From Levilinea saccharolytica (GTDB lineage: Bacteria > Chloroflexota > Anaerolineae > Anaerolineales > Anaerolineaceae), in assembly GCF_001306035.1 (NCBI RefSeq), contig NZ_LGCM01000019.1:62001-126000 (forward strand): 64,000 bases of DNA, given 5' to 3'. The notes under the pieces are model-generated. The model saw only the letters and a list, made by a program, of their open reading frames with translations. It was not told the DNA's origin and did not search any database. The translations under genes were made by a program, and so were the position numbers. Positions 1 through 64,000 of the stretch are shown here, piece after piece (position 1 is the first letter of the stretch; the number at the start of each line of letters is the position of its first letter).

Positions 1-1
1 G

Positions 2-811
2 ATCCAGCATGTGGAAGAGGTCAACGCCCGCCTGACCCAGCTTTACCACGCCCAGCCGCTGGACGCGCAGGCCGTGGCTGCCGAATATCTGGGCTATGCC
101 GACCAGCTGCGCGACCATATCTGCGATGTGGGCGCTGTGGTGGAAAGCGCCCTGCACGACGGGCTGCGGGTGCTGGCCGAAGGCGCCCAGGGGTCGCTGC
201 TCGACCTGGACTGGGGCACCTACCCCTTCGTCACCAGCTCCACCACCACCGCGCTGGCGGCCATGCCCGGACTGGGCATCGGCATCACCCCCGTGGAGCG
301 CGTCATCGGCGTGACCAAGGCTTTCCAGACCCGTGTGGGGTCGGGGCCTTTCCCCACCGAGCTGACGGATGCTACCGCCGAGGCCCTGCGCGGCACCGGC
401 GCCCAACCCTGGGACGAATTTGGCACCACCACGGGCCGCCCGCGCCGCGTGGGCTGGCTGGATGGGGTGCTGCTGCGCTACACGGTGCGCATTAACGGCG
501 CCACCGAATTGGTGCTCACCAAGCTGGATGTGCTCTCCGGCCTGCCTGAACTGAAACTGTGCGTGGGTTACCGCGCCCACGGCCAAACCTACGAAAACCT
601 GCCCATGGGGCTGGCGGATCTGGAGGCCTTTGAACCCGTGTACGAGACCCTGCCGGGCTGGAAGGAAGACCTCACCGCGGCCCGCACCTGGTCGGATCTG
701 CCCCCGGCGGCCAAGCTGTATATCCGCCGTATAGAGGAAATTTCCGGCGTGATGGTGCGTCAGGTTTCGGTGGGGCCAGAGCGCGATCAGGTCGTGGATT
801 TATCCCAGTGA
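2..811 (+). CDS. purA: Adenylosuccinate synthetase, 3' part (5' end outside window)
   Basis: C-terminal about 270 residues of adenylosuccinate synthetase, which joins IMP and aspartate using GTP in the first committed step of AMP synthesis. The frame is open to the left edge. Visible family blocks are LAEGAQGSLLDLDWGTYPFV near the start, the SSTTTALAAMPGLG stretch, GVTKAFQTRVGSGPFPTEL, the substrate loop GTTTGRPRRVGWLD and the NGATELVLTKLDVLSG block. Full-length enzymes have about 430 residues, so roughly 160 N-terminal residues with the GTP-binding P-loop lie outside. An internal GTG at 11 is not the true start. The stop overlaps the next gene by 4 bases (GTGA). Confidence 0.96.
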   Translation: MQHVEEVNARLTQLYHAQPLDAQAVAAEYLGYADQLRDHICDVGAVVESALHDGLRVLAEGAQGSLLDLDWGTYPFVTSSTTTALAAMPGLGIGITPVERVIGVTKAFQTRVGSGPFPTELTDATAEALRGTGAQPWDEFGTTTGRPRRVGWLDGVLLRYTVRINGATELVLTKLDVLSGLPELKLCVGYRAHGQTYENLPMGLADLEAFEPVYETLPGWKEDLTAARTWSDLPPAAKLYIRRIEEISGVMVRQVSVGPERDQVVDLSQ

Positions 812-1641
812 AAACGCGTTTGTGGTTCCGCGGGGTGGTGGTGATGGGCCTGGGGCTGTTGGCGGCCTGCAGTTTGACGCCGCAGCCGCCCGAGCCGCTG
901 CCCACCCTGACCCCGCAGCCCAGTCTGACGGCCTCTCCCACGGTGGTGTGGTTCCCGCCCACGGATACGCCCACGCCCATCCCCACGCAGGAGGTGATGC
1001 CCACCCCCGATCAACGCCCCGGGCTGGGAGAGGTGCTGGCGACCGACACCTTCACCGCGCCCAGCGGCTGGCAAACCCGCGCCACCACCCTGGGCAGCAT
1101 CGCCTACGGCAAAGAAGAGCTGACCCTAGCCATCCCTGGTCCCAAAACCAGCCTGATCAGCATGCGCGAGGATTTGAGCTACGAGAATTTTTATCTGGAG
1201 CTGACCGCCAGCGCCAATTTGTGCCGCGGGGCCGACGCCTACGGGCTGCTGGTGCGGGCTTCGGGGCCGTTCAACGGCTACCGCCTGCTGGCCTCGTGCG
1301 ACGGGCAGCTGCGCATGGAGCGCATCCGCAACGGTCAGGCCGTGCCTTTGCAGGATTGGACCCCCTCCGGCCAGGTGCCTCCGGGCGCCCCGGGCAGTGT
1401 CCGCCTGGGAATTTGGGCCTATAATACAGAAATACGGGTGTTTGCCAACGATGTGTACCAGTTCAGCGTCAGCGACCCGGTCTGGCGCGGCGGCACCCTG
1501 GGCGTGTACGCGCGCACCGCGGCGGATTCGCCCGTTTCGGTTAATTTCACACAGTTGGAGGTGCGCAGTCTGACGGTTCAGCCCACCCTTCCCCCACCCA
1601 CCCCTACCCCCACGGAGCGGCCCAAGCAAAAGGGCAGTTGA
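808..1641 (+). CDS. Lipoprotein with Thr/Pro-rich linker and LamG-like beta domain
   Basis: Predicted exported lipoprotein of 277 residues. The N-terminus has a hydrophobic signal ending in the lipobox LAAC (Cys about 21), followed by a Pro/Thr-rich linker to about residue 72. The rest looks like a beta-sandwich of the laminin-G/concanavalin class (DTFTAPSGWQ opening, YGLLVRASGPFNGYR, GTLGVYARTA), and a short TPTPTE tail closes it. Such domains usually bind sugars or cover surfaces, but no ligand can be read here. It starts with GTG inside the purA stop (4-base overlap), so it is probably translationally coupled to purA. The domain assignment is by pattern and only moderately sure. Confidence 0.8.
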   Translation: MKTRLWFRGVVVMGLGLLAACSLTPQPPEPLPTLTPQPSLTASPTVVWFPPTDTPTPIPTQEVMPTPDQRPGLGEVLATDTFTAPSGWQTRATTLGSIAYGKEELTLAIPGPKTSLISMREDLSYENFYLELTASANLCRGADAYGLLVRASGPFNGYRLLASCDGQLRMERIRNGQAVPLQDWTPSGQVPPGAPGSVRLGIWAYNTEIRVFANDVYQFSVSDPVWRGGTLGVYARTAADSPVSVNFTQLEVRSLTVQPTLPPPTPTPTERPKQKGS

Positions 1642-1715
1642 AAAAAAGACTATACCTTCCGTGAGAAGACGATTGGATCCGAACCTAACTTGATCAGCGA
1701 AAGGAAACCCAAACC

Positions 1716-2150
1716 ATGGCTTTTCAAACCGTTATTCTTGTTGGAAATTTAGGGCGCGACCCTGAGATGCGTTATACCCCCAGCGGCGAACCGGTGACCA
1801 GCTTTTCTGTGGCGACCAGCCGCGAATACACGGGCAAAGAAGGCAAGGTCAAAGAGACCACCTGGTTCCGCATTTCGGTGTGGGGCAAGATGGCCGAAGT
1901 GTGCAACAATTACCTGCGCAAGGGCAGCAAGGTGCTGGTGGAAGGCCGCCTGACCCCTGACCCCGCCACGGGCGCCCCGCGCATTTGGACCGGCAAAGAC
2001 GGCCGCCAGGGCACCTCTTATGAAGTTACCGCTTCAACGGTGCGCTTCCTCTCCTCGCGCACGGAAAGCGCCGAAGGCGGTGGTTCCTATGCGGGCGGCG
2101 GAGAAGATGCGGGCGATATGATGGTGGGTGAAGATGACATCCCCTTCTAA
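1716..2150 (+). CDS. ssb: Single-stranded DNA-binding protein
   Basis: Protein of 144 residues that coats single-stranded DNA in replication, recombination and repair. The OB-fold spans about residues 1-110 with the usual opening (MAFQTVILVGNLGRDPEMRYTPSG) and the TTWFRISVWGKMAE and GSKVLVEGRL blocks. A short Gly-rich linker follows, and the acidic tail ends in DDIPF, the tip that recruits partner proteins. An AAAGGA element lies about 11 bases before the ATG. It heads a five-gene run (DUF3467, translin-like protein, two Cas4-like halves) in which every downstream junction overlaps, so these genes are probably co-expressed. Confidence 0.97.
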   Translation: MAFQTVILVGNLGRDPEMRYTPSGEPVTSFSVATSREYTGKEGKVKETTWFRISVWGKMAEVCNNYLRKGSKVLVEGRLTPDPATGAPRIWTGKDGRQGTSYEVTASTVRFLSSRTESAEGGGSYAGGGEDAGDMMVGEDDIPF

Positions 2151-2484
2151 TCCGGCCCCCGATCCGGCGGAGCCTCCGCAGATGATGCGTCTGTCGCCGG
2201 ATTTACAGCCTGAATATGTCAACCTGGTGCGCATCACGCATTCCCCCGCGGAACTGGTGCTGGATTTTGCGCGCATGCTGCCTGGGATCGGTGTGCCGCC
2301 GGTGGCCGCGCGTCTGTTGATGTCGCCCACCGGCGCCAAGCTCTTTTTGCGTGCGTTGGCCGAAAATCTGGCGCGCTATGAGGCGGCTTTCGGCCCCATT
2401 CATCTGCCGGGGGAAAAATCCCTGGCGGGTGATTTGTTTGGCTCCATTCACCCGCCGCAGCCCCCCGAGGGAGACAAACCATGA
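2134..2484 (+). CDS. DUF3467 family protein
   Basis: Small protein of about 116 residues matching the DUF3467 pattern: PEYVNLVRITHSPAELVLDFARMLPG near the N-terminus, then a helical segment PVAARLLMSPTGAKLFLRALAENLARYE. The family has no established biochemical function. The first ATG (2134) overlaps the end of ssb by 17 bases; a GTG at 2128 would add two residues. Its stop overlaps the translin-like gene by 4 bases (ATGA). Position directly behind ssb suggests, but does not show, a nucleic-acid-related role. Confidence 0.85.
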   Translation: MTSPSNPAPDPAEPPQMMRLSPDLQPEYVNLVRITHSPAELVLDFARMLPGIGVPPVAARLLMSPTGAKLFLRALAENLARYEAAFGPIHLPGEKSLAGDLFGSIHPPQPPEGDKP

Positions 2485-3137
2485 GCGGTTTTGATGAAAT
2501 GCAGCGTTTGAGTGAGATCACCGAGCGCGCCCACCAGGATTTTGAGGCCCGCAGCCGGGCGCGGGATGAGGCTTTGACCAACGCCCGCCAGCTCACCCGC
2601 CACGCCGCCAACACCATCCGCGCCATTCACCGCGATGAGAGCGATCTGGCCGAGGAACTGCTGTCGCAGGCGCGCGCTCTGGTGGAAACCATGAAGCGCA
2701 GTCTGGAGCCTTTTCCCAGCCTGTACTACGCGGGCTACACCCAGGACGCCATCAAAGAATTTGTGGAGGCCAGCATCACCTGCGCCCTCATTCGCCAACA
2801 GGCCCTGCCCGCGCCCGAAGAGCTGGGGGTGGAGGTGGCCACCTATTACAACGGCCTGGCCGAGGTGCCGGGGGAACTGCGCCGGCGCTGCATGGACATT
2901 CTGCGCCAGGGCTATTCCGAACAGGCGGAACGGCTGCTGTACTGCATGGATGAGATCTACACCGTGCTGGTGACGCTGGATTACGCGGACGCCATCACCA
3001 ACGGGCTGCGCCGCCAGACGGATTTGGTGCGCGGCATTGTGGAGCGCACCCGCGCCGATCTGACCGTCAGCCTGCGCCAGGATTTGCTCAAGCGCTCTCT
3101 GGATGCCGTGCTGGAACGCCTGTCGGGCGAGGGTTAA
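2481..3137 (+). CDS. Translin/TRAX-family protein
   Basis: All-helical protein of 218 residues that fits the translin family, known from eukaryotic C3PO RNase complexes and archaeal homologues and uncommon in bacteria. Recognisable blocks are IKEFVEASITCALI (92-105), TYYNGLAEVPGELRR (121-135) and the long C-terminal helices around LDYADAITNGLRRQTDLVRG (166-185). Acidic residues E93, E96, E128 and E132 appear to line up with the metal-binding carboxylates of catalytic TRAX; this alignment was made by eye. The likely role is an RNA- or ssDNA-binding protein or RNase. ATGA overlap with the gene before and a 1-base TAATG overlap with the Cas4-like half after it indicate coupled translation. Confidence 0.85.
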   Translation: MSGFDEMQRLSEITERAHQDFEARSRARDEALTNARQLTRHAANTIRAIHRDESDLAEELLSQARALVETMKRSLEPFPSLYYAGYTQDAIKEFVEASITCALIRQQALPAPEELGVEVATYYNGLAEVPGELRRRCMDILRQGYSEQAERLLYCMDEIYTVLVTLDYADAITNGLRRQTDLVRGIVERTRADLTVSLRQDLLKRSLDAVLERLSGEG

Positions 3138-3376
3138 TGCGCACGCTGCGCGCTTCGGAATTGGGTTCGTTTTTATACTGCCGCCGCGCCTGGTGGTACC
3201 AACTGCAGGGCATTCGCTCGCAAAACCAGGCCGAACTGCAGGGCGGTACGGCTTTTCACCATGAACACGGACGCAAGGTCTTACAGGCGCAGATGCTGCG
3301 CCTGGGGGCCTGGGCGGCTTTGCTGCTGGCGCTAGTGCTGGCGGCGGTGGGGCTGACGCTTCTGGTGCTGCGGTGA
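3137..3376 (+). CDS. Cas4-like nuclease, N-terminal half with C-terminal membrane helix
   Basis: A 79-residue protein that looks like the start of a Cas4/RecB-type (DUF83) nuclease. It has the RASELGSFLYCRRAWWYQLQG motif whose Cys15 would be the first of four Fe-S cysteines, and the TAFHHEHGRKV segment supplying the RecB motif I histidine (H41/H42/H44). Instead of continuing into the nuclease core it ends in a membrane helix (about 57-78). The remaining motifs are in the next gene, which begins within this stop codon (GTGA, 4-base overlap) and opens with another membrane helix. It could be a true two-chain enzyme or a frameshifted single gene; the clean overlap and matching helices favour the former. 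Confidence 0.75.
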   Translation: MRTLRASELGSFLYCRRAWWYQLQGIRSQNQAELQGGTAFHHEHGRKVLQAQMLRLGAWAALLLALVLAAVGLTLLVLR

Positions 3377-3903
3377 GCGCGGGCGTGATTGGGGTGTTCG
3401 TTCTGGCGGCGGCGCTGCTGGCGGCGGCCGTGGTGTTCTTCATCCAGGCCGCCCGCCGCCAACGCCAAACCGGTCTGCCGGTGGGCAAGGTGGTCTATTC
3501 CGATACGGGTCTGTGGCGCGAGGTGGAAAAGCCCCTGTTCGATTCGCTGCTGGGCCTGACGGGCCGCCCCGATTACGTGGTGGACGAAAACGGCCGCCTG
3601 ACGCCGGTGGAGGTCAAAAGCAGCTGGGCGCCGCCGGTTCCCTACGACAGCCACCTCTACCAACTGGCGGCCTACTGCCTGCTGGTGGAAAAAAAGACCG
3701 GGGTGCGGCCCGCCCACGGGTTTTTGCACTACCGCAACCGCACCCTGTCCATTCCCTACACTGAGGATTTGGAAACCCGCCTGCTGGATCTGCTGGCGGA
3801 GATGCGCCTGGCCGAACGGCGCGGCGCGGCGGAGCGTTCGCACGAAGACCCGGCCCGCTGCGCGCGCTGCGGCTACCGCTCCATCTGCGATCAGCGCCTG
3901 TAA
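3373..3903 (+). CDS. Cas4-like PD-(D/E)XK nuclease, C-terminal half with N-terminal membrane helix
   Basis: A 176-residue protein starting with a membrane helix (about 4-25), then the catalytic part of a Cas4/RecB-like nuclease: GRPDYVV (D67), PVEVKSS (E80, K82), the HLYQLAAYCLL motif (Q97, Y101) and three C-terminal cysteines C163, C166 and C172. With Cys15 of the preceding half these would complete a 4Cys cluster site. GTG start overlapping the previous stop. Known Cas4 proteins are soluble DNA exonucleases used in CRISPR adaptation; no cas gene or CRISPR array is nearby, so a housekeeping or defence role at the membrane is an inference. Confidence 0.82.
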   Translation: MSAGVIGVFVLAAALLAAAVVFFIQAARRQRQTGLPVGKVVYSDTGLWREVEKPLFDSLLGLTGRPDYVVDENGRLTPVEVKSSWAPPVPYDSHLYQLAAYCLLVEKKTGVRPAHGFLHYRNRTLSIPYTEDLETRLLDLLAEMRLAERRGAAERSHEDPARCARCGYRSICDQRL

Positions 3904-3938
3904 GGACATGTTTCGATGGTTTTCAAGAGGGGGTAAGC

Positions 3939-3967
3939 TTGACGGTCTTTGTTGGGCATGTCATAAT
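3939..3967 (+). promoter_or_regulatory. Sigma-70-type promoter for the SAM hydrolase/ECF operon
   Basis: TTGACG (3939-3944), 17-base spacer, CATAAT (3962-3967). The predicted transcript start is near 3974, about 33 bases before the ATG at 4007. The only intergenic gap between the Cas4-like gene and the downstream operon is here. Confidence 0.65.
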
Positions 3968-4006
3968 AGATCCATATTGGTAAATTCCAAGCACTTCTGA
4001 GGTTTC

Positions 4007-4813
4007 ATGAGCATCTTGACCCTGCTGACCGACTTTGGTCTGCAGGACGGCTATGTGGGCATCATGAAGGGCGTCATCCTGCGGATTGCCCCGCAGACCA
4101 CCCTGGTGGATATCACCCACGAAGTCCGTCCGCAGCAGATATTGGAAGGCGCCCTGACCCTGGAACGCAGCGTGCCCTATTTCCCCGCGGGGAGCGTGCA
4201 CGTGGCGGTGGTGGACCCCGGCGTGGGCACCTCTCGCCGTCCCATCGCCGCGCAGCTGGGGGATCAAACCCTGGTCGGGCCGGATAACGGCCTGTTCACG
4301 CTCTTGATCCAGGCCGCAGAACGCGGCCAACGCCCTGTGAAAATCGTCCATCTCAACCGCCCGCGCTTTTGGCTGGCAGAGCCGAGCAATGTGTTCCACG
4401 GACGCGATATCTTTGCGCCGGTGGGGGCGCATTTGGCCCGCGGCGTTCCGCTGGAAGAGCTGGGCACCCCCATTCAAGACCCTCTGCGCCTGGAACTGCC
4501 CCTGCCCCAGCCCATTGACGGCGGCTGGCGGGCGCAGATCATCCATATTGACCGCTTCGGCAACCTGGCGGTCAATTTGCGCACCCGCCACCTGGCGGGG
4601 ATGAGCAGCGTGCAGGTGCGCGTGGCTCGCCACACCATCCCGCGCCTTTCGCGCGCCTTTGGCGACGGCAAACCCGGGGAACTGGTGGCCTTGATGGACA
4701 GCTCCGGGTATCTGAGCGTGTGTCAGGTGAACGGCAGCGCCGCCGAGTATTTAAACGCGGTGGTTGGCGACTCTTTGGAAGTGATCGTAACCCGCAGCAG
4801 CACCGCGGGTTAA
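4007..4813 (+). CDS. S-adenosyl-L-methionine hydrolase (DUF62 family)
   Basis: Protein of 268 residues of the SAM hydroxide adenosyltransferase (DUF62) family, related to fluorinase and chlorinase. It splits SAM into adenosine and methionine. Typical blocks are LLTDFGLQDGYVGIMKG at the N-terminus, VHVAVVDPGVGTSRR (Asp and Arg of the conserved triad, about 70-78), GPDNGLF, and VFHGRDIFAPVGAHLA (His of the triad, about 130). A C-terminal beta-barrel half begins near IDRFGNLAVNL. It leads a four-gene operon with a complete ECF transporter, so the imported substrate may be linked to adenosine, methionine or SAM; the specificity is not visible. Confidence 0.92.
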   Translation: MSILTLLTDFGLQDGYVGIMKGVILRIAPQTTLVDITHEVRPQQILEGALTLERSVPYFPAGSVHVAVVDPGVGTSRRPIAAQLGDQTLVGPDNGLFTLLIQAAERGQRPVKIVHLNRPRFWLAEPSNVFHGRDIFAPVGAHLARGVPLEELGTPIQDPLRLELPLPQPIDGGWRAQIIHIDRFGNLAVNLRTRHLAGMSSVQVRVARHTIPRLSRAFGDGKPGELVALMDSSGYLSVCQVNGSAAEYLNAVVGDSLEVIVTRSSTAG

Positions 4814-4819
4814 CTTGAA

Positions 4820-6481
4820 ATGGAGGAACGCACCCCGATTATGCCCAATGAACTCCCCCTGGTCGTTGAAGATCTTTCCTTTCGCTACCGCAGCCGTGAG
4901 GACTGGGCTATTCGCTCGATGTCTTTTTCGGTGCAGCCGGGTGAACTGCTGCTGATTGCCGGCAGCAGCGGATGCGGAAAAACCACTCTGGCCCGCGCAA
5001 TCAACGGTCTCATCCCGCGCAGTTATAAGGGCGAACTCTCCGGCCGTATCCTGCTCCACGGCCAGGAATACACCCGCGCGCCGCTTTCGCGCATTTCGCA
5101 GGTGGTGGGCACCGTGCTGCAGGACCCCGAACGCCAGATTTTGGGCACGCGTGTGCTCAATGAGGTGGCCTTTGGGTTGGAAAACCTGGGCCTATCTCGC
5201 CCTGAGATTGTTGCCGCGGCGGAAGACGCCCTGAAGCGGCTGGGCATTTTGGCCCTGCGCGACCGCGAGACCTTCTACCTTTCCGGCGGTGAAAAGCAAA
5301 AAGTGGCCCTGGCGGGGGTTTTGGCCATGAAGCCCTCCATTCTGCTCCTGGATGAACCCCTGGCCAGTCTGGATCCGGCCAGCGCTCGCGAAACCCTGGC
5401 CATTGTGCGTCAGCTGGCGGATGAGGGCATGACGGTGCTCATGGTGGAACACCGCGTGGAAGATGTGATCCACATGCACCCCGACCGGGTGATGTTCCTG
5501 AAAGACGGCGAAATTCGTTATCTCGGCCCGCTGAGCGGCATGACTGAGGCGGTGGACTATCATCACATCAAGCTGCCCGCGCCGATGGTGATGGAACGCG
5601 CTGCCGCCGACCCGCCCCCCGCGCCGGTGACGCCCCAGCCCGAACGCTTCCGCACGGCTGCCGAGCAGCCCTCGGCCCCGCTGGTGCGCTTTGAAAACGT
5701 GGGCTTTGGCTATGACGACGAAGTGCGCGTGCTGAAGGGCATCAATCTGGATATCCGCCGCGGCGACATCATCGCTGTCCTAGGCCCCAACGGCGCGGGC
5801 AAGACCACCCTGGTGAAGCACGCCATCGGCCTGCTCAAACCCAAGGTGGGGCGGGTGTTGGTGGACGGGCGCGACACCCACGAGCTGAGCGTGGCGCAGA
5901 TTGCCAATACCCTGGGGTATGTGTTCCAAAGCCCCAGCCACATGCTCTTTGCCCCTTCGGTTCAGGATGAGCTGGCCTTTGGTCCCACCAATATGCACCA
6001 TGCCCCTGAGCAGATTGAAGCCGAGGTGCGCGAGGCCCTGGAGATTGTCCATCTGACCGGCTACGAAAAGAACCCGCCCCTGGCGCTGTCTTTTGGCCAG
6101 CAAAAACGGGTCAGCATCGCCGCCATTTTGGCCATGCGTTCGCGCATTTTGGTGATGGATGAACCCACTGCCGGGCAGGATTATAAGAATTACATGGACT
6201 TCATGGATGCCATTGTGCAAATGCCCAGCTTTGAGGCCATTTTATTCATCACCCACGATATTGACATGGCGGTGATCTACGCCAACCGCGTGCTGCTGGT
6301 GAACCAGGGCACGGTGGTGCGGGATGGGCCGCCGCAGGAGGTTTTGGCGGATGCGGAGCTGCTGCGCGGTAACCGTCTGGTGCCGACGTCATTATTGGAA
6401 GAAAACCTCAAGCATTTCCCCCAAACTGGACGGCTGCTGCGTGCAGAAGCATTGGCGCACGCGCTGCGCCCCACCGTTTAA
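4820..6481 (+). CDS. ECF transporter ATPase, two ABC domains fused (EcfA/EcfA')
   Basis: Protein of 553 residues holding both nucleotide-binding domains of an energy-coupling-factor importer. Domain 1 has Walker A GSSGCGKTT (about 50-58), signature LSGGEKQKVALA and Walker B ILLLDEPLASLDP. Domain 2 has GPNGAGKTT (about 320), a variant signature LSFGQQKRVSIAA and ILVMDEPTAGQD. A Pro-rich linker (about 255-275) joins them. Most ECF systems use two separate proteins; fusions are known. The start is uncertain: ATG at 4820 lacks a good ribosome site, and an in-frame ATG at 4841 (MPNELPLVV) lies 14 bases behind GGAGG. It sits 6 bases after the SAM hydrolase. Confidence 0.93.
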   Translation: MEERTPIMPNELPLVVEDLSFRYRSREDWAIRSMSFSVQPGELLLIAGSSGCGKTTLARAINGLIPRSYKGELSGRILLHGQEYTRAPLSRISQVVGTVLQDPERQILGTRVLNEVAFGLENLGLSRPEIVAAAEDALKRLGILALRDRETFYLSGGEKQKVALAGVLAMKPSILLLDEPLASLDPASARETLAIVRQLADEGMTVLMVEHRVEDVIHMHPDRVMFLKDGEIRYLGPLSGMTEAVDYHHIKLPAPMVMERAAADPPPAPVTPQPERFRTAAEQPSAPLVRFENVGFGYDDEVRVLKGINLDIRRGDIIAVLGPNGAGKTTLVKHAIGLLKPKVGRVLVDGRDTHELSVAQIANTLGYVFQSPSHMLFAPSVQDELAFGPTNMHHAPEQIEAEVREALEIVHLTGYEKNPPLALSFGQQKRVSIAAILAMRSRILVMDEPTAGQDYKNYMDFMDAIVQMPSFEAILFITHDIDMAVIYANRVLLVNQGTVVRDGPPQEVLADAELLRGNRLVPTSLLEENLKHFPQTGRLLRAEALAHALRPTV

Positions 6482-6531
6482 CCCGCTGCATCCTGGCGGG
6501 CATCTGTTTTGTCGAACCGGAGGAGTTATAC

Positions 6532-7464
6532 ATGAATAAGAAGTTGATTTCGGTTGTCCTTTCGTTGGTGGCAGTGCTGGCCTTCTTCGCCGCTGTGGCG
6601 CTGATCGGTCCGCTGTTCAACGAGAGCCTCAAGCTGGACGAAACGGCCCTGCTGCGCTTCGTGTTTGTGGCCGTCGGCCTGCTGATCGCCTTTGTGGTGT
6701 ACTATGCCACCCGCGAACACCGCATGTGGGAAGTGGGAACCCGCGAAGTGGTCTATATGGCCATCGGTGCGGCGCTGTATGCCATCTTCTCCTATTTGTT
6801 CAACGGAACGGTCTTTGCGGTGCCTTCGGTTAGCCAGGTGGCGCTGCGCCCGGCGATCGCCATCCCCATGTTTTTCGGCTACGCCTTCGGCCCGGTGGTG
6901 GGTCTGTTCACCGGTGCGGTGGGCAACATGTTTGGCGATGCCCTGACCGGCTTTGGCCTGTCGCCGCAGTGGTCGGTGGGTAACGGCCTGGTGGGCATGA
7001 TCGCTGGTTTGGTGTGGCTGTTCTCCGACAAGAAGAAGAGCATCAACACCGTATTGATCGTTTCGGCTGTGCTGGCGGCGCTGGCCACCATTGTGTACTT
7101 CCTCAACCCCACGGTTGCCAACATGACCTTCTTCGATCCCGAAAACAACATCTTCGGCGATCAGACCATCTCCCTCTTTGCGGGCCTCTCGGCGGTCATC
7201 GGCTTTGTGCTGGTGCTGGTGGTGCGCTTTGCCTTCAACAAGAACATCAACATCGCCGCGGCGGTGACCTGGGCCATGCTGGGCAATTTTGTCGGCATCG
7301 GTTTTGCTGCCATTTCGGACATCTGGATCAACGGGTTCTCACCCGCAGTGGCCATTGTGGGTGAATTCCTGCCCTCGGCTGGCCCTAACATGCTCTTTGC
7401 GGCCATCCTGGTTCCGATCCTGGTGGTGGCGTACGAGGCAGTGCAGCGTCAATCCGGACGCTAA
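6532..7464 (+). CDS. ECF transporter substrate-binding (S) component
   Basis: Integral membrane protein of 310 residues with about 8-9 hydrophobic segments. It has features of ECF S components: VVYMAIGAALYAIFSYLF, then PAIAIPMFFGYAFGPVVGLFTGAVGNMFGDAL, a Gly-rich pair of helices typical of the family. It is longer than usual S components (180-220 residues) because of two extra N-terminal helices and an internal insertion. A strong ribosome site (GGAGGAG) precedes the ATG. Position between the ATPase and EcfT genes supports the assignment. The vitamin, nucleoside or other ligand cannot be read from sequence; the SAM hydrolase in the operon hints at a methionine/adenosine-related compound. Confidence 0.87.
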   Translation: MNKKLISVVLSLVAVLAFFAAVALIGPLFNESLKLDETALLRFVFVAVGLLIAFVVYYATREHRMWEVGTREVVYMAIGAALYAIFSYLFNGTVFAVPSVSQVALRPAIAIPMFFGYAFGPVVGLFTGAVGNMFGDALTGFGLSPQWSVGNGLVGMIAGLVWLFSDKKKSINTVLIVSAVLAALATIVYFLNPTVANMTFFDPENNIFGDQTISLFAGLSAVIGFVLVLVVRFAFNKNINIAAAVTWAMLGNFVGIGFAAISDIWINGFSPAVAIVGEFLPSAGPNMLFAAILVPILVVAYEAVQRQSGR

Positions 7465-7480
7465 TTGGATTGAACACCCA

Positions 7481-7511
7481 GGGCACGGCTGCTTTTCTGG
7501 CAGCCGTGCCC
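7481..7511 (+). other. Perfect 12-bp inverted repeat between S component and EcfT genes
   Basis: GGGCACGGCTGC (7481-7492), 7-base loop, GCAGCCGTGCCC (7500-7511). There is no T-run after it, so it is not a standard terminator. It may stabilise the upstream mRNA or tune the ratio of EcfT to the other subunits. A similar GGGCACGG-type hairpin lies at 8545-8571. Confidence 0.75.
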
Positions 7512-7529
7512 GCCAAGAAAGGCTGAACC

Positions 7530-8408
7530 ATGCTGGTGACCTGGCGCTACCGAAAACGAAAATCGCTCATCCAGAGCTTTGATCCGCGAGCCTGGCTCAT
7601 TTTCTTCGCCTGTTTTCTGGCGTCCACGTTGTTCTTTTGGGATTTGCGCTACCTGACTTTCTTCCTGGGCCTGGCTCTCATCACGGTGTTCACTTCGGGC
7701 ATCACCTGGAAAGAGATGAGCCGCGCCTGGATCTTCATTGGCGGATTTATTCTGTTTTTCTCTTTTCTGACCTTTCTCACCGGACGCGGCGGCATGGAGC
7801 TGTATCAAAGCGAACATTTGCTGCGTGCGCTGCGCGCGCCCTTTGCCATTTTCGGCTGGACGCCGACCCTCAATATCACCGCGGAACGGACGATGTTCAG
7901 CATCAGTATGCTGCTGCGCGTGTTCAGCATTGCCAGCATGACCATTTTGATCCCGTATTCGCTCAACCCCGGCCTGTACGGCGTCACCTTCCGCGGGCTG
8001 GGGCTGCCGGATAAGATTGCCTACGGCATGGATTTAACCATGCGCTTCATCCCCACCCTGGGGCGTGATTTTACGCAGACGATGGATGCGCAGCGCGCCC
8101 GCGGCTATGAGCTGGAGAAGCTGAGCGGCGGGCTGGCGGCGCAAATTCGCAAGTTGGCCCCGCTGGTGGTGCCGGTCACCATTCACTCGATCATCGGCAG
8201 CGAGGATATCATTGATGCGATGGATCTGCGCGCCTTTGGGGTGGGCCCGCGCACCTGGCTGGATCAGCTGCATTACCGCCGCCGCGATTACGCCTTGATG
8301 GCGTTTGGCGTGTTGGTGCTGATGGTTTCGATTGCGCTTTCGATGTGGGGTTTTGGGAAGTTCTGGGTTCCGCAGCCGCTGTTGGATCTGGCGGTGGGGA
8401 TTTTGTAG
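7530..8408 (+). CDS. ECF transporter transmembrane protein EcfT
   Basis: Protein of 292 residues with about five or six membrane helices and the cytoplasmic coupling region of EcfT. The two Ala-Arg-Gly-like signatures that dock on the ATPases are visible as DAQRARGYELEK and DAMDLRAFGVGPR, the second being a variant. It links the fused ATPase to the S component in the membrane. It is last in the SAM hydrolase - EcfAA' - S - EcfT operon, and a strong terminator follows 45 bases after the stop. Confidence 0.92.
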   Translation: MLVTWRYRKRKSLIQSFDPRAWLIFFACFLASTLFFWDLRYLTFFLGLALITVFTSGITWKEMSRAWIFIGGFILFFSFLTFLTGRGGMELYQSEHLLRALRAPFAIFGWTPTLNITAERTMFSISMLLRVFSIASMTILIPYSLNPGLYGVTFRGLGLPDKIAYGMDLTMRFIPTLGRDFTQTMDAQRARGYELEKLSGGLAAQIRKLAPLVVPVTIHSIIGSEDIIDAMDLRAFGVGPRTWLDQLHYRRRDYALMAFGVLVLMVSIALSMWGFGKFWVPQPLLDLAVGIL

Positions 8409-8452
8409 GGGAGAGATGGCTTCGCTTGGCTTATAAGGACGATGGGATAAGG

Positions 8453-8482
8453 TGCGCTCGGGTTCATCGAGCGCATTTTTTT
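8453..8482 (+). terminator. Rho-independent terminator of the ECF operon
   Basis: Perfect 8-bp stem TGCGCTCG / CGAGCGCA (8453-8460, 8468-8475) with a 7-base loop, followed by seven T residues. Confidence 0.9.
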
Positions 8483-8510
8483 ATCGCGCGCCGGGTAGGG
8501 TGCCGTTCGG

Positions 8511-8607
8511 CTTTATCGAACGCACCGCATGTTTTCAGGACGTTGGGCACGGGCAAAGCGCGCCCGTGCCCGTACCTGAGGTGCTGCTTTATCGAACGCA
8601 CCGCATG
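8511..8607. repeat. Direct 21-bp repeat with a hairpin between the copies
   Basis: The same 21 bases, beginning CTTTATCGAACGC and ending ACCGCATG, occur at 8511-8531 and 8587-8607. Between them is a perfect 10-bp inverted repeat GGGCACGGGC / GCCCGTGCCC (8545-8554, 8562-8571). No credible gene covers this stretch. Confidence 0.75.
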
Positions 8608-8630
8608 GCCGGCCGTTGGTTTAACCGCCC

Positions 8631-8790
8631 TCTTGGCGTCCTTCGTTTGGCGGTGAAGAAACAAATATTCGAACCGCGGAGGCGCCAAGGACGCAAAGAT
8701 GGGTGGGGGGGTATTCGCCTTCTTGGCGTCCTTCGCTACTTTGCGGAAGAACGTGTCTGTGAACCGCGGAGACGCGAAGGGCGCAAAGTG
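8631..8790. repeat. Two imperfect 70-bp repeats (dispersed-repeat type)
   Basis: Units at 8631-8700 and 8721-8790 both open with TCTTGGCGTCCTTCG and close with a GAACCGCGGAG(G/A)CGC-AAGG-CGCAAAG block, with a divergent middle. Within each unit the two ends are roughly inverted to each other, so each can fold. Together with the preceding elements this fills the 8409-8828 gap. Similar ACCGCGGAG-type intergenic repeats are common in filamentous Chloroflexota and cyanobacteria; copy number in this genome cannot be seen from one window. Confidence 0.7.
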
Positions 8791-8828
8791 TATTTATTTC
8801 TATGGACGCGGTCTGCACGCCGGGTAGG

Positions 8829-10403
8829 CTAATACAGCCAGTTGGGGCGGAATTCGCGGGTCTTGGCGTTGGGGATCACCGCCGGAAGGCTGCCGTCCGC
8901 GTTCATGGTGAAAATCTCCATCTCCACGCTGTCGCGGTTGCTGGTAAACACAATCCGCGCGCCGTTGGGCGACCAGGCCGGTTCCATATCGGCCCCCAGG
9001 GAATTGCTGAGATTCATGGCGGCGATGCCGGAGCCGGGGCCTAAAATGGTCCCCAGGTAAATTTCCCAGTTGGGCGTGGCCGCGGTGGGGTCGAAACCCG
9101 CGAAGATCAGCACACTGCTGTTCACCGGAGAGAAATGGGGGTTGGTCTCTTCCACCAGATTATTGGTGAGGCGGGTGGGCGGGGTGACGGCCCCGCCGGA
9201 GAGAATGGGGATCACATCCAGGGTGTACAAATCCGGCTGGCCGTCGCGGTTGGACGCAAACACGATCTTGCTGCCGTCCGGCGACCAATCCGGCTGGCGG
9301 TCATTGGCGGCGTCATCCGTCAGCTTCACCGCGCTGCCCAGGCCGTCAAAGCGCACCGCGTACAGATCGGCCTGCCCGGCGTTTTCATTGCGGAAGACAA
9401 TCCAATTGCCCGAAGGGGAGAAGGACGCCTGTGTGTTCTCGCCAGGGGGCAGGTTGGCCAGCAGACGCTCGTAGGTTCCGTCGCTGCGCACCAGATAAAG
9501 CTGCGTGGTGGGCGGGTCGCCGCGCCGCGATTCAAACAGCAGCCACTGTCCGTCCGGCGACCAGTCGTTCATCAGCGAATCGCTGCCTTTGCGCACGATC
9601 ACCGAAGAGGAACTGCCGTCGGGCGGCATGATCAAAAGATCCAGCCAGCCGTCGGCGTTGTCATCCGCGCTGAAGGCAATGCGGTCAGCCAGGGGGGTGC
9701 GTGTGACGGTGGGCGTGGGCGTGGAGGTGACGGTGGGGGTCGCGGTGGCGGTAGAGGTGGGGGTGGGCGTGCCGTTGTTGACCGCGCCGGTGTGGGTGAC
9801 CGTGGGGGTCACGGTTTGGGTGGGGGTGGCCGTCACCGTGCGGGTGAGGGTGGTGGTGGGCGTGCGCGTGATGGTGCGGGTGGGCACGCGCGTGTAGGTG
9901 CGGAAGATGAAGGGTGTGTTGGTGGGGAAGTAGCGGATGTAGAAGGTGGCTGTGGCGCTGCGCATGGGGGTGATCAGCGCGGGCGTGCCGGGAGTTCCTG
10001 GCGTCAACGAGCCGGGGGTAATGGTCATCGCCGGGCGGGGCGTGCCGGGGGGGATGGTGGGGTTTTCTTCCCCGCCGCCGGCTTCGGCGGTGAGGGTCAT
10101 GGCCATGCGCGTGTAGCGTCCCGGCGTTTCCGATACCGCCCCTTCACCCGTGCTTTCGGGGGTGGGGGTCTCTTCCACTGCGCCGGTTACCGTTTCTGTC
10201 AGGGTGGTCGTGAGCGTGGCGGAGGGTTTCTTCAGCGCGCCGCTCACCAGGCGCACAGCCAGGAGGCACATCACCAGGCTGAACAGGATCATCACCAACA
10301 GCCCGCCCGCCAACAGGGCGGCGCGTTTGCGGGTCCAGGTGAACTTGGCCGGGGTGGGGGTTTCTTCGGAGGGGGCAATTTCGGGTTGTGCTTCGGGTTC
10401 CAT
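8829..10403 (-). CDS. Membrane-anchored TolB-like beta-propeller protein with Thr-rich stalk
   Basis: About 524 residues from the ATG at 10403. A short cytoplasmic N-terminus is followed by a membrane helix (LLAGGLLVMILFSLVMCLLAV), then about 150 residues rich in Thr/Pro/Val (repeated TPT, TRT and TVT units), and a C-terminal propeller of TolB/PD40 repeats with the tell-tale DWSPDGQWLLFES, SFSPSGNWIVFRN, DWSPDGSKIVFASNRDG and AWSPNGARIVFTSNRD. The protein is probably displayed outside the cell on a flexible stalk. An in-frame TTG at 10460 is unlikely as start because a TATAAT box (10449-10454, minus) lies between it and the ATG. The function of the propeller is unknown. Confidence 0.82.
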   Translation of the reverse strand: MEPEAQPEIAPSEETPTPAKFTWTRKRAALLAGGLLVMILFSLVMCLLAVRLVSGALKKPSATLTTTLTETVTGAVEETPTPESTGEGAVSETPGRYTRMAMTLTAEAGGGEENPTIPPGTPRPAMTITPGSLTPGTPGTPALITPMRSATATFYIRYFPTNTPFIFRTYTRVPTRTITRTPTTTLTRTVTATPTQTVTPTVTHTGAVNNGTPTPTSTATATPTVTSTPTPTVTRTPLADRIAFSADDNADGWLDLLIMPPDGSSSSVIVRKGSDSLMNDWSPDGQWLLFESRRGDPPTTQLYLVRSDGTYERLLANLPPGENTQASFSPSGNWIVFRNENAGQADLYAVRFDGLGSAVKLTDDAANDRQPDWSPDGSKIVFASNRDGQPDLYTLDVIPILSGGAVTPPTRLTNNLVEETNPHFSPVNSSVLIFAGFDPTAATPNWEIYLGTILGPGSGIAAMNLSNSLGADMEPAWSPNGARIVFTSNRDSVEMEIFTMNADGSLPAVIPNAKTREFRPNWLY

Positions 10404-10510
10404 ACCTGCGCGCCTGTGAAGGGCAAGTTGAACGGCTTGCCTGAGACGATTATAACGCAAATCGGCGCCAGATCACGCCCTCCACTTTTGCCGCGGCGGC
10501 CCGGCGAGAA

Positions 10511-10544
10511 AAAGGTTCAGGGGCGGGGAACTTCCCCGCCCCTG
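10511..10544 (-). terminator. Probable terminator of the zinc-ribbon gene
   Basis: Perfect 13-bp palindrome arms CAGGGGCGGGGAA / TTCCCCGCCCCTG (10518-10530, 10532-10544) with a 1-base centre. On the minus strand it is followed four bases later by a run of five T. It lies 22 bases after the stop of the minus-strand gene. Confidence 0.75.
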
Positions 10545-10566
10545 GTTTCAGAACATAAAGACGGGT

Positions 10567-11337
10567 TCAGGCGATCTTGGTGCCGCATTCCGGGCAGAAT
10601 TTGGCGCCTTTGGCGTCGGTGCCGCACTTGGGGCATTTGCCGCTGGGTTGGGCCGCTTCCTGCTTGGCGCCGCAATTGGGGCAGAATTTGGCCCCCTTGG
10701 TTTCGGTTCCGCAGGCGGGGCAGATGGCGGCGGTGGGCTGCACCATCGGTGTGCCGCAGTTGGGGCAGAATTTCGTGCCGGCGTTGGCCAGGGTGCCGTC
10801 CTGCGGGCAGCGCGCCATCTGGTTGGCGGCGGTTTGGGCGGTGTTGACGGCCGAGCGGATGTTTTCACCCATGCCCTGAAACGCTTCGCCTAACCCAAAG
10901 GCGCTGGCCAGGCCTTTAATCGCCGCCCCGGCCTGGGCGCCGCGTGATTCGGCAATTTCGTCAGTGCGCGGGCTGTCTTCCTGGCAGTAGCCAGACTGCA
11001 CGTCAAAATCGGAGAGGCACACGATCCGCTGGCAAGTGGGGCATTCACGGAAATGCTGCTGCACCTGCTGCCAGGCGGCGTTTAACTGGTTGTTGTCCAT
11101 TTTCATGCTGTAGCGGGGGTCTTCGCCCACCAGGTTGTTGGCCGCCACGCTGCCCACCAGGGGCACTTTGCGCAGCAGGCCGCTGACCGCCTGGCGGCCG
11201 AGGTCTTGGGCCACGGCTCCGCCAAAATTGGGTTGGCTGCGGAACTCGCGCCCGCACATGTCGCAGTAGAAGATGGCGTACGGGCCAGCCCCATCATTGC
11301 GGATGTCGTAACGGGGCATTCGTGAAAACTCGCTCAT
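10567..11337 (-). CDS. Multi-zinc-ribbon protein
   Basis: Protein of 256 residues from ATG at 11337 (ribosome site AGAGGA six bases upstream). The N-terminal part carries a CDMCGREF knuckle and a CPTCQR / CQED set. The middle contains Gly/Ala-rich helical stretches. The C-terminus holds a series of double-Cys knuckles of the rubredoxin/zinc-ribbon type (CPQDG, FCPNCG, ICPACG, FCPNCG, CPKCG, FCPECG), three of them preceded by the repeated phrase KGAKFCP or GTKFCP. The protein may bind nucleic acid or act as an assembly adaptor; no catalytic motif is seen. It stands alone between two terminator-like regions. Confidence 0.8.
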   Translation of the reverse strand: MSEFSRMPRYDIRNDGAGPYAIFYCDMCGREFRSQPNFGGAVAQDLGRQAVSGLLRKVPLVGSVAANNLVGEDPRYSMKMDNNQLNAAWQQVQQHFRECPTCQRIVCLSDFDVQSGYCQEDSPRTDEIAESRGAQAGAAIKGLASAFGLGEAFQGMGENIRSAVNTAQTAANQMARCPQDGTLANAGTKFCPNCGTPMVQPTAAICPACGTETKGAKFCPNCGAKQEAAQPSGKCPKCGTDAKGAKFCPECGTKIA

Positions 11338-11454
11338 GGGATCCTCTTTTGTGGGTGGGTTGAAATTTGCCAACCAGCGAGCCGGTTGGCCACCTTGGTT
11401 ATAGTGTATGCCGTCTAAAAGGGATTTGTCAAGCGCATCGCCCGAAGGATCGGC

Positions 11455-12813
11455 TCAGCGCGGCTGCCACAGCAAAATGCGCGCCCCGCGGGCGGGTAGG
11501 GGCAGCTGCACGCGGCCGCCCTGCACGGCGAACTGTGCGCCGGGGTGCAGAAGGTCTTCCAGAAGTCCTTCTGCGCAGCCGTCCAGCTCCAGGGTGAGGG
11601 TGATTTCTTCCGCGGCGTTGAAGGCCGCCAACACCCGCTGCCCATCCAGTTCGCGCCAGAAGGCTAACTGCTGGTGGGCCACATGCGCTGGACGGTAACC
11701 ACCGCGGCGCAGGGCGGGCAGTTGGCGGCGCACCTCGCTGAGCTGGCGCAAAAAGGCGGGCAGCGCAGGCTGCGGGGCGGTTTCAGTCAGTTGAGATAGA
11801 TCGAGAGCCGGGCGCAGAGGGGCGTCGGTTTGCCCTTTGACCCCACCCAGGCCAAATTCGCTGCCGTAGTAAATGGACGGCACGCCGGGCATGCTGAACA
11901 GCAGCGCGTAGAGGGGGAATACATGCGCGGGGTTGTGCAGGCGGCTGGCCACCCGATCCACGTCGTGATTGTCGGCGAAGTTATATAGGGGCAGCCCGCG
12001 GTACAGGCCTGCGCTGCCAAACTGCCGATTGAGGGCGTAGGCGATCTCGAAATAATTCGCGTCGTTCAGGCTGGAATACAGCCCCTTGTAGGCTTCATAA
12101 TTGGTGGTGGCGTCCAGCGTTTGAGGGTTGGCCCAGCGGGTGTAATCGCCATGCACCACCTCGCCCATCAGCCAAAAATCGGGGCGCAGACGGCGGCAGT
12201 GGGCGGCTAGAGTCTGCAGGAAACCCAAATCCACCACGTCGGCGGCGTCCAGACGCAGCCCATCAATATCGTAATCCTGAATCCAATGGGTCACCGCCCC
12301 CAGCAAGTGATCGCGCACCTCCGGGTGGTGCAGGTTCAGCTTGACCAGTGTGTCGTGGCCGTCCCAGGTGTCGTAGGTGAACGGATCGCCGCGGTGATTG
12401 GGTTGGCCGAAGCGCAGGCCCGAAAACCAGCCGGCATAGGGCGAATCCGGCCCGCGGGCTAGCAAGTCGCGAAAGGCCCAAAAATCGCGCCCCACATGGT
12501 TGAAGACGCCGTCCAGCACCACGCGGATGCCGCGCTGGTGAAAGGCGCGCACCACCTCAGCCAGGGTGCTGCGTGTGCCCAGGCGGCGGTCCACGTTGTA
12601 GTAATCGGCGGTGTCGTAGCCGTGGGTGCCCGATTCAAACAGCGGACCCAGATACACGGCGTTGCAGCCCAGGCTTTGGATGTGGTCGGCCCAGGGGAGC
12701 AGGCTTTCCAGGCGGGGGCAGGGCGCGGCTTGGAAGTCGTTATGGGCAGGCGCGGCGCACAGCCCCAGGGGGTAAATGTGGTAAAAAACGGCGTCGGGTG
12801 ACCAGGTGTGCAT
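11455..12813 (-). CDS. GH13 alpha-amylase family enzyme (cyclomaltodextrinase/neopullulanase-like)
   Basis: Protein of 452 residues, no signal peptide, so probably cytoplasmic. The four GH13 regions are present: DGVFNHVG (I), DGLRLDAADV with the nucleophile Asp (II), LMGEVVHG with the acid/base Glu (III) and FADNHDVDR (IV). It opens directly with SPDAVFYHIYPLG, lacking the N-domain of classical neopullulanases. The C-terminal beta domain runs from about residue 370. The ribosome site AAGGAG is well placed. It lies 56 bases downstream of tetR on the same strand and has its own copy of the 16-bp palindrome within a plausible promoter, so it is probably repressed until an alpha-glucan-derived or related signal binds the regulator. 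Confidence 0.93.
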   Translation of the reverse strand: MHTWSPDAVFYHIYPLGLCAAPAHNDFQAAPCPRLESLLPWADHIQSLGCNAVYLGPLFESGTHGYDTADYYNVDRRLGTRSTLAEVVRAFHQRGIRVVLDGVFNHVGRDFWAFRDLLARGPDSPYAGWFSGLRFGQPNHRGDPFTYDTWDGHDTLVKLNLHHPEVRDHLLGAVTHWIQDYDIDGLRLDAADVVDLGFLQTLAAHCRRLRPDFWLMGEVVHGDYTRWANPQTLDATTNYEAYKGLYSSLNDANYFEIAYALNRQFGSAGLYRGLPLYNFADNHDVDRVASRLHNPAHVFPLYALLFSMPGVPSIYYGSEFGLGGVKGQTDAPLRPALDLSQLTETAPQPALPAFLRQLSEVRRQLPALRRGGYRPAHVAHQQLAFWRELDGQRVLAAFNAAEEITLTLELDGCAEGLLEDLLHPGAQFAVQGGRVQLPLPARGARILLWQPR

Positions 12814-12829
12814 GGGTTTTCTCCTTGAT

Positions 12830-12859
12830 GGTATACCGATCGGTATAGAAACGAGTTAA
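12830..12859 (-). promoter_or_regulatory. Promoter with TetR-type operator for the GH13 gene
   Basis: Perfect 16-bp palindrome TATACCGATCGGTATA at 12832-12847. On the minus strand a plausible promoter TTAACT (12854-12859), 18-base spacer, TATACC (12830-12835) surrounds it, so the palindrome covers the spacer and most of the -10 box. The palindrome is identical to the one before tetR. Confidence 0.85.
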
Positions 12860-12869
12860 AAAAAGAGGC

Positions 12870-13436
12870 TTAGGAATAGATGCCGTGCTGAAATTGATGC
12901 ACGGCCTGTTCCACCAGGGCGGCGTCTAACTGGGTATAGCCGTTGAGGGCCATCGCCGCGTAGGTGTTGAGCATGCCCAAAAAGGTGGCGGCGTAGGCGC
13001 GCTGGCGGCCGCGCATATTGCCGTGCTGCTGCACTGCCTGAGCGAAGAGGGCTTCGAGGATGTCGTGCGCCTGACGGTTGAGGCTGGAGACCACCTGGAA
13101 ACCTTCGCTGTCGCGCGGGGCAAACCACAAGGCCAACTGCAGGCGGTAGAACCCGGGGTTTTCACGGGCAAAGGTGAACACGGCTTCGGCCACGCGTTTG
13201 AGGGTCAGCGGTAGGTCGCCTGAGTAGACGGCGGCCGCCTGCACCTGCTGGTTAAACTGTGTGAAGGGCGGGGTCAGCACCGCCTCTAACAGGCCGCGTT
13301 TGGAGCCGAAATAGTGGTAGAGGGTCGGCTTGGTGATGCCGGCGGCGTCCACAATTTCCTGAACGCCGACCGCATCATAGCCGCGGGCGGCAAACAGCTG
13401 CAGGGCGCAGCTCAGCAGGGCGACACGGGTATCCAT
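12870..13436 (-). CDS. TetR-family transcriptional regulator
   Basis: Protein of 188 residues from the ATG at 13436. The N-terminal helix-turn-helix is typical of the family (ALQLFAARGYDAVGVQEIVDAAGITKPTLYHYFGSKRGLLEAVL, about 10-54). The C-terminal all-helical ligand domain is unlike any I can name. A longer frame reading up to 13472 would run through its own promoter and is rejected. The promoter overlaps a perfect palindrome that recurs before the amylase gene just downstream, so it most likely represses itself and the amylase. The ATG is 7 bases behind the -10 box, pointing to a leaderless transcript. Confidence 0.92.
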   Translation of the reverse strand: MDTRVALLSCALQLFAARGYDAVGVQEIVDAAGITKPTLYHYFGSKRGLLEAVLTPPFTQFNQQVQAAAVYSGDLPLTLKRVAEAVFTFARENPGFYRLQLALWFAPRDSEGFQVVSSLNRQAHDILEALFAQAVQQHGNMRGRQRAYAATFLGMLNTYAAMALNGYTQLDAALVEQAVHQFQHGIYS

Positions 13437-13443
13437 GACGGCT

Positions 13444-13472
13444 ATTATACCGATCGGTATAGTTCCTGTCAA
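13444..13472 (-). promoter_or_regulatory. Consensus promoter of tetR with embedded operator palindrome
   Basis: On the minus strand TTGACA (13467-13472), exactly 17 bases, TATAAT (13444-13449). The palindrome TATACCGATCGGTATA at 13446-13461 fills the spacer and enters the -10 box, so a bound repressor would block polymerase directly. Confidence 0.92.
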
Positions 13473-13534
13473 GATGAAAAGGGCAATTCACTGGCGCAGA
13501 TTTGTTATAATCCCAGCAAACGAGGTGATCCCTA

Positions 13535-14212
13535 TTGATCCATATTGACCAGATCGTCCGCAGCAAACGCCGTACCCTGGCGCTGATCGTGATGCCCGAT
13601 GGGCGGGTGGTGGTGCGCGCACCCCTGGGGGCCAGCGACCAGGCCATCCGCACCTGGGTGGAAACCAAAGCAGACTGGCTGAAAGCCCGTTTGGCGGCTG
13701 TGCCGCCCCGCGAAACCTTTGCCGAGGGGCACAGCCTGTGGTACCTGGGTCAGGCCTGCCCGCTGCGCCTGGTAGATGCGGCCCGGCCCGCGCTGACCTT
13801 TCGCGAGGGAGTGTTTTACCTGGGGCGCAACTGGCTGCCGCAGGCCGAGGCGGTTTTCACCCGCTGGTACCGCGCCCAGGCGGCCCGCGTTTTGGGGGCG
13901 CGGCTGGCGCAGCGGGCGAAGCAGTTGGGTTATCCCTACCGCCGCCTTCGCATCAGCGCGGCGCGCACGCGCTGGGGCTCGTGCAGCTCCACCGGCACCA
14001 TCAGCCTCACCTGGCGGCTGGTGATGGCCCCGCCGGAGGTGGCAGATTACGTTATCGTGCACGAGCTGGTTCACACCCGCCACCCCAATCACAGCCCGGC
14101 TTTTTGGGCGCGGGTGGCCGCCCACCTGCCGGATTACCGGCAGCGGGCGCAGTGGCTGAAATCACAGGGCGCAAAATTGGCCCTTCCGCGCGGCGAAAGC
14201 CCCTACAATTAG
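13535..14212 (+). CDS. YgjP-like metal-dependent hydrolase (DUF45/M48-like)
   Basis: Protein of 225 residues with the zinc-hydrolase motif HELVHTRHPNHSPAFW (HExxH plus a downstream His, about 175-190) and the preceding ARTRWGSCSSTGTISLTWRL block typical of the YgjP/DUF45 family. Members are related to SprT/M48 proteases, and some have been described as nucleotide phosphatases; the substrate here is unknown. Start is TTG at 13535, supported by a strong ribosome site GAGGTGAT five bases upstream and by the lack of another start nearby. A TATAAT box lies at 13506-13511 in the intergenic space shared with the divergent tetR. Confidence 0.88.
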   Translation: MIHIDQIVRSKRRTLALIVMPDGRVVVRAPLGASDQAIRTWVETKADWLKARLAAVPPRETFAEGHSLWYLGQACPLRLVDAARPALTFREGVFYLGRNWLPQAEAVFTRWYRAQAARVLGARLAQRAKQLGYPYRRLRISAARTRWGSCSSTGTISLTWRLVMAPPEVADYVIVHELVHTRHPNHSPAFWARVAAHLPDYRQRAQWLKSQGAKLALPRGESPYN

Positions 14213-14290
14213 GCAAAGCGGCATTTTTGAATTCACCCTGCGCTGAACGGGTCTGGAACACGGACAGCAGATTCGATTGAGGCTTGGTCT

Positions 14291-15001
14291 ATGTTTGATG
14301 TGATTGCTTTTGACGCAGATGATACTTTGTGGCAGAACGAGCGTAACTACCGCCGGGTGCAGGCGCAGTTTGCCCAGCTTTTTGCCGATCACCACTCCCC
14401 CGAATGGGTGGATGCGCGCCTGTTCGAAACCGAATCGCGCAATATGGAACATTACGGCTACGGGATTAAGGCCTTCACCCTTTCGATGATCGAGACCGCC
14501 ATCGCCCTGACGGATGGAGCCGTCAGCGGCACGGAAATCCAGGTCATCCTGGAGCTGGCCAAGGGTATGCTGGCGGCGGAGGTGGAGCTTTTGGCGGGGG
14601 TGGCCGAGGCCGTGCCGCTGCTGGCGCAGCGCTGCCCGTTGATGATCATCACCAAGGGCGATCTGCTGGATCAGGAAGCCAAATTCCGCCGTTCGGGGCT
14701 GGCCCCCTATTTTCGCCATCTGGAAGTGGTCAGCCACAAATCCCGCGAGACCTATGAGCAGATTCTGCGCAGCCACGGGCTCAGCCCGCAGCGCTTTTTA
14801 ATGGTGGGCAACTCTTTGCGCTCCGATATCCTCCCCATTCTGGAGCTGGGCGGCAGTGCGGTGTACATTCCGCACGACACCACTTGGCTGCACGAGGTGG
14901 CCGACCCGCCCCCCAGCGGCCACCCCGGCTATTACACCCTGGAGCGTTTTGACCTTTTGCCGGGCTGGCTGGCGGAACTCACCCGCGCCCGCGGATCATG
15001 A
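14291..15001 (+). CDS. HAD-superfamily hydrolase
   Basis: Protein of 236 residues with haloacid-dehalogenase motifs: FDADDTLW (motif I, nucleophile Asp8 and Asp10), PLMIITKGD (motif II), the HKSRETYEQILRSHG segment with the motif III Lys, and FLMVGNSLRSDILPILELG (motif IV; usually GD, here GN followed by SD). An alpha-helical cap occupies about residues 18-90. Likely a small-molecule phosphatase. Its TGA overlaps the ATG of the VanZ-like gene (ATGA). Confidence 0.9.
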   Translation: MFDVIAFDADDTLWQNERNYRRVQAQFAQLFADHHSPEWVDARLFETESRNMEHYGYGIKAFTLSMIETAIALTDGAVSGTEIQVILELAKGMLAAEVELLAGVAEAVPLLAQRCPLMIITKGDLLDQEAKFRRSGLAPYFRHLEVVSHKSRETYEQILRSHGLSPQRFLMVGNSLRSDILPILELGGSAVYIPHDTTWLHEVADPPPSGHPGYYTLERFDLLPGWLAELTRARGS

Positions 15002-15510
15002 TCCCGTTTTTCCCTGAGGGTTTCCTGCTGGCCGCGGCCCAAATGGTGCTGGGCGAATTTTGGATGCGGCGCCGGGGGGTAAGCCTGCGCCGCCGCATCT
15101 CGATTCTGGCCTGGGGCGCCTACGGCTGGCTGCTGATGGCCCTGGTGGTCTTTCCTATTCCGGTGGATTGCGGCAGTCCCGGCAGCAATCTCGAATGGAT
15201 TTTATCGCGAGTGAACCTGCGTCCGTTCTTCTACGGCGAGCAGCCCATTCCGCGCGCCGTGGCCGCCGATATCCTGGGCAACCTGCTTCTGACCCTTCCC
15301 GCCGGGGCGTATCTGAGCCTCAGCAGCGTGTCAAACCGCTGGGGCATCGCCTGGGCGGGTTTGACTCTGGGAATCGGGCTGGAGGGGGCGCAGCTTGTTG
15401 TTTCACTGGGCCTGGGCTGCGCCTACCGCTCGGTGGACATCAACGACCTGCTGCTGAACGCGGCGGGGGTGTGGCTGGGGGCCGGGCTGGTGCGGTTGAC
15501 GCGGCGGTAA
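14998..15510 (+). CDS. VanZ-like membrane protein
   Basis: Protein of 170 residues with four or five membrane helices and VanZ-family features: VVFPIPVDC, RPFF, the helix DILGNLLLTLPAGAYL, GIGLEGAQLVVSLGLGCAYRSVDINDLLLNAAGVWLG. VanZ proteins confer low teicoplanin resistance in enterococci, but most chromosomal homologues have no known role. Translation is probably coupled to the HAD gene. Confidence 0.88.
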   Translation: MIPFFPEGFLLAAAQMVLGEFWMRRRGVSLRRRISILAWGAYGWLLMALVVFPIPVDCGSPGSNLEWILSRVNLRPFFYGEQPIPRAVAADILGNLLLTLPAGAYLSLSSVSNRWGIAWAGLTLGIGLEGAQLVVSLGLGCAYRSVDINDLLLNAAGVWLGAGLVRLTRR

Positions 15511-15638
15511 TTGAGCATCGTGATGGTGGTAGAATCGGAATCGCAGCCGGGTGTGGGCGTGTAGGATGGCTGCTGGTTTCTGGAGTTATGGAAACCTGTT
15601 CGTTGAAACTTCTTTTCTGACCCGTAGGGGATTCATCC

Positions 15639-17360
15639 ATGTCCCGTGTATTGCAAACCCTGTCAAGATGGATCAACTCACGTCTTTCCAAAGCGCTCGA
15701 GGCCCTGCTGGTGGTGGGCATTTTGGTTCCCGTTTACCTGTGGCTGTCAAAGCTGGCGGCTGGGGCATATCAATGGGATGATTTACTGTATCTGCATACC
15801 GCCCTGAATCCTGAACCGCTGTCGTACATCCTGAACCGCTATGCCCATATTTACTGGCTGCGGATTCTGTACCTGCTGGATGGGGATATCTTCACCGCCG
15901 CCCGCCACTATTGGGCTTTCATCGTCGTGGGGACAGTAGCCCTCACCTACACGGCTGTGAGGCTGCTCAGCCGCACCCGCTTAATGGCGGTGGTTTCGGG
16001 GGTGGTGATTTTGGGCCAGTTCTGGCTGTTTGAAATCAACGGCTCGCCGCTGGCTGATTTCAGCGTGATGTGGATGATTTCTGCCGGTGTGGTGATCTAT
16101 CTGCTGCTGTTCCGCGTGCAGGGCTGGCACCGCCAGGGGCTGTTGATCCTGTTCGGCCTGATTTTGTATCTGGCCTTCCGCATGAAAGAGACCGGCGCGG
16201 CCCTGGCCTTTTTGGTGGTGGGCCTGGGCTGGTTGGAGGGTGAAAAATTCCAATGGCATGCCCTTCTGCGCAGCGTGGCCTGGATTGCGGCCGGGGCGCT
16301 GGTGGGCGCGGCCTTGATGACCGCCCTGGACGGCGTTTTTCTTGGGGACCCGTGGTTTGCCTTCCGGCCTTCCAGCTTTCAAAAGCTGGCCAATTTTAAC
16401 TACGGGGATTGGGAAAACTGGAATTTCGAACGCTCTATCGAAAGTCGTATGCTGCGGTATCTGGTGGCGGACATCAGCGCTTTTAGCATGTTTGGGCTGT
16501 ATTTCGTCGGCTTGCGCAAACCGGCTTCGCGTTCGTGGGCTGAGCAGGTGCTGTGGATGCTGCCGCTGGCGGTGATCCTGTTCCTGTTCGCTTCGCGCTT
16601 CCAGCCCCAAATTCGTTATCTGTATATCGTCATTCCTCTCATGGCGGTGCTGGCGCTGGCGCAGTACCGCGCCGAGGCTCCCGCCCGCCCGCGCGACCTG
16701 CTCTTGGGCTGGGGCGGCGCGGCGGCGATGCTGGCCGTCTACGGGCTGGGGCAGCCGTACCTGCGCGCATTTGTGGCCCGCGGCAATTGGGAAATGGTTC
16801 CCTTCCAGGGTGCGGTGATCGTCCCCCTGCTGACGGGTGTGCTGGCAGGCGGGTATGCCCTGATCAAGACCTGGAATCGGGCCATGATCGCGGTTCCGGC
16901 GGTGATTTTTTTGATGATGTTCCTGCCGTTTGTGCAGTACAACCGGCACATTTTGGAAACGCAGAAATACAATTTGCCGGTGGCCAGCCGCTACTACCCC
17001 TATGAAGTGTTTCGCTCCGAAATTGAGTATTCGCCTGAGATGAAAATCTTTGTGGACAATCGCTTATCGGATTATGTCTACAAGCGCGACACAAAACGCT
17101 TTTCCTACGGCATGTTGGGGCGTACAGAACTCTCACAATCCTGGGTCTTCAACCTGTATTTCAGCCAAAACGCCCGCTCTGACCAATTTGTGATGGGAAC
17201 TGAAGCGGACTATTTGGCAAATCCACAGGACTATGACTACGCGTTTATCTCGTATAAAACCTGGTTTGCGCTGCCCGATAAAACGCGCATTCAGTTGGAA
17301 AACCGTATTCAGGTGCAGGCGGATCCGGATGAACTGTTCGTGTTCATCACCCCCAAATAA
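15639..17360 (+). CDS. Polytopic membrane protein, GT-C glycosyltransferase-like
   Basis: Protein of 573 residues with about eleven to twelve hydrophobic segments and a hydrophilic C-terminal domain (about 450-573). After the first helix an acidic WDDLLYL motif appears, where GT-C enzymes (PMT/ArnT-like) carry their catalytic Asp. The pattern of helices with an outside C-terminal domain also fits. I recognise no closer family. It may use a lipid-linked sugar to glycosylate a protein or lipid at the cell surface; this is inference. AGGGGA ribosome site upstream. Confidence 0.65.
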   Translation: MSRVLQTLSRWINSRLSKALEALLVVGILVPVYLWLSKLAAGAYQWDDLLYLHTALNPEPLSYILNRYAHIYWLRILYLLDGDIFTAARHYWAFIVVGTVALTYTAVRLLSRTRLMAVVSGVVILGQFWLFEINGSPLADFSVMWMISAGVVIYLLLFRVQGWHRQGLLILFGLILYLAFRMKETGAALAFLVVGLGWLEGEKFQWHALLRSVAWIAAGALVGAALMTALDGVFLGDPWFAFRPSSFQKLANFNYGDWENWNFERSIESRMLRYLVADISAFSMFGLYFVGLRKPASRSWAEQVLWMLPLAVILFLFASRFQPQIRYLYIVIPLMAVLALAQYRAEAPARPRDLLLGWGGAAAMLAVYGLGQPYLRAFVARGNWEMVPFQGAVIVPLLTGVLAGGYALIKTWNRAMIAVPAVIFLMMFLPFVQYNRHILETQKYNLPVASRYYPYEVFRSEIEYSPEMKIFVDNRLSDYVYKRDTKRFSYGMLGRTELSQSWVFNLYFSQNARSDQFVMGTEADYLANPQDYDYAFISYKTWFALPDKTRIQLENRIQVQADPDELFVFITPK

Positions 17361-17500
17361 GTGCAATTTAGCACCGCCCGCATTTCCCCTCTTAATGCTG
17401 CACGCTCAGGAACTTTTTGAGAGCGAGCAGCGTTAAGGCTGTAAAGATCGCGTGCAACCTACACGCCTGTGCGGCGTATATAGAACTGGAGGAAAATGTC

Positions 17501-18598
17501 ATGAAATCCAAAATCCTGCGTGTCATTCTGGCGGCTGCCGTATTGCTGGGGGGCTTTCTGTCCACGGCTTCGGCTGTGCAGGCGGACGGCAGCGCCTCGT
17601 TCCTTTTTGTGTGGGTCAAGACGGATGATTCCGTGCGCATTCGCACCAGCAATTTCCCCGGTGGCAAGCTGTTGGACATTCGCATGGGCGCTTACGGTAC
17701 GGATGCCAAGGACGGCATTTACGTGGACACCACCAACACCGGCGCGGGCGGCGCTTTTGAAGAGACTTACCGCATCCCCGCGGCTTTGAAGGGTCTCGAC
17801 CGCATCGCCATGCGCTTTGAATCCAAAGACGGCGTGGTGATTACCAACTGGTTTGCCAACACTTCCGCTGGTCAGGCCACCCCCACGGCGGTACCGACCC
17901 TGCAGCCCACCCCCCAGGGCACGCCGGTCTCTGGCGGCGGCCCCAACCTGACCATCACGGCCGTGCTGAAGAACCAATCCATCAGCGCGCGCGCCAACGG
18001 CTTGCCCGCCAACCAGACTTTCCGCGTGCGCATGGGCCCGCTCAACGATTTTGGCAAGAACGGCATCGAAGTCGGCCAATTCAACTCGGGCAAAGGCGGT
18101 TCGATGGATCTGCTCATCCCCATCTCGCGCACCTCGGTGGATGTGGAATGGGTGAGCGTGCGCATTGACAGCGACCAGGGCTACTACGCCTACAACGCCT
18201 TCAAGAATGTCACCACCGGCAGCGTGCAGGATACCGACGCAGTGGTGGTGAACCCCAGCGACACCAGCGGCTACTACTGCGAGATTGTGTCGGTCAAGCC
18301 CACCAGCGGCACCAAATTGGACAAGAAGGCCGATTTTGACGCGGTGTGGGTGGTGAAGAACACCGGCAGCAAGACCTGGGAAACGACCGCCGTGGACTAC
18401 AAGTACCTGAGCGGCAAAGAGATGCACACCGGCGAAGACCTGTACGATCTGCCCAAGAAGGTCAAGCCCGGTGAGACGGTCAAGATCATCGTGGACATGC
18501 GCGCGCCCAACGCTAGCGGCAGCTTCACCGCCACCTGGGCCCTGGCGCAGGGCAGCACTATCCTGTGCAAGATGCCCGTGACCATCACCGCTAAGTAA
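17501..18598 (+). CDS. Secreted protein with NBR1-type Ig-like domain
   Basis: Protein of 365 residues from ATG at 17501, preceded by GGAGGA seven bases upstream. It has an N-terminal signal peptide cleaved around ASAVQA. Then come two similar about 100-residue beta modules (DSVRIRTSNFPGGKLLDIRMGAYG... and QSISARANGLPANQTFRVRMGPLN...), evidently an internal duplication with the shared pattern of RMG, DxGKxGI and GGxF/GGS. A TP-rich linker separates them. The C-terminal about 100 residues (FDAVWVVKNTGSKTWETTAVDYKYLSG...) match the NBR1-like Ig domain seen in many Chloroflexota exported proteins. Likely structural or adhesive, no enzyme motif. A terminator follows. Confidence 0.83.
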   Translation: MKSKILRVILAAAVLLGGFLSTASAVQADGSASFLFVWVKTDDSVRIRTSNFPGGKLLDIRMGAYGTDAKDGIYVDTTNTGAGGAFEETYRIPAALKGLDRIAMRFESKDGVVITNWFANTSAGQATPTAVPTLQPTPQGTPVSGGGPNLTITAVLKNQSISARANGLPANQTFRVRMGPLNDFGKNGIEVGQFNSGKGGSMDLLIPISRTSVDVEWVSVRIDSDQGYYAYNAFKNVTTGSVQDTDAVVVNPSDTSGYYCEIVSVKPTSGTKLDKKADFDAVWVVKNTGSKTWETTAVDYKYLSGKEMHTGEDLYDLPKKVKPGETVKIIVDMRAPNASGSFTATWALAQGSTILCKMPVTITAK

Positions 18599-18616
18599 AA
18601 TCAGACCCTGTGAATC

Positions 18617-18651
18617 AAAGGCCGTCCGGTTCCAAACCGGGCGGCCTTTTG
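18617..18651 (+). terminator. Rho-independent terminator after the secreted Ig-like protein
   Basis: Long stem AAAGGCCGTCCGGTT / AACCGGGCGGCCTTT with one G-U position and a short loop, ending in TTTTGTT. The A-rich left arm may also let it serve the convergent minus-strand gene. Confidence 0.85.
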
Positions 18652-18672
18652 TTGATCACAGCGCTGCAGAGT

Positions 18673-19446
18673 TTAGGGGCGCTGAATCGCCTCGGCCATT
18701 GGCAGCATGGTTTCCAGCGGCAGTCCCGGGTTGGTGCTCAGTTCAAATTCGAAGCCGCCTTCGCTCCAGCGCAGCAGGTTGGCATACTGCAAAGCAACCT
18801 GATGGTCCGGTTCCACATAAGTGGATAGGCGCAGGTTCTCAATCCACAGCCCCTGACTGCTGCGCAGCTGTACCTCCTGAACCGGGGCGCTGCCCACCGG
18901 AAGGGTCTGCGTTTCAGCCCCGGGTGCATACATGAGCTGGCGCAGGGTCAGCGTTTGATCCGCGGATTGATAGACGGTGATCACCGCGGTGTAGGGATTC
19001 TGGTCGTCCGGCAGGTTCACTCGGCGCACCATCAGAGTCAGGCCTGGTGGAAGGTTGGTCAGCTCAGCCGCAGGGAAACCTGCCTGAGCTTGCGCTTCGT
19101 CCAGGCTCAAAAGGGGGTTGGCCTGCCATTCAACGGCCTGCTGGCTAGGGGCCGGGCTGGGCGCAGCGGCTTGCAGCGATTCTTCAAACTGCTCGGCATG
19201 GGTGGGGGCATCTGAAAGGATCAGATGGCCAATTTGGTAGAGGATGGTCTGGGCGTAGGTGCGCACGGTAGGGAAAGCCAAAAGGGAAATCGAAAAGAGC
19301 AGCACCGCTGCCAGGAATCCCCACGCCAGGCGGCGCCAGACAACGGGGCGGGCGGGCTGAGGCTCCGTCAGACGGTGCAGGAGAGCTTTGGAAAAAGCCG
19401 GACTCGGCTGCTGCTGAAAACCGTACAGAAATTGATCATCACTCAT
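18673..19446 (-). CDS. Membrane-bound anti-sigma-like protein (DUF4367-like)
   Basis: Protein of 257 residues: short cytoplasmic N-terminus (about 1-38), one membrane helix (LAWGFLAAVLLFSISLLAFPTV, about 39-62) and an outer C-terminal domain. The outer domain resembles DUF4367 (SLDEAQAQAGFPAAELTNLPPGLTLMVRRV, with WSEGGFEFELSTN near the end), often found in anti-sigma factors. It starts one base after the stop of the ECF sigma gene. The pairing strongly suggests it holds that sigma factor at the membrane; no zinc anti-sigma Cys/His motif is visible in the short N-terminus. Confidence 0.82.
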   Translation of the reverse strand: MSDDQFLYGFQQQPSPAFSKALLHRLTEPQPARPVVWRRLAWGFLAAVLLFSISLLAFPTVRTYAQTILYQIGHLILSDAPTHAEQFEESLQAAAPSPAPSQQAVEWQANPLLSLDEAQAQAGFPAAELTNLPPGLTLMVRRVNLPDDQNPYTAVITVYQSADQTLTLRQLMYAPGAETQTLPVGSAPVQEVQLRSSQGLWIENLRLSTYVEPDHQVALQYANLLRWSEGGFEFELSTNPGLPLETMLPMAEAIQRP

Positions 19447-19447
19447 C

Positions 19448-19975
19448 CTAGGCCTCCCATTCTTTTTTCAGGGCCTGAACCACGCGGTGCAAGATGACGC
19501 CCACGTTGGACTCGCTCAGGCCGGTCAACCCGGCGATGGCGCGGTTGGTCAGGTTGGCGCCGTATTTCATGGCGACCAATTCGCGCTCGCGGGCGGGCAG
19601 ACGACAGAGAAGCTGGTTCAGCCTGTACAGGTCATACTGCCTTTCCGATTCGGCCGCGGGGGTTATGGGGTCCGTCAGGCCGGCGCTTTCGATGTCTTCA
19701 GCCGCGCGGTGATTCTGGCGGTACGCGTCTACGGCGGTGTTGCGGGCGATGGTGAACAACCAGGTGGACAGGCTGGCCAGCTCCTGGCGGAACTTACCGC
19801 GTTTTTTCCAGGCCTTCTCAAAGGTCACCGCGGTTAAATCTTCGGCCAGGGCGGTGTCCCCGAAGCGGTAGAGGAAGAAGTTGTAGATGCGGGGCAGGAA
19901 TTCTTCGTAAATCGCTTCGAAAGGCCGATTTTCGCTCTGCGAGGAGAACTGGGGGGCGTTGTTCAGGTTTGCCAT
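19448..19975 (-). CDS. ECF-type RNA polymerase sigma factor
   Basis: Protein of 175 residues with sigma region 2 (FEAIYEEFLPRIYNFFLYRFGDTALAEDLTAVTFEKAW, then FRQELASLSTWLFTIARNTAVDAYRQ) and region 4 (LNQLLCRLPARERELVAMKYGANLTNRAIAGLTGLSESNVGVILHRVVQALKKE). It is the size of group IV sigma factors and lacks regions 1 and 3. A TATAAT box (19984-19989, minus) lies just 8 bases before the ATG, so the transcript is probably leaderless. The next gene is its presumed membrane anti-sigma factor. Confidence 0.94.
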   Translation of the reverse strand: MANLNNAPQFSSQSENRPFEAIYEEFLPRIYNFFLYRFGDTALAEDLTAVTFEKAWKKRGKFRQELASLSTWLFTIARNTAVDAYRQNHRAAEDIESAGLTDPITPAAESERQYDLYRLNQLLCRLPARERELVAMKYGANLTNRAIAGLTGLSESNVGVILHRVVQALKKEWEA

Positions 19976-20053
19976 TCTATATCATTATACGGAGCGAGCC
20001 GGATAGTATTACAGCCTGCATGCTGGTGAAGGAAAAATCCTGACATCACGCAT

Positions 20054-20088
20054 AAAAAAACCCCCGACTGCACAGGCAGGTGGGGGTC
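20054..20088 (-). terminator. Rho-independent terminator of the lipid/folate operon
   Basis: On the minus strand GACCCCC, then a 16-base loop region that can pair further, then GGGGGT followed by seven T. It sits 22 bases after the stop of the CDP-alcohol phosphatidyltransferase gene. Confidence 0.85.
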
Positions 20089-20109
20089 AAGACAACATAG
20101 ACAGGTTTC

Positions 20110-20826
20110 TTATTCGTGGGGCTTGTGCTCGTGGTGGGCGGTGCGGTCAATATGCGCCAGCCGCCCGGCCATTTTGGCCGAGGAGATCAGGAAAGCCCCC
20201 AGGAAGAGGAGGGACACCAGGATGCCGATGATATCCAGCACGGTCAGCCCAACAAAGGGCAGCTGGATGATGGGCATGCCGTTGAAATACACCCAGGCCG
20301 TGCCCAGCATGGCCACCATGCGCATTTCGGTGGGGCCTAGATAGGCATAAGAGATCTTAAACTCGCCCATCGAGACGGTGGCCAGGGCGGCATACAGGGA
20401 GAGCAGCAAATACCCTGCCAGGGCCACGGCGGCGATGTCAAAGCGCATGAACGGCGACATGCCCATGCCGATGAAGACCAGCGTTTCGGCCAATGCATCT
20501 GTGGAGTGATCCACAAAGAAGCCGTAGCGCGGGCGTTCGATGTGCCGGAAGCGAGCCAGATTGCCGTCCAGACTGTCGCCGAACCAGTTGAGAATGCAGC
20601 CGAAAAAGGCCGCCCACAAAAAGGCCGGGTGGTAGTTCGACAGGGCATAGCTGACCGCGATCAACACCGCCGCGAACATGCCCAGGGCAGTGAGGTGGTC
20701 GGGCAGCACCCATTGGGGCAGGCGCGAGGCCATCCAGGGTAAAAACCGGCGTTCGAATGGGCCGGTGAGGGTATCCACCACCCGTTTATGTTTTGCGGCA
20801 CGCACTTTCACTTTCTTCTGACTCAT
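20110..20826 (-). CDS. CDP-alcohol phosphatidyltransferase
   Basis: Protein of 238 residues from ATG at 20826 (ribosome site GAGGAA). The family signature is complete: GDSLDGNLARFRHIERPRYG followed by FFVDHSTD, giving the D..DG..AR...G...D...D pattern with all four metal-binding Asp. About six membrane helices follow the basic N-terminus. It transfers a phosphatidyl group to an alcohol such as inositol phosphate or glycerol phosphate. The immediately upstream LpxL-like acyltransferase resembles the pairing in actinobacterial phosphatidylinositol clusters, but the acceptor is not identifiable. Confidence 0.93.
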   Translation of the reverse strand: MSQKKVKVRAAKHKRVVDTLTGPFERRFLPWMASRLPQWVLPDHLTALGMFAAVLIAVSYALSNYHPAFLWAAFFGCILNWFGDSLDGNLARFRHIERPRYGFFVDHSTDALAETLVFIGMGMSPFMRFDIAAVALAGYLLLSLYAALATVSMGEFKISYAYLGPTEMRMVAMLGTAWVYFNGMPIIQLPFVGLTVLDIIGILVSLLFLGAFLISSAKMAGRLAHIDRTAHHEHKPHE

Positions 20827-20843
20827 GATTCCTCGGTTCTTTT

Positions 20844-21749
20844 CTATGGAAGCGGCGGCTGCACATCCGGCCAAACGGGGTAAAACATGCTCCACTGCTG
20901 GGGAGCAGGCCGGATGATCTCTTCTGCCGCGGCTAAGATGGCTTCAGCGTTGCGGGTGGTTTCCCGCTGTAAATCTTCGTCAGGGCGCATGGGGATGGGC
21001 CCCAGCGCCCACACGCGCAGCCGCCCGGTGGGTTGGTAGCGCGCGCCCATCAGATAGACCCATGCCTTAGTTTTCAGCGCCAGGCGCACATGGCCCACGG
21101 GCAGCTGGGCAGGGCGCCCAAAGAACTGCACCGGGTAGTTGGAACCGTGGATGGGACGGTCAATGCCGGTGACCACCGTCCCCCCGCTGCGCAGGCGTTC
21201 CACAGCCTGGCGCAGAGCGCTGGGGGAGATGGGTTCAATCTCGGCACGGGCCACCTGGCGCAGCTGGTTTTGCATCTGGTAGCCGCCCGGCGGCTGCGGA
21301 TAGGATAAGACCAGCAAGGGCACGCCGCGCAGGGCGGTGGCGCGCCCCGCCAGGTCGAAATTGGCCGTGTGTGTGCCCAGCAGCAAAATGCCCTGGCGTT
21401 CCTCACGGCAGCGCGCCATCAACTCCTCATAACTGGGGTCAAAATCCACCAGGGCCAGCAGACCGGCTGGATCGTTGAGGCGGTGGTAAAAGTCGTACAG
21501 GGCGCGCCCATCCATGCGAAACACCGCCCGGGCCTGGCGGCGCAGATCGGCGGCGCTCAGTGAACCGCCGGAGATAACCCACTGGTTGGCGCACACGGCC
21601 TGCACCTGGGGCAGATGCGTGAGGCGGCCGTAAACACTCCCTAAAAATTCGCCCAGCCCCACCCCCAGGCGCGGGGGCAGCGCGCGCGCCAACCCCAGGG
21701 CCAGCCTCACCCCGAGGCGCGATTGAACCAGGGACGGCTGAGTTGGCAT
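20844..21749 (-). CDS. LpxL/HtrB-like lipid acyltransferase
   Basis: Protein of 301 residues of the lysophospholipid acyltransferase family. The catalytic HxxxxD motif appears as GTHTANFDLAG (about 124-134), where lipid A acyltransferases usually have HxGNWE. Other family blocks are VVTGIDRPIHGSNYPVQFFGRPAQLPVGHVRLALKT. A lipid A role is unlikely in a Chloroflexota-type cell; acylation of a glycolipid such as a PIM-like molecule is the better guess. The stop is 17 bases before the CDP-alcohol transferase start; ribosome site GAGGAG. Confidence 0.87.
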   Translation of the reverse strand: MPTQPSLVQSRLGVRLALGLARALPPRLGVGLGEFLGSVYGRLTHLPQVQAVCANQWVISGGSLSAADLRRQARAVFRMDGRALYDFYHRLNDPAGLLALVDFDPSYEELMARCREERQGILLLGTHTANFDLAGRATALRGVPLLVLSYPQPPGGYQMQNQLRQVARAEIEPISPSALRQAVERLRSGGTVVTGIDRPIHGSNYPVQFFGRPAQLPVGHVRLALKTKAWVYLMGARYQPTGRLRVWALGPIPMRPDEDLQRETTRNAEAILAAAEEIIRPAPQQWSMFYPVWPDVQPPLP

Positions 21750-21759
21750 ACGCAGCTCC

Positions 21760-22629
21760 TCAGGCGCGGCGGACGATGGCGTCCGTCATGCGTACCACGC
21801 GCACCATGCGGGCCACGTCGTGCACCCGGACGATATCCGCCCCGCGCACAATGCCCACGGCCACCGCCGCGGCGGTGCCTTCTTCGCGCTGGTCGGGGGG
21901 CACATCCAGGGTGTAGCCGATGAAGGATTTGCGCGAAGGCCCCAGCAGGACGGGAAAGCCCAGGGCGCGGATTTCACCCAGGCGGTTGAGCAGTTCCAGG
22001 TTTTGGGCTACGGTTTTGCCAAAGCCAATGCCGGGGTCGAGCAAAATATGGCTGTCGGGGATTCCGGCGGCGCGCGCCAGGGAGACGCTTTCCAGCAGTT
22101 CGCGGCACACGTCACCCAGCAGGTCGTCGTACTGCATGCCCACATAGCGCCCGCCCAGCCGATCTTGCAGCTCGGCGTTGGCAGGTTTGCTGCGGTTGTG
22201 CATGAGAATGACGGGCGCCTGGCGGCGGGCCGCCACCTGAGCCAGATCAGGATCGGCGCGCAGACCCCACACATCGTTGATCCAATGTGCCCCGGCCTGC
22301 AGGGCGGCTTCAGCCACGGCGGCTTTGTAGGTGTCCACCGAAAGGATCAGCCCCAGCTCAGCCCGCACCAGCGCTTCGATCACCGGCATCACACGGCGCA
22401 TTTCTTCATCCACGGAAACTGGCTCGGAGCCGGGACGGGTGCTTTCCCCGCCGATATCCAAGATATCGGCCCCCGCGGCGGCGAAGGCGCGCGCCTGTTC
22501 CAGGGCCGCGGCGGTCAGGTCCTGGCGCTGCAAAAGGCCGTCGCCCGAAAAGCTGTCGGGGGTCACATTGATGATCCCCATCACATAGGTGCGCTGCCCC
22601 CAAACCAGCGGAAAATTCGCAACACTCAT
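21760..22629 (-). CDS. folP: Dihydropteroate synthase
   Basis: Protein of 289 residues from ATG at 22629. It condenses hydroxymethyl-dihydropterin pyrophosphate with para-aminobenzoate. Family blocks: MGIINVTPDSFSGDG, GADILDIGGESTRPGSEPVS, WINDVWGLRADPD, ILLDPGIGFGKT and LLGPSRKSFIG, with RVHDVARMVRVV near the end. A start at 22674 would overlap the DUF2804 gene; the chosen ATG lies 16 bases after that gene's stop with AAAGGTAA upstream. It belongs to a minus-strand run with folK, so two adjacent steps of folate synthesis are encoded together. Confidence 0.96.
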   Translation of the reverse strand: MSVANFPLVWGQRTYVMGIINVTPDSFSGDGLLQRQDLTAAALEQARAFAAAGADILDIGGESTRPGSEPVSVDEEMRRVMPVIEALVRAELGLILSVDTYKAAVAEAALQAGAHWINDVWGLRADPDLAQVAARRQAPVILMHNRSKPANAELQDRLGGRYVGMQYDDLLGDVCRELLESVSLARAAGIPDSHILLDPGIGFGKTVAQNLELLNRLGEIRALGFPVLLGPSRKSFIGYTLDVPPDQREEGTAAAVAVGIVRGADIVRVHDVARMVRVVRMTDAIVRRA

Positions 22630-22645
22630 TCTTCGCTTACCTTTT

Positions 22646-23686
22646 CTACCAGCGGGCGTGATGCTCCTCGGCAAAACCGATCAGGTCGCGGATTTCAATG
22701 CGCTCACCCTCATCGGTGACGGCTGTGCCGTTGTAGCGCCCAAACATCTGGTGCACTTCGCTCAATAAGATCTTGGCGTCCGTTTTGGCCACGCGCTCAA
22801 AGAAGGGGGTAAATTCCAGGTCCAGCCGGCCGTCGGCTGAACGCATGCCCCACGGGCGGGTGAAATGCTTTGAATCGTAGCTGAACTTCACCTCACCCAG
22901 CTTGTGCAGGCGGCCGTTGAGGATGAAGGCGTTTTCGGTGGCCGCGGAGGTATCGCCAAAGCCAAAGCCCAGGTTCAGGCCGATGGTGCGCTGGTCGGGC
23001 AGGAAACCCGAAGCGCTGGCCCACACCCAAAAGGAGTTGTAGGCCCACACCCCGCGTCCCCAGTCCAGGTTGCCCAGGCAGGTGGCGGGGTCGAGGGTGA
23101 AATTCTGGCCGAAGCAGGTCAGGCTGCCTTCGGCGGGCATGCAGTTGACCTTGCGGTTGTAATAAAACCGCTTCTTGGGGATGGGGATGACGATCACCAT
23201 CGAATCGTGCCCAGGGGTCAGGTGGAGGATGGCCTCGGCGCTGAGTTCCTGGCCGCCAAAGCCCGGCCAGCGCACAGCCACGCGGCGGTGGTCGGCGGCG
23301 GCGCTGAAATGCAGGCGCACGCGGCCGTTGTCGTACACCGATTCGCCTTGCTGGCTGCCGCGCGGCAGGCGCACCCCGCGCGCCAGGGGCACCGTGAGGG
23401 TCTCTTCGTGGTAGCGGCCGCTGGCAAATTCGACGGCGTAGGCAAAGATGGAGCCGAGGTAACCTACGTCCGAGACGGTGAATGAGAAAAAGTGGGTGGG
23501 GGTGGTGATGCCGTAGTAATCCCAGCGTTTGATGCGCAGCGGCTGCAAGAAGCGCAGGCCGTAAAAAGCGGCGTTTTCCAGGTTGCAGTCCAACAGCGGC
23601 TCGCGCGCCCAACCGACATCGGCGAGTTCACCTGAAGAATCCAACAGCGGCCCGGGGCCGCGCAGCAGACGTTGATCTATGCTCAT
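22646..23686 (-). CDS. DUF2804 family protein
   Basis: Protein of 346 residues from ATG at 23686 with a strong ribosome site (GGAGGAAAACGC). It matches DUF2804: WDYYGITTPTHFFSFTVSDVGYLG, PKKRFYYNRKVNCMPAEG, LDWGRGVWAYNSFWVWASASGF, and TIGLNLGFGFGDTSAATENAFILNGRLHKL. The all-beta fold of the family resembles lipocalin-like or hydroxysteroid-hydratase-type barrels; no function is established. It interrupts the folK-folP order. A TATAAT box on the minus strand (23800-23805) overlaps the folK stop and could give it a separate promoter. Confidence 0.9.
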   Translation of the reverse strand: MSIDQRLLRGPGPLLDSSGELADVGWAREPLLDCNLENAAFYGLRFLQPLRIKRWDYYGITTPTHFFSFTVSDVGYLGSIFAYAVEFASGRYHEETLTVPLARGVRLPRGSQQGESVYDNGRVRLHFSAAADHRRVAVRWPGFGGQELSAEAILHLTPGHDSMVIVIPIPKKRFYYNRKVNCMPAEGSLTCFGQNFTLDPATCLGNLDWGRGVWAYNSFWVWASASGFLPDQRTIGLNLGFGFGDTSAATENAFILNGRLHKLGEVKFSYDSKHFTRPWGMRSADGRLDLEFTPFFERVAKTDAKILLSEVHQMFGRYNGTAVTDEGERIEIRDLIGFAEEHHARW

Positions 23687-23800
23687 GCGTTTTCCTCCAC
23701 TTGCGGCGCGATGGATTGTAGATGACAACCCCGGCGGCGGCGCACGGTTGCTTCTTGGCCGCGGGGGATGCGGGCGGGCAGATTTGCCTCCCTGCTCTGA

Positions 23801-24481
23801 TTATACTCCCGGCTTGCCTCCGGAGGCTTCGGCGGCCAACCGTTCCAGCACGGCGGATAGGCGCTCGGCGATGGGGGCGGCTTCCATCTGGGCAATGATC
23901 TCGCGCTGGTGCGCGGCGGGCAGGCGGTTGAAATGCCCGCTGAGGCGGGGGGCTTGGGCCAGGGCCGCCGCCAGGTCGGGGGGGATGCGCACGCCTTCGG
24001 GCGGGGTATAGGTGCGCACCCCGCGGGCGTCCACCGCACGCAGCAGTTCGGTGATGGTGCGGCCGGTGGGAGGGTGCAGGGCGTGGGGGGCCAGCGCGGC
24101 CAGCGGAACCAGCACAAAGGCGCGCTCCGCCATGCGCGGGTGCGGCAGGCTCAGGCCGGGCAGTTCGGTACACAGCTCCCCATACAGCAGGATGTCCAGA
24201 TCAATCAGGCGCGGGCCGTAGCGCACCCCCGGCTGGCGGCCCAGGGTACGCTCAATCTCTTTCAGCCCTGCCAACAGTTCCAAGGGCGGCAGATCGGTTT
24301 CGGCTTCGGCCACCTGATTGAGAAAATCCGGCTGATCCAGCACACCCCACGGATCCGTCTCTACCACCGGCGAAACACGCTGCACGGCGGCATAGGGGGA
24401 AAGGGCCTGCAGCGCGCGGGATAAATTGGCCAGGCGGTCGCCCAGGTTGCTGCCCAGGGCCAGATACACGCGTTCGCTCAC
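23801..24481 (-). CDS. folK: HPPK (FolK) with C-terminal OmdA-like extension
   Basis: Protein of 226 residues. The HPPK domain spans about 1-158 with LALGSNLGDR, ETDPWGVLDQPDFLNQV, ERTLGRQPGVRYGPRLIDLDILLYG and LPHPRMAERAFVLVPL. It pyrophosphorylates hydroxymethyl-dihydropterin for FolP. Normal HPPK ends near residue 160. Here an extra about 55 residues (166-218) read IPPDLAAALAQAPRLSGHF, then LPAAHQREIIAQMEAA, then ERLSAVLERLAAE, which matches the pattern of YdeI/OmpD-associated (OmdA) domains. This fusion looks unusual. It starts 18 bases after the homoserine dehydrogenase stop. Confidence 0.93.
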   Translation of the reverse strand: MSERVYLALGSNLGDRLANLSRALQALSPYAAVQRVSPVVETDPWGVLDQPDFLNQVAEAETDLPPLELLAGLKEIERTLGRQPGVRYGPRLIDLDILLYGELCTELPGLSLPHPRMAERAFVLVPLAALAPHALHPPTGRTITELLRAVDARGVRTYTPPEGVRIPPDLAAALAQAPRLSGHFNRLPAAHQREIIAQMEAAPIAERLSAVLERLAAEASGGKPGV

Positions 24482-24499
24482 CTTGCACCTCCGCGCGCG

Positions 24500-25537
24500 T
24501 TAGCCGTTGGTTTTACCCAGGGCGTTCAGCAGGTCGGCCAACAGGCCGTAGGCGGTGGTATCGGGGCCGGGGTTGCTTTCCAAAATGCCCAGGCCGCTGA
24601 GGGTGTCCATTTCAAACTGCACAAAAGAGCTGGTGCCGCCCACGCTGTAGAGGGGCGAGGTGGAAGGCACGCGCTGGGGGGCCACCTGGGCGTGGATTTG
24701 CCCGTTCTCGCGGCGGGCGGTGCATACCAGCTTCCAGCGTTCCCCGGCATCCAGAGCGGCGCGGATGTCTTCGGCGCTCAGCCCGCGGATGCCCTCCCGC
24801 ACCACCTGCTGGGGGGTGAAGGGTTCGCCCATCAGCACGGTGATCAGGGCGGCCACCTTGATGGCGGCGTCCCAGCCGTCCACGTCGGCGGAGGGGTCGG
24901 TTTCGGCGATGCCGATGGATTGGGCGTAGCGGATGACATCATCCAGTTCGCGGCCCTGTTCCATCATCTCCAGCATCAAATTGGTGCAGGAATTGAGGAT
25001 GCCCATGAAGCCCATCAGTTCCGAAGCGGGTAGGGGCTGGCGGAAAAGCGAAAAGATGGGCGCGCCGTCCATGACGGTGGATTCAAACATGAACTTGCGC
25101 CCGCTGCGCGCGGCGGTTTCGGTGAGCAGGGCGTGGCCGTGAACCACGGGGCCTTTGTTGGCGGTGACGGCGTGCATGCCGCATTCCAGGGCGGTGCGCA
25201 GGTGGTCTATGGCGGGTTGGCCGGTGTGGTGGTTGACGGGCGAATTTTCAAATAGGACGTCCGCCGGGCAGGCGCGGATGAAATCCAGCATGGAGGCCGG
25301 GCGCGGCCCGCGGCAGAGGGCGTCGATGGATTGGCCGCTTTCGGCCAGGCGCAGCGCTTCCTGCACATCCAGCCCCTGGGGATCAACGGCCATGCCGTGG
25401 CGTCCGGTGGCGATGCCGGTCACCACCCACTCCAGGCCGTATTGGCTGGCCAGCAGCGCGCGTTTGCGTTCCAGAAGGCGGACGAGAGCCCGCCCAACAT
25501 TTCCAAAGCCGACCAGGGCAAGACGAACGGTTTGCAT
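24500..25537 (-). CDS. hom: Homoserine dehydrogenase (no ACT domain)
   Basis: Protein of 345 residues. N-terminal NAD(P) fold with VRLALVGFGNVGRALVRLL, a substrate domain with VTANKGPVVHGHALL, FMFESTVMDGAPIFSLFR, the Cys/Asn helix GILNSCTNLMLEMMEQG and ETDPSADVDGWDAAIKVAAL with the catalytic-site residues. It reduces aspartate semialdehyde to homoserine for Met and Thr synthesis. It lacks the C-terminal ACT regulatory domain of longer enzymes. Two ATG codons (25543, 25537) are possible; the second has better spacing to AAGGAG. Confidence 0.94.
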   Translation of the reverse strand: MQTVRLALVGFGNVGRALVRLLERKRALLASQYGLEWVVTGIATGRHGMAVDPQGLDVQEALRLAESGQSIDALCRGPRPASMLDFIRACPADVLFENSPVNHHTGQPAIDHLRTALECGMHAVTANKGPVVHGHALLTETAARSGRKFMFESTVMDGAPIFSLFRQPLPASELMGFMGILNSCTNLMLEMMEQGRELDDVIRYAQSIGIAETDPSADVDGWDAAIKVAALITVLMGEPFTPQQVVREGIRGLSAEDIRAALDAGERWKLVCTARRENGQIHAQVAPQRVPSTSPLYSVGGTSSFVQFEMDTLSGLGILESNPGPDTTAYGLLADLLNALGKTNG

Positions 25538-25572
25538 GTGCATTTCTCCTTCGAGTTGAAAATGGGCCGCGC

Positions 25573-26307
25573 TCAGATAGGCGGCCAGGGGTAAGGACGG
25601 CGGTGGCTTGCGGGTTGTGGAAAACGGGGGTTGGCCAGCAGCCGCTTTCCGCGGCGCAGCAGGGCGCGCACCTCGGCGGGCAGCAGCATGGCGCGCAGCG
25701 AGGCGAACAGCGGCCCCTCCTGCGCCAGCTCATCCATCACGCGGGCCACGTCGGCCAGGAGCGGGTCGGGGATGGGCTCCCCGGCGAAATCCCAAATGAC
25801 CGTGCGGAGCTTGTCTTCCACGTGAAAACAAATCCCGTGGTCAATTACCCACAGGCGCCCATCCGTCCCCAGCAGCAGATGGCCGCCTTTGCGGTCGGCG
25901 TTGTTGGCCAACAGGTCAAAGACTGCCAGAGGCCGCAGACTCTGTTTTTGTTCGGGGGTCAGGGTGAAAAAATGCACCTGGGGGTCGTGATCCACAAACA
26001 ATTGCAGCGAGCCTGGGCCAAAAGGGGCGTTTTTGTGACGGTAAACGGTGGGGGGAATCAGATCCCAGCCCAGGGCCCGGCTGAGGCGGTAGGCGGCCAC
26101 TTCGCGCCGCGCCAATGAGCGCGGCGGAAAATCCCACAGGGGGCTTTCGCCTTGGGTAGGTTTGTAGACCACCTGCAGGCTGCTCTCTTCGTGAACGAGC
26201 GTGCCCAAAAAGGTGCGGTTGGAGCTGTTTAAGAACTGACCTTGCAAAGAGATGTCTCCCCGGTGCAAGGCCAGCAAAATCGGTTCTTGGGTGAGCGGCA
26301 CAGTCAT
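25573..26307 (-). CDS. SCO1664-like PI3/4-kinase-fold protein
   Basis: Protein of 244 residues similar to the SCO1664 family, which has a phosphatidylinositol 3/4-kinase-like fold. Visible elements are a Lys in LQVVYKPTQGESPLWDFPP, ARREVAAYRLSRALGWDLIPPTVYR, the catalytic-loop-like VFDLLANNADRKGGHLLL (with the D..NN.DR pattern) and the metal motif LWVIDHGICFHV. Substrate unknown. It is paired with a DUF3090 gene just upstream (gap 30 bases), the same pairing known from Actinobacteria. ATG at 26307; a GTG at 26310 is an alternative. Confidence 0.86.
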   Translation of the reverse strand: MTVPLTQEPILLALHRGDISLQGQFLNSSNRTFLGTLVHEESSLQVVYKPTQGESPLWDFPPRSLARREVAAYRLSRALGWDLIPPTVYRHKNAPFGPGSLQLFVDHDPQVHFFTLTPEQKQSLRPLAVFDLLANNADRKGGHLLLGTDGRLWVIDHGICFHVEDKLRTVIWDFAGEPIPDPLLADVARVMDELAQEGPLFASLRAMLLPAEVRALLRRGKRLLANPRFPQPASHRRPYPWPPI

Positions 26308-26337
26308 CACCAGCTGAACGCCCTCCTGGGGGCAGAC

Positions 26338-26865
26338 TCAGTGCTTGTGTCCATTACGCTTGGGGCAAAAATGCCCCTCAGGCTCCATCGGCTGACCGCA
26401 GTACGGGCAGATGGGCCGCCCGCGGTTGACGACCTCCAGGCCCCAATGGACGGCCGCCAGGAGCTGTTCGCGCGTGCACCACAGGCGGGCCACATTGCTT
26501 TGCTCTGGGTCGCTTTCTTCGGTCATCACTTCGCGCAGCACCAACCCCACCCGGTCGCGGTCGCTGTCGTAGGCCAGACCCAGCTCACCGACGCGGAACC
26601 AGGGGTCCACCGGCGGCAGGATGTGCATCTGGTCTTCATTGAATTGACCGGATTCTAAGGGAAGCTCGGGTAGGCGTTCGTGCAGCTCATTGAGGAACTG
26701 TTCCACCCCCAGCGCCAGGCTTTGCACCTGCACTTTTTCCAGAATGAAGGTCACAGTCTGCTCCGCGCCGCGGGCCTGAAGGTAGAAAACCCGTTGGCCC
26801 GGCTTGCCAATGGCATCAATGGTGAGGAGATCAACGGGATCCAGATCCAATTCTTGAGCGGGCAT
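26338..26865 (-). CDS. DUF3090 family protein with C-terminal zinc finger
   Basis: Protein of 175 residues from ATG at 26865, preceded by AAAGGAGG. It matches DUF3090: DPVDLLTIDAIGKPGQRVFYLQARG, TFILEKVQVQSLALGVEQFLNELH, FRVGELGLAYDSDRDRVGLVL, and the end CPYCGQPMEPEGHFCPKRNGH, a Cys4-like zinc site. Molecular role unknown. It stands directly before the SCO1664-like kinase and is divergent from uvrD. Confidence 0.9.
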   Translation of the reverse strand: MPAQELDLDPVDLLTIDAIGKPGQRVFYLQARGAEQTVTFILEKVQVQSLALGVEQFLNELHERLPELPLESGQFNEDQMHILPPVDPWFRVGELGLAYDSDRDRVGLVLREVMTEESDPEQSNVARLWCTREQLLAAVHWGLEVVNRGRPICPYCGQPMEPEGHFCPKRNGHKH

Positions 26866-27004
26866 GGGCAATCCTCCTTTGGTGCGTTTAGTATACCAGA
26901 ATTCGGCTGGCCTCTGGCAGCCTTTGTGTAAGGCTGGGGCTGGGGCGGTTTTTTTAAACTTAAGCCCGGCAAAAAGCACGGCGGCTCATGGTACAATCCA
27001 GGCC

Positions 27005-29227
27005 ATGCAAAGCAGCCCCTTCTCTCACCTCAACGACCAACAGCGCCAGGCGGTCACCGCTGGTTTGGGACAAACACTCGTGCTGGCCGGGCCTGGCTCG
27101 GGCAAAACGCGCGTGCTGACCGAGCGAATCGCCTATCTGGTGCGCGATCTGGCGGTGCGGCCCTATCACATTTTGGCGGTCACCTTCACCAACAAGGCCG
27201 CGCGCGAGATGCAGTCGCGCGTGGAGCAGACCCTGGGCGACCCCTGCCGCGACCTGTGGCTGGGCACCTTTCACTCGGTGTGTGCGCGTATGCTGCGGCG
27301 CGAGGCGGCGGTGCTGCCTTTTGACTCCAATTTTGTGATCATGGACGCTGACGATCAGGATACGCTGGTCAAGCGGGTTTTGAAAGAATTAAATGTGAAC
27401 GACAAGCTCTACCGCGCTTCGGGCGTTCACGCGGCCATCTCCAACGCCAAAAACAACCTGATGCAGCCCAAAGATTACCCGCGGCGCAATTACCGCGATG
27501 AGGTCATCGCGCGGGTGTACGAGCGTTACCAGCAGATGCTGCTGCAAAGCAACGCGCTGGATTTTGACGATTTGCTTTTGTGGACGGTGCGGCTTTTGCA
27601 GGAAAACCCCGACGTGGTGGAACGCTACGGGCGGCGCTTTGAGCATGTGTTGGTGGATGAGTTTCAGGATACCAACACGGCCCAGTACCTGCTGCTGAAG
27701 CTGGTGTCGTCTTACCACCAGAATCTGTTTGTGGTCGGCGACGAAGACCAATCCATTTACCGCTGGCGCGGGGCGGATTACCGCAACGTGCTGCGCTTTG
27801 AGCAGGATTTCCCTGAAGCCAAGAAGATTTTGCTGGAACAAAACTACCGCTCCACCCAGACCGTGCTGGACGCGGCCCGGGCGGTGATTGACCGCAACCC
27901 CCACCGCACTCCCAAGCACCTTTTTACCGACCGCGGGTCAGGGGAGCGGCTGGTGCTGTTTGAGGCTGCGGACGACCACTCGGAAGCCACTTATGTGGTG
28001 GACCTCATCGGTCAGAACATGGCCGGAGACCGCAAGGCGGGCAGCCGTTTCGCGGTGATGTACCGCACCAACGCCCAATCCCGTCTGCTGGAAGAGGCCT
28101 TCCTGCGCAGCGGTCTGCCTTACCGCCTGGTGGGGGCGCAGCGCTTCTACGGGCGGCGCGAGGTGAAGGACCTCATCTGTTTTCTGCGCCTGGTGGCCAA
28201 CCCGGCGGACGAAGTCAGCCTGAACCGCACGATTAACCTGCCGCCGCGCGGCATTGGGGATAAAACCATCCAGAGCCTGCAGGCCGCGGCCCAACGCGCC
28301 CAGACCACCCCCGGCGCGGCCCTTTTGGAGCTGGCGGCCAAGGGGGAACGCTCGGCTGCCTTCACGGCCCTGGGCGGGCGCGGCGCAGCCATGCTGCTGG
28401 ATTTTGCCCGCCTGCTGGCGGGGTGGATGGAGGCGGCCCGCCAGGAACCGCTGCCGGCCCTGTTTGACCGCATTGTCACCGAGACGCGCTACGAAGCCTA
28501 TCTGCGCGACGGCACCGAAGAAGGCGAAGACCGCTGGAACAACGTGCAGGAACTTCGCAAGCTGGCCTATGAATATCAAGACCGTGGCCTGGGGCCGTTT
28601 TTGGAAAACCTGGCCCTCGTGTCGGATCAGGATACTTTGCCGGAGGACGTGACCGCACCCACCCTGCTGACCCTGCACGCCGCCAAGGGGCTGGAATTTG
28701 ACAATGTGTTTATCATCGGGCTGGATGAAGGCCTGCTGCCGCACAGCCGTTCGCTGGACGACCCGGAAGAGATGGCCGAGGAACGCCGTCTGTTTTACGT
28801 GGGCATGACCCGCGCCCGCAACCGGCTGTATCTGGTGCGTTCGCGCCAACGTTCCAGCTACGGCAGCACCGAGTTCTCCGAACCTTCGCGCTTCTTGCAG
28901 GATATCCCATCAGCTTTGCTGGAAGAACGCGGCGCCCAGCGCCGCGCGCGCAGCACGCGCCCCTCGGAGGTGCAGGCCAGTTGGGCGCGCTGGGAAACGC
29001 CCGTGCCCGCCCCGCGCAGCCCGCAGATCATCCCCCCGCCGCCGCCCGCCCCCAAGGTGGTGCAGCAGCAGTACCGCCCGGGCATGCGCGTGCGCCATCC
29101 CATTTGGGGCGAGGGCCTGGTGGTGGAAAGCCGTGTGCTGGACGGCGAGGAAAATGTGGATGTGGCTTTTGAGAGCGTGGGCTTTAAGCGCTTGCTGGCT
29201 TCGTTGGCCCGCCTGGAGACGGTTTAG
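27005..29227 (+). CDS. pcrA: UvrD/PcrA-type DNA helicase
   Basis: Superfamily 1A 3'-5' helicase of 740 residues. Motifs in order: Q-motif LNDQQRQAV, Walker A LAGPGSGKTRVL, ILAVTFTNKAAREM (Ia), LVDEFQDTN (II), VVGDEDQSIYRWRGAD (III), NYRSTQTVLDAA (IV), TLLTLHAAKGLEFDNVF (V) and RRLFYVGMTRARNRLYL (VI). The C-terminal Tudor-like end RHPIWGEGLVVES is typical of PcrA. Functions in repair and removal of proteins from DNA. The ATG at 27005 follows a TACAAT box (26992-26997) by only 7 bases, suggesting a leaderless message; upstream in-frame extension is rejected since homology starts at the chosen Met. Confidence 0.96.
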   Translation: MQSSPFSHLNDQQRQAVTAGLGQTLVLAGPGSGKTRVLTERIAYLVRDLAVRPYHILAVTFTNKAAREMQSRVEQTLGDPCRDLWLGTFHSVCARMLRREAAVLPFDSNFVIMDADDQDTLVKRVLKELNVNDKLYRASGVHAAISNAKNNLMQPKDYPRRNYRDEVIARVYERYQQMLLQSNALDFDDLLLWTVRLLQENPDVVERYGRRFEHVLVDEFQDTNTAQYLLLKLVSSYHQNLFVVGDEDQSIYRWRGADYRNVLRFEQDFPEAKKILLEQNYRSTQTVLDAARAVIDRNPHRTPKHLFTDRGSGERLVLFEAADDHSEATYVVDLIGQNMAGDRKAGSRFAVMYRTNAQSRLLEEAFLRSGLPYRLVGAQRFYGRREVKDLICFLRLVANPADEVSLNRTINLPPRGIGDKTIQSLQAAAQRAQTTPGAALLELAAKGERSAAFTALGGRGAAMLLDFARLLAGWMEAARQEPLPALFDRIVTETRYEAYLRDGTEEGEDRWNNVQELRKLAYEYQDRGLGPFLENLALVSDQDTLPEDVTAPTLLTLHAAKGLEFDNVFIIGLDEGLLPHSRSLDDPEEMAEERRLFYVGMTRARNRLYLVRSRQRSSYGSTEFSEPSRFLQDIPSALLEERGAQRRARSTRPSEVQASWARWETPVPAPRSPQIIPPPPPAPKVVQQQYRPGMRVRHPIWGEGLVVESRVLDGEENVDVAFESVGFKRLLASLARLETV

Positions 29228-29238
29228 GGGCGGGGGGG

Positions 29239-30429
29239 TCAAGCGTTTGCTGAGCTTTCGGGTCTGGGCGAAGCGACGCCCCGCAGAAACAGAAGTACCC
29301 AGCCCGCGCTCAGGATGAGAACGACGCCGTTGAAGTAAAAGGGCATGCCCCGACCAACGGTGTCATACAATAGCCCACCCAGTAAGGGGCCGACGGCAAA
29401 TCCTAGATTTTCAACGAAATCGTACAATCCATATCCCACCCCCCGGTGATCCTTGCCGGTCAGATCCGCCACCAGAGCGGTTTCGGCGGGTTCTGATACC
29501 CCCCACAGGACAGCGGACAGTGTGTAGAGCACTGCCAGCCAAATCACCGACGGCAAGGTAGGCATCAGCAGAGAAATCACCCCTGAACCTGCCAGCCCCA
29601 CCGCCATCATGGGCGCTCGCCCAAAACGGTCGCTCAACGCGCCCAGCCGGGCCGAGAGAAAGGCCACCACCAAACCCGCCGGAAAAAACGCCCAGGCGAT
29701 GGTCATCATATCCGCGCTGAATTTATCTTGCAGATAGATGAGGTAAATTGGACTTAACATGGCCTCGGGAATGCCTGTGATGAATACCATGAAGAGCAGC
29801 TTGAGCAAAGCGCCGGACAGGGCGGGTTTCTTTTGGCTGGTGCTTGAAGCTGCCTTCGTGTGGGGGACGGTTTTCCAGGCCAATCCCGCGCCGACCAGCG
29901 TCAGGATGGCATAGCCAATAAATGTAATTTTCCAGCCGACATCTTGCGGAAAAGCGAACATGGGTATGCTGGCGGCGAAAATTCCGATTAAACCACCGCG
30001 AGTGGTGGTCTCGTTGATTTTTCCAAGCGCCTGACCTAGTTCCGCGGGCTGAGTCAGATCAGCGACGATGGTGTTCACCGCCGCCCACAAAAAAGCCGAG
30101 CCCACGCCTTGAATCAGACGCGCCACATACAGCCAATTGAGCGATTCGGAAAATGCGAAAACCCCCATCGAAAGCGCATAAATGACCAGGGCAAGTACAA
30201 AAAATGCCTTGCGTCCATAATGGTCCAGCAGCCAACCGACCACTGGACGCAGGACCAATGTGGTGATCGTGAACACAGTGAAAAGCCCGCCGATCTCCAC
30301 CGCGGAGGCCCCAAAGACTTTGCTGATGATGGGCAAGGAGAAATAGAGATAGGTGAAAGGGAAGGACCACAGAAAGAGCGGACGCTGCAAGCTCTTGAGG
30401 GAATGGGTTGAATCAGGCATGACGTTCAT
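29239..30429 (-). CDS. Major facilitator superfamily transporter
   Basis: Protein of 396 residues from ATG at 30429 (AGGTGA seven bases upstream) with twelve hydrophobic segments. It shows the MFS motif A variant [16 protein letters not shown] between helices 2 and 3 and its repeat [19 protein letters not shown] in the second half, plus [15 protein letters not shown]. Looks like a drug- or sugar-efflux-type permease; substrate unknown. By eye its base composition is less GC-rich than flanking genes, so recent acquisition is possible. A TATAAT box on the minus strand lies at 30506-30511. Ends 11 bases from the uvrD stop (convergent). Confidence 0.9.
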
Positions 30430-30672
30430 GGGCAGTTCACCTAGATCACATCGAGACGCACACAGCATACGTCATATTTCCCAGATAATTCATTACCTGC
30501 ATCCCATTATAGTCCTCTCCCTACAAGCACTTGTAATTTTCTGGAATTTTTTGAACGCTTGATGTATACTGATTTCAGTTCATCACCCCCATTCTGGGCG
30601 GGGTTTCTTTACGTATCTACAGCCGCTGCCGCCCGGTTTGATCCGCACCGGTTTCACGAAGAGAGGGCCGCC

Positions 30673-31800
30673 ATGAAAGCATCTGTATCGCAACAACAAC
30701 TGGCACACGGATTGGGCATGGTTTCCCGCGCCGTTTCGCCGCGCAGCACACTGCCGGTTTTGGCCAACGTGCTGGTGGCCACCGACGAAGGACGCCTGCG
30801 TCTGTCTGCCACCAACCTGGAATTGGGTATTTCCTGCTGGATTGGCGCGCAGATTCACGAAGACGGGGCCGTCACCGTGCCCGCGCGCACCTTTGCAGAT
30901 CTCATCAACGCCCTGCCCAACGACACGGTGCACCTGGACCTCAATACCAAAACTCAAACCCTGACGGTGCGCTGCGGCCAATCCATCACCGACATCAAAG
31001 GCATTGACGCCAACGAGTACCCGCCCATCCCCGTGCCGGATCTGCGCGAGGGCATCGAGCTGGGCGTGGGGGATGTCAAAGAAATGATCCAGCAGGTGGC
31101 CTTTGCCGCCTCAGCGGACGAGGCCCGGCCGGTGCTGCAAGGTGTTTCGCTGACGGTCAACGGCAGTGAATTGATAATGGCGGCCACCGACGGCTTCCGC
31201 ATCTCGGTGCGCAAAACCCAGCTTTCCTCCGCTGTTCACCAGCCCATCGCGGCCATCATTCCGGCCCGCGCCCTGAACGAACTGGCGCGCGTGGCGGGTG
31301 ACGGCGAGCAGACGGTGGTGATGGTGCTGCCGCCCGGGCGCGGACAGGTGCTCTTCCACATGAAGGACGTGGAACTGGTCTCGCAGCTCATTGACGGCAA
31401 TTTCCCCGATTACCGCGCCATCATCCCGCGCAGCTTCAAGACCACCACGGTCATCTCCACCCCGGCCCTGCTGAAGGCCTGCAAACAGGCCGAGATCATC
31501 GCCCGCGAGGGCAACTACGTGATCCGGCTCAACATTCAGCCCGGCGCCGACGCCCCCGGCAAAATTGAGATTTCGGCCCAGTCCGAAGAGACCGGCTCCA
31601 GCGAGATCTCGGTGGAAGCCGCGGTGGACGGCCCCAATCTGCTGATCGCTTTCAACGTGCGCTATCTACGCGAGGTTCTGGACGTGGTTAAAAGCCCCAG
31701 CGTGGCGCTGGAGACCAACGCCAATAACACCCCGGCCATGATCCGGCCGGTGGGCGACCAGAACTTCCAGCACGTGATTATGCCCATGCACCTCGGATGA
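30673..31800 (+). CDS. dnaN: DNA polymerase III beta subunit (sliding clamp)
   Basis: Protein of 375 residues from ATG at 30673 with GAGAGG upstream. Three clamp domains are recognisable: MKASVSQQQLAHGLGMVSRAVSPRSTLPVLANVLV at the N-terminus, FAASADEARPVLQGVSLTVNGSELIMAATDGFRISVRK in the middle, and the C-terminal FNVRYLREVLDVV with NNTPAMIRPVGDQNFQHVIMPMHL, the typical clamp ending. It tethers the replicative polymerase to DNA. An in-frame stretch back to 30559 is not part of the gene; a TATACT box at 30565-30570 lies within it. The TGA overlaps the next ATG (ATGA). No dnaA or gyrB is adjacent. Confidence 0.97.
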   Translation: MKASVSQQQLAHGLGMVSRAVSPRSTLPVLANVLVATDEGRLRLSATNLELGISCWIGAQIHEDGAVTVPARTFADLINALPNDTVHLDLNTKTQTLTVRCGQSITDIKGIDANEYPPIPVPDLREGIELGVGDVKEMIQQVAFAASADEARPVLQGVSLTVNGSELIMAATDGFRISVRKTQLSSAVHQPIAAIIPARALNELARVAGDGEQTVVMVLPPGRGQVLFHMKDVELVSQLIDGNFPDYRAIIPRSFKTTTVISTPALLKACKQAEIIAREGNYVIRLNIQPGADAPGKIEISAQSEETGSSEISVEAAVDGPNLLIAFNVRYLREVLDVVKSPSVALETNANNTPAMIRPVGDQNFQHVIMPMHLG

Positions 31801-34133
31801 GTTTCCAGCCGTCCTCCAACGACCGGTTTCTCAATATCTACCTGACCCTGGTTCAATATCCCATTTTGAGCACGCGTATCCGCATGCGCATGCGCAGCGA
31901 GCTGTTCACCCGCGGGGTGATCAGCCTGCGCGAGTTTGAGGCCCGCGTGCGCGAGATGGCTATCGCTTCGCAGGAGCGCGAAGGCCTGATCAATCCGGTG
32001 GAAGAAGAGCCGGAGGATATGTGGAATCTGCGCCTGGACCGCACGCGCAAGCACCTCACCGACCTGATCTTCAGCCAACGCCTGACCTTTGCTGATTTTG
32101 AACAGATCGTCACCAGTGTGCTGAGCGAAAAAGGGCTGAGCGAGCAGGAAATCCTCTCGGCCATCAACCCCGAACTGGCCCCCATGGAACTGGTGTTTGA
32201 ACAGGCCCTGGCCATGGAACACCTGCCCGCGGCGGAGCGTCAGCGCTACGAAGCCCGCCTGCACGAATCCAAGGTGGTGCTGATCCGTTCGTTGATCAGC
32301 GACAACCTGCGCTATATCAACATCGCCAAAGAGTGGTTCACCATCAGCGACCTGGCCAAGATCCGCCGCCGCAAAATCGGCGGGGGGCGCATCGGCGGCA
32401 AAGCGGCCGGCATGCTGCTGGCCCTGCGCGTGGTGGAAGATATGAGCGTCTGCCCCGATTTCTGCATTCGCTCGGCGGAGTCGTATTACATCGGTTCGGA
32501 TGTGCTCTATTCGTTCATGTCCATCAACAACCTGGTGCATTGGAACGATCAGAAATATAAATCTGAAGCGGAAATGCGGGCAGAATTTCCGCAGATTGTG
32601 GAAGACTTTGAAAAAGGGGTCTTCCCGCCCGATATTGTGGAGCGGCTGCAAGGGCTGTTGGTGACGGTGGGGCAAAAGCCCATGATCGTGCGCTCTTCCA
32701 GCCTGTTGGAAGACAATTTCGGCACCTCCTTTGCGGGTAAATACGAAAGTATTTTCCTGCCCAATCAGCGCTCGATCAAAGAGAACCTGGGGGCCCTCAC
32801 CCGCGCCGTGGCGCGCATCTACGCCTCCACCTTGAACCCCAACGCGCTGCTCTACCGCCGCAGCCGAGGTTTGCAGGATTACGACGAGCGCATGGCCATC
32901 CTCATTCAGGTGGTGCAGGGCGAGGCCTTCGGGCGGTATTACATGCCCCACGCGGCGGGGGTGGCCTTCAGCCGCAACCTCTACCGCTGGACCCCGCAGA
33001 TCCGGCGCGAGGACGGCTTTGTGCGCCTGGTGTGGGGCATGGGCACGCGCGCCGTTGACCGCGTGGGCAACGACTACCCCCGCCTGGTAGCCCTCAGTCA
33101 CCCGCTGCTGCGGCCGTCTACCTCGGCGGACGCCATCCGGCGTTATTCACAGCAGTATGTGGATTTGATTGACCTAGAGGAGAACGTCTTTAAGACCCTG
33201 CCGGCCAGCGAGGTGTTGGATGCGCACTACCCGCCCCTGCGCTATTTGGCGCAGGTGGATGAGGACGGCTATTTTATCTCTTTGCAGAGCACGTTATTGG
33301 AGGGCGGCACAAACCGCCTGGTACTGACCTTTGACGAACTGCTGCGCCGTACGCCCTTCGCTGAAAAAATGCGCGATATCCTCCACAACCTGGAGCGCAA
33401 CTACCGCAGCCCGGTGGATTTGGAATTTACCCTGCACCTTTCCAATCTGGAGTCAGGCAGGCCCATGCTCAACCTGACCCTGCTGCAGTGCCGCCCGCAA
33501 AGCCACCTGGTGGAGACGGAAGAAGTGCCCGTTCCCGCGGATATCCCAGAGCAAAAAGTGGTGTTTGAGACGCGTTTTGTCGTGCCCCAGGGCTTCATCC
33601 GTCAGGTGGATTACGTCCTGTTTGTGCGCCCGGAGGGCTACTACGCGCTGCCCAGCATGAACGACCGCGCCAAGCTGGCCCGCGCCATCGGCACGCTGAA
33701 CGCCGCCCTGGAGGGCCAAAAATTCATCTGCGTGGGGCCGGGGCGCTGGGGATCTTCCAATTCCGATTTGGGCGTGCCCATTGACTATGGGGACATTTAC
33801 CACGCCAAAGCGCTGGTGGAGCTTTCGGGCAAGGGGGTGGGACCAGAACCGGAGCCTTCGCTGGGCACGCATTTCTTCCAGGACCTGATGGAAGCTCAAA
33901 TTTACCCCCTGGCGGTGCTGTTAGACAGCCCCACCACGCTGTTTAACCGTGAATTCTTCTATCATCAGCCCAACCACGTGGATGATTTTGTCCCGCTGGA
34001 TCCGCTGCTGGCCGACACGCTGCACCTGATCCGCGTGAGCGATTTCGCCCCTGGGCACACCCTGCAGGTGGTGATGGACGACGACCAAAACCAGGCGATG
34101 GCCTTTGTGGTTGCGCAGAACAGCCTGAAATAA
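31797..34133 (+). CDS. PEP/pyruvate-binding domain protein (PPDK N-terminal domain-like)
   Basis: Protein of 778 residues. About 200 N-terminal helical residues precede a PEP-synthase/PPDK-type nucleotide-binding domain: IGGGRIGGKAAGMLLALRVV, MIVRSSSLLEDNFGTSFAGKYESIFLPNQ, MAILIQVVQGEAFGRYYMPHAAGVAFSRNLY. A further conserved part includes FICVGPGRWGSSNSDLGVPIDYGDIYHAKALVEL. The phosphohistidine swivel domain and TIM barrel of PPDK are not visible, so it may be a stand-alone phosphotransferase or regulator. It overlaps the dnaN stop by 4 bases, so expression is tied to the clamp gene; the reason is not obvious. Confidence 0.85.
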   Translation: MSFQPSSNDRFLNIYLTLVQYPILSTRIRMRMRSELFTRGVISLREFEARVREMAIASQEREGLINPVEEEPEDMWNLRLDRTRKHLTDLIFSQRLTFADFEQIVTSVLSEKGLSEQEILSAINPELAPMELVFEQALAMEHLPAAERQRYEARLHESKVVLIRSLISDNLRYINIAKEWFTISDLAKIRRRKIGGGRIGGKAAGMLLALRVVEDMSVCPDFCIRSAESYYIGSDVLYSFMSINNLVHWNDQKYKSEAEMRAEFPQIVEDFEKGVFPPDIVERLQGLLVTVGQKPMIVRSSSLLEDNFGTSFAGKYESIFLPNQRSIKENLGALTRAVARIYASTLNPNALLYRRSRGLQDYDERMAILIQVVQGEAFGRYYMPHAAGVAFSRNLYRWTPQIRREDGFVRLVWGMGTRAVDRVGNDYPRLVALSHPLLRPSTSADAIRRYSQQYVDLIDLEENVFKTLPASEVLDAHYPPLRYLAQVDEDGYFISLQSTLLEGGTNRLVLTFDELLRRTPFAEKMRDILHNLERNYRSPVDLEFTLHLSNLESGRPMLNLTLLQCRPQSHLVETEEVPVPADIPEQKVVFETRFVVPQGFIRQVDYVLFVRPEGYYALPSMNDRAKLARAIGTLNAALEGQKFICVGPGRWGSSNSDLGVPIDYGDIYHAKALVELSGKGVGPEPEPSLGTHFFQDLMEAQIYPLAVLLDSPTTLFNREFFYHQPNHVDDFVPLDPLLADTLHLIRVSDFAPGHTLQVVMDDDQNQAMAFVVAQNSLK

Positions 34134-34144
34134 CCCCCCTGTTT

Positions 34145-34723
34145 CTATTTCCCTTTGGTTTCCCCCGGCGCGGGCGTTTTCCGGCGCGGGTCCAACGCGT
34201 CCCAACGTAAAATCAGGTCGCGCAGCGGCTGTGAATCGGGTGAAGGCATGCCCCGATGCGGCGGCTCGGCGGTCAATTCGGCGCGCAGGGCGGTGATCTG
34301 CGCCAGAGCCTGCGCACCGCTCAGGCCGCGGCGCACCCAAAAACAGCCCACCACTGCGCCGGTGCGGCCGATCCCCGCACGGCAGTGCACATACACACCC
34401 TGGCCCTCTTCCAGGGCGCTGTCGATTTGATCCAGGATCGCGATCATGCGGGCGGGTTCAATGACCGGGGCGGTTTCGAGGGGGAAGGCATGGTAATGCG
34501 CCGTCACGCCCAGCCAATTGGCCTGCTCGTGCAGCAAACGCTGGTAATCGGGGGCTTCGCCGGGCTGAGCCAGGTTGATAAAGCAGCGCAGCCCGCGGTC
34601 CAGCAGACGGCTGAGCAGAGTGCGGGTGGCCTCATCAGAATAGGGCACGGCGGGGTAGGCCCCGGCCATGAACTGCCCGGGCAGCACCCAATAGGCGTTG
34701 GGGATGGGCGGCGGCAGGCTCAT
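34145..34723 (-). CDS. Dual-specificity/tyrosine phosphatase-like protein
   Basis: Protein of 192 residues with the phosphatase P-loop VYVHCRAGIGRTGAVVGCFWVRRG (CX5R, catalytic Cys about 114) and an upstream region carrying LRCFINLAQPGEAPDY, where the general-acid Asp of other families is expected. The opening PNAYWVLPGQFMAGAYP fits bacterial cyclin-dependent-kinase-inhibitor-3-like phosphatases. Substrate unknown. Its ATG overlaps the stop of the HypE-like gene (ATGA). Convergent with the PEP-binding gene, 11 bases apart. Confidence 0.9.
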   Translation of the reverse strand: MSLPPPIPNAYWVLPGQFMAGAYPAVPYSDEATRTLLSRLLDRGLRCFINLAQPGEAPDYQRLLHEQANWLGVTAHYHAFPLETAPVIEPARMIAILDQIDSALEEGQGVYVHCRAGIGRTGAVVGCFWVRRGLSGAQALAQITALRAELTAEPPHRGMPSPDSQPLRDLILRWDALDPRRKTPAPGETKGK

Positions 34724-35739
34724 TCGTATACCCGTGTAATTTCATCCCGTTCGGGCCGCGGCAGGGGGACTTCGCCGTCGGGCAGCCTTTGCCAGACGGC
34801 AAACGGCCCTTCGCTCACCTCGCCGATCTCGGCGCAAAGGATCCCTTCGGCTTGCAGGGCAGCGCAGATGGCCGGGGCGCCGCTGGGGGGCGCGGTGAAG
34901 AGCAGCGCGCCCGAGGCGATGGCCGCCAGCGGGTTCAAGCCAAAGACTTCACACACCCGGCGCGAAAGCCGCGGCACCGGCACAGCCGCCGGATCCATCT
35001 TGAAACATTTGCCGCTGGCCTCGGCCATCTCCCATAATGCTGACGCCAACCCGCCTTCGGTGGGGTCGTGCATGGCGGTGACGCGCCCGGCCTGGACGGC
35101 GATCTGCGCATCGCGGGCTACGCTGATGCCGGGGGTGTACAGGAACGCCGCGGCTTCTTCCAGCTCGGCGGGGGTCAAAACCGCAGCCAGCTGTTCGGGG
35201 AATTCGCGGCTGAGGATGGCGGTGGCTTCCACCGGCACGCCCTTGGTCAAGAGGATGCGGTCCCCGACCTGCGCGCCGCGCGGGGTGATCAGCCCTTCGC
35301 GGGCCACCTCGCCGATCAGCGTGCCGATCAGCAGCGGCCGGTCTAACCCGTGGGTGATTTCGGTGTGCCCGCCCACCACGGTGACGCCCAGTTGGGCGCA
35401 GGCTGCATTGATCTGGTCTAAAATCTCTTCCACCAGGCGCGGGGTGGTTTGGCCCTGCGGCAGCAGCAGGGCGGTCATGTACCAGCGCGGCACGGCGCCG
35501 GTGGTGGCGATGTCATTGGCGCTCACCTGCACCCCGTACCAGCCGATTTCACCGCTCACAAAGGTGATCGGTTCCGTTTTCAGCACCAACAGTTGGGGCG
35601 CGCCGGTGTCAATCACGGCGCAGTCCAGGCCCACGCCCGGGCCGAGCAGCACGCGCGGGTCGCTGCTGGGAATTTGGGCCACCAACTGGGCCAGCAGTTC
35701 CGGCGGCAGTTTGCCCAGGGGCAGAATCGCATCTGACAT
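34720..35739 (-). CDS. AIR synthase-related protein, HypE-like
   Basis: Protein of 339 residues of the PurM/HypE/ThiL/SelD fold. N-terminal GKLPPELLAQLVAQI, then DCAVIDTG, WYGVQVSANDIATTGAVPRWYMTALLLP, VTVVGGHTEITHGLDRPLLIGTLIGEV, a second half with MHDPTEGGLASALWEMAEASG. The DPTEGG and GHTEI motifs are shared with HypE. The C-terminal Cys that HypE uses to carry the carbamoyl/cyano group is not present at the end, which reads DEITRVYE, so it is probably an HypE paralogue of unknown substrate. ATG at 35739 chosen; a TTG at 35760 is less likely. Coupled to the phosphatase gene. Confidence 0.85.
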   Translation of the reverse strand: MSDAILPLGKLPPELLAQLVAQIPSSDPRVLLGPGVGLDCAVIDTGAPQLLVLKTEPITFVSGEIGWYGVQVSANDIATTGAVPRWYMTALLLPQGQTTPRLVEEILDQINAACAQLGVTVVGGHTEITHGLDRPLLIGTLIGEVAREGLITPRGAQVGDRILLTKGVPVEATAILSREFPEQLAAVLTPAELEEAAAFLYTPGISVARDAQIAVQAGRVTAMHDPTEGGLASALWEMAEASGKCFKMDPAAVPVPRLSRRVCEVFGLNPLAAIASGALLFTAPPSGAPAICAALQAEGILCAEIGEVSEGPFAVWQRLPDGEVPLPRPERDEITRVYE

Positions 35740-35844
35740 GGGGGTCAATATCCTCTCCAAAGCGTTGTGCAGTGTATCACAGCCCCTTATTGTACCCAGG
35801 TTTGGCGGATTCTGCGCGCGCTAAAGCGGGCCGCGGCAGGGGCC

Positions 35845-36612
35845 TCAATCCACGCACAGGCTGTCGTATTCCGGGTTTTGGAAGAGGGGCTGGGGTTCCA
35901 GGCGCATCACCTCGCCGCCGCGGCTCACCTCAACCGGCACGGCGAAGGTGGTGTGCGGGCCGCAGCCGCACAGGTCGTCGTTGAACAGCAGCACGCGGTA
36001 GCCCTCGTTGGTGATTTCCACATGGGTTTCTTCCAACGTACGGGTCTGGTAGCGGAAGCTGGGATCTATGGAAAGGTCGTAGAGGGCCGAAAGCCCCTGG
36101 CTAGCCAGGGCGTAGCTGAGAGCCTCTTCGGGGGTCTCGATGGGGGCGGCCAGGGCGCGCAGTTCTTCCAAATTGTGCACCAATCGCAGGCTGCCGGCTT
36201 CGGCCACCACATAGCGAATGTAGCCGGGGTAGGCGCAGCCGGTGTTGTAGATATATTCGCCTTCCGGCAGAGCATCGTGCCCGCGCACAATGCAGGCGGC
36301 CAGCGGGGCCGGGTCCAGGCCGCCCAGGAGGGGCGAGACGCTTTGCAGCACCTCGCAGCCCCACTCGTCTTTTGGGCCGCCCTCCGGGCAGGTCCACCAC
36401 GGCGCTGACAGGGTGCAGCCCGCCTGCTCCAGGGGTGAGGTGTCCACGCTCAAGGCGGGCGGGTCGTATTCCACCAGGGTGGGGCGCTGCACCAGGTTGC
36501 GGATGCGCTGCGCCAGGGCCGGGACAACGGCGCAGGCGGTGATCCCCGCGGCAGCTAGCAGTACAGCGGTGATGCGCAGGGCGTTGGCGTAGCAGCGAAT
36601 GGATGGTTTCAT
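35845..36612 (-). CDS. Exported protein of unknown function (possible lipoprotein)
   Basis: Protein of 255 residues, not recognised. The N-terminal hydrophobic segment LRITAVLLAAAGITACAVVPALA may be a signal peptide; ITAC resembles a lipobox (Cys27). The mature part has several Cys (CTLSAPWWTCPEGG, WGCEVL, AACIV, NTGCAYPG, DDLCGCG, SLCVD) consistent with disulfides outside the cell. It has its own promoter upstream on the minus strand. Confidence 0.7.
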   Translation of the reverse strand: MKPSIRCYANALRITAVLLAAAGITACAVVPALAQRIRNLVQRPTLVEYDPPALSVDTSPLEQAGCTLSAPWWTCPEGGPKDEWGCEVLQSVSPLLGGLDPAPLAACIVRGHDALPEGEYIYNTGCAYPGYIRYVVAEAGSLRLVHNLEELRALAAPIETPEEALSYALASQGLSALYDLSIDPSFRYQTRTLEETHVEITNEGYRVLLFNDDLCGCGPHTTFAVPVEVSRGGEVMRLEPQPLFQNPEYDSLCVD

Positions 36613-36683
36613 GGCTTATTCCTCCCCAAACCTTTCCCAAACCTCCCCGGCCAACGCCAGGGCTGATTCCCTGCCCCTCTTTG

Positions 36684-36712
36684 ATTATAGAGACTTTTGC
36701 GCCGGATTTAAA
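36684..36712 (-). promoter_or_regulatory. Promoter of the exported Cys-rich protein gene
   Basis: On the minus strand TTTAAA (36707-36712), 17-base spacer, TATAAT (36684-36689), about 65 bases before the ATG at 36612. Confidence 0.6.
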
Positions 36713-36730
36713 GGCTGAACCTCCACCGGC

Positions 36731-36770
36731 AAAGAAAAGCCAGGCAAAAGCGGCTTGGCTTCTGCCTGGC
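36731..36770 (-). terminator. Rho-independent terminator of the second GH13 gene
   Basis: On the minus strand GCCAGGCA ... TGCCTGGC (8-bp perfect stem, extendable by AAG/CTT inside), followed by TTTTCTTT. Located 22 bases after the amylase stop. Confidence 0.85.
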
Positions 36771-36792
36771 GAGCGGGTTGGGGGGAGGGGGG

Positions 36793-38136
36793 TTAGAGGA
36801 CGGGGAAGTGAAAATCCATCAGGTCGCTGTACAGCGGGTGCAGATCGGGTTTGCCGGTGTAGCGCAGGATGGCGGCATGGCTGGGGAGGGGAGCCGCGCC
36901 GGACTGCACATTGACCGATTGGCCGCTGAGCAGGTCGGTGTAGCTGCCGTCCGGAATGGGCAGAGCGATGGCGCCGGTGGCGGCGCGTACGTTGAAGATG
37001 CCCAGCAGGCCGCCCTCACGCCCCTTTTGCCAGGAGGCCACGATGGCCGGGTCGGCGGCCAGCAGCAGGAATTTGCCTTCCTGCAGAATGGGGTCTTTCT
37101 TCAGGTGGGCCAGCTTGGTCAGGAAGGGCTGCAGGGCGTAGTTCTTCCACTCCACTTTGTCAATCTCAAAGAGGGATGGGGTGTGGACGGCTTCGGATTC
37201 CTGCCCGCCGTAGATGAGGAAAGCTCCGCGGTTGAAGGCCTCAAAAGCCGTCCAGGCCAGGGCCTGGGTGCGGTCCGAAGCCAGGGTCATGATGCGCGCC
37301 TGGTCGTGATTTTCCACACAGCGCATTTTCACAAAGTTTTCGGGGTAGATGGCATCCTGGAAGCGCAAAATTTCCAGATAGCGCCCCACGGGCAGTTTGC
37401 CGTGCACCACCGCCTGGAAGAGCGGCCAGATGTCGTAATCGTAGGTCAGGTCGAAGGCCTGGTAAATTTCGCTGTCGGAATAGGCGCTCAGGTTGGCGTG
37501 GCGGCGGCCGGCTACAAAGCTGGCGTGTACCGATTCAGCCAGCCAGATGACATTCGGCTTGACGGCGGCCACTTCGGCGCGGGCCTGCACCCAAAAATCC
37601 ACCGGCACCAGCGAGGCCACGTCGCAGCGGAAGCCGTCCACGCCCATTTCGGCCCACATTTTCAAAGAATCAATCAGATAGCGGGTCAGTTCGGGGTTGG
37701 GGTGCTTCAGGTCAATCACATCCGACCATTCCGGCACGGTGGTCACCGGCTTGCCCTGCTCATCCTGATGGAAGAATTCGGGGTGTTCCTGCACCAGCAC
37801 AGAATCATGAGCGGTGTGGTTGTAGACCACATCAATCATCACCTGCATGCCCAAGCGGTGAGCCTTTTCGATCAGGCGGGCAAAATCCGCTTTGGTTCCG
37901 TATTCCGGGTTCACCTCGCGGTAGTCGCGGATGGAATAGGGGCAGCCCAGGCGGCCTTTTTTATTCAGCTGGCCGATGGGGTGGATGGGCATGAACCAGA
38001 CGATATCCACGCCCATAGATTGAAGGCGCTCCAGGTCGGCTTCGACATCCGCAAAGGTTCCGTTGGGGCCGTGGTTGCGCACATAGACTTCATAGATCAC
38101 CAAATTGCGATAATGGAGGGGGGTATCCTTCGCCAT
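36793..38136 (-). CDS. GH13 alpha-amylase family glycosidase
   Basis: Protein of 447 residues without signal peptide. GH13 regions: MIDVVYNHTAHD (I), GVDGFRCDVASLV with the nucleophile Asp (II), VIWLAESVH with the acid/base Glu (III) and MRCVENHDQAR (IV). It starts YRNLVIYEVYVRNHGPNGTFADVEADLERLQSMGVDIVWFMPIHPIG, a subfamily with an early catalytic barrel. C-terminal beta domain from about residue 375. Substrate range cannot be read. It is not near the TetR-controlled amylase and has no copy of that palindrome. Stop followed by a terminator. Confidence 0.92.
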   Translation of the reverse strand: MAKDTPLHYRNLVIYEVYVRNHGPNGTFADVEADLERLQSMGVDIVWFMPIHPIGQLNKKGRLGCPYSIRDYREVNPEYGTKADFARLIEKAHRLGMQVMIDVVYNHTAHDSVLVQEHPEFFHQDEQGKPVTTVPEWSDVIDLKHPNPELTRYLIDSLKMWAEMGVDGFRCDVASLVPVDFWVQARAEVAAVKPNVIWLAESVHASFVAGRRHANLSAYSDSEIYQAFDLTYDYDIWPLFQAVVHGKLPVGRYLEILRFQDAIYPENFVKMRCVENHDQARIMTLASDRTQALAWTAFEAFNRGAFLIYGGQESEAVHTPSLFEIDKVEWKNYALQPFLTKLAHLKKDPILQEGKFLLLAADPAIVASWQKGREGGLLGIFNVRAATGAIALPIPDGSYTDLLSGQSVNVQSGAAPLPSHAAILRYTGKPDLHPLYSDLMDFHFPVL

Positions 38137-38148
38137 AAAATCCTCTGT

Positions 38149-38637
38149 TTAACCTGCCTGTTTAATCTCTGCCACCTGCCCGCCGGTCATGGGCTGCAGG
38201 CTGGCGGCGGAGAGCTGAAAGACCGCGTGGGGGGTTCCCGCGGCGGCCCAAATATGATCGTATTGCAGCAAATCGGCGTCAATCACGGTGCGCAGGATCT
38301 GAATGTGCCCCAGGGGCGGCACGCCGCCGATGGCAAAACCGGTTTGCGCGCGCACGAAATCGCCGTCGGCTTTTTCCACCGCTTCGCCCAACACCTGGGC
38401 CAGGCGCGCCTCGCTGACGCGGTTCGAGCCGCTGACCAGGGCCAGAACGGCCTGGCCGCTGCTTTTGCCGCGAAAGATGAGCGATTTGACAATTTGCCCC
38501 AGGGTGCAGCCGCAGGCATCCGCGGCTTCCTGCGCGGTGCGCGTGGAGGCGGGCAGCTCCACCACGGAGCAGTCGAAGCCCTGGGCATGCAGGCTGTTCT
38601 GCACTTTTTGGGCGCTGGGGGAGAGGGATTCGTTCAT
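38149..38637 (-). CDS. YbaK/EbsC-family aminoacyl-tRNA deacylase
   Basis: Protein of 162 residues from ATG at 38637 (AGGAAGG upstream). It belongs to the YbaK/ProX editing family that removes wrong amino acids from tRNA. Family features: RTAQEAADACGCTLGQIVKSLIFRG with the conserved Lys, VLALVSGSNRVSEARLA, and TGFAIGGVPPLGH, the GxxPxG loop. A TACAAT box (38674-38679, minus) lies 36 bases upstream. It is 12 bases upstream of the GH13 gene, so both may share a transcript. Confidence 0.92.
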   Translation of the reverse strand: MNESLSPSAQKVQNSLHAQGFDCSVVELPASTRTAQEAADACGCTLGQIVKSLIFRGKSSGQAVLALVSGSNRVSEARLAQVLGEAVEKADGDFVRAQTGFAIGGVPPLGHIQILRTVIDADLLQYDHIWAAAGTPHAVFQLSAASLQPMTGGQVAEIKQAG

Positions 38638-38715
38638 GGGCCTTCCTGTGGAGATAAAACCAGGGTTTGGGGTATTGTACCAAATTTTGATGGGGGGCTG
38701 TGATAGAATTTGAGC

Positions 38716-39738
38716 ATGGCATGGGACGTGATGGGCCACGATTGGGCGGTAAACCTGCTGCGCCAGCACCTTTCCCGCGGGGAGGTGCGGCACGCCTATT
38801 TGCTGTGCGGCGCGCCGGGGGTGGGGCGGCGCACGCTGGCGCTGCGTTTTGCCCAGGCCCTCTTCTGCCCGCAGCCCACAGCACCGGGGGAGCCTTGCGG
38901 CGTGTGCCGCGCCTGCCAGCAGACCCTGAACATGCAATTCCCCGATTTGCACCTGCTCTCCGCCGAAACGGTGGGCGGGTCGCTGCGGGTGGATACCATC
39001 CGCGAATTGCAGCGCTCGCTGTCCCTGGCCCCTTTTCAAGCCCCGTGCCGCGTGGCTTTGCTGCTGCGTTTTGAAGAAGCCACCGAAAGCACCCAAAACG
39101 CGCTGCTCAAGACTCTGGAAGAAGCCCCCGAACGGGCCATTTTGATCCTGACCGCCGTATCCCCTGAAAGCCTGCTGCCCACCATCACCTCACGCTGCGA
39201 GATCCTGCGCCTGCGCCCGATGGGGGTAGAAGCCCTGGGGGCCGCCCTGCACCAGCAGCGCGGTCTGCCCGCCGAGGAAGCCCGCCGCCTGGCGCACCTG
39301 TCATCGGGGCGGGTGGGGGTGGCCTTGCAGATGCATGCCCAGCCGGAGCTGGTGGAAAAACGCCGCGCCTATCTGGATGACCTGCGCATGCTGTTGGGCG
39401 CGCCGCACCGCGACCGTTTTACCTATGCCAAAAAGGCCGCCGAGTACAGCCGCCCCGATCAGCGCTCTGGGATGGTGGAGGAACTGCGCCGCCGCCTGGA
39501 GGTGTGGCAGTCGCTCTGGCGGGATGTGATGCTGCTGCAAAGCGGGGTGGAGCTGCCTTTGGTCAATCTGGACGATCGCGGCGCCGTGGAGCGCCTGGCG
39601 CAGCAGTGCCCGGCCGCCGAGGTGGCGGCGCGGGTGCGCGAGCTGGAAGAAGCTCAGGACGCGCTGGACGCCAACGCCAACCCGCGCCTGTTGTTTGAAA
39701 ACCTGGCGTTGAACTGGCCGCGAGTGGTCTTGGATTGA
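38716..39738 (+). CDS. holB: DNA polymerase III delta' subunit
   Basis: Protein of 340 residues, clamp-loader AAA+ subunit. N-terminal LLRQHLSRGEVRHAYLLCGAPGVGRRTLALRFAQALFC with a P-loop-like segment (GAPGVGRRT, Lys of Walker A replaced by Arg), zinc module CPQPTAPGEPCGVCRACQQ, then EEATESTQNALLKTLEEAPERAILILTAVSPESLLPTITSRCEILRLRPM with the SRC motif. The altered Walker A fits delta', which does not hydrolyse ATP. ATG at 38716 is 6 bases behind a TAGAAT box (38704-38709), again a leaderless arrangement. Confidence 0.94.
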   Translation: MAWDVMGHDWAVNLLRQHLSRGEVRHAYLLCGAPGVGRRTLALRFAQALFCPQPTAPGEPCGVCRACQQTLNMQFPDLHLLSAETVGGSLRVDTIRELQRSLSLAPFQAPCRVALLLRFEEATESTQNALLKTLEEAPERAILILTAVSPESLLPTITSRCEILRLRPMGVEALGAALHQQRGLPAEEARRLAHLSSGRVGVALQMHAQPELVEKRRAYLDDLRMLLGAPHRDRFTYAKKAAEYSRPDQRSGMVEELRRRLEVWQSLWRDVMLLQSGVELPLVNLDDRGAVERLAQQCPAAEVAARVRELEEAQDALDANANPRLLFENLALNWPRVVLD

Positions 39739-39757
39739 GGATCGTCAGGCGAGGGGG

Positions 39758-40078
39758 TTAGAAGAGCCACTGCAGCAGATACAGCACTGCCATACCCGCT
39801 GCGATGGTCAAAAGGATATTGCGCGTGCGCCAGGCCACCCACATGGCAGCCAGCCCGGCCCACAGGCGCAGGTTTTCGGCGCCAATTTGCAGGCTGCCCT
39901 GGGGCATGAGCATTTCGGGCAGGATGATGGCGCTGAGCACGGCGGGGGGCACATAGCGCAGGGCGCGCTGCAAAAGTTCCGGCGGCTGCCAGCGGCCCTG
40001 CAAGGCGATGAAAGATAGGCGGATCAAAAAGGTCAGCGCCCCGCCGAGAATGAGAATCCACCACAGATTTCCGTTCAC
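39758..40078 (-). CDS. azlD: AzlD-family branched-chain amino acid exporter subunit
   Basis: Small membrane protein of 106 residues with three or four helices: WWILILGGALTFLIRLSFIALQG, LRYVPPAVLSAIILPEML and RNILLTIAAGMAVLYLLQWLF. The PPAVLSAIILP segment is characteristic of AzlD. GTG start at 40078 gives a 4-base GTGA overlap with azlC; an ATG at 40093 is an alternative giving a 19-base overlap. It works with AzlC as an exporter of branched-chain amino acids or analogues. Confidence 0.88.
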   Translation of the reverse strand: MNGNLWWILILGGALTFLIRLSFIALQGRWQPPELLQRALRYVPPAVLSAIILPEMLMPQGSLQIGAENLRLWAGLAAMWVAWRTRNILLTIAAGMAVLYLLQWLF

Positions 40079-40776
40079 CGCCGTTCGTTCCATAACCCCA
40101 CCAGAATGCCCACCAGGGCGGCCAGCAATAAGCCCAGCTTGTAGGGAAGCCCGTGTGCCAGCACAGCGGTGACCCCGGCGCTGAGGGCTGCCAGGGTCGA
40201 GGGGCGGTCGCGCAGGTTGGGGATCACCAGGGCGATGAAGGTGAGGGCCAGGGTGAAATCCAGCGACCAGGCGGCCGGGATCTGCGCCCCCAGGAAGATG
40301 CCCACCGCGGTGCTGAGCTGCCAATCCGTCCACAGGGCCAGCCCGGCCCCCAGCAAAAACCACGGGCTGCCGGGGATCACCCCCTTTTTTTGATACAACG
40401 TAATCGCCACCGCGTAGGCCTCATCCGTCAGCAGATAGGCCAAAACGACTTTCCAGGCGCGCGACAGGCCGTGCAGGTAGGGGGCGATGGAGGCGGAATA
40501 CAGGGCGTGGCGCAGGTTGATGACCAGGATGGAGAGGATGATCACCACGACCGGCGTGGCAGTACTGATCAGTTGCACCGCCATGAACTGCGAGGAGCCG
40601 GCGAAGACGATGGACGACATGGCCTGGGCGGCAGCCGCGGGCAGACCGGCTTTGACGGCCAGCACGCCGTAGATCATGCCGAAAGGCGTGACCCCCAGCA
40701 AAATGGGCAGCTCGGCGCGCACCCCCGCCCAAAAATCCGCGCGGGCGGCGGGGGAAGAGGAGCTAGCGGCGGTCAT
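40075..40776 (-). CDS. azlC: AzlC-family branched-chain amino acid exporter
   Basis: Membrane protein of 233 residues with AzlC features: GVRAELPILLGVTPFGMIYGVLAVKAGL, AMSSIVFAGSSQFMAVQLI, INLRHALYSASIAPYLHGLSRAWKV and the TDEAYAVAI block. Larger subunit of a two-component exporter. It lies 65 bases downstream of the RibZ-like ATPase gene on the same strand and might be read through from the FMN-riboswitch-controlled transcript. Confidence 0.92.
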   Translation of the reverse strand: MTAASSSSPAARADFWAGVRAELPILLGVTPFGMIYGVLAVKAGLPAAAAQAMSSIVFAGSSQFMAVQLISTATPVVVIILSILVINLRHALYSASIAPYLHGLSRAWKVVLAYLLTDEAYAVAITLYQKKGVIPGSPWFLLGAGLALWTDWQLSTAVGIFLGAQIPAAWSLDFTLALTFIALVIPNLRDRPSTLAALSAGVTAVLAHGLPYKLGLLLAALVGILVGLWNERR

Positions 40777-40841
40777 GCGGAGCGTCCGTGGGTGGGCTGA
40801 GCAGGCACAGCGGTCTCCTGGGGAGGGTCACAGCGCGGCCG

Positions 40842-41657
40842 TCAGACGATGGCGGCGCGCAGGCGGCGGGCAAGTTCACCGAAGGGTGCAGTATACCGCA
40901 TTTCCTCATCCCGCGGACGGGGCAAATTCACGGTCAGATCCAGGGCCAGCCGCCCCGGGCGGGCGGTGAGCACCAGCACCCGGTCGGAGAGCAGTAGGGC
41001 CTCAGAGATGGAATGGGTGACCATCAGCACCGTTTTTTGGCGGGCCTGCCACAGGCGCAGCAGCTCGCCGCCCATGCGTTCGCGGGTCAGCGCGTCCAGC
41101 GCGCCAAAAGGCTCGTCCAGCAGCAGCAGATCAGGGTCCTGCACCAGGGCGCGCGCCAGAGCCACGCGCTGGGCCATGCCGCCCGAAAGGTCGCGCGGCC
41201 AGGTGTCTTCAAAGCCCTGCAGGCCGATCAATTCCACCATCTCGGCGGCCTGTTGGCGGGCGGCCTCCAGGGGTACGCCTTGCAGCTCCAGCGGCAGGGT
41301 GATGTTTTCCACCACGGTGCGCCAGGGCATCAGGTTGGCCTGCTGAAAAACCACCCCCACGCGCGGGGGGCGGCCTTCGCCGCGCAGCGGGGCAAAATGC
41401 ACGCTGCCGCTGGTGGGGCGCAGCAGCCCCGCCAGGACGCGCACCAGGGTGGATTTGCCGCTGCCCGAAGGCCCCAGCACGCACACAAATTCCTGCTCGC
41501 GCAGCTCAAAGGTCAAATCTTCCACGGCGCGCAGCCCTTCGCGTTCACCGGGGAAGGTCAGGCTGAGGTGGTTGACCTTGAGCACGGCGCAGTCGCGCGG
41601 GCTGCCCGCGGGCGGGGCTTCGTCACAGCAGACGGGCAAATCCAGGGCGGCTTTCAC
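40842..41657 (-). CDS. ABC transporter ATPase, riboflavin-type (RibZ-like)
   Basis: Protein of 271 residues, SsuB/TauB-like ATPase. Walker A VLGPSGSGKSTLVRVL, Q-loop VVFQQANLMPW, signature DLSGGMAQRVALARAL, Walker B LLLLDEPFGALD, and switch His in VMVTHSISEAL. Start is GTG at 41657, two bases after the stop of the binding-protein gene. It energises the importer whose leader carries an FMN riboswitch, so the substrate is most likely riboflavin or a precursor, although by sequence alone it resembles thiamine-precursor or sulfonate importers. Confidence 0.93.
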   Translation of the reverse strand: MKAALDLPVCCDEAPPAGSPRDCAVLKVNHLSLTFPGEREGLRAVEDLTFELREQEFVCVLGPSGSGKSTLVRVLAGLLRPTSGSVHFAPLRGEGRPPRVGVVFQQANLMPWRTVVENITLPLELQGVPLEAARQQAAEMVELIGLQGFEDTWPRDLSGGMAQRVALARALVQDPDLLLLDEPFGALDALTRERMGGELLRLWQARQKTVLMVTHSISEALLLSDRVLVLTARPGRLALDLTVNLPRPRDEEMRYTAPFGELARRLRAAIV

Positions 41658-41659
41658 GC

Positions 41660-42643
41660 TTACGGCTCCGGCAGGTAATCGTTGCTGAAGGCGGCCTGCC
41701 AATCCAGCGCTTTTTGCAGCAGCCCCATGCGCACCAGCAGGTCGTGCATGTTCTCCCAGGCCTGCGGGTCCGAATCGCCCAGGCGCTCATCCCCCCACAG
41801 CTCAATGGAGGCTTTCAGCACCTGGCGCTGCACGGCATCCTCGGCCTTGAGATTTTCGACATACTTCATGCTGATCTGATAGGCCTCATCGGGGTTGGCG
41901 CGCGTATCCGCCAGGCCGCGCAGGGTGGCCGCCACCATGCGCCGCACCAGGTCGGGGTTCTCGCGCAGGGTGGTTTCGTTGGTGATCAGACCGTTGCCTA
42001 CCATGGGCAGATAATCCGAGACATGCAGGGTGTTCACGACGATCCCTTTGGCCTGCAGCTGCACCGGCTCGTTGGCCACATACACCACCACGGCTTGTTC
42101 CTGATCCACGCTCAGGGCTTCCACCTGGTTGTAGCCGATGGTATCCAGGGTGATGTCGCTCTCTTTCAGCCCGCCCGCTTCCAACAAGGCGCGCAGGCCG
42201 ATGTAGCTGGCCCCATACAGCACGGGGGTGCCGATGCGCTTGCCTTTCAGATCGGCGGGCTGGAGGATGCCGGAGTCGGCTTTGGCGCTGACCCCCACGG
42301 GGAAGTTCTGGTACCAGTTCATCACGTATACCAGGGGCAGCCCCTGGGCGCGAGCCAGCAGCACCTGTTCGCCGGAAACCACGGCAAAAGGCAGCTGGTT
42401 GGCGCCGGTCAGGGCCACCGCATCGGTTTCAAAGGAATAATCCAGGCTCAGATCAATGCCAGCCTCGCGGTAGTAGCCTTTCTCTATGGCCACATATAGG
42501 GGGGCGAACTGCACATTGGGGATGTAGCCGACCGGCAGACGCACGGCCGTCAAGGGGCCGGCGGCGGGCGCGGGGGGCGCAGCGCAGGCGGCCAGGCTGA
42601 AGATGAGGGCAGTAATCAGCAGAAAACGCACAAGACGAGACAC
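41660..42643 (-). CDS. ABC transporter substrate-binding lipoprotein, NMT1/THI5-like (RibY-like)
   Basis: Protein of 327 residues. Signal peptide with lipobox SLAAC (Cys about 20), short Ala/Pro linker, then the NMT1/THI5-like fold: VRLPVGYIPNVQFAPLYVAIEKGYYREAGIDLSL, SGEQVLLARAQGLPLVYV, LKGKRIGTPVLYGASYIGLRALLEAGG. Family members bind thiamine precursors, sulfonates or, in the RibXY systems of Chloroflexota, riboflavin. The FMN riboswitch upstream of the operon points to riboflavin. Confidence 0.92.
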   Translation of the reverse strand: MSRLVRFLLITALIFSLAACAAPPAPAAGPLTAVRLPVGYIPNVQFAPLYVAIEKGYYREAGIDLSLDYSFETDAVALTGANQLPFAVVSGEQVLLARAQGLPLVYVMNWYQNFPVGVSAKADSGILQPADLKGKRIGTPVLYGASYIGLRALLEAGGLKESDITLDTIGYNQVEALSVDQEQAVVVYVANEPVQLQAKGIVVNTLHVSDYLPMVGNGLITNETTLRENPDLVRRMVAATLRGLADTRANPDEAYQISMKYVENLKAEDAVQRQVLKASIELWGDERLGDSDPQAWENMHDLLVRMGLLQKALDWQAAFSNDYLPEP

Positions 42644-42669
42644 GATGAACCTCCAAAATGCAGGAAAAT

Positions 42670-43491
42670 CTAGCGCGGTGCTTCGGGGCGGGGCGCATGT
42701 TGGTAGCGCAGCAGGCGCAGCTCCAACAAGATCACCAGGCCGTAGAGCGCCAGGGCCAGCACAATCAGGGTGAAGATAGCGGCGAACACCAGGGCGGTGT
42801 CGTATTGCCCGCGGGCGACGTTGATCAGAAAGCCCAGCCCGCGGTCCGAGCCGACGAACTCGCCCACCACCGCGCCGATGACCGACAGGGTGGCGCCGAT
42901 GCGCAGCCCGCCCAAAAACACGGGCAGAGCCGCGGGGATTTCCAGATGGCGCAGGGTTTGCAGGCGGGTGGCGCGCATGGCGCGCATCAGATCGCGCAGG
43001 TTATCCGGCACGGCGCGCAGACCCACCACGGTGTTCACCAGCACGGGGAAGAAGACGATCAGGGCGCAGATGAGCACTTTGGAGAACATGCCGGGACCAA
43101 ACCAGATGACCAGCAGGGGGGCCACAGCCACGATGGGAATGGCCTGCGAGGCCACCAGATAAGGCGAAAGCAGCCGTTCCAAGGTGTGCGAACGCGCCAG
43201 GCCGTAGCCCAGCAGGGTGGCCAACAGGCTGCCCGCCAGCAGACCGGCGATGACTTCGCTGAGGGTGTAAAAGGTGTGGCGCAGCAGGCTGCCGTCCGTC
43301 AGCGCCGCCCAAAAACGCGCGGCCACCTGGACGGGGGAGGGCAGAATGAAGGCGGGTAGTTTGGCCAGAGTCACCAGAATCTGCCAGGCCGCCAGCGCCG
43401 CCAAAAGCGACACCAGCAGCAGCCAATGGCCGTGACGGCGCAGCAGGCGTACGGCGTTGAGGGTGAGGGGTTCAAGGGCAGCTGGTTTCAT
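42670..43491 (-). CDS. ABC transporter permease, riboflavin-type (RibX-like)
   Basis: Protein of 273 residues from ATG at 43491, about six membrane helices. The inner-loop EAA motif for ATPase contact is seen as LRDLMRAMRATRLQTLRHLEIPAALPVFLGGLRIGATLSVIGAVVGE. First gene of the ribXYZ-like operon; the riboswitch and terminator lie between its promoter and this start. In-frame codons upstream of 43491 run through the terminator and are not translated. Confidence 0.92.
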   Translation of the reverse strand: MKPAALEPLTLNAVRLLRRHGHWLLLVSLLAALAAWQILVTLAKLPAFILPSPVQVAARFWAALTDGSLLRHTFYTLSEVIAGLLAGSLLATLLGYGLARSHTLERLLSPYLVASQAIPIVAVAPLLVIWFGPGMFSKVLICALIVFFPVLVNTVVGLRAVPDNLRDLMRAMRATRLQTLRHLEIPAALPVFLGGLRIGATLSVIGAVVGEFVGSDRGLGFLINVARGQYDTALVFAAIFTLIVLALALYGLVILLELRLLRYQHAPRPEAPR

Positions 43492-43550
43492 GTACAGGCA
43501 TCCATCCCGCCGCACGGAACAGGCCCGCAGCGGATTCCAATTGGGGCAAT

Positions 43551-43578
43551 AAAAAACCCCGAAAACGCGTTTTCGGGG
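43551..43578 (-). terminator. Terminator of the FMN riboswitch expression platform
   Basis: On the minus strand a perfect stem CCCCGAAAAC / GTTTTCGGGG with a minimal loop (its CGCG centre can hardly pair), followed by TTTTTT. It lies between the aptamer and the permease start, so FMN binding probably causes early termination. Confidence 0.93.
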
Positions 43579-43624
43579 CAGAACCGCAGGCGGCTTTTCC
43601 GGCGCAGCGAACTGCACACGGAGG

Positions 43625-43756
43625 GTACCTTCTTCTATCCGGACTATACCGTCGACCCCGGAATTTCACCGGATCATACGCGCGAGCGCGTTCGTGGGTT
43701 ATCACCACCGATCGGGAATTGGGAGTTTGCCTCCCGCACCCTGCCCCGAAGGATTT
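43625..43756 (-). ncRNA. FMN riboswitch (RFN element)
   Basis: Minus-strand aptamer with the conserved RFN blocks in order: CCTTCGGGGCAGGGTG at the 5' side (43736-43752), AATTCCCGATCGGTGGTGAT, AACCCACGA, then GGTGAAATTCCGG, GTCGACGGTATAGTCCGGAT and the closing GAAGAAGG (43625-43640). The closing P1 stem forms between the ATCCTTC and GAAGAAGG ends. Senses FMN and controls the RibXYZ-like transporter through the downstream terminator. Confidence 0.96.
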
Positions 43757-43774
43757 GTATTCAATTTCACAACG

Positions 43775-43803
43775 AGTATAAGCCGGGGGGCGGGGAATGT
43801 CAA
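43775..43803 (-). promoter_or_regulatory. Promoter of the FMN-riboswitch transporter operon
   Basis: Minus strand TTGACA (43798-43803), exactly 17 bases, TATACT (43775-43780). The transcript would begin about 12 bases before the aptamer. Confidence 0.92.
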
Positions 43804-43916
43804 GACAGGCCGGGACGCGTCCACCGGCCAAAGCCGCAGGCGGCGGGCTTTATACGGGCGCTTTCTTTCGCCCTGTACCTTCGGTATAATACAGGTGAAA
43901 TCGGAGGAATGAACCC

Positions 43917-44555
43917 ATGTTTGACAGCTTTTTACGCCGCCGTGAGGACGAGAAACGTATGATCGACGAGGGCCGCCTGCCCCCCGGTCAGGCCGTCACC
44001 AACAAATTTCCGGTGCTGCATTACGGCCCGGTGCCCCATTTTAACCCCGACACCTGGACCTTCCGCGTGTACGGCGCGGTGGAAAGCCCCCTGGAACTAT
44101 CCTGGGAGCAGTTTCGCGCCTTGCCCAGCACGCGCATGACCCTGGACCTGCACTGCGTGACCGCCTGGAGCAAATTTGATACCCAGTGGGAAGGGCTGGC
44201 CGTGCGCACCCTCATCGAGGCGGGCCTGGTGCGGCCGCTGCCCAACGCCCGATTCGTGATTCAGCATGCCGAGTATGGGTACACCACCAACCTGCCCCTG
44301 GAGATCGTGCTGAGTGACAATTTTCTGCTGGCGTACCGCTACGAGGGGCAGCCGCTGACCCCCGACCACGGACACCCGCTGCGCGGGGTGGTGGGGGCTG
44401 TGCCGGGGCGCGCGGACTTAAAAACCCCCTACCTGTGGAAGGGGGCCAAATGGCTGCGCGGGCTGGAATTCAGCGCCGAAGACCGCCCAGGCTTTTGGGA
44501 GCGGGCCGGGTATCACAATGAGGCGGATGTGTGGAAAGAGGAGCGCTACGGCTAG
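43917..44555 (+). CDS. Sulfite-oxidase-like molybdopterin oxidoreductase
   Basis: Protein of 212 residues of the sulfite oxidase Moco-domain family (YedY-like subgroup without signal peptide). The Moco-ligating Cys is in LDLHCVTAWSKFDTQWEGLAV (about 78); other blocks are HAEYGYTTNLPLEIVLSDNFLLAYRYEGQPLTPDHGHPLRGVVGAVPG and YLWKGAKWLRGLEF. Substrate unknown; no Tat signal is present, so it acts in the cytoplasm. TATAAT at 43885-43890 and a GGAGG ribosome site precede the ATG. Confidence 0.93.
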   Translation: MFDSFLRRREDEKRMIDEGRLPPGQAVTNKFPVLHYGPVPHFNPDTWTFRVYGAVESPLELSWEQFRALPSTRMTLDLHCVTAWSKFDTQWEGLAVRTLIEAGLVRPLPNARFVIQHAEYGYTTNLPLEIVLSDNFLLAYRYEGQPLTPDHGHPLRGVVGAVPGRADLKTPYLWKGAKWLRGLEFSAEDRPGFWERAGYHNEADVWKEERYG

Positions 44556-44562
44556 GCGCGGC

Positions 44563-44817
44563 TCAGGTGCGGGTCGACCGGCGGTGTGAACGCCGCCGCA
44601 GGCCAATCCAACCGCACTGATCACACTGGTATTTGCCGGTGGGGTATACCAACAAGAGCCCCAGGGCTTTTTCCAGCTTGCTCCGGTGAATGCGCTCAAT
44701 CGGCCCCCCACAGCGCGGGCAGTCTTCCTGGCGGTGACGTCGGAAAGCCGCGTTTAACACGCCCCACAGCAGCAGCAGGGCCACGAACAAAATCAGAGGA
44801 TACCAGCGAGGGTCCAT
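44563..44817 (-). CDS. Small membrane protein with zinc ribbon
   Basis: Protein of 84 residues: one membrane helix (PLILFVALLLLWGVLNAAF, about 7-25), then a double knuckle CPRCGGPIER ... YQCDQCGWIGLRRR likely binding zinc, and a basic tail. Function unknown. Convergent with the molybdoenzyme gene, 7 bases apart. Confidence 0.78.
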   Translation of the reverse strand: MDPRWYPLILFVALLLLWGVLNAAFRRHRQEDCPRCGGPIERIHRSKLEKALGLLLVYPTGKYQCDQCGWIGLRRRSHRRSTRT

Positions 44818-44911
44818 AGTTCAGTCCAGAGAGCGCAGGGAGCGGGATTCGCGCGCTGCCGCCTGGGGCCGCGGCGCGCAGATTTATGCCTGCCTATGAT
44901 AAGATTGTAAC

Positions 44912-47176
44912 ATGATTACCCGCCTGCTGAGGCCGCTCATCCACCTGTTTCGGCAGGACGCTACCACGCGTGAACTGCTTGAATCCAATTCCCGTAAGGT
45001 GATCTGGACCATGGGGGGAGTGTACCTGGCCTGGCACTTCATCGCCACCCTGTCCTGGCCGGAAATTTTCAGCCCCAGCTTATGGCTGCTGAGCGGGCTG
45101 ATGCTGTTCACTGTGGTGGGTTCTTTGCGGCTGTTGGCGCGCGCCTTTGCCGCTGCCCAGGGGGTCTGGTTTGTGGGCGTGGCCGCGGCCATTTTGGCGG
45201 CCTACGAGCTGTACCTATGGCCGGAGGTGCTGCTGGCCCTGGCGGCTCTGCCGCTGATGGCCCAAGTGATGATGGGGGTGCGCGGGGCCGTGGTGGTCAG
45301 CGCGGCTGCGTTGGGGGCCGTGCTGCTTCTGCCGCTGAGTGCTGGTTTTCAGGTGGGGCTGTTTTTGGCGGTGATCGCTGCGTTTTTCTTGGGTTGGGGG
45401 GTGTCGAGCAACCTCATTTCGGCCATCGAGGCTTCTTCTTACCATTACAACGAGGCGGTGCGCCGTCTGGAGGAGACCCGCCAGCACCGCGCCCAGATCA
45501 GCGTGCTGCTGCGCGAACAGACCAAGGCCAATTACCAGCTGGAACGCATGAACCGCATGTTGGCCTATGCCCGCGCCAAGGCGGATGAGGCCCGCGAAGA
45601 CCGCGACCGCTTCACCCTGGCGGTCAGCCATGAACTGCGCAGCCCGCTCAACTTCATCCTGGGCTTCAGCGATCTGATGGTCAATTCACCTGAGACTTAC
45701 GCCGGGCGCGAATCCTGGCCGCCGGGGCTGTATGACGATGTGCAGGAGATTTACCGTTCCAGCACCCACCTTTTGGGCCTGATCAACGACATCCTGGACA
45801 TGGGCAAGATGGATGCGCACCAGATGGTGCTGTTTAAAGAAAAGGCGCGCATTGAAGACATCCTCAACGCGGTGCGCGAGATGGTAGAAGCGCCGGTGCG
45901 CGCGAAGGGCCTGATTCTGCGCCTGGAGCTGGCCCCAGACCTGCCGGATCTGTATGTGGACTGCACGCGCATTCGCCAGGTGGTGCTGAACCTGGTGACC
46001 AACGCCATGCGCTTCACCGAGCGCGGCGGCATTACCATTCGCGCCGCTCTGGCGGACGAGATGGTGCGCGTGGAGGTGGAGGACAGCGGGTCGGGCATTG
46101 CTCCAGAAGACCTGGAGCGCGTTTTTGATGAATTTTTACAGGCGGGCAGCGAAAGCTGGCGGCGCGGGCAGGGCACCGGCCTGGGGCTTTCCATCGCGCG
46201 GCGCTTCATTGAACTGCACGGCGGCACGATTGGGGCCTCCAGCCAGCCGGGCCAGGGGTCGCTGTTCTTTTTCACCCTGCCGGTGCAGGCCCCACTGGAA
46301 GAAGAAGCTGCCCCGCTGCCCGCGGCGGTCAGCCCAGCGGGAGAACCGCCCGCTCAACGCGCCGCGGATGACCCCGACCGCCTGGTGCTGGTGCTGGCTT
46401 CGGATGAGCGCCAGGCGCGCGCCCTGCGCGAGGCGCTTTCGGGCTATGCCGTCACCAGCCTGTTGGATCCTGAGGGGCTTCTGGCCGCGGTGAACCAGTG
46501 GTACCCGCGCGCCCTGGTGGTGGATCGGGCCATGGCCATGCGCGCGGAGGTGCAGCAGGCTCTCAAGAGCCTGCCCTACGACCTGCCCGTGTTTAAGGTG
46601 ACGCTGATGGGCGGGGGGCTGGCGGGCCACGACCTGCCCGCGGGGGTGCTGCGCTATCTGGTGAAACCGGTGACGCGCGCGGCCCTGTGGGAGGCTGTGT
46701 CTGCGCTGGGGGCAGAGCTGCGCACCCTGCTGGTGGTGGACGACGACCCTTCGATGGTGCGCTATCTGACCCAGACGCTGAAGGCTTCGGCGGCCTCGGC
46801 CCCCGAATTCACCTTTTTGCCCGCCCACACCGGCGGCGAGGCGGTGGCCCAATTGCAGGGCGGGCAGGTGGACGCAGTGCTGCTGGATTTAGATTTGCCG
46901 GATATGAACGGCTTTGCTGTGCTGGATTTTATTCAGGGCCTGCCGGAAGAGAAACGCCCGCAGACTCTGATCATCTCGGCCAACGATTTGGAACAGATGT
47001 TGGCCGCGCACCGTCAGGGCAGTCTGGAGGTGTGGCTGCGGCGGCCCTTCACGCGCGAAGAGGGACAGCATTTGTTACATGGGGCGCTGGATGCGGTGCG
47101 CCCGCAGTTTATTGAATCGAAAAATGGAGGTGCTGGAGAGAATCGAGAAGATCTTTCTGAGTCACCGGCTTCTTAA
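44912..47176 (+). CDS. Hybrid sensor histidine kinase with two receiver-type domains
   Basis: Protein of 754 residues. Five or six N-terminal membrane helices (about 30-175), coiled coil (about 180-230), HisKA domain with VSHELRSPLNFILGFSDLM (phospho-His), HATPase with NLVTNAMRFTERGG, VEDSGSGIAPEDL and GTGLGLSIARRFIELHGG. Then a degenerate receiver-like domain (LVLVLASDERQARALREALSG, lacking the acidic pair) and a second receiver with LLVVDDDPSMV and LLDLDLPDMNGF, where the usual KP is RP (LRRPF). No extracellular sensor domain is evident. Probable partner is the convergent response regulator. The last 68 bases overlap that gene antisense. Confidence 0.93.
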   Translation: MITRLLRPLIHLFRQDATTRELLESNSRKVIWTMGGVYLAWHFIATLSWPEIFSPSLWLLSGLMLFTVVGSLRLLARAFAAAQGVWFVGVAAAILAAYELYLWPEVLLALAALPLMAQVMMGVRGAVVVSAAALGAVLLLPLSAGFQVGLFLAVIAAFFLGWGVSSNLISAIEASSYHYNEAVRRLEETRQHRAQISVLLREQTKANYQLERMNRMLAYARAKADEAREDRDRFTLAVSHELRSPLNFILGFSDLMVNSPETYAGRESWPPGLYDDVQEIYRSSTHLLGLINDILDMGKMDAHQMVLFKEKARIEDILNAVREMVEAPVRAKGLILRLELAPDLPDLYVDCTRIRQVVLNLVTNAMRFTERGGITIRAALADEMVRVEVEDSGSGIAPEDLERVFDEFLQAGSESWRRGQGTGLGLSIARRFIELHGGTIGASSQPGQGSLFFFTLPVQAPLEEEAAPLPAAVSPAGEPPAQRAADDPDRLVLVLASDERQARALREALSGYAVTSLLDPEGLLAAVNQWYPRALVVDRAMAMRAEVQQALKSLPYDLPVFKVTLMGGGLAGHDLPAGVLRYLVKPVTRAALWEAVSALGAELRTLLVVDDDPSMVRYLTQTLKASAASAPEFTFLPAHTGGEAVAQLQGGQVDAVLLDLDLPDMNGFAVLDFIQGLPEEKRPQTLIISANDLEQMLAAHRQGSLEVWLRRPFTREEGQHLLHGALDAVRPQFIESKNGGAGENREDLSESPAS

Positions 47177-48299
47177 GAAAAGCGGCTGCCCCCAGGGAGC
47201 GGGCCAGTTCGGCTTCTTCCCAGGCCGAACACACGATCACCGGAATGGAACCCACCTGCGGATCGAGCTTGAGGGCTTGCAGCACCTCCCAGCCGTCCAC
47301 ATGCGGCATCATCACATCCAGCGTGATCAGGGCGGGCTTGAGCTGGCGGGCTTTTTCCAGCACCTGATCGGGATGGGTCAGCCCGACGATGTTCCATTCG
47401 GTGCGGCTGAGGTAGCGGCGGAACATGTTGATGGCCGGTTCCTGGTCGTCCACCACCAAAATGGTGGCGGGGGCGGCGCTTTCCAGGCTCAGGGTCAGGA
47501 TCAGGCGGTTGGCGACGTGTTCTTCGCTGAGCTGCGCGCCGATCTGCTCGCTCCAGTACAGGGCAGCCTTCAGCAGGCCGCGGCCTTCGGCCTCATCCCC
47601 TGCCGCCAGGGCGGTTTCCAGCGGGGCCTCCACGGAGAGGTGAATGTGTTGGTTCTGGCTGCGGCAGCGCAGGCACAGCTCGCCGCCGGTGCGCATATGA
47701 AAAGCATAGTTGAAGATGCTGATCATGATCTGACGCAGGATCACGCGGTCGGTGACGGCACTGAGGGCGGCGGGCGGGCATTCGCGCTGCACGCTCACCC
47801 CTTCTTCTTCCAGCCGCCGGTGCAGGATATGCAGCACGCCGTCCACCACGCTGTGCACGTCCACCCGCTCGCGGTTGAGGACGTAAGCGGGCTGGCCGCC
47901 GGGGCCGGATGTATCCTGGGCGTCGTCGTGCAGGCCCAGCTTATCCCACAGGCGCGCGCTGAGGGCCTGCAGGGCTTTGTGCTGGTCTCGGCGCAGCTGC
48001 CGGTCGCTGACCGACAGGCGGGCGGCCAGCTCGGTGATGCTCATGCCTTCGACGAAGCGCTGGGTCAAGATCAGGTAGGGGCGCCATTCCACGCTCAGGC
48101 CGGGGCTGCCCTTGGCGGGCGGGCGCAGCTCTTCCAGCGTGTCCAAAATCACCTGGCGCAGGTATTCCCCCTTGCTGCCGGTGTAACCGGTGGGAAGCTG
48201 GAAGACCGAAAAGAGCAGGGGATGGGTTTCGAGAGCGGCGTAATCGTAAAGATCCGCCATGACATCTTTGATCAAACCGTCAAACATTTCTCGATCCAT
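47109..48299 (-). CDS. Response regulator with N-terminal HTH and kinase-like middle domain
   Basis: Protein of 396 residues with a rare order. About 1-70 helical; about 75-120 a helix-turn-helix-like segment (VEGMSITELAARLSVSDRQLRRDQHKALQALSARL); about 140-265 a region resembling a degraded histidine-kinase ATPase domain (HSVVDGVLHILHRRLEEEGVSV, ILRQIMISIFNYAFHM), lacking clear ATP motifs; C-terminal receiver with ILVVDDQEPAINMF, ITLDVMMPHVDGWEVL and FLKKPV. Receivers normally come first. It is probably controlled by the overlapping hybrid kinase. Confidence 0.85.
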   Translation of the reverse strand: MDREMFDGLIKDVMADLYDYAALETHPLLFSVFQLPTGYTGSKGEYLRQVILDTLEELRPPAKGSPGLSVEWRPYLILTQRFVEGMSITELAARLSVSDRQLRRDQHKALQALSARLWDKLGLHDDAQDTSGPGGQPAYVLNRERVDVHSVVDGVLHILHRRLEEEGVSVQRECPPAALSAVTDRVILRQIMISIFNYAFHMRTGGELCLRCRSQNQHIHLSVEAPLETALAAGDEAEGRGLLKAALYWSEQIGAQLSEEHVANRLILTLSLESAAPATILVVDDQEPAINMFRRYLSRTEWNIVGLTHPDQVLEKARQLKPALITLDVMMPHVDGWEVLQALKLDPQVGSIPVIVCSAWEEAELARSLGAAAFLKKPVTQKDLLDSLQHLHFSIQ

Positions 48300-48379
48300 C
48301 GTTCCTGCGCTGTTCCTTTCGGGCGGCCAACCTGCGGCGAAGATGTCAAAGGCATGTCCGTTGTATGGCCGAAAATGAA

Positions 48380-48408
48380 TTGAGGCTGGCGGGTGGAGTG
48401 ATTATACT
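48380..48408 (+). promoter_or_regulatory. Promoter of the sugar ABC importer operon
   Basis: TTGAGG (48380-48385), 17-base spacer, TATACT (48403-48408), in the gap between the divergent response regulator and the importer. Confidence 0.7.
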
Positions 48409-48488
48409 ATTTTTTGCAGGCCGCACCTGCGCCTTTGCGATTCACCCCCGCCGCGTTGTGTTTGCCTGATTCGGCAAGGAGAATGCGT

Positions 48489-49778
48489 ATGTTTCTAAGG
48501 TCCTTTGCTCGCTGTTGGCTGTACGCCGCGTTTTTGGCGGCGTTAGGCGCTTGCACATGGGCGGATCTGCGGCCAGGAAAGTCAACATCGTCGCTGCCGC
48601 AGAATCAGGTGGAAGTGTTTTCCTGGTGGACGGGCGGCGGTGAGGCGGCGGGTTTGGACGCCATGATCGAGGTCTTTCACCAGAAACATCCTGAGATCGA
48701 ATTCATCAACGCGGCTGTGGCCGGGGGAGCGGGCACCAACGCCCGCGCGGTGCTGGCCGCCCGCCTGCAGGCAGGGGACCCGCCCGATTCCTGGCAGGGG
48801 CACGCCGGGCAGGAGCTGATCGGCACCTATGTGGCGGCCAAACAGTTGGAACCGCTGAACTTCCTCTATGAGCAGGAGGGCTGGTTGGAAGTGATGCCGG
48901 AGATGCTCATCCCGCTCATTTCGCAGAACGGGCAGATTTACTCCGTGCCGGTCAATATTCACCGCGCCAACATGCTGTGGTACAACCCCAAGGTGCTCAG
49001 CGCCCACCAGATCGCGCCGCCCCAGACCTTTGATGAATGGATCGCGGCCATGGAAAAGCTGCAGGCCGAGGGCATGGAGGCCCCGTTGTCGCTGGGCGAG
49101 CAGTGGACGGCTATGCATCTGTTTGAAACCGTGCTGCTGGCTTCGCTGGGGCCGCAGGACTATGCCGGAATCTGGACGGGCGCGGTGGGTTGGGATACGC
49201 CCCAGGTGCAGCGGGCGCTGGAAAATTACCTGACGGTGATGCGCTTCACCAATTCGGACGCGGCCTCGCTGGCCTGGCAGGACGCAGCCCAGCTGGTGGT
49301 GAACGGGGATGCGGCCTTCAACGTGATGGGCGATTGGGCCGAAGGCTTTTTTAAGGAATTGGGCAAGACTCCCCGCGAAGATTTCGGCTGGCAGCCTGTG
49401 CCGGGAACTCAGGGGACTTTTCAGTTCCTTTCGGATTCGTTTGTTCTGCCCGCCAACGCCCCCCACCGCGATGCTGCTGTCGCCTGGCTGAAAGTGGCGG
49501 GCTCCAAAGAGGGCCAGGATGCCTTCAACCCTGTGAAAGGTTCCATCCCGGCCCGCTCGGACGCGGACCGCAGCCTGTACGACGAATATTTGCAGTCGGC
49601 GATGGACGACTGGCAAACCAACACAGTGGTGGGCTCGCTTTCGCACGGTGTGGTGGCCAACGACTCGTGGAAGCAGGAAATAGATACCGCGTTGGGGCTG
49701 TTTTTGCAGAGCAAAGACGTGGCCGTTTTTCAACAGGCGCTGTTAGCTGCCTGTCAAAAATCAGGGCCGTGCCCGTGA
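48489..49778 (+). CDS. Sugar ABC transporter substrate-binding lipoprotein
   Basis: Family 1 solute-binding protein of about 429 residues. Signal peptide with lipobox ALGAC, then VEVFSWWTGGGEAAGLDAMIEVFHQKHPEIEF, PPDSWQGHAGQELIGTYV, YSVPVNIHRANMLWYNPKVL, GDAAFNVMGDWAEGFF and FNPVKGSIPARSDAD, typical of glucose/oligosaccharide binders. ATG at 48489 is 7 bases after AGGAG; an ATG at 48483 is also in frame. Likely sugars include glucose-type monosaccharides, but no assay-level inference is possible. Leads the three-gene importer; an ATPase gene is not in the operon. Confidence 0.93.
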   Translation: MFLRSFARCWLYAAFLAALGACTWADLRPGKSTSSLPQNQVEVFSWWTGGGEAAGLDAMIEVFHQKHPEIEFINAAVAGGAGTNARAVLAARLQAGDPPDSWQGHAGQELIGTYVAAKQLEPLNFLYEQEGWLEVMPEMLIPLISQNGQIYSVPVNIHRANMLWYNPKVLSAHQIAPPQTFDEWIAAMEKLQAEGMEAPLSLGEQWTAMHLFETVLLASLGPQDYAGIWTGAVGWDTPQVQRALENYLTVMRFTNSDAASLAWQDAAQLVVNGDAAFNVMGDWAEGFFKELGKTPREDFGWQPVPGTQGTFQFLSDSFVLPANAPHRDAAVAWLKVAGSKEGQDAFNPVKGSIPARSDADRSLYDEYLQSAMDDWQTNTVVGSLSHGVVANDSWKQEIDTALGLFLQSKDVAVFQQALLAACQKSGPCP

Positions 49779-49833
49779 GGCCCCACCCAAGCCCAGGCTG
49801 CGCCGCGGCGCGTGGGCAGATGGTAGGATTGTG

Positions 49834-50721
49834 ATGCGGATTAAGAAAGACACCCTGTACAGCTTTTTGCTGGTACTGCCCTCCCTGGCGGCGGTGGCTA
49901 TTTTCGTCTACGGATTCATCGGCTGGACGCTGCGCGTGTCGTTGAGCCAGTGGACGGGGCTGCTGCCGGATTACACCTGGGTGGGGCTGCAAAACTTTGT
50001 CAATCTTTTTCAGGATCCGCGCTTTTTTATTGATATCCGCAATACGGTCATCTTCACCCTGGTGTTCATCAGCGGCTCGCTGATCATCGGCATGGGCACG
50101 GCGGTGCTGCTGGATCAAAACATCCGCGCGGAAGGCTTTTTCCGCAGCGTGTACCTCTTCCCGATGGCGATTTCGTTCATTGTGACCGGCGTGGTCTGGC
50201 GCTGGCTGATGAACCCGGCCATGGGGTCGCGCATGAGCGGGCTGAACCTGCTTTTCAGCAGTTTGGGGCTGGACTTTTTGGTGAACCAATGGCACACCAC
50301 GCCGGTGTGGGGCATCGCCGCCATCGCCCTACCGGCGGTGTGGCAGATGTCGGGCTACACCATGGCCCTTTACCTGGCCGGGCTGCGCGCCATCCCGGAT
50401 GAGCTGCGCGAGGCGGCCCGCGTGGACGGGGCCAGCGAGGTGCAGATCTTTTCCAACATCGTTTTTCCCCTGCTGCGGCCGGTGACGCTGAGCGCGATGG
50501 TGATTTTGGGACACATTTCGCTCAAGGTCTTTGATTTGATCGTGGCGGTGGCGGGCAAGCAGATTCCCTTGGACGTTCCGGCGATTTATATGTGGCAAAC
50601 CACCTTTGACGGTTATTTCTTCGGCCGCGGCGCGGCTATCGGCATTTTCCTGCTGATCAGCGTGGCGGTGCTGATTGTGCCCTATCTGGTTTTTTCGCTG
50701 CGCGGGGAGGTGGAGCTGTGA
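49834..50721 (+). CDS. Sugar ABC transporter permease (MalF-type)
   Basis: Protein of 295 residues with six membrane helices. EAA motif: GLRAIPDELREAARVDGASEVQIFSNIVFPLLRPVTLSAMVI. Belongs to the carbohydrate uptake class 1 permeases. ATG at 49834 with AGGATT upstream (a GTG at 49831 is possible). The stop overlaps the next gene by 4 bases (GTGA). Confidence 0.95.
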   Translation: MRIKKDTLYSFLLVLPSLAAVAIFVYGFIGWTLRVSLSQWTGLLPDYTWVGLQNFVNLFQDPRFFIDIRNTVIFTLVFISGSLIIGMGTAVLLDQNIRAEGFFRSVYLFPMAISFIVTGVVWRWLMNPAMGSRMSGLNLLFSSLGLDFLVNQWHTTPVWGIAAIALPAVWQMSGYTMALYLAGLRAIPDELREAARVDGASEVQIFSNIVFPLLRPVTLSAMVILGHISLKVFDLIVAVAGKQIPLDVPAIYMWQTTFDGYFFGRGAAIGIFLLISVAVLIVPYLVFSLRGEVEL

Positions 50722-51539
50722 GCCGCAAACACGCCCGCCCCTGGCTGTATGTGCCGCTGGCCTTGATGGCCGTGTTTTACCTGGCGCCGGTGTATGTGAT
50801 GATCACCACCGGTTTGAAGGGCTTTGATGAAATCTCGCTCAAGAACATGTGGGTTTTGCCCTCGAGCGGCATCCATTTTGACAATTTCACCGCGGCTTTT
50901 GAAAAACTGGCGCCGTACCTGTGGAACAGCTTCAATATGGTCTTGCCCGCGGCGGTGCTTTCTTCCATCTTAGGCTCGCTGAACGGCTTTGTGCTGGCCA
51001 AGTGGAAATTCCGCGGGGCGGATGTGGTTTTCCCGCTGATTCTGTTCGGCATGTTCATCCCCTACCAGAGCGTGCTGATCCCGCTGGTGGAGTTTATGAA
51101 GCAGACGGGGCTGTACGGCGGCCTGCCGGGGCTGATGCTGACCCATGTGATTTACGGCCTGCCTATCACCACACTGACCTTTCGCAATTACTTTGCCAGC
51201 GTGCCCAAAGAGATGGTAGAGGCGGCGCGCATGGATGGGGCCGGGCTGTTGGCCACTTACGGGTACATCTTCCTGCCCATCGCCGTGCCCAGCTTTGTGG
51301 TGGCCATCATCTGGCAGTTCACGGCGGCCTGGAACGACTTCCTGTTCGCGGTGGTGCTGACCAATCCGGCCAACTGGCCGATCACCGTGGCGCTGAACAA
51401 CATGGCGGGCAGCCAGATCATCGCCTGGAATGTGCAGATGGCCGGGTCGCTGCTGGCGGCCCTGCCCACCCTGGTGGTGTACATCTTTTTGGGGCGCTAC
51501 TTCCTGCGCGGGCTGATGGCGGGGGCGCTGAAAGGCTAA
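50718..51539 (+). CDS. Sugar ABC transporter permease (MalG-type)
   Basis: Protein of 273 residues with six membrane helices and the EAA motif FASVPKEMVEAARMDGAGLLATYGYIFLPIAVPSFVVAIIWQF. GTG start within the stop of the MalF-type gene. No MsiK/MalK-type ATPase follows, so the importer must share an ATPase encoded elsewhere, as is common for this class. Confidence 0.95.
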   Translation: MSRKHARPWLYVPLALMAVFYLAPVYVMITTGLKGFDEISLKNMWVLPSSGIHFDNFTAAFEKLAPYLWNSFNMVLPAAVLSSILGSLNGFVLAKWKFRGADVVFPLILFGMFIPYQSVLIPLVEFMKQTGLYGGLPGLMLTHVIYGLPITTLTFRNYFASVPKEMVEAARMDGAGLLATYGYIFLPIAVPSFVVAIIWQFTAAWNDFLFAVVLTNPANWPITVALNNMAGSQIIAWNVQMAGSLLAALPTLVVYIFLGRYFLRGLMAGALKG

Positions 51540-51574
51540 AATTTCTCTCCTATAGGGTTGGGAGTTGGGAACGT

Positions 51575-51606
51575 GAAGCGGCCGCTGAAAGTTCAGCGGC
51601 CGCTTC
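51575..51606. terminator. Perfect 15-bp inverted repeat between convergent operons
   Basis: GAAGCGGCCGCTGAA (51575-51589), 2 bases, TTCAGCGGCCGCTTC (51592-51606). No T-run on either side, but the position between the convergent malG-type and cysE genes suggests a bidirectional transcription barrier. Confidence 0.65.
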
Positions 51607-51641
51607 GAATTGCTGTGAATTGGGCGGGCGCAGCAGCCCGT

Positions 51642-52415
51642 TTAGATCATAAAGTCTTCGCCGCGCCAGTGCCCCTCTTGAGGGGCGTGGATGGGGTGTT
51701 CGTGGCTGTGGCTGTGCGCATGGCCGTTGCCGTTGCTGCCGCTGTGGTTGGCTACCACCGCCCCCACCAGCTCAGGGTGCTGCACCACGTGGCTGCCCAG
51801 GTTAGCTTCGATCTGTTCCAGGCGGGCCATGACGGAAGCCAGGGCGGCCCCCAGGGTGTCGGGCAGTTTGTCGTGCCCCAGGTCCACGGCCGGGTGGGGC
51901 TGGCTGCGGGCGATGATCTGCCCAGGGACGCCCACCACCACCGATTCGGGCGGGACGGGTTTGACCACCACGGCGTTGGCCCCCACGCGGCTGCCGGCGC
52001 CCACGGTGATGGCCCCCAACACTTTGGCCCCGGCCCCAATCACCACGTTATCCTCGATGGTGGGGTGGCGCTTGCCCTTCTGCAGGCTGACACCGCCCAG
52101 GGTGACGCCGTGATAGAGGGTGACGTTGCAGCCGATCTCGGCGGTTTCACCGATAACCACGCCCATGCCGTGGTCAATAAACAAACTGCGGCAGATTTTG
52201 GCCCCGGGGTGGATCTCGATGCCGGTGAGAAAGCGCATCAGGGTGGAAAGCCAGCGCCCCAGCAGCTTCAGCCGGTGGGTCCACAGCCAGTGGGATACGC
52301 GGTGACCCCACACCGCGTGCAGTCCCGGATAGGTGAGGATCACCTCCAGCGTGCTGCGCGCCGCGGGGTCGCGGTCGAACACCGCCTGAATATCTTCGCG
52401 AAAAGCTCGAAACAT
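51642..52415 (-). CDS. cysE: Serine O-acetyltransferase
   Basis: Protein of 257 residues. Compact SAT type: an N-terminal helical part ([45 protein letters not shown]) and left-handed beta-helix with [45 protein letters not shown] and [13 protein letters not shown]. It makes O-acetylserine for CysK. The C-terminus is extended by about 60 residues ending in a His/Ser/Gly-rich tract ([14 protein letters not shown]), a possible metal-binding tail not found in typical CysE. 19 bases downstream of cysK. Confidence 0.95.
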
Positions 52416-52434
52416 GATTCCCTCACCCCGCCGC

Positions 52435-53370
52435 TCAGTCCGCCAGGTCGGCGTACAGCGCCGTGCTCAGGTAACGTTCGCCAAAAGAAGGGATGATCAC
52501 CACGATGCGTTTTCCGGCGTTTTCGGGGCGGCGGGCGGCCTGCAGGGCGGCCCACACGGCTGCGCCGGAGGAGATGCCGATGAGGATGCCCTCCTGCTGG
52601 GCCACGGCCCGCGCGGTTTGGAAGGCGTCTTCGGATTTGACGCGGATGACTTCGTCATACACCTGGGTGTTGAGCACGCCGGGGACGAAGCCCGCGCCGA
52701 TGCCCTGAATGGGGTGGGGGCCTTTTTGCCCGCCGGAAAGCACCGGCGAGGCGTCTGGCTCTACGGCGATGACCTGCACCGAGGACTTGCGCGCCTTGAG
52801 CACCTCACCCACGCCGGTGATGGTGCCGCCGGTGCCCACGCCGGAGACGAGGATATCCACCTGGCCGTCGGTATCCCGCCAGATTTCTTCGGCGGTGGTT
52901 TGGCGGTGAATCTGGGGGTTGGCCGCGTTTTTAAACTGCTGGGGCATGAAGTATTTCTGGGGGTCGCTGGCCGCCAGCTCTTCGGCCTTGCGGATGGCGC
53001 CGCCCATGCCTTCCGGCCCAGGGGTGAGGATCAGCTCGGCCCCAAAGGCGCGCAGCAGGATGCGGCGCTCTTTGCTCATGGTTTCGGGCATGGTCAGGAT
53101 GCAGCGGTAGCCGCGCGCCGCAGCCACCATCGCCAGGGCGATGCCGGTGTTGCCGGAGGTCGGCTCCACAATGACCGTATCTTTGTGAAGCAGCCCGGCT
53201 TTTTCGGCGGCGTCAATCATGGACGCGCCAATGCGGTCTTTCACACTGTGGGCGGGGTTGAAGAACTCCAGCTTGAGCACAATTTCTGCGGCGGCTCCCT
53301 GGCTGACGCGGCGCAGCCGCACAAGGGGGGTGTTGCCGATCAATTCGGTGATGTCGTTTGCGATTTTCAT
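52435..53370 (-). CDS. cysK: Cysteine synthase A (O-acetylserine sulfhydrylase)
   Basis: Protein of 311 residues, PLP enzyme that forms cysteine from O-acetylserine and sulfide. [11 protein letters not shown] at the N-terminus, PLP lysine in [15 protein letters not shown], substrate loop [13 protein letters not shown], phosphate-binding [12 protein letters not shown], and [17 protein letters not shown]. Start ATG at 53370 with AGAGGAAAG upstream. First gene of the cysK-cysE operon, behind a leader of roughly 250 bases. Confidence 0.97.
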
Positions 53371-53658
53371 TCTTTCCTCTTTTCGCCGAACCCTGCGGTT
53401 CGGGGGTATTTAGATGGGTGGGTTAAAAACATGCGGCCAGCAGGCAATATTAAAGGCGGGAAACAGGCCTCGCAGATTTTTTGGAAAAATGCGGGTGGGC
53501 TGTTGGCCGCCTGGCTGCTGGTCGCAGGGTAAAGGTTATGAACTCAGGCGGTTTACAGGTCCCGCCCCAGACACATGCATGTGAGCATAGAGAACTCCTA
53601 AATCGGACAATTTATAACATATTTATAGCTATTATAGAACATAAAAAGAGCCTGTCAA
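53371..53658 (-). promoter_or_regulatory. Promoter and long 5' leader of cysK-cysE
   Basis: Minus-strand consensus promoter TTGACA (53653-53658), 16-base spacer, TATAAT (53631-53636), then a leader of about 255 bases. Just after the -10 box lies an AT-rich stretch with repeated TATAAA (about 53600-53630), unlike the GC-rich surroundings, a plausible operator. Directly before the ribosome site is a hairpin CCGAACC / GGTTCGG (53384-53402). I do not recognise a known riboswitch or T-box in the leader. No gene is seen in this stretch. Confidence 0.7.
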
Positions 53659-53782
53659 GGGCGTGTATCAGCCTGCCGCACCCTGGGTGTGCCCAGGCGG
53701 CAGGCGCCCCGCGGGCCGGGGGCGTGCTATAATCTCTCTGAAGGGCTGTACCCCAGCCCCAAGACCCCCAAGGGAGCCGCGC

Positions 53783-54886
53783 ATGACTGAATTCACAACG
53801 ACCCGCCGCAAAATTTTCCGCACCCTCGCCGCCCTGCTGCTGCTGGCGCTGCTCAGCCTGGGGTGCGAGCTGAGCGACGGCGGGGATGTGCCCCTGCCGC
53901 CCACCGACCCGCCCACGCGGGAGCCGCGGCCCGTGGACCCGCCCTTCACCGTCTTTTTCACCCAGCCGCGCTCACCGGAGGCCGATGAGCGCCGCGGCGG
54001 GCCGGATGAGCCGCTGATTGAGGCCATTAATCAGGCCAGAGACAGCGTGGATGTGGCTGTGCTGAATTTCAACTTGCAGTTTGTGGCCGACGCCCTGGAT
54101 CACGCCTTCGACCGCGGGCTGCGCGTGCGCGTGGTGCTGGATTCAGACGCGCTGGACAACCGTGTGCCGCAGTGGCTGAAATCTCAGAGCATCCCCGTGC
54201 GCGGCGATCAGCGCGAAGCCCTGATGCACAACAAGTTCGTCATCATTGACGGCCAGGAAGTGTGGACGGGTTCCATGAACCTGACCGTATCCGGCGCTTA
54301 TGACGATTACAACCATCTGGTGCGCATCCGCGACGCGCAGGTGGCCGAAGATTACCAGCGCGAATTTGACGAGATGTTTGAACGCGGTGAGTTTGGCCCC
54401 GAAAGCCGCGCGGATACGCCCTACCCGCAGCTCAGCGTGCAGGGAATCCCGGTGGAGGTGTACTTTGCGCCGGAGGACGGCATTGCCCGCCGCCTGGCGA
54501 CTCTGGTGCGCGGGGCGCAGCAAAGCGTGGATTTCCTGGCCTATTCCTTCACCCGCGACGATTTGGCCGACGCCATGATTGAGCGCAGCCGCGCGGGGGT
54601 CAGCGTGCGGGGCGTGTTTGAGAGCGAGCAGGTGGATTCCAACCGCGGCACCGAGTTCAACCGCCTGCGCCAGGCGCAGATCCCGGTCTTCCGAGACCAG
54701 CTGCCCGGGCAGATGCACCACAAAGTCCTCATCATTGACCGCCGTGTGGTGGTCTTTGGTTCCTACAATTTCTCCATCAACGCGGAGACCCAAAACGACG
54801 AAAATGTGATGATCGTCACCGACCCCGATTTGGCCGCTCAGTTTTTGGCGGAGTTCGAATCCATCTACCGACAATCCCAGAATTGA
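53783..54886 (+). CDS. Exported phospholipase-D-family protein
   Basis: Protein of 367 residues from ATG at 53783 (GGGAG upstream). Signal peptide with lipobox SLGC (Cys about 28), Pro-rich linker, then two PLD domains with full HKD motifs: LMHNKFVIIDGQEVWTGSMNLT and MHHKVLIIDRRVVVFGSYNFS. Such secreted proteins cleave nucleic acids or phospholipids (nuclease Nuc-like). TATAAT at 53728-53733. Surface location implies scavenging or defence outside the cell; substrate not known. Confidence 0.93.
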   Translation: MTEFTTTRRKIFRTLAALLLLALLSLGCELSDGGDVPLPPTDPPTREPRPVDPPFTVFFTQPRSPEADERRGGPDEPLIEAINQARDSVDVAVLNFNLQFVADALDHAFDRGLRVRVVLDSDALDNRVPQWLKSQSIPVRGDQREALMHNKFVIIDGQEVWTGSMNLTVSGAYDDYNHLVRIRDAQVAEDYQREFDEMFERGEFGPESRADTPYPQLSVQGIPVEVYFAPEDGIARRLATLVRGAQQSVDFLAYSFTRDDLADAMIERSRAGVSVRGVFESEQVDSNRGTEFNRLRQAQIPVFRDQLPGQMHHKVLIIDRRVVVFGSYNFSINAETQNDENVMIVTDPDLAAQFLAEFESIYRQSQN

Positions 54887-54893
54887 GAGTCCT

Positions 54894-56381
54894 ATGATAC
54901 CCACCCTGATCACCATCCTGATTTTTGTATTGATCGCCCTGCTGTTCCTGGCGGCGTTTGTGCTCATTCGCACCGTGACTTTTTCGGGAAAGATGAAACT
55001 GGAGGCGGCCAAGACCGCCGAGCCGGAGCCGGTGGACGAGCAGCGCGCCGCTGAACACCTTAGCCGCGCCTTGCAGGTGGCCACCATTTCCAATTTGGAG
55101 CGCACCCCGGCGGGATATTTGCCCTTTGTGGAATTTCACCAGCTGCTGGCCGAGATGTTCCCGCGCGTGCACAGCCAACTTCAACGCGAGCGCATCGCCG
55201 ACTATTCCCTGCTGTACTGCTGGCCGGGCAGCAACCCGGACCTGGAGCCCGTGCTGTTTGCCGCCCATCAGGATGTGGTGCCGGTGGACCCGGCCTCGCT
55301 GAGCGCTTGGCTCCAGCTGCCTTTCTCCGGCGCGGTGGCCGACGGCAGCGTGTGGGGACGGGGCGCGCTGGATATTAAGAACCAATTGATCGCCCTGCTG
55401 GAGTCGGTGGAAATTTTGCTGGAGCGCGGCTATCAGCCGGAGCGTACCCTGTACTTGGGATTTGGGCACGACGAAGAAACCTGGGGCGACGGCGCGCTGG
55501 CGATTGTCAACTGGCTGAAGGAGCGCGGTGTGCGCCTTTCGGCGGTGGTGGATGAGGGCGGCTCGCTGATGACGGGCGTGCTGCCGGGGGTCGAGATCCC
55601 CGTGGCGTTGGTGGGTTACGGCGAAAAAGGCTACATGACCCTGCGCCTGAGCGTGGACGCTGCTCCCGGCCACTCGGCCATGCCGCCCGCCCAAACCGCC
55701 ATCGGCATCCTGGCCCGCGCCATCGCCCGCCTGGAGGCGCATCCTTTGCCCGATTACCCCCGGGCGTTGACGCCCCTGTTCAAGGCCATCGGCCCGGCGG
55801 CCCCTTTCAGCCTGCAGGTGGCCTTTGCCAACCTGTGGCTGCTGGGCGGGATCGTGCGCAAACGCCTGCTGGCCAACCCCAAGACGGCCGCTGCCATCCG
55901 CACCACCACGGCGGTGACCATGATCCAGGGCGGCATCAAAGATAACATTCTGCCCAACCGCGCCGAGGCTCTGGTCAATTTCCGCCTGATGCCCGGCGAT
56001 ACCATCGCGGGGGTGTGCGAGCACGTGCGCAAGGCTATTCGCGACGAGCGGGTGACGTTGGAAGCCGTGGGCGAATCGGCGCGCGAGGCGCCGGCCCCCT
56101 CGGCAGTGGATACGCCCGTGTTTGCCAGCCTGTCGGCGGTGGTGGCCGAGACCTTTGGCGGGGTTCCCACCGCGCCGTACCTGGTGCTGGGGGCCACGGA
56201 TGCGCGCCACTACACCGCCATCTGCGATCAGGTCTTCCGCTTCTCGCCCGTACTCGTGACCTCGGAAGAAATGGCCACGGTGCACGGCATTGGCGAGCAC
56301 ATCCCGGTGGAAAAGCTGGCCGGTATGGTCCGTTTCTATAACACCCTCATCCCCGCCTGGACGGGCGGCTCGGAAGCCTGA
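54894..56381 (+). CDS. M20 family metallopeptidase (PM20D1/CPS-like)
   Basis: Protein of 495 residues with an N-terminal membrane helix (LITILIFVLIALLFLAAFVLI). Metal and catalytic motifs of M20: LFAAHQDVVPVD (His, Asp), VWGRGALDIKNQ (bridging Asp), GFGHDEETWGDGA (Glu pair), VDEGGS and the late LGATDARHYT (His). It has the longer carboxypeptidase-S/PM20D1-like form. Probably cleaves dipeptides or N-acyl amino acids at the outer membrane face. 7 bases after the PLD gene and 9 before the WD40 lipoprotein. Confidence 0.94.
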   Translation: MIPTLITILIFVLIALLFLAAFVLIRTVTFSGKMKLEAAKTAEPEPVDEQRAAEHLSRALQVATISNLERTPAGYLPFVEFHQLLAEMFPRVHSQLQRERIADYSLLYCWPGSNPDLEPVLFAAHQDVVPVDPASLSAWLQLPFSGAVADGSVWGRGALDIKNQLIALLESVEILLERGYQPERTLYLGFGHDEETWGDGALAIVNWLKERGVRLSAVVDEGGSLMTGVLPGVEIPVALVGYGEKGYMTLRLSVDAAPGHSAMPPAQTAIGILARAIARLEAHPLPDYPRALTPLFKAIGPAAPFSLQVAFANLWLLGGIVRKRLLANPKTAAAIRTTTAVTMIQGGIKDNILPNRAEALVNFRLMPGDTIAGVCEHVRKAIRDERVTLEAVGESAREAPAPSAVDTPVFASLSAVVAETFGGVPTAPYLVLGATDARHYTAICDQVFRFSPVLVTSEEMATVHGIGEHIPVEKLAGMVRFYNTLIPAWTGGSEA

Positions 56382-56390
56382 GGAAACCCC

Positions 56391-58376
56391 ATGCGCGCGC
56401 GGGCTGTGATCCTGACCCTGCTGCTGGCGGCTTTGCTGCTCAGCGGCTGCGGCTCGCTGGACCTGCCCGCGCTGCTGCCTTCTTTCACCCCCCAACCCAG
56501 CTGGACGCCGCTGGCCACCTGGACCCCCTGGCCCACACCTCTGCCCAGCGCCACCCCTTCCCCCAGCCCCACGCCTTTTGAACTGGCGCGGGCGGGCACA
56601 CCTTTGCCCCAACCCCTGTCGCCGCTGACCGCCGAAAACGCGGCCGAGCTGCGCCTGCTGGCCGTCTACGGCCGCGGGCTGCTGCTGCACGCCCAGTGGT
56701 CGGGGGACGGCCGGTCGCTGTGGGTGGGCGGCACCCGCGGGCTGGCGCGTTTGGACGCGGCTTCCCTGACCGAAACGCTGTTTCTGCCCGCACCCCCTTC
56801 GGCGGTGCTGCGCGCCTGGGCGGTTTCGGCGGATGGGCGCTGGGCGGCGGCGGGCGCGCAGGACGGGCGCGTGTTCCTATGGGACGCCCAGACCGGCGCG
56901 CTGACGGAAGAACCTTTGCCGGGCGCGGGGGGCAGCCCCGTGCTGACGATGGCCTTTTCGCCGGATTCCAACCGGCTGGCGGCCGCTGCCTGGGACCGGC
57001 GGGTGAACTGGTGGGCGTTGGATACCCGCGCCGGCCGCAGCCTGCGTTCGCGTGCCCCGCTGCGGGCGCTGGGTTTCACCCCAGACGGCGCGCAGCTGCT
57101 GGGCTGGGCCGCGGCAGGGCAGCCGGAGGTGTGGGAACTGCCCGCCGGACGGCGCCTGGATGATTTTTACATCGGTCTCACCACGGGCGGCGGTTCGGCG
57201 CGCGGGCTGGCCTTTTCGGCGGACGGCAGCACCCTGGCGGCCAACCAGAGCAGCCGCCTGCGGGTTTTCCGCAGTGACGACCGCACCACCCGCGCCACGC
57301 TGAGCGCTTTTCGCGGCCCGCTGTTGGCCGCTGCCCTTTCGGCGGACGGCAGCCGCGCGGCTACCCTGGAAGAGACCGCCGTGCGCGTTTGGGAAACGGA
57401 TTCACGCGCGCTGGTGCAGGAATTTCCCGCCCCGCCGGGGGCCCAGGTGGGCTGGCGTTTGGCCTTTGCGCCCGACGGCGGCCGCCTGCTGCTGGTGGGG
57501 GACGGGCTGTGGGTGTTCACCTTGGGCTCACAGGAGCCTGCCCTGCGTTGGGAAGGGACGGCCTGGGCGCGGGCGCAGCGCCTGTGGACGGCTCCCCTGC
57601 CTGCCCAGGGGCTGCGCGTGGCACAGTTGGACGGTTGGGAAAGCCTGTGGCGGCTGGGGCAAGGGCAGGCGGATGCCCCTGCGCAGCTGGTGGTGGGGCC
57701 CTACGGCGCGCTGGCGCTTTCATCCAATGGGGATTGGCGGGCGGTTTCACGCGCGGACGGCAAGGTGATGGTCTATGCGGCGGGGGAAATTACCCCCACC
57801 TGGAGCCTCAGCGGCCACCTTCAAACGCCCCTGGCTCTGGCCTTTTCTGCTGACGGAAACTGGCTGGCCAGCGGCAGCCGTGAGGGCGCCTTGCGCCTGT
57901 GGGATTTGCAGACCGGCAAGGCCGCCCTGAAGCTGGAACTGAAAGAGGATGTGCAGTATCTGGCCTTCAACCCGGCGGGGGACGCCCTGGCGGTGGGGCT
58001 GCGCGAGAGCACGCGCCTGCTGGAGCTGACGGCGGGGGATGTGCTGGCCACCTACCCCGGAACGGCGCCCGTGTTCGCCCCCGACGGGCAGCAGTTGGCC
58101 CTGGCCCTGCCCGACAGCAGCCTGCGCCTGGTGAGCCTGCGCGGCGGGCAAACGGTCACCCTGGATGCGGCTGGGCGGGCGGCGGCTTTTTCGCCGGACG
58201 GCGCGCTGCTGGCCGTCAGCGGCGCGGCGCTGAGCCTGTGGGATACGCACAGCGGGGAGCAGGTGACGGCGATAGAAAACCCCGCTCCGTTTGCCCCGCC
58301 GCAGTTTTCGGCGGACGGCGAGCTGCTGCTGATCAGCGATTGGGACGGGGTGGTGTACCTGTGGGGGGTGTGGTAA
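56391..58376 (+). CDS. WD40-like beta-propeller lipoprotein
   Basis: Protein of 661 residues. Signal with lipobox LLSGC (Cys about 20), a TP/SP-rich linker to about 65, then one or two propellers built from many WD40-like repeats: AVSADGRWAAAGAQDGRVFLWDAQTG, AFSPDSNRLAAAAWDRRVNWWALD, AFSADGSTLAANQSSRLRVF, AFSADGNWLASGSREGALRLWDLQTG, QFSADGELLLISDWDGVVYLWGVW. Likely a surface scaffold. Together with the PLD and M20 genes it forms an operon of three exported or membrane-anchored proteins. Confidence 0.9.
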   Translation: MRARAVILTLLLAALLLSGCGSLDLPALLPSFTPQPSWTPLATWTPWPTPLPSATPSPSPTPFELARAGTPLPQPLSPLTAENAAELRLLAVYGRGLLLHAQWSGDGRSLWVGGTRGLARLDAASLTETLFLPAPPSAVLRAWAVSADGRWAAAGAQDGRVFLWDAQTGALTEEPLPGAGGSPVLTMAFSPDSNRLAAAAWDRRVNWWALDTRAGRSLRSRAPLRALGFTPDGAQLLGWAAAGQPEVWELPAGRRLDDFYIGLTTGGGSARGLAFSADGSTLAANQSSRLRVFRSDDRTTRATLSAFRGPLLAAALSADGSRAATLEETAVRVWETDSRALVQEFPAPPGAQVGWRLAFAPDGGRLLLVGDGLWVFTLGSQEPALRWEGTAWARAQRLWTAPLPAQGLRVAQLDGWESLWRLGQGQADAPAQLVVGPYGALALSSNGDWRAVSRADGKVMVYAAGEITPTWSLSGHLQTPLALAFSADGNWLASGSREGALRLWDLQTGKAALKLELKEDVQYLAFNPAGDALAVGLRESTRLLELTAGDVLATYPGTAPVFAPDGQQLALALPDSSLRLVSLRGGQTVTLDAAGRAAAFSPDGALLAVSGAALSLWDTHSGEQVTAIENPAPFAPPQFSADGELLLISDWDGVVYLWGVW

Positions 58377-58418
58377 CTGCCAAATCCTCTCAAGTTTTGG
58401 CAAATGCCGGCCCCCGGT

Positions 58419-58447
58419 TTGAATTTTACCCCTGGAAGTACTACAAT
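58419..58447 (+). promoter_or_regulatory. Promoter of the CBS-domain gene
   Basis: TTGAAT (58419-58424), exactly 17 bases, TACAAT (58442-58447), followed by a leader of about 45 bases with AGGAGG before the ATG. Confidence 0.8.
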
Positions 58448-58498
58448 AAAGTTGTCAATGTTGAGGAAAATAGATCACATTACCAGGAGGTAAAATTC

Positions 58499-58933
58499 AT
58501 GAACACTGTCCGCCATATCTTACAAGTGAAGGGCGATGACCTGTGGACCATCACCCCGGACACCACCGTGTACGATGCTTTGCGGCTGATGGCTGATAAG
58601 GATGTGGGCGCTCTGCTGGTGATGGATTCCGGCCGCCTGGTGGGCATCCTTTCGGAACGCGACTACGCCCGCAAGGTGATTTTGTTCAATAAGGCCTCCC
58701 GCGAGACCCTGGTGCGGGAGATCATGACCACCCAGTTGTACACCATTCACCCCGACCAGACGGTGCAGGAGAGCATGGAGCTGATGACCGCCCAGCGCGT
58801 GCGCCATCTGCCGGTGGTGGACGGCGAGCAGGTGTTGGGGGTCATCTCCATCGGCGACGTGGTCAAGGACATCATCTACCAGCAGCGCCGCACCATTCGC
58901 GATTACGAAACCCGCCTGACCAGCGGTGCATAA
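58499..58933 (+). CDS. CBS-domain-pair protein
   Basis: Protein of 144 residues made of two CBS motifs: TVYDALRLMADKDVGALLVMDSGRLVGILSERDYARKVI and TVQESMELMTAQRVRHLPVVDGEQVLGVISIGDVVKDII. Such stand-alone pairs bind adenine nucleotides and regulate partners. RBS AGGAGG with 8-base spacing; monocistronic between a clear promoter and terminator. Confidence 0.95.
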   Translation: MNTVRHILQVKGDDLWTITPDTTVYDALRLMADKDVGALLVMDSGRLVGILSERDYARKVILFNKASRETLVREIMTTQLYTIHPDQTVQESMELMTAQRVRHLPVVDGEQVLGVISIGDVVKDIIYQQRRTIRDYETRLTSGA

Positions 58934-58959
58934 GCCAGACAGCCCGGCATGTCCAAACC

Positions 58960-58987
58960 GCCGCCCGATCTTAGGGCGGCTTTTTTT
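58960..58987 (+). terminator. Rho-independent terminator of the CBS gene
   Basis: Perfect 7-bp stem GCCGCCC / GGGCGGC with a 7-base loop, then seven T. Confidence 0.93.
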
Positions 58988-59120
58988 ATTGGGGGGAAGA
59001 TGGTACTTGAAAAAATCTCAGCGCGGGCGCGGGTTTCGGCGAGGCTTCATGCTAAAATGACAGAACCAGGGGTTTAATTCTCCCGCCGCCTCCGGCGGGC
59101 CCGGCGACAAGGACACAAGC

Positions 59121-60692
59121 ATGTACGATTTGATCTTCCGAAATGGTTTGGTGATTGACGGCAGCGGGGCGGCGGCCTTCCGCGCGGATGTGGGCGTGCG
59201 CGGCAGCCAGATCGCGGCGGTGGGCGACCTTTCGCAGGCCGAGGCAGCCCAGGTGGTGGACGCCAGCGGTTTGATGGTGGCCCCCGGGTTCATTGATATG
59301 CACTCTCACGGCGATTTTATGCTGCCTTTTCTGCCCACCGCGGACAGCAAAGTGCAGCAGGGCATCACCCTGGAGGTGGTGGGCAACTGCGGTTCCAGCA
59401 TGGCCCCCCTCAGCCCGGCCATGGCGGCCGAGGTCAACCAGGAAAAAGACAGCCGCGCTGGCCAGGAAGTGACCTGGGAGACCTTTGGCGAATTTTTAGA
59501 CACGCTGCGCCGGCAGGGAACCGCCCTGAACGTGGTGGCCCTGGTGGGGCACGGCACCGTGCGCGAAAAGGTGATGGGCATGACCGACGCCGCGCCCACC
59601 CCCGAACAGCTGGCTGCCATGCAGGACGAGGTGCGCGCGGCCATGCAGGCGGGGGCCAGAGGCCTTTCCACCGGCCTGATCTACACCCCCAACGTGTACG
59701 CCAAAACGGATGAGATCGTCGCCCTGGCGCGCACCGCTGCCGAAATGGGCGGGATTTACACCAGCCATGTGCGCGGCGAGGGCAACTCGCTCTTAGAAGC
59801 GGTGGATGAAGCCATTCAGGTGGGGCGCGAGGCGGGCATCTCGGTGGAAGTCAGCCATCTGAAAGCCTCCGGCGTGCGCAACTGGGACAAAATGGCGCTG
59901 GTGATTGAGAAAATTCAAAAAGCGCGGGAGGAGGGCCTGAACGTCAACGCGGATATGTACCCCTACCCCGCTTCCAACACCGGCCTCAGCTCGCTGATCC
60001 CCGATTGGGCCCATGTGGGCGGGCGCGAGGCGATGGTGGCGCGCCTGCAGGACCCGGCCCTGCGCGCCCAGCTGCGCGCGGAGCTGCACGATGAGGTCAA
60101 CGCCAACGGCGTCGGCTGGGATCGCATTTTCATCTCGGACTGCCCCTCCAACCCGCGCCTGGAAGGCCGCCATCTGGGCGAGATCGCCGCGGAGCGCGGA
60201 GTTCACCCCTGGGAGGCGGTGTTTGATATTCTCATCGAAACCCGCTGCGTGGCGGATATGATCATGTTCACCATGCAGGAAGAAAACGTGGCCCTGGGCT
60301 TGCAGCAGCCCTGGGTGATGATTGGCACGGACGCTTCGGGGCGGGCGGCCGAGGGGCCTTTTTCGGCGGGCAAGCCCCACCCGCGCAATTACGGGTCTTT
60401 CCCGCGCGTGCTGGGCTATTACGCCCGCCAGCAGGAGCTGTTTTCGGTGGAAGAGGCCGTACGCAAGATGACCAGCCTGCCGGCCAGCAAACTGGGGCTG
60501 ACTCAGCGCGGTTACCTGCGCCCCGGCTGCTACGCGGATATGGTGGTGTTTGACGCCCAGGCGGTGATCGACCGCAGCACCTTCCAGCAGCCGCACCAAT
60601 ACCCACAGGGCATCCGCTGGGTGGTGGTGAACGGGCAAGTGGTGGTGAAAGACGGCCAGCACACCGGCGCCCTGCCCGGGCAAATCCTCTAA
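59121..60692 (+). CDS. N-acyl-D-amino-acid deacylase-type amidohydrolase
   Basis: Protein of 523 residues of the D-aminoacylase family. Metal motif APGFIDMHSHGD, then GITLEVVGNCGSSMAPL, STGLIYTPNVYAKTDEIVALART, GGIYTSHVRGEG, ISVEVSHLKASG (the carboxylated Lys or Cys region), VMIGTDASG (catalytic Asp) and KPHPRNYGSFPRVLGYYAR. Hydrolyses N-acylated D-amino acids; the side-chain preference is not readable. AAGGA upstream of the ATG. Convergent with the methyltransferase operon. Confidence 0.93.
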   Translation: MYDLIFRNGLVIDGSGAAAFRADVGVRGSQIAAVGDLSQAEAAQVVDASGLMVAPGFIDMHSHGDFMLPFLPTADSKVQQGITLEVVGNCGSSMAPLSPAMAAEVNQEKDSRAGQEVTWETFGEFLDTLRRQGTALNVVALVGHGTVREKVMGMTDAAPTPEQLAAMQDEVRAAMQAGARGLSTGLIYTPNVYAKTDEIVALARTAAEMGGIYTSHVRGEGNSLLEAVDEAIQVGREAGISVEVSHLKASGVRNWDKMALVIEKIQKAREEGLNVNADMYPYPASNTGLSSLIPDWAHVGGREAMVARLQDPALRAQLRAELHDEVNANGVGWDRIFISDCPSNPRLEGRHLGEIAAERGVHPWEAVFDILIETRCVADMIMFTMQEENVALGLQQPWVMIGTDASGRAAEGPFSAGKPHPRNYGSFPRVLGYYARQQELFSVEEAVRKMTSLPASKLGLTQRGYLRPGCYADMVVFDAQAVIDRSTFQQPHQYPQGIRWVVVNGQVVVKDGQHTGALPGQIL

Positions 60693-60712
60693 GCCCCCCT
60701 TTTTCAGCTATC

Positions 60713-60763
60713 AGCCCCTCCCCGCGGCAAGAAGGTTGGCGCCAGCGGGGAGGGGCTTTTTTT
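60713..60763 (+). terminator. Strong terminator between convergent operons
   Basis: Perfect 13-bp stem AGCCCCTCCCCGC / GCGGGGAGGGGCT (60713-60725, 60745-60757) followed by TTTTTT. Confidence 0.93.
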
Positions 60764-60771
60764 AACTTCTG

Positions 60772-62211
60772 TCAGGCGCTGACCGCCTTCTGTTCCGCGG
60801 CCATGCGCTCGCGCAGCTCCTGGGCCTGGGCGGGGGGCAGATCCGGCGGGGTGTAGGCCGCCACCAACTCTTCCACGCGCAGGCGCGCCCGCGCCCAGGT
60901 GTCCAGGCGGCCGGATTCTTCCCAGGCGCGCACCGAGCCGCGGTCAATCACCGCGGAGGGCAGGCTTTGCTCGGCGCGGAAGAGCTGCCGGGTGACTTTT
61001 TGCTTGAGAAAATCGGCGCGGAAGTCAATTCCGACGAAGAACTCCAGGCCGAGGGTGGGGGTCAGTTCGTGCATGCCTTCGCGCAGGCGCAGGGCGGCGC
61101 GCACGGCTTCGGCGTCCACCACCAGCTTTTCGGCGGAATGGCAGTTGAGGAAATCCAACATGCCCGCGCCGGAGACCATGCTGACCCCGGCCAGGGCAGC
61201 CAGCACGGCACTGATGCCGCTTTCCAGACCCGCCTGGGCGTCCACCAGCTTGGCGTCGCTGGCGGCCAGATAGGTGTGGGTGGGCAGGCCCAGCGAACGC
61301 CCCACCTGGGCATAGGCCGCGTCCATCATGGCGGTTTCCACCGCGCCCATGGGGGTGGTGCCGTGGCGCATGTCAAAAATGGCCGGTGCGCCGCCCCATA
61401 CGATGGGCGCACCGGGGGCCGCGCATTGGTGCAGGGCGATGCCCGCCAGGCATTCGGCGGCATGCTGCACCACGCTGCCCAGCAAGGTCACCGGGCCGGC
61501 GCTGCCCGCCAGGGGCATGGAAACGATCTCGGCGGGGACGCCCGCCCGCGCCAGATCGATGAGACTCTGAGCAGCGAAGGCGCTGTAGACCAGCGGCGGG
61601 GTGGGGCACACATCAAAGACGGCCACCGGCCGTTCGCGCAGGGCCTGGGCCCCGCCGCACACGCCCGCCAAAAAGCGCAGCATACGCTGGCCGCCCTCGG
61701 CGGTGAAGGCCCCGGTGATCACCGGCTTGGCGGAGTGCAGCAGCACCAGGTACAGGCGGTACAGGTCGCCGATGGGCACGGGGATGTCGGCGCACACCAC
61801 CGCGGTGGATTGGGCGGCAAACTGCGGCAGCCCTTCGGCCACCTGAATGATGCGCAGCAAGTCGGCGCTTTGGGCGGGGCGTTGGCGGCCGCTGTCGGCA
61901 TCCAGCACGTTGACCGCCGCCGAGCCGGGGTCAAAATGCACCTGGTCGTCCCCGTAGGTCAGGCGCGCCTCGCCCAGTAAATTGTAGAGGGTGAAGCTGT
62001 GCGGGGCGCTTTGCAGCCCGGCGCGGATGAGAGCCTCCGGCAAGCGCACCACCTCGGCGTTTTCGTCCACGGCGGCTCCACCGCTGGCCAGCAGGGCGCG
62101 CGCCTCGGGCAGGGAGACGCGCACACCGGTGTGCGCCAGCAGGGCAAAGGCCTCATCCAAAATGCGCGCTACCTGCTCCGTGCTGATCAATTCAAAGCTG
62201 GGGCGGCTCAT
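60772..62211 (-). CDS. MttB-family (trimethylamine methyltransferase-like) protein, copy 2
   Basis: Protein of 479 residues of the MttB superfamily, with no in-frame amber codon, so a non-pyrrolysine member like glycine betaine or other quaternary-amine methyltransferases. Family blocks: HTGVRVSLPEARALLASGGAAVDE, FDPGSAAVNVLDADSG, PVAVFDVCPTPPLVYS, VSMPLAGSAGPVTLLGSVVQHAAECLAGIAL, VWGGAPAIFDMRHGTTPMGAVETAMMDAAYAQ, LPTHTYLAASDAKLVDAQAG. It would move a methyl group from a methylated amine to the corrinoid protein encoded upstream. ATGA overlap with the first MttB-like gene. Confidence 0.93.
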   Translation of the reverse strand: MSRPSFELISTEQVARILDEAFALLAHTGVRVSLPEARALLASGGAAVDENAEVVRLPEALIRAGLQSAPHSFTLYNLLGEARLTYGDDQVHFDPGSAAVNVLDADSGRQRPAQSADLLRIIQVAEGLPQFAAQSTAVVCADIPVPIGDLYRLYLVLLHSAKPVITGAFTAEGGQRMLRFLAGVCGGAQALRERPVAVFDVCPTPPLVYSAFAAQSLIDLARAGVPAEIVSMPLAGSAGPVTLLGSVVQHAAECLAGIALHQCAAPGAPIVWGGAPAIFDMRHGTTPMGAVETAMMDAAYAQVGRSLGLPTHTYLAASDAKLVDAQAGLESGISAVLAALAGVSMVSGAGMLDFLNCHSAEKLVVDAEAVRAALRLREGMHELTPTLGLEFFVGIDFRADFLKQKVTRQLFRAEQSLPSAVIDRGSVRAWEESGRLDTWARARLRVEELVAAYTPPDLPPAQAQELRERMAAEQKAVSA

Positions 62212-63668
62212 GCGGGCTCCTCCGCGTCCAGATAACTGAGGAAATCGCCCAGTTCCGCGCTCAGACGCTCGTCCATCCCCTGGGGCTGGTGAGAGGCCAG
62301 GATTTGGCGGGCCTTGGCGCGGGCGAAATCGGGCGGGCCGTCGCGCAGCGCCTCCCAGGTGTCGTAGGGGCGGCGGTCAAAGAAGCGGTTCATCCACAAA
62401 CTGCGCATGTTCTGGCGGGTGTGCTTTTGGGCCAGGTAGTGGCTGCTGGGGCCGACGGCGGCGATGGTTTCCAGCGCCAGGCTGTCCTCATCCACGCGGA
62501 TGCCCTGCAGCACGCGGCGGATGATGGCAAAGATCTCGCAGTCCAGCAGCATTTGTTCATAAGACCAGATGCGGCTGCCGTGCAGCAGGCCGACCCCCAG
62601 GAGCATGTCGGCCATCGAGGCGCAGGCCATAAAGGTGGACAGGCTGTTTTCCACACCCGCCTGCCAATCGGGGAGCTTGGCGCCGGTGGCAAAGGAGCCC
62701 ATTGAGAGCGGGACGTGGTAAAAATCCGCCAGCTGGTTGCTGGCCGCGCCAAAGAGGAAATCTTCGGGGCCGCCGCCGGTGTACCCGCCGGTGCGCATGT
62801 CCATCGCCGTTTGGGCGGCGGCGTAAAACACGGGTGCGCCAGGGAAGGCCAACTGCATGAGGGCCAGGGCGCTGATCACCTCGGCGTTGCCCACCACCAG
62901 CGTGCCCGCCGGGGTAGCGGGGGCGGTGGAACCCGCGGAGGCCATGGTCATGAAGCCCACGGGCAGGCCGGCTTCGGCGGCCACCAGGGCCGCCTCCAGG
63001 CTGCCGCCGTCCTGGGCCAGGGGTGAGGCGGTGCACTGCATGATGGACAGGATGGGGCGCTGGCGCAGGGCCAGCGGCCCACCAGCCACCATCTCGGCCA
63101 GGCGTACGGCAGCATGCGCCTCGTGCGCGGTGACGATGCTTTCGGTTTGGACATGCTTGCTGGAATTGCCCCAGATGGCGCACAGCTCATGCAGGCTGCG
63201 CGTGTGGGCGGGGCGGTCCTGGGCCGAGACGGGCACCCAATGGAAACCGATTTCTTCCAGCGCATCGGCCGTGCGGGCGATATCGGCCACGTCCTGCAGG
63301 CATGAACGGCGGCGCTGGCCGCTTTCCAGATCCAACACTTCCACCCCGCAGCCGTCGGTGCCCACAAAGACGTGATCGCCGTCCAGGGGCAGATCCTGCT
63401 GCGGATCGCGGGCGGCCAGGGTGAAGGTGGGCGGGGCGCTGCGCAGGGCTTTTTCAATCAGCGCAGCGGGGGCGCGCACCGTGCTGGTGTGGAGGTCCAC
63501 CTGGGCGCCGTGAGCCTGCCACAGCTCCAGGGCGCGCGGCGAGGGGAAGCGCACGCCCACATGTTCGATCACGTGCAGGGTGGCCTCATGGATGCGCTGA
63601 ATATCCGTTTCGGACAGGGGCTGCACGCGGAAGCGCGGCTGAGAGATGGAGAGGATGTTTCCGGCCAC
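62208..63668 (-). CDS. MttB-family (trimethylamine methyltransferase-like) protein, copy 1
   Basis: Protein of 486 residues, clearly the same superfamily but only distantly similar to its neighbour. Blocks: IEHVGVRFPSPRALELWQAHG, VFVGTDGCGVEVLDLESGQRR, SIMQCTASPLAQDGGSLEAALVAAEAGLPVGFMTMASAGSTAPATPAGTLVVGNAEVISALALMQLAFPGAPVFYAA, MDMRTGGYTGGGPEDFLFGAASNQLADFYHVPLSMGSFATGAKLPDWQAG. No amber codon. Adjacent to a corrinoid protein (gap 3 bases) and coupled to copy 2, so the two may handle different methylated substrates or form a hetero-oligomer. Confidence 0.94.
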   Translation of the reverse strand: MAGNILSISQPRFRVQPLSETDIQRIHEATLHVIEHVGVRFPSPRALELWQAHGAQVDLHTSTVRAPAALIEKALRSAPPTFTLAARDPQQDLPLDGDHVFVGTDGCGVEVLDLESGQRRRSCLQDVADIARTADALEEIGFHWVPVSAQDRPAHTRSLHELCAIWGNSSKHVQTESIVTAHEAHAAVRLAEMVAGGPLALRQRPILSIMQCTASPLAQDGGSLEAALVAAEAGLPVGFMTMASAGSTAPATPAGTLVVGNAEVISALALMQLAFPGAPVFYAAAQTAMDMRTGGYTGGGPEDFLFGAASNQLADFYHVPLSMGSFATGAKLPDWQAGVENSLSTFMACASMADMLLGVGLLHGSRIWSYEQMLLDCEIFAIIRRVLQGIRVDEDSLALETIAAVGPSSHYLAQKHTRQNMRSLWMNRFFDRRPYDTWEALRDGPPDFARAKARQILASHQPQGMDERLSAELGDFLSYLDAEEPA

Positions 63669-63671
63669 GTC

Positions 63672-64000
63672 TCACCCCCCCTGCATTAGTTGAATGGCGG
63701 CCTGCACGGCCCCGGAGGCGTCTTCGCTGTAGCCGTCCGCGCCGATTTCTGCGGCCCAGCTGCGCGTGACCGGCGCGCCGCCCACCAGCACCTTGAAGCG
63801 GCTGCGCACCCCCGCGGCTTCCAGCGCCTGGACAAACTTGCGCTGGTTGATCATGGTGGTGGTCAGCAGGGTGCTCAGGCCGATGATATCGGCGTTCACC
63901 TCCAGGGCCTTATCCAGGAAGGTTTGCAGGGGCACATTCACCCCCAGGTCGTACACCTTGAAGCCGTTGGCCGAAAGCAGGGTGCCGACCAGGGTCTTGC
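63672..64000 (-). CDS. Methyltransferase corrinoid protein, C-terminal part (cut by window end)
   Basis: B12-binding domain of a methyltransferase-cognate corrinoid protein, open at the right edge. Reading begins KTLVGTLLSANGFKVYDLG, which is exactly what follows the cobalt-ligating DxHxxG motif in this family, so that motif lies just outside. Further blocks are ADIIGLSTLLTTTM and VLVGGAPVTRSWAAEIGADGYSEDASGAV, typical of the cobalamin fold's end. It carries methyl groups between the MttB-like enzymes and a further methyltransferase. First known gene of this operon. Confidence 0.92.
   Translation of the reverse strand, partial: KTLVGTLLSANGFKVYDLGVNVPLQTFLDKALEVNADIIGLSTLLTTTMINQRKFVQALEAAGVRSRFKVLVGGAPVTRSWAAEIGADGYSEDASGAVQAAIQLMQGG

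Follow-up and report, generated by a model that had tools for sequence, protein, structure and literature searches.

The locus studied here raises the question of whether a TetR-family regulator represses both its own gene and that of a neighbouring glycoside hydrolase of family GH13 through two identical palindromes, as a first-pass annotation had proposed. The two genes lie in a window of 64,000 nucleotides (the whole stretch of DNA that was analysed) from a contig of Levilinea saccharolytica. Our comparisons make it very probable that the pair is a self-contained two-gene control unit, in which an autorepressing TetR protein would have the GH13 gene as its one target; the inducer would most plausibly be an alpha-glucan or a molecule derived from one.

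The regulator gene, tetR, occupies positions 12870..13436 on the minus strand. Its product, a predicted autorepressor of 188 aa, contains a TetR_N helix-turn-helix (HTH) domain followed by a TetR_C_33-like ligand domain, and it clearly belongs to the TetR family of regulators. In Pfam searches, the N-terminus matched PF00440 (E 8.4e-20; 70.7 bits against a gathering score of 24), and the ligand domain matched PF13305 slightly under the cut-off (E 1.5e-05; 26 bits against 26.8). The AlphaFold2 model (pLDDT 95.3) has nine helices and the all-helical TetR fold. The ATG at 13436 was taken as the start of the gene, this being the position at which the majority of sequences in a 33-row alignment begin; the TTG at 13472, which opens the listed open reading frame, falls inside the -35 box, and position 13472 is consequently part of that box and non-coding. 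The promoter that had been claimed for tetR, TTGACA-N17-TATAAT, was recovered by the promoter scan with 12/12 consensus bases (13444..13472, minus strand).

The palindrome is the 16-bp sequence TATACCGATCGGTATA, which has two perfect copies in the window. The predicted operator O1 (13446..13461) lies within the tetR promoter, in its spacer and over the opening four bases of its -10, and the predicted operator O2 (12832..12847) is located 5' of the GH13 start; both positions agree with those given in the first-pass annotation. A palindromic operator that overlaps the regulator's own promoter is common, though not universal, in the TetR family, and this trait is present here, with O1 in the tetR core promoter. 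Six perfect 16-bp palindromes, representing five sequences, occur in the window, and TATACCGATCGGTATA alone repeats. The window does not contain a third match to it with three or fewer mismatches (shuffled sequences averaged 0.02). The claim that the palindrome occurs exactly twice in the window holds for the 4.23-Mb assembly as well (4,230,078 bases in 65 contigs), in which the same two copies were the only exact matches. Two additional places in the assembly match with three mismatches, and each of them is within a long open frame.

The -10 of the tetR promoter ends 7 nt 5' of the ATG. Among the relatives described below, 73 of 106 loci have an operator that ends 8 to 12 nt 5' of the codon matching the tetR start in the alignment, and a TTGACA-like box (at least five of six bases) is found directly 5' of the tetR-side site in 93 of 106. 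With the operator end and the -10 so near the ATG, transcription is expected to start at or next to this codon, and the repressor mRNA is probably leaderless.

The GH13 gene (11455..12813, minus strand; 452 aa) encodes a catalytic and a C-terminal domain; a Shine-Dalgarno-like AAGGAG was read from the sequence at 12821..12826 on the minus strand. The catalytic domain was recognized in Pfam (PF00128, E 1.3e-45; 156.9 bits against 22), and the C-terminal domain fell below the cut-off. The closest solved relative is the cyclomaltodextrinase 1EA9 (E 1.8e-56), and the best solved relatives, which include 1EA9, 1SMA, and 1J0H, are annotated as cyclomaltodextrinase, α-glycosidase, maltogenic amylase, and neopullulanase. 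The catalytic Asp, Glu, and Asp are kept in the motifs DGLRLD, GE, and DNHDV of a 108-row alignment and align with those of 1EA9. The cyclomaltodextrinase/neopullulanase group, GH13_20, is defined by an N-terminal CBM34-type domain and the fifth conserved motif MPKLN. Pfam found no N-terminal CBM34-type domain in the 452-aa protein, and its fifth motif reads LVKLN where 1EA9 has MPKLN. The five best solved relatives align from residue 126 or later, and 5ZXG aligns from residue 26. Compared with the solved enzymes of 583-589 aa, the GH13 protein is without their N-terminal part; in length it is closer to 5ZXG (471), 2Z1K (475), and 2WC7 (488), which are also too short for a CBM34-type domain. 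Judged by its motifs and relatives, the protein is best read as a cyclomaltodextrinase/neopullulanase-like enzyme. Inspection by eye revealed no signal peptide; since the N-terminal part of the longer relatives is missing as well, the enzyme probably works in the cytoplasm, on imported or stored glucans.

A search of the 147 genomes of the family returned some TetR match at E <= 0.001 in 129 of them, within which the orthologues form a separate group. We took 64 tetR loci, down to E 1.6e-15, and assumed that weaker matches are paralogues. One weaker match, in genome G020 (39% over residues 101-188, with one internal stop), could be a decayed orthologue. A GH13 sequence is located downstream and in the same orientation at 61 of the 64 loci, and the remaining three are contig ends. 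One further arrangement was observed at L069 (G088:C250, 1420-1836), where an N-terminal tetR fragment shares one open frame with a GH13 fragment; this is apparently the remnant of a pair that decayed after a deletion, and it was counted among the 61.

In the reverse search, the GH13 orthologues among the matches listed extend down to E 1.9e-106, and paralogues begin at 1.0e-64. Five family genomes among these matches have a GH13 orthologue and no tetR orthologue. In three of them (G109, G063, and G116) the gene is at a contig edge. The other two (G093 and G122) are not explained in this way; their best operator-like match within 200 nt upstream of GH13 has six mismatches, and the neighbouring genes that were searched encode a methyltransferase, HMG-CoA reductase, a PIN-domain protein, and CysRS, together with one frame without a family. 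Genome G070 contains a GH13 fragment only (52% over residues 283-447), with no tetR orthologue. The other neighbours in the window (about 5 kb on each side) were found only in the same-genus genome, apart from a weak hit in L083; therefore, the pair is linked by more than the shared ancestry of the region. The distances between the TetR sequences correlate with the distances between the GH13 sequences (r 0.70 over 108 pairs), and the maximum in 1000 permutations was 0.16. Elsewhere in the window, the translations between 4820 and 8408 resemble an ECF-type transporter operon (a double ATPase, a membrane component, and a second membrane protein), which is unrelated to the pair.

For the counts of operators, T tracts, and promoter boxes, 144 loci were reduced to 121 distinct ones. 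Two truncated or fused loci (L065 and L069) were excluded from the counts of core operators and spacing and were included in the 115-locus T-tract count. An operator with three or fewer mismatches was found 5' of tetR in 106 of 118 distinct loci (within-gene control, 0/121) and 5' of GH13 in 70 of 114 (within-gene control, 0/112). At least one copy of the core TACCN4GGTA is present in all 111 loci for which both regions were available, compared with 3 of 2029 control windows. The control windows were 156 nt long and were taken from the same loci, and a tested stretch spans up to two such windows; because the consensus was drawn from the window itself, they are the appropriate reference.

Operators on the GH13 side vary more, with more than three mismatches in 44 of 114 loci, and the core is present on this side in 87 of 113 loci and absent from 26. 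Separate control of GH13 is thus not universal. O1 (three or fewer mismatches in 150 bp) is missing from 12 of 118 tetR promoters, which means that autoregulation is not universal either. The 12 include five Bacteroidota loci (L144, L160, L162, L181, and L186), each with an operator before GH13 only and none before tetR; in these, autoregulation seems to have been lost or to be absent. A frequent form of the operator on the GH13 side, seen at many loci (for example L088, L092, and L093), is TATACCTACCGGTA with TG or GG after it. Its half-sites could be paired into two palindromes that overlap at an offset of 4 bp, and such a site would perhaps be weaker or cooperative.

The exact pattern TATACCGNNCGGTATA was found at 67 sites in 51 of the 147 family genomes, compared with two sites for the reversed control pattern. 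Sixty-two of these sites belong to the pair itself, and a duplicate of its promoter at the edge of a contig (G145) accounts for one more, which leaves four in other places. Of these four, the sites in G027 and G042 and one of two in G078 are inside open frames. The other G078 site (L101, near 5001) precedes an ABC-2 exporter operon by about 90 bp and overlaps a 63-aa frame. It is the sole exact off-pair site in the family outside a long open frame, the G145 copy excepted, and it may be due to chance. A wider regulon was considered and rejected after inspection of these four exact sites, three being in open frames and one possibly fortuitous. We also observed a one-mismatch site between frames in G024 (L035), 1.2 kb from tetR. 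In 13 named-record genomes searched with a slightly shorter pattern, the pair accounts for nine of 11 sites, and the other two are both TATACCGGCCGGTAT; the reversed control pattern had hits in three of the 13. With few sites away from the pair, the regulon looks local and appears to have one target. The first-pass annotation had named the occurrence of the palindrome at random genomic sites as an observation that would refute its proposal, and the scans of the assembly, the family, and the named records did not find it scattered in this way.

On the minus strand, a T7 tract (TTTTTTT, 12858..12864) is located exactly 10 bp upstream of O2 and is a probable element of the GH13 promoter. Runs of at least six T were found in the intergenic region of 77 of 115 loci, compared with 5.6% of shuffled sequences and 17 of 118 tetR upstream regions. 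Of the 68 loci with both tract and core, 63 have the tract 8-11 bp ahead of the operator; the five Bacteroidota loci do not have the tract. The hexamers of the GH13 promoter proposed earlier, TTAACT-N18-TATACC, are present; however, the -35 is weak and was not reported by the promoter scan. This promoter would be better described as T7-N10-operator than by the proposed -35.

Beyond the family, we scanned one genome per species and used the best 80 of 463 tetR relatives; some of these genomes overlap the family set. A GH13 relative (at least 49% identity) follows tetR in 77 of these best 80 of 463, a sample that contains close relatives only. For two of the exceptions (L137 and L177), the contig ends within about 160 bp of tetR, and L185 is a real exception. 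In the latter (4001-5460), the regulator (51% identity) is followed instead by a gene whose translation resembles a short-chain dehydrogenase, and no GH13 orthologue was found in the genome. A change of the regulator's target is possible in this case.

According to the record titles, the carriers span at least six phyla. Most belong to the Chloroflexota; the others are from the Bacteroidota (Pontibacter and Cesiribacteraceae), Bacillota (Orenia and Halonatronum), Thermodesulfobacteriota, Ignavibacteriota, and Myxococcota, and one record is titled Cyanobacteria. Leptolinea, Ornatilinea, Longilinea, Pelolinea, Halonatronum, Orenia, and Pontibacter are among the cultured carriers named in the titles. 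As several carriers are named strains, binning errors are insufficient to explain all of them. In the TetR phylogeny (61 rows, with the bootstrap unsettled), the Bacteroidota sequences form one supported group, which sits in a clade with eight Chloroflexota and one Thermodesulfobacteriota sequence (98/86). The Chloroflexota label changes 10 times on the drawn tree, and only three of these changes are forced by starred branches. Transfer of the pair between phyla is likely. Its distribution is patchy: in a sample of 400 genomes from across the phylum, only 22 gave a match at E <= 1e-25.

Clustering of the ORFs at the 80 loci identified GH13 as the only widely recurring neighbour of tetR; neither a third conserved gene family nor a sugar transporter recurs widely beside the pair. 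This clustering was rough, as mechanical picking missed genes and tetR itself was clustered in 67 of 80 loci. The next commonest clusters are found in 10 and eight of the 80 loci, and the former is antisense to tetR and therefore probably not a gene. We offer, as a tentative proposal to which we give somewhat less than even weight, that the pair has travelled between phyla as a portable regulator-enzyme cassette and is the founder of a TetR class, so far undescribed, that senses an alpha-glucan-derived signal.

The autorepression and co-repression postulated in the first-pass annotation gained comparative support from the gene order, from the operator at one or more promoters in all testable loci, from the small number of sites elsewhere, and from the absence of a site in the two genomes that contain GH13 without the regulator. 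Gene order, operators and their positions, conservation, and rarity elsewhere were read directly from the sequences. For dimer binding, repression, inducer, and substrate, we infer the following. A TetR-family dimer would sit on O1, in the core promoter of its own gene between the -35 and the -10, and TetR would also bind O2 at the GH13 promoter, so that neither gene would be transcribed. The repressor would be freed by a small molecule, for which an alpha-glucan (e.g., maltodextrin) or a metabolite thereof is the most plausible candidate. The cytoplasmic GH13 enzyme and additional repressor would then be produced, and the enzyme would clear the inducer, completing the circuit. Where a lineage has no second operator, GH13 would probably be co-transcribed from the tetR promoter.

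Co-transcription could also be the rule: both genes may form one operon expressed from the tetR promoter, with the second palindrome acting as a roadblock or fine-tuning site and no separate promoter at GH13. The 26 of 113 loci without the core between the genes, the gaps of down to 16 nt, the weak -35 that the scan did not report, and the absence of a terminator-like hairpin before the T tract (mean z -0.04, 78 loci) are all consistent with a single operon. However, the tight spacing between T tract and operator (63/68 at 8-11 bp) is promoter-like, and the five Bacteroidota loci retain the GH13-side site only; we consider a single operon possible, though on the unlikely side. The T tract and the 3' end of tetR might instead constitute an intrinsic terminator or attenuator lying between the genes and keeping them apart, a suggestion that would fit the excess of T runs (77/115 against 5.6% of shuffles) and an inverted repeat in the window, CCGTGC...GCACGG, which ends 18 nt before the T7. 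In contrast, the energies of hairpins before the tract are those of shuffled sequences (n=78; 11.5% below a z of -1.5), the terminator scan found no terminator between the genes in the window, and there was no Rfam match in 12600-13700. On these grounds an intergenic terminator or attenuator was rejected as quite improbable. Without a hairpin above chance before it, the tract is unlikely to be a terminator, and it is probably part of the GH13 promoter.

Our preferred model has a sugar ligand, to which the nearest regulators in sequence or fold do not point, since several of them bind acyl-CoAs. TetR might repress both genes and sense acyl-CoA or another energy or lipid signal, with GH13 mobilizing internal glucan according to the metabolic state. 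The best NCBIfam model for TetR is FasR (NF053731), which scored 58.2 bits against a cut-off of 330, so that the protein falls outside the FasR equivalog; FasR aligns with most of TetR at 27-31% identity. FadR gave the highest Z to the TetR model (20.1 over 184 residues). According to the structure titles, FasR was solved with C20-CoA and FadR with stearoyl-CoA, and both are named for the control of fatty acids. The lack of a widely recurrent sugar transporter and of a signal peptide in GH13, as judged by eye, would also fit such a signal. However, other regulators are about equally close: Mce3R, matched over the HTH only, ranked first by E-value in the PDB sequence search, ahead of FasR, and HapR and PfmR are at the top of the Foldseek list. 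TetR ligand domains readily shift specificity, which lessens the weight of these matches, and a ligand linked to the enzyme is favoured, since the regulator is paired almost one-to-one with a glucan hydrolase. An acyl-CoA or similar signal therefore appears unlikely, at roughly one chance in a few. That the palindromes are fortuitous or belong to another regulator is scarcely credible, given the core operator in 111/111 loci against 3/2029 control windows and the absence of a site in G093 and G122, where GH13 occurs without tetR.

LacI-family regulators of the MalR type are local regulators of maltodextrin genes. The pair resembles these systems in the local control of alpha-glucan genes; however, its regulator belongs to another protein family, and the MalR-type gene sets are larger and include transporters. 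MalR is among the regulators named in PMC4746261. The same paper describes BgrT, TetR-family regulators predicted by comparative genomics to govern beta-glucosidases in bifidobacteria, whose groups each have a palindromic site of 18-22 nt. The claim that a TetR regulator is unusual for a starch-type enzyme holds, yet BgrT is a precedent. In both cases, to judge from the description of BgrT (PMC4746261), local TetR-family regulators adjoin glycoside hydrolase genes and have a palindromic site. By the same description, BgrT is linked to beta-glucoside and beta-galactoside genes together with transporters, mostly in Actinobacteria (PMC4746261). In contrast, the TetR-GH13 pair has one alpha-glucan-type GH13 target and no widely recurrent transporter, and its carriers are mostly Chloroflexota. 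A full-text search of the open-licence literature found no published TetR–GH13 pair. Taken with this search, the BgrT precedent makes the TetR-GH13 set a new orthologous group of a kind already known; its support is unusually broad and consistent.

The regulator, its operator, and a single likely target are defined here for some 120 distinct loci, and what one gel shift shows would apply to every one of these. Should the ligand be a glucan, α-glucans would join the signals sensed by TetR proteins, and the pair would provide a compact sensor usable across phyla. If the pair is indeed a cassette that has moved between phyla, one small sugar-responsive switch would have been available, ready-made, from the Chloroflexota to the Bacteroidota and Halanaerobiales.
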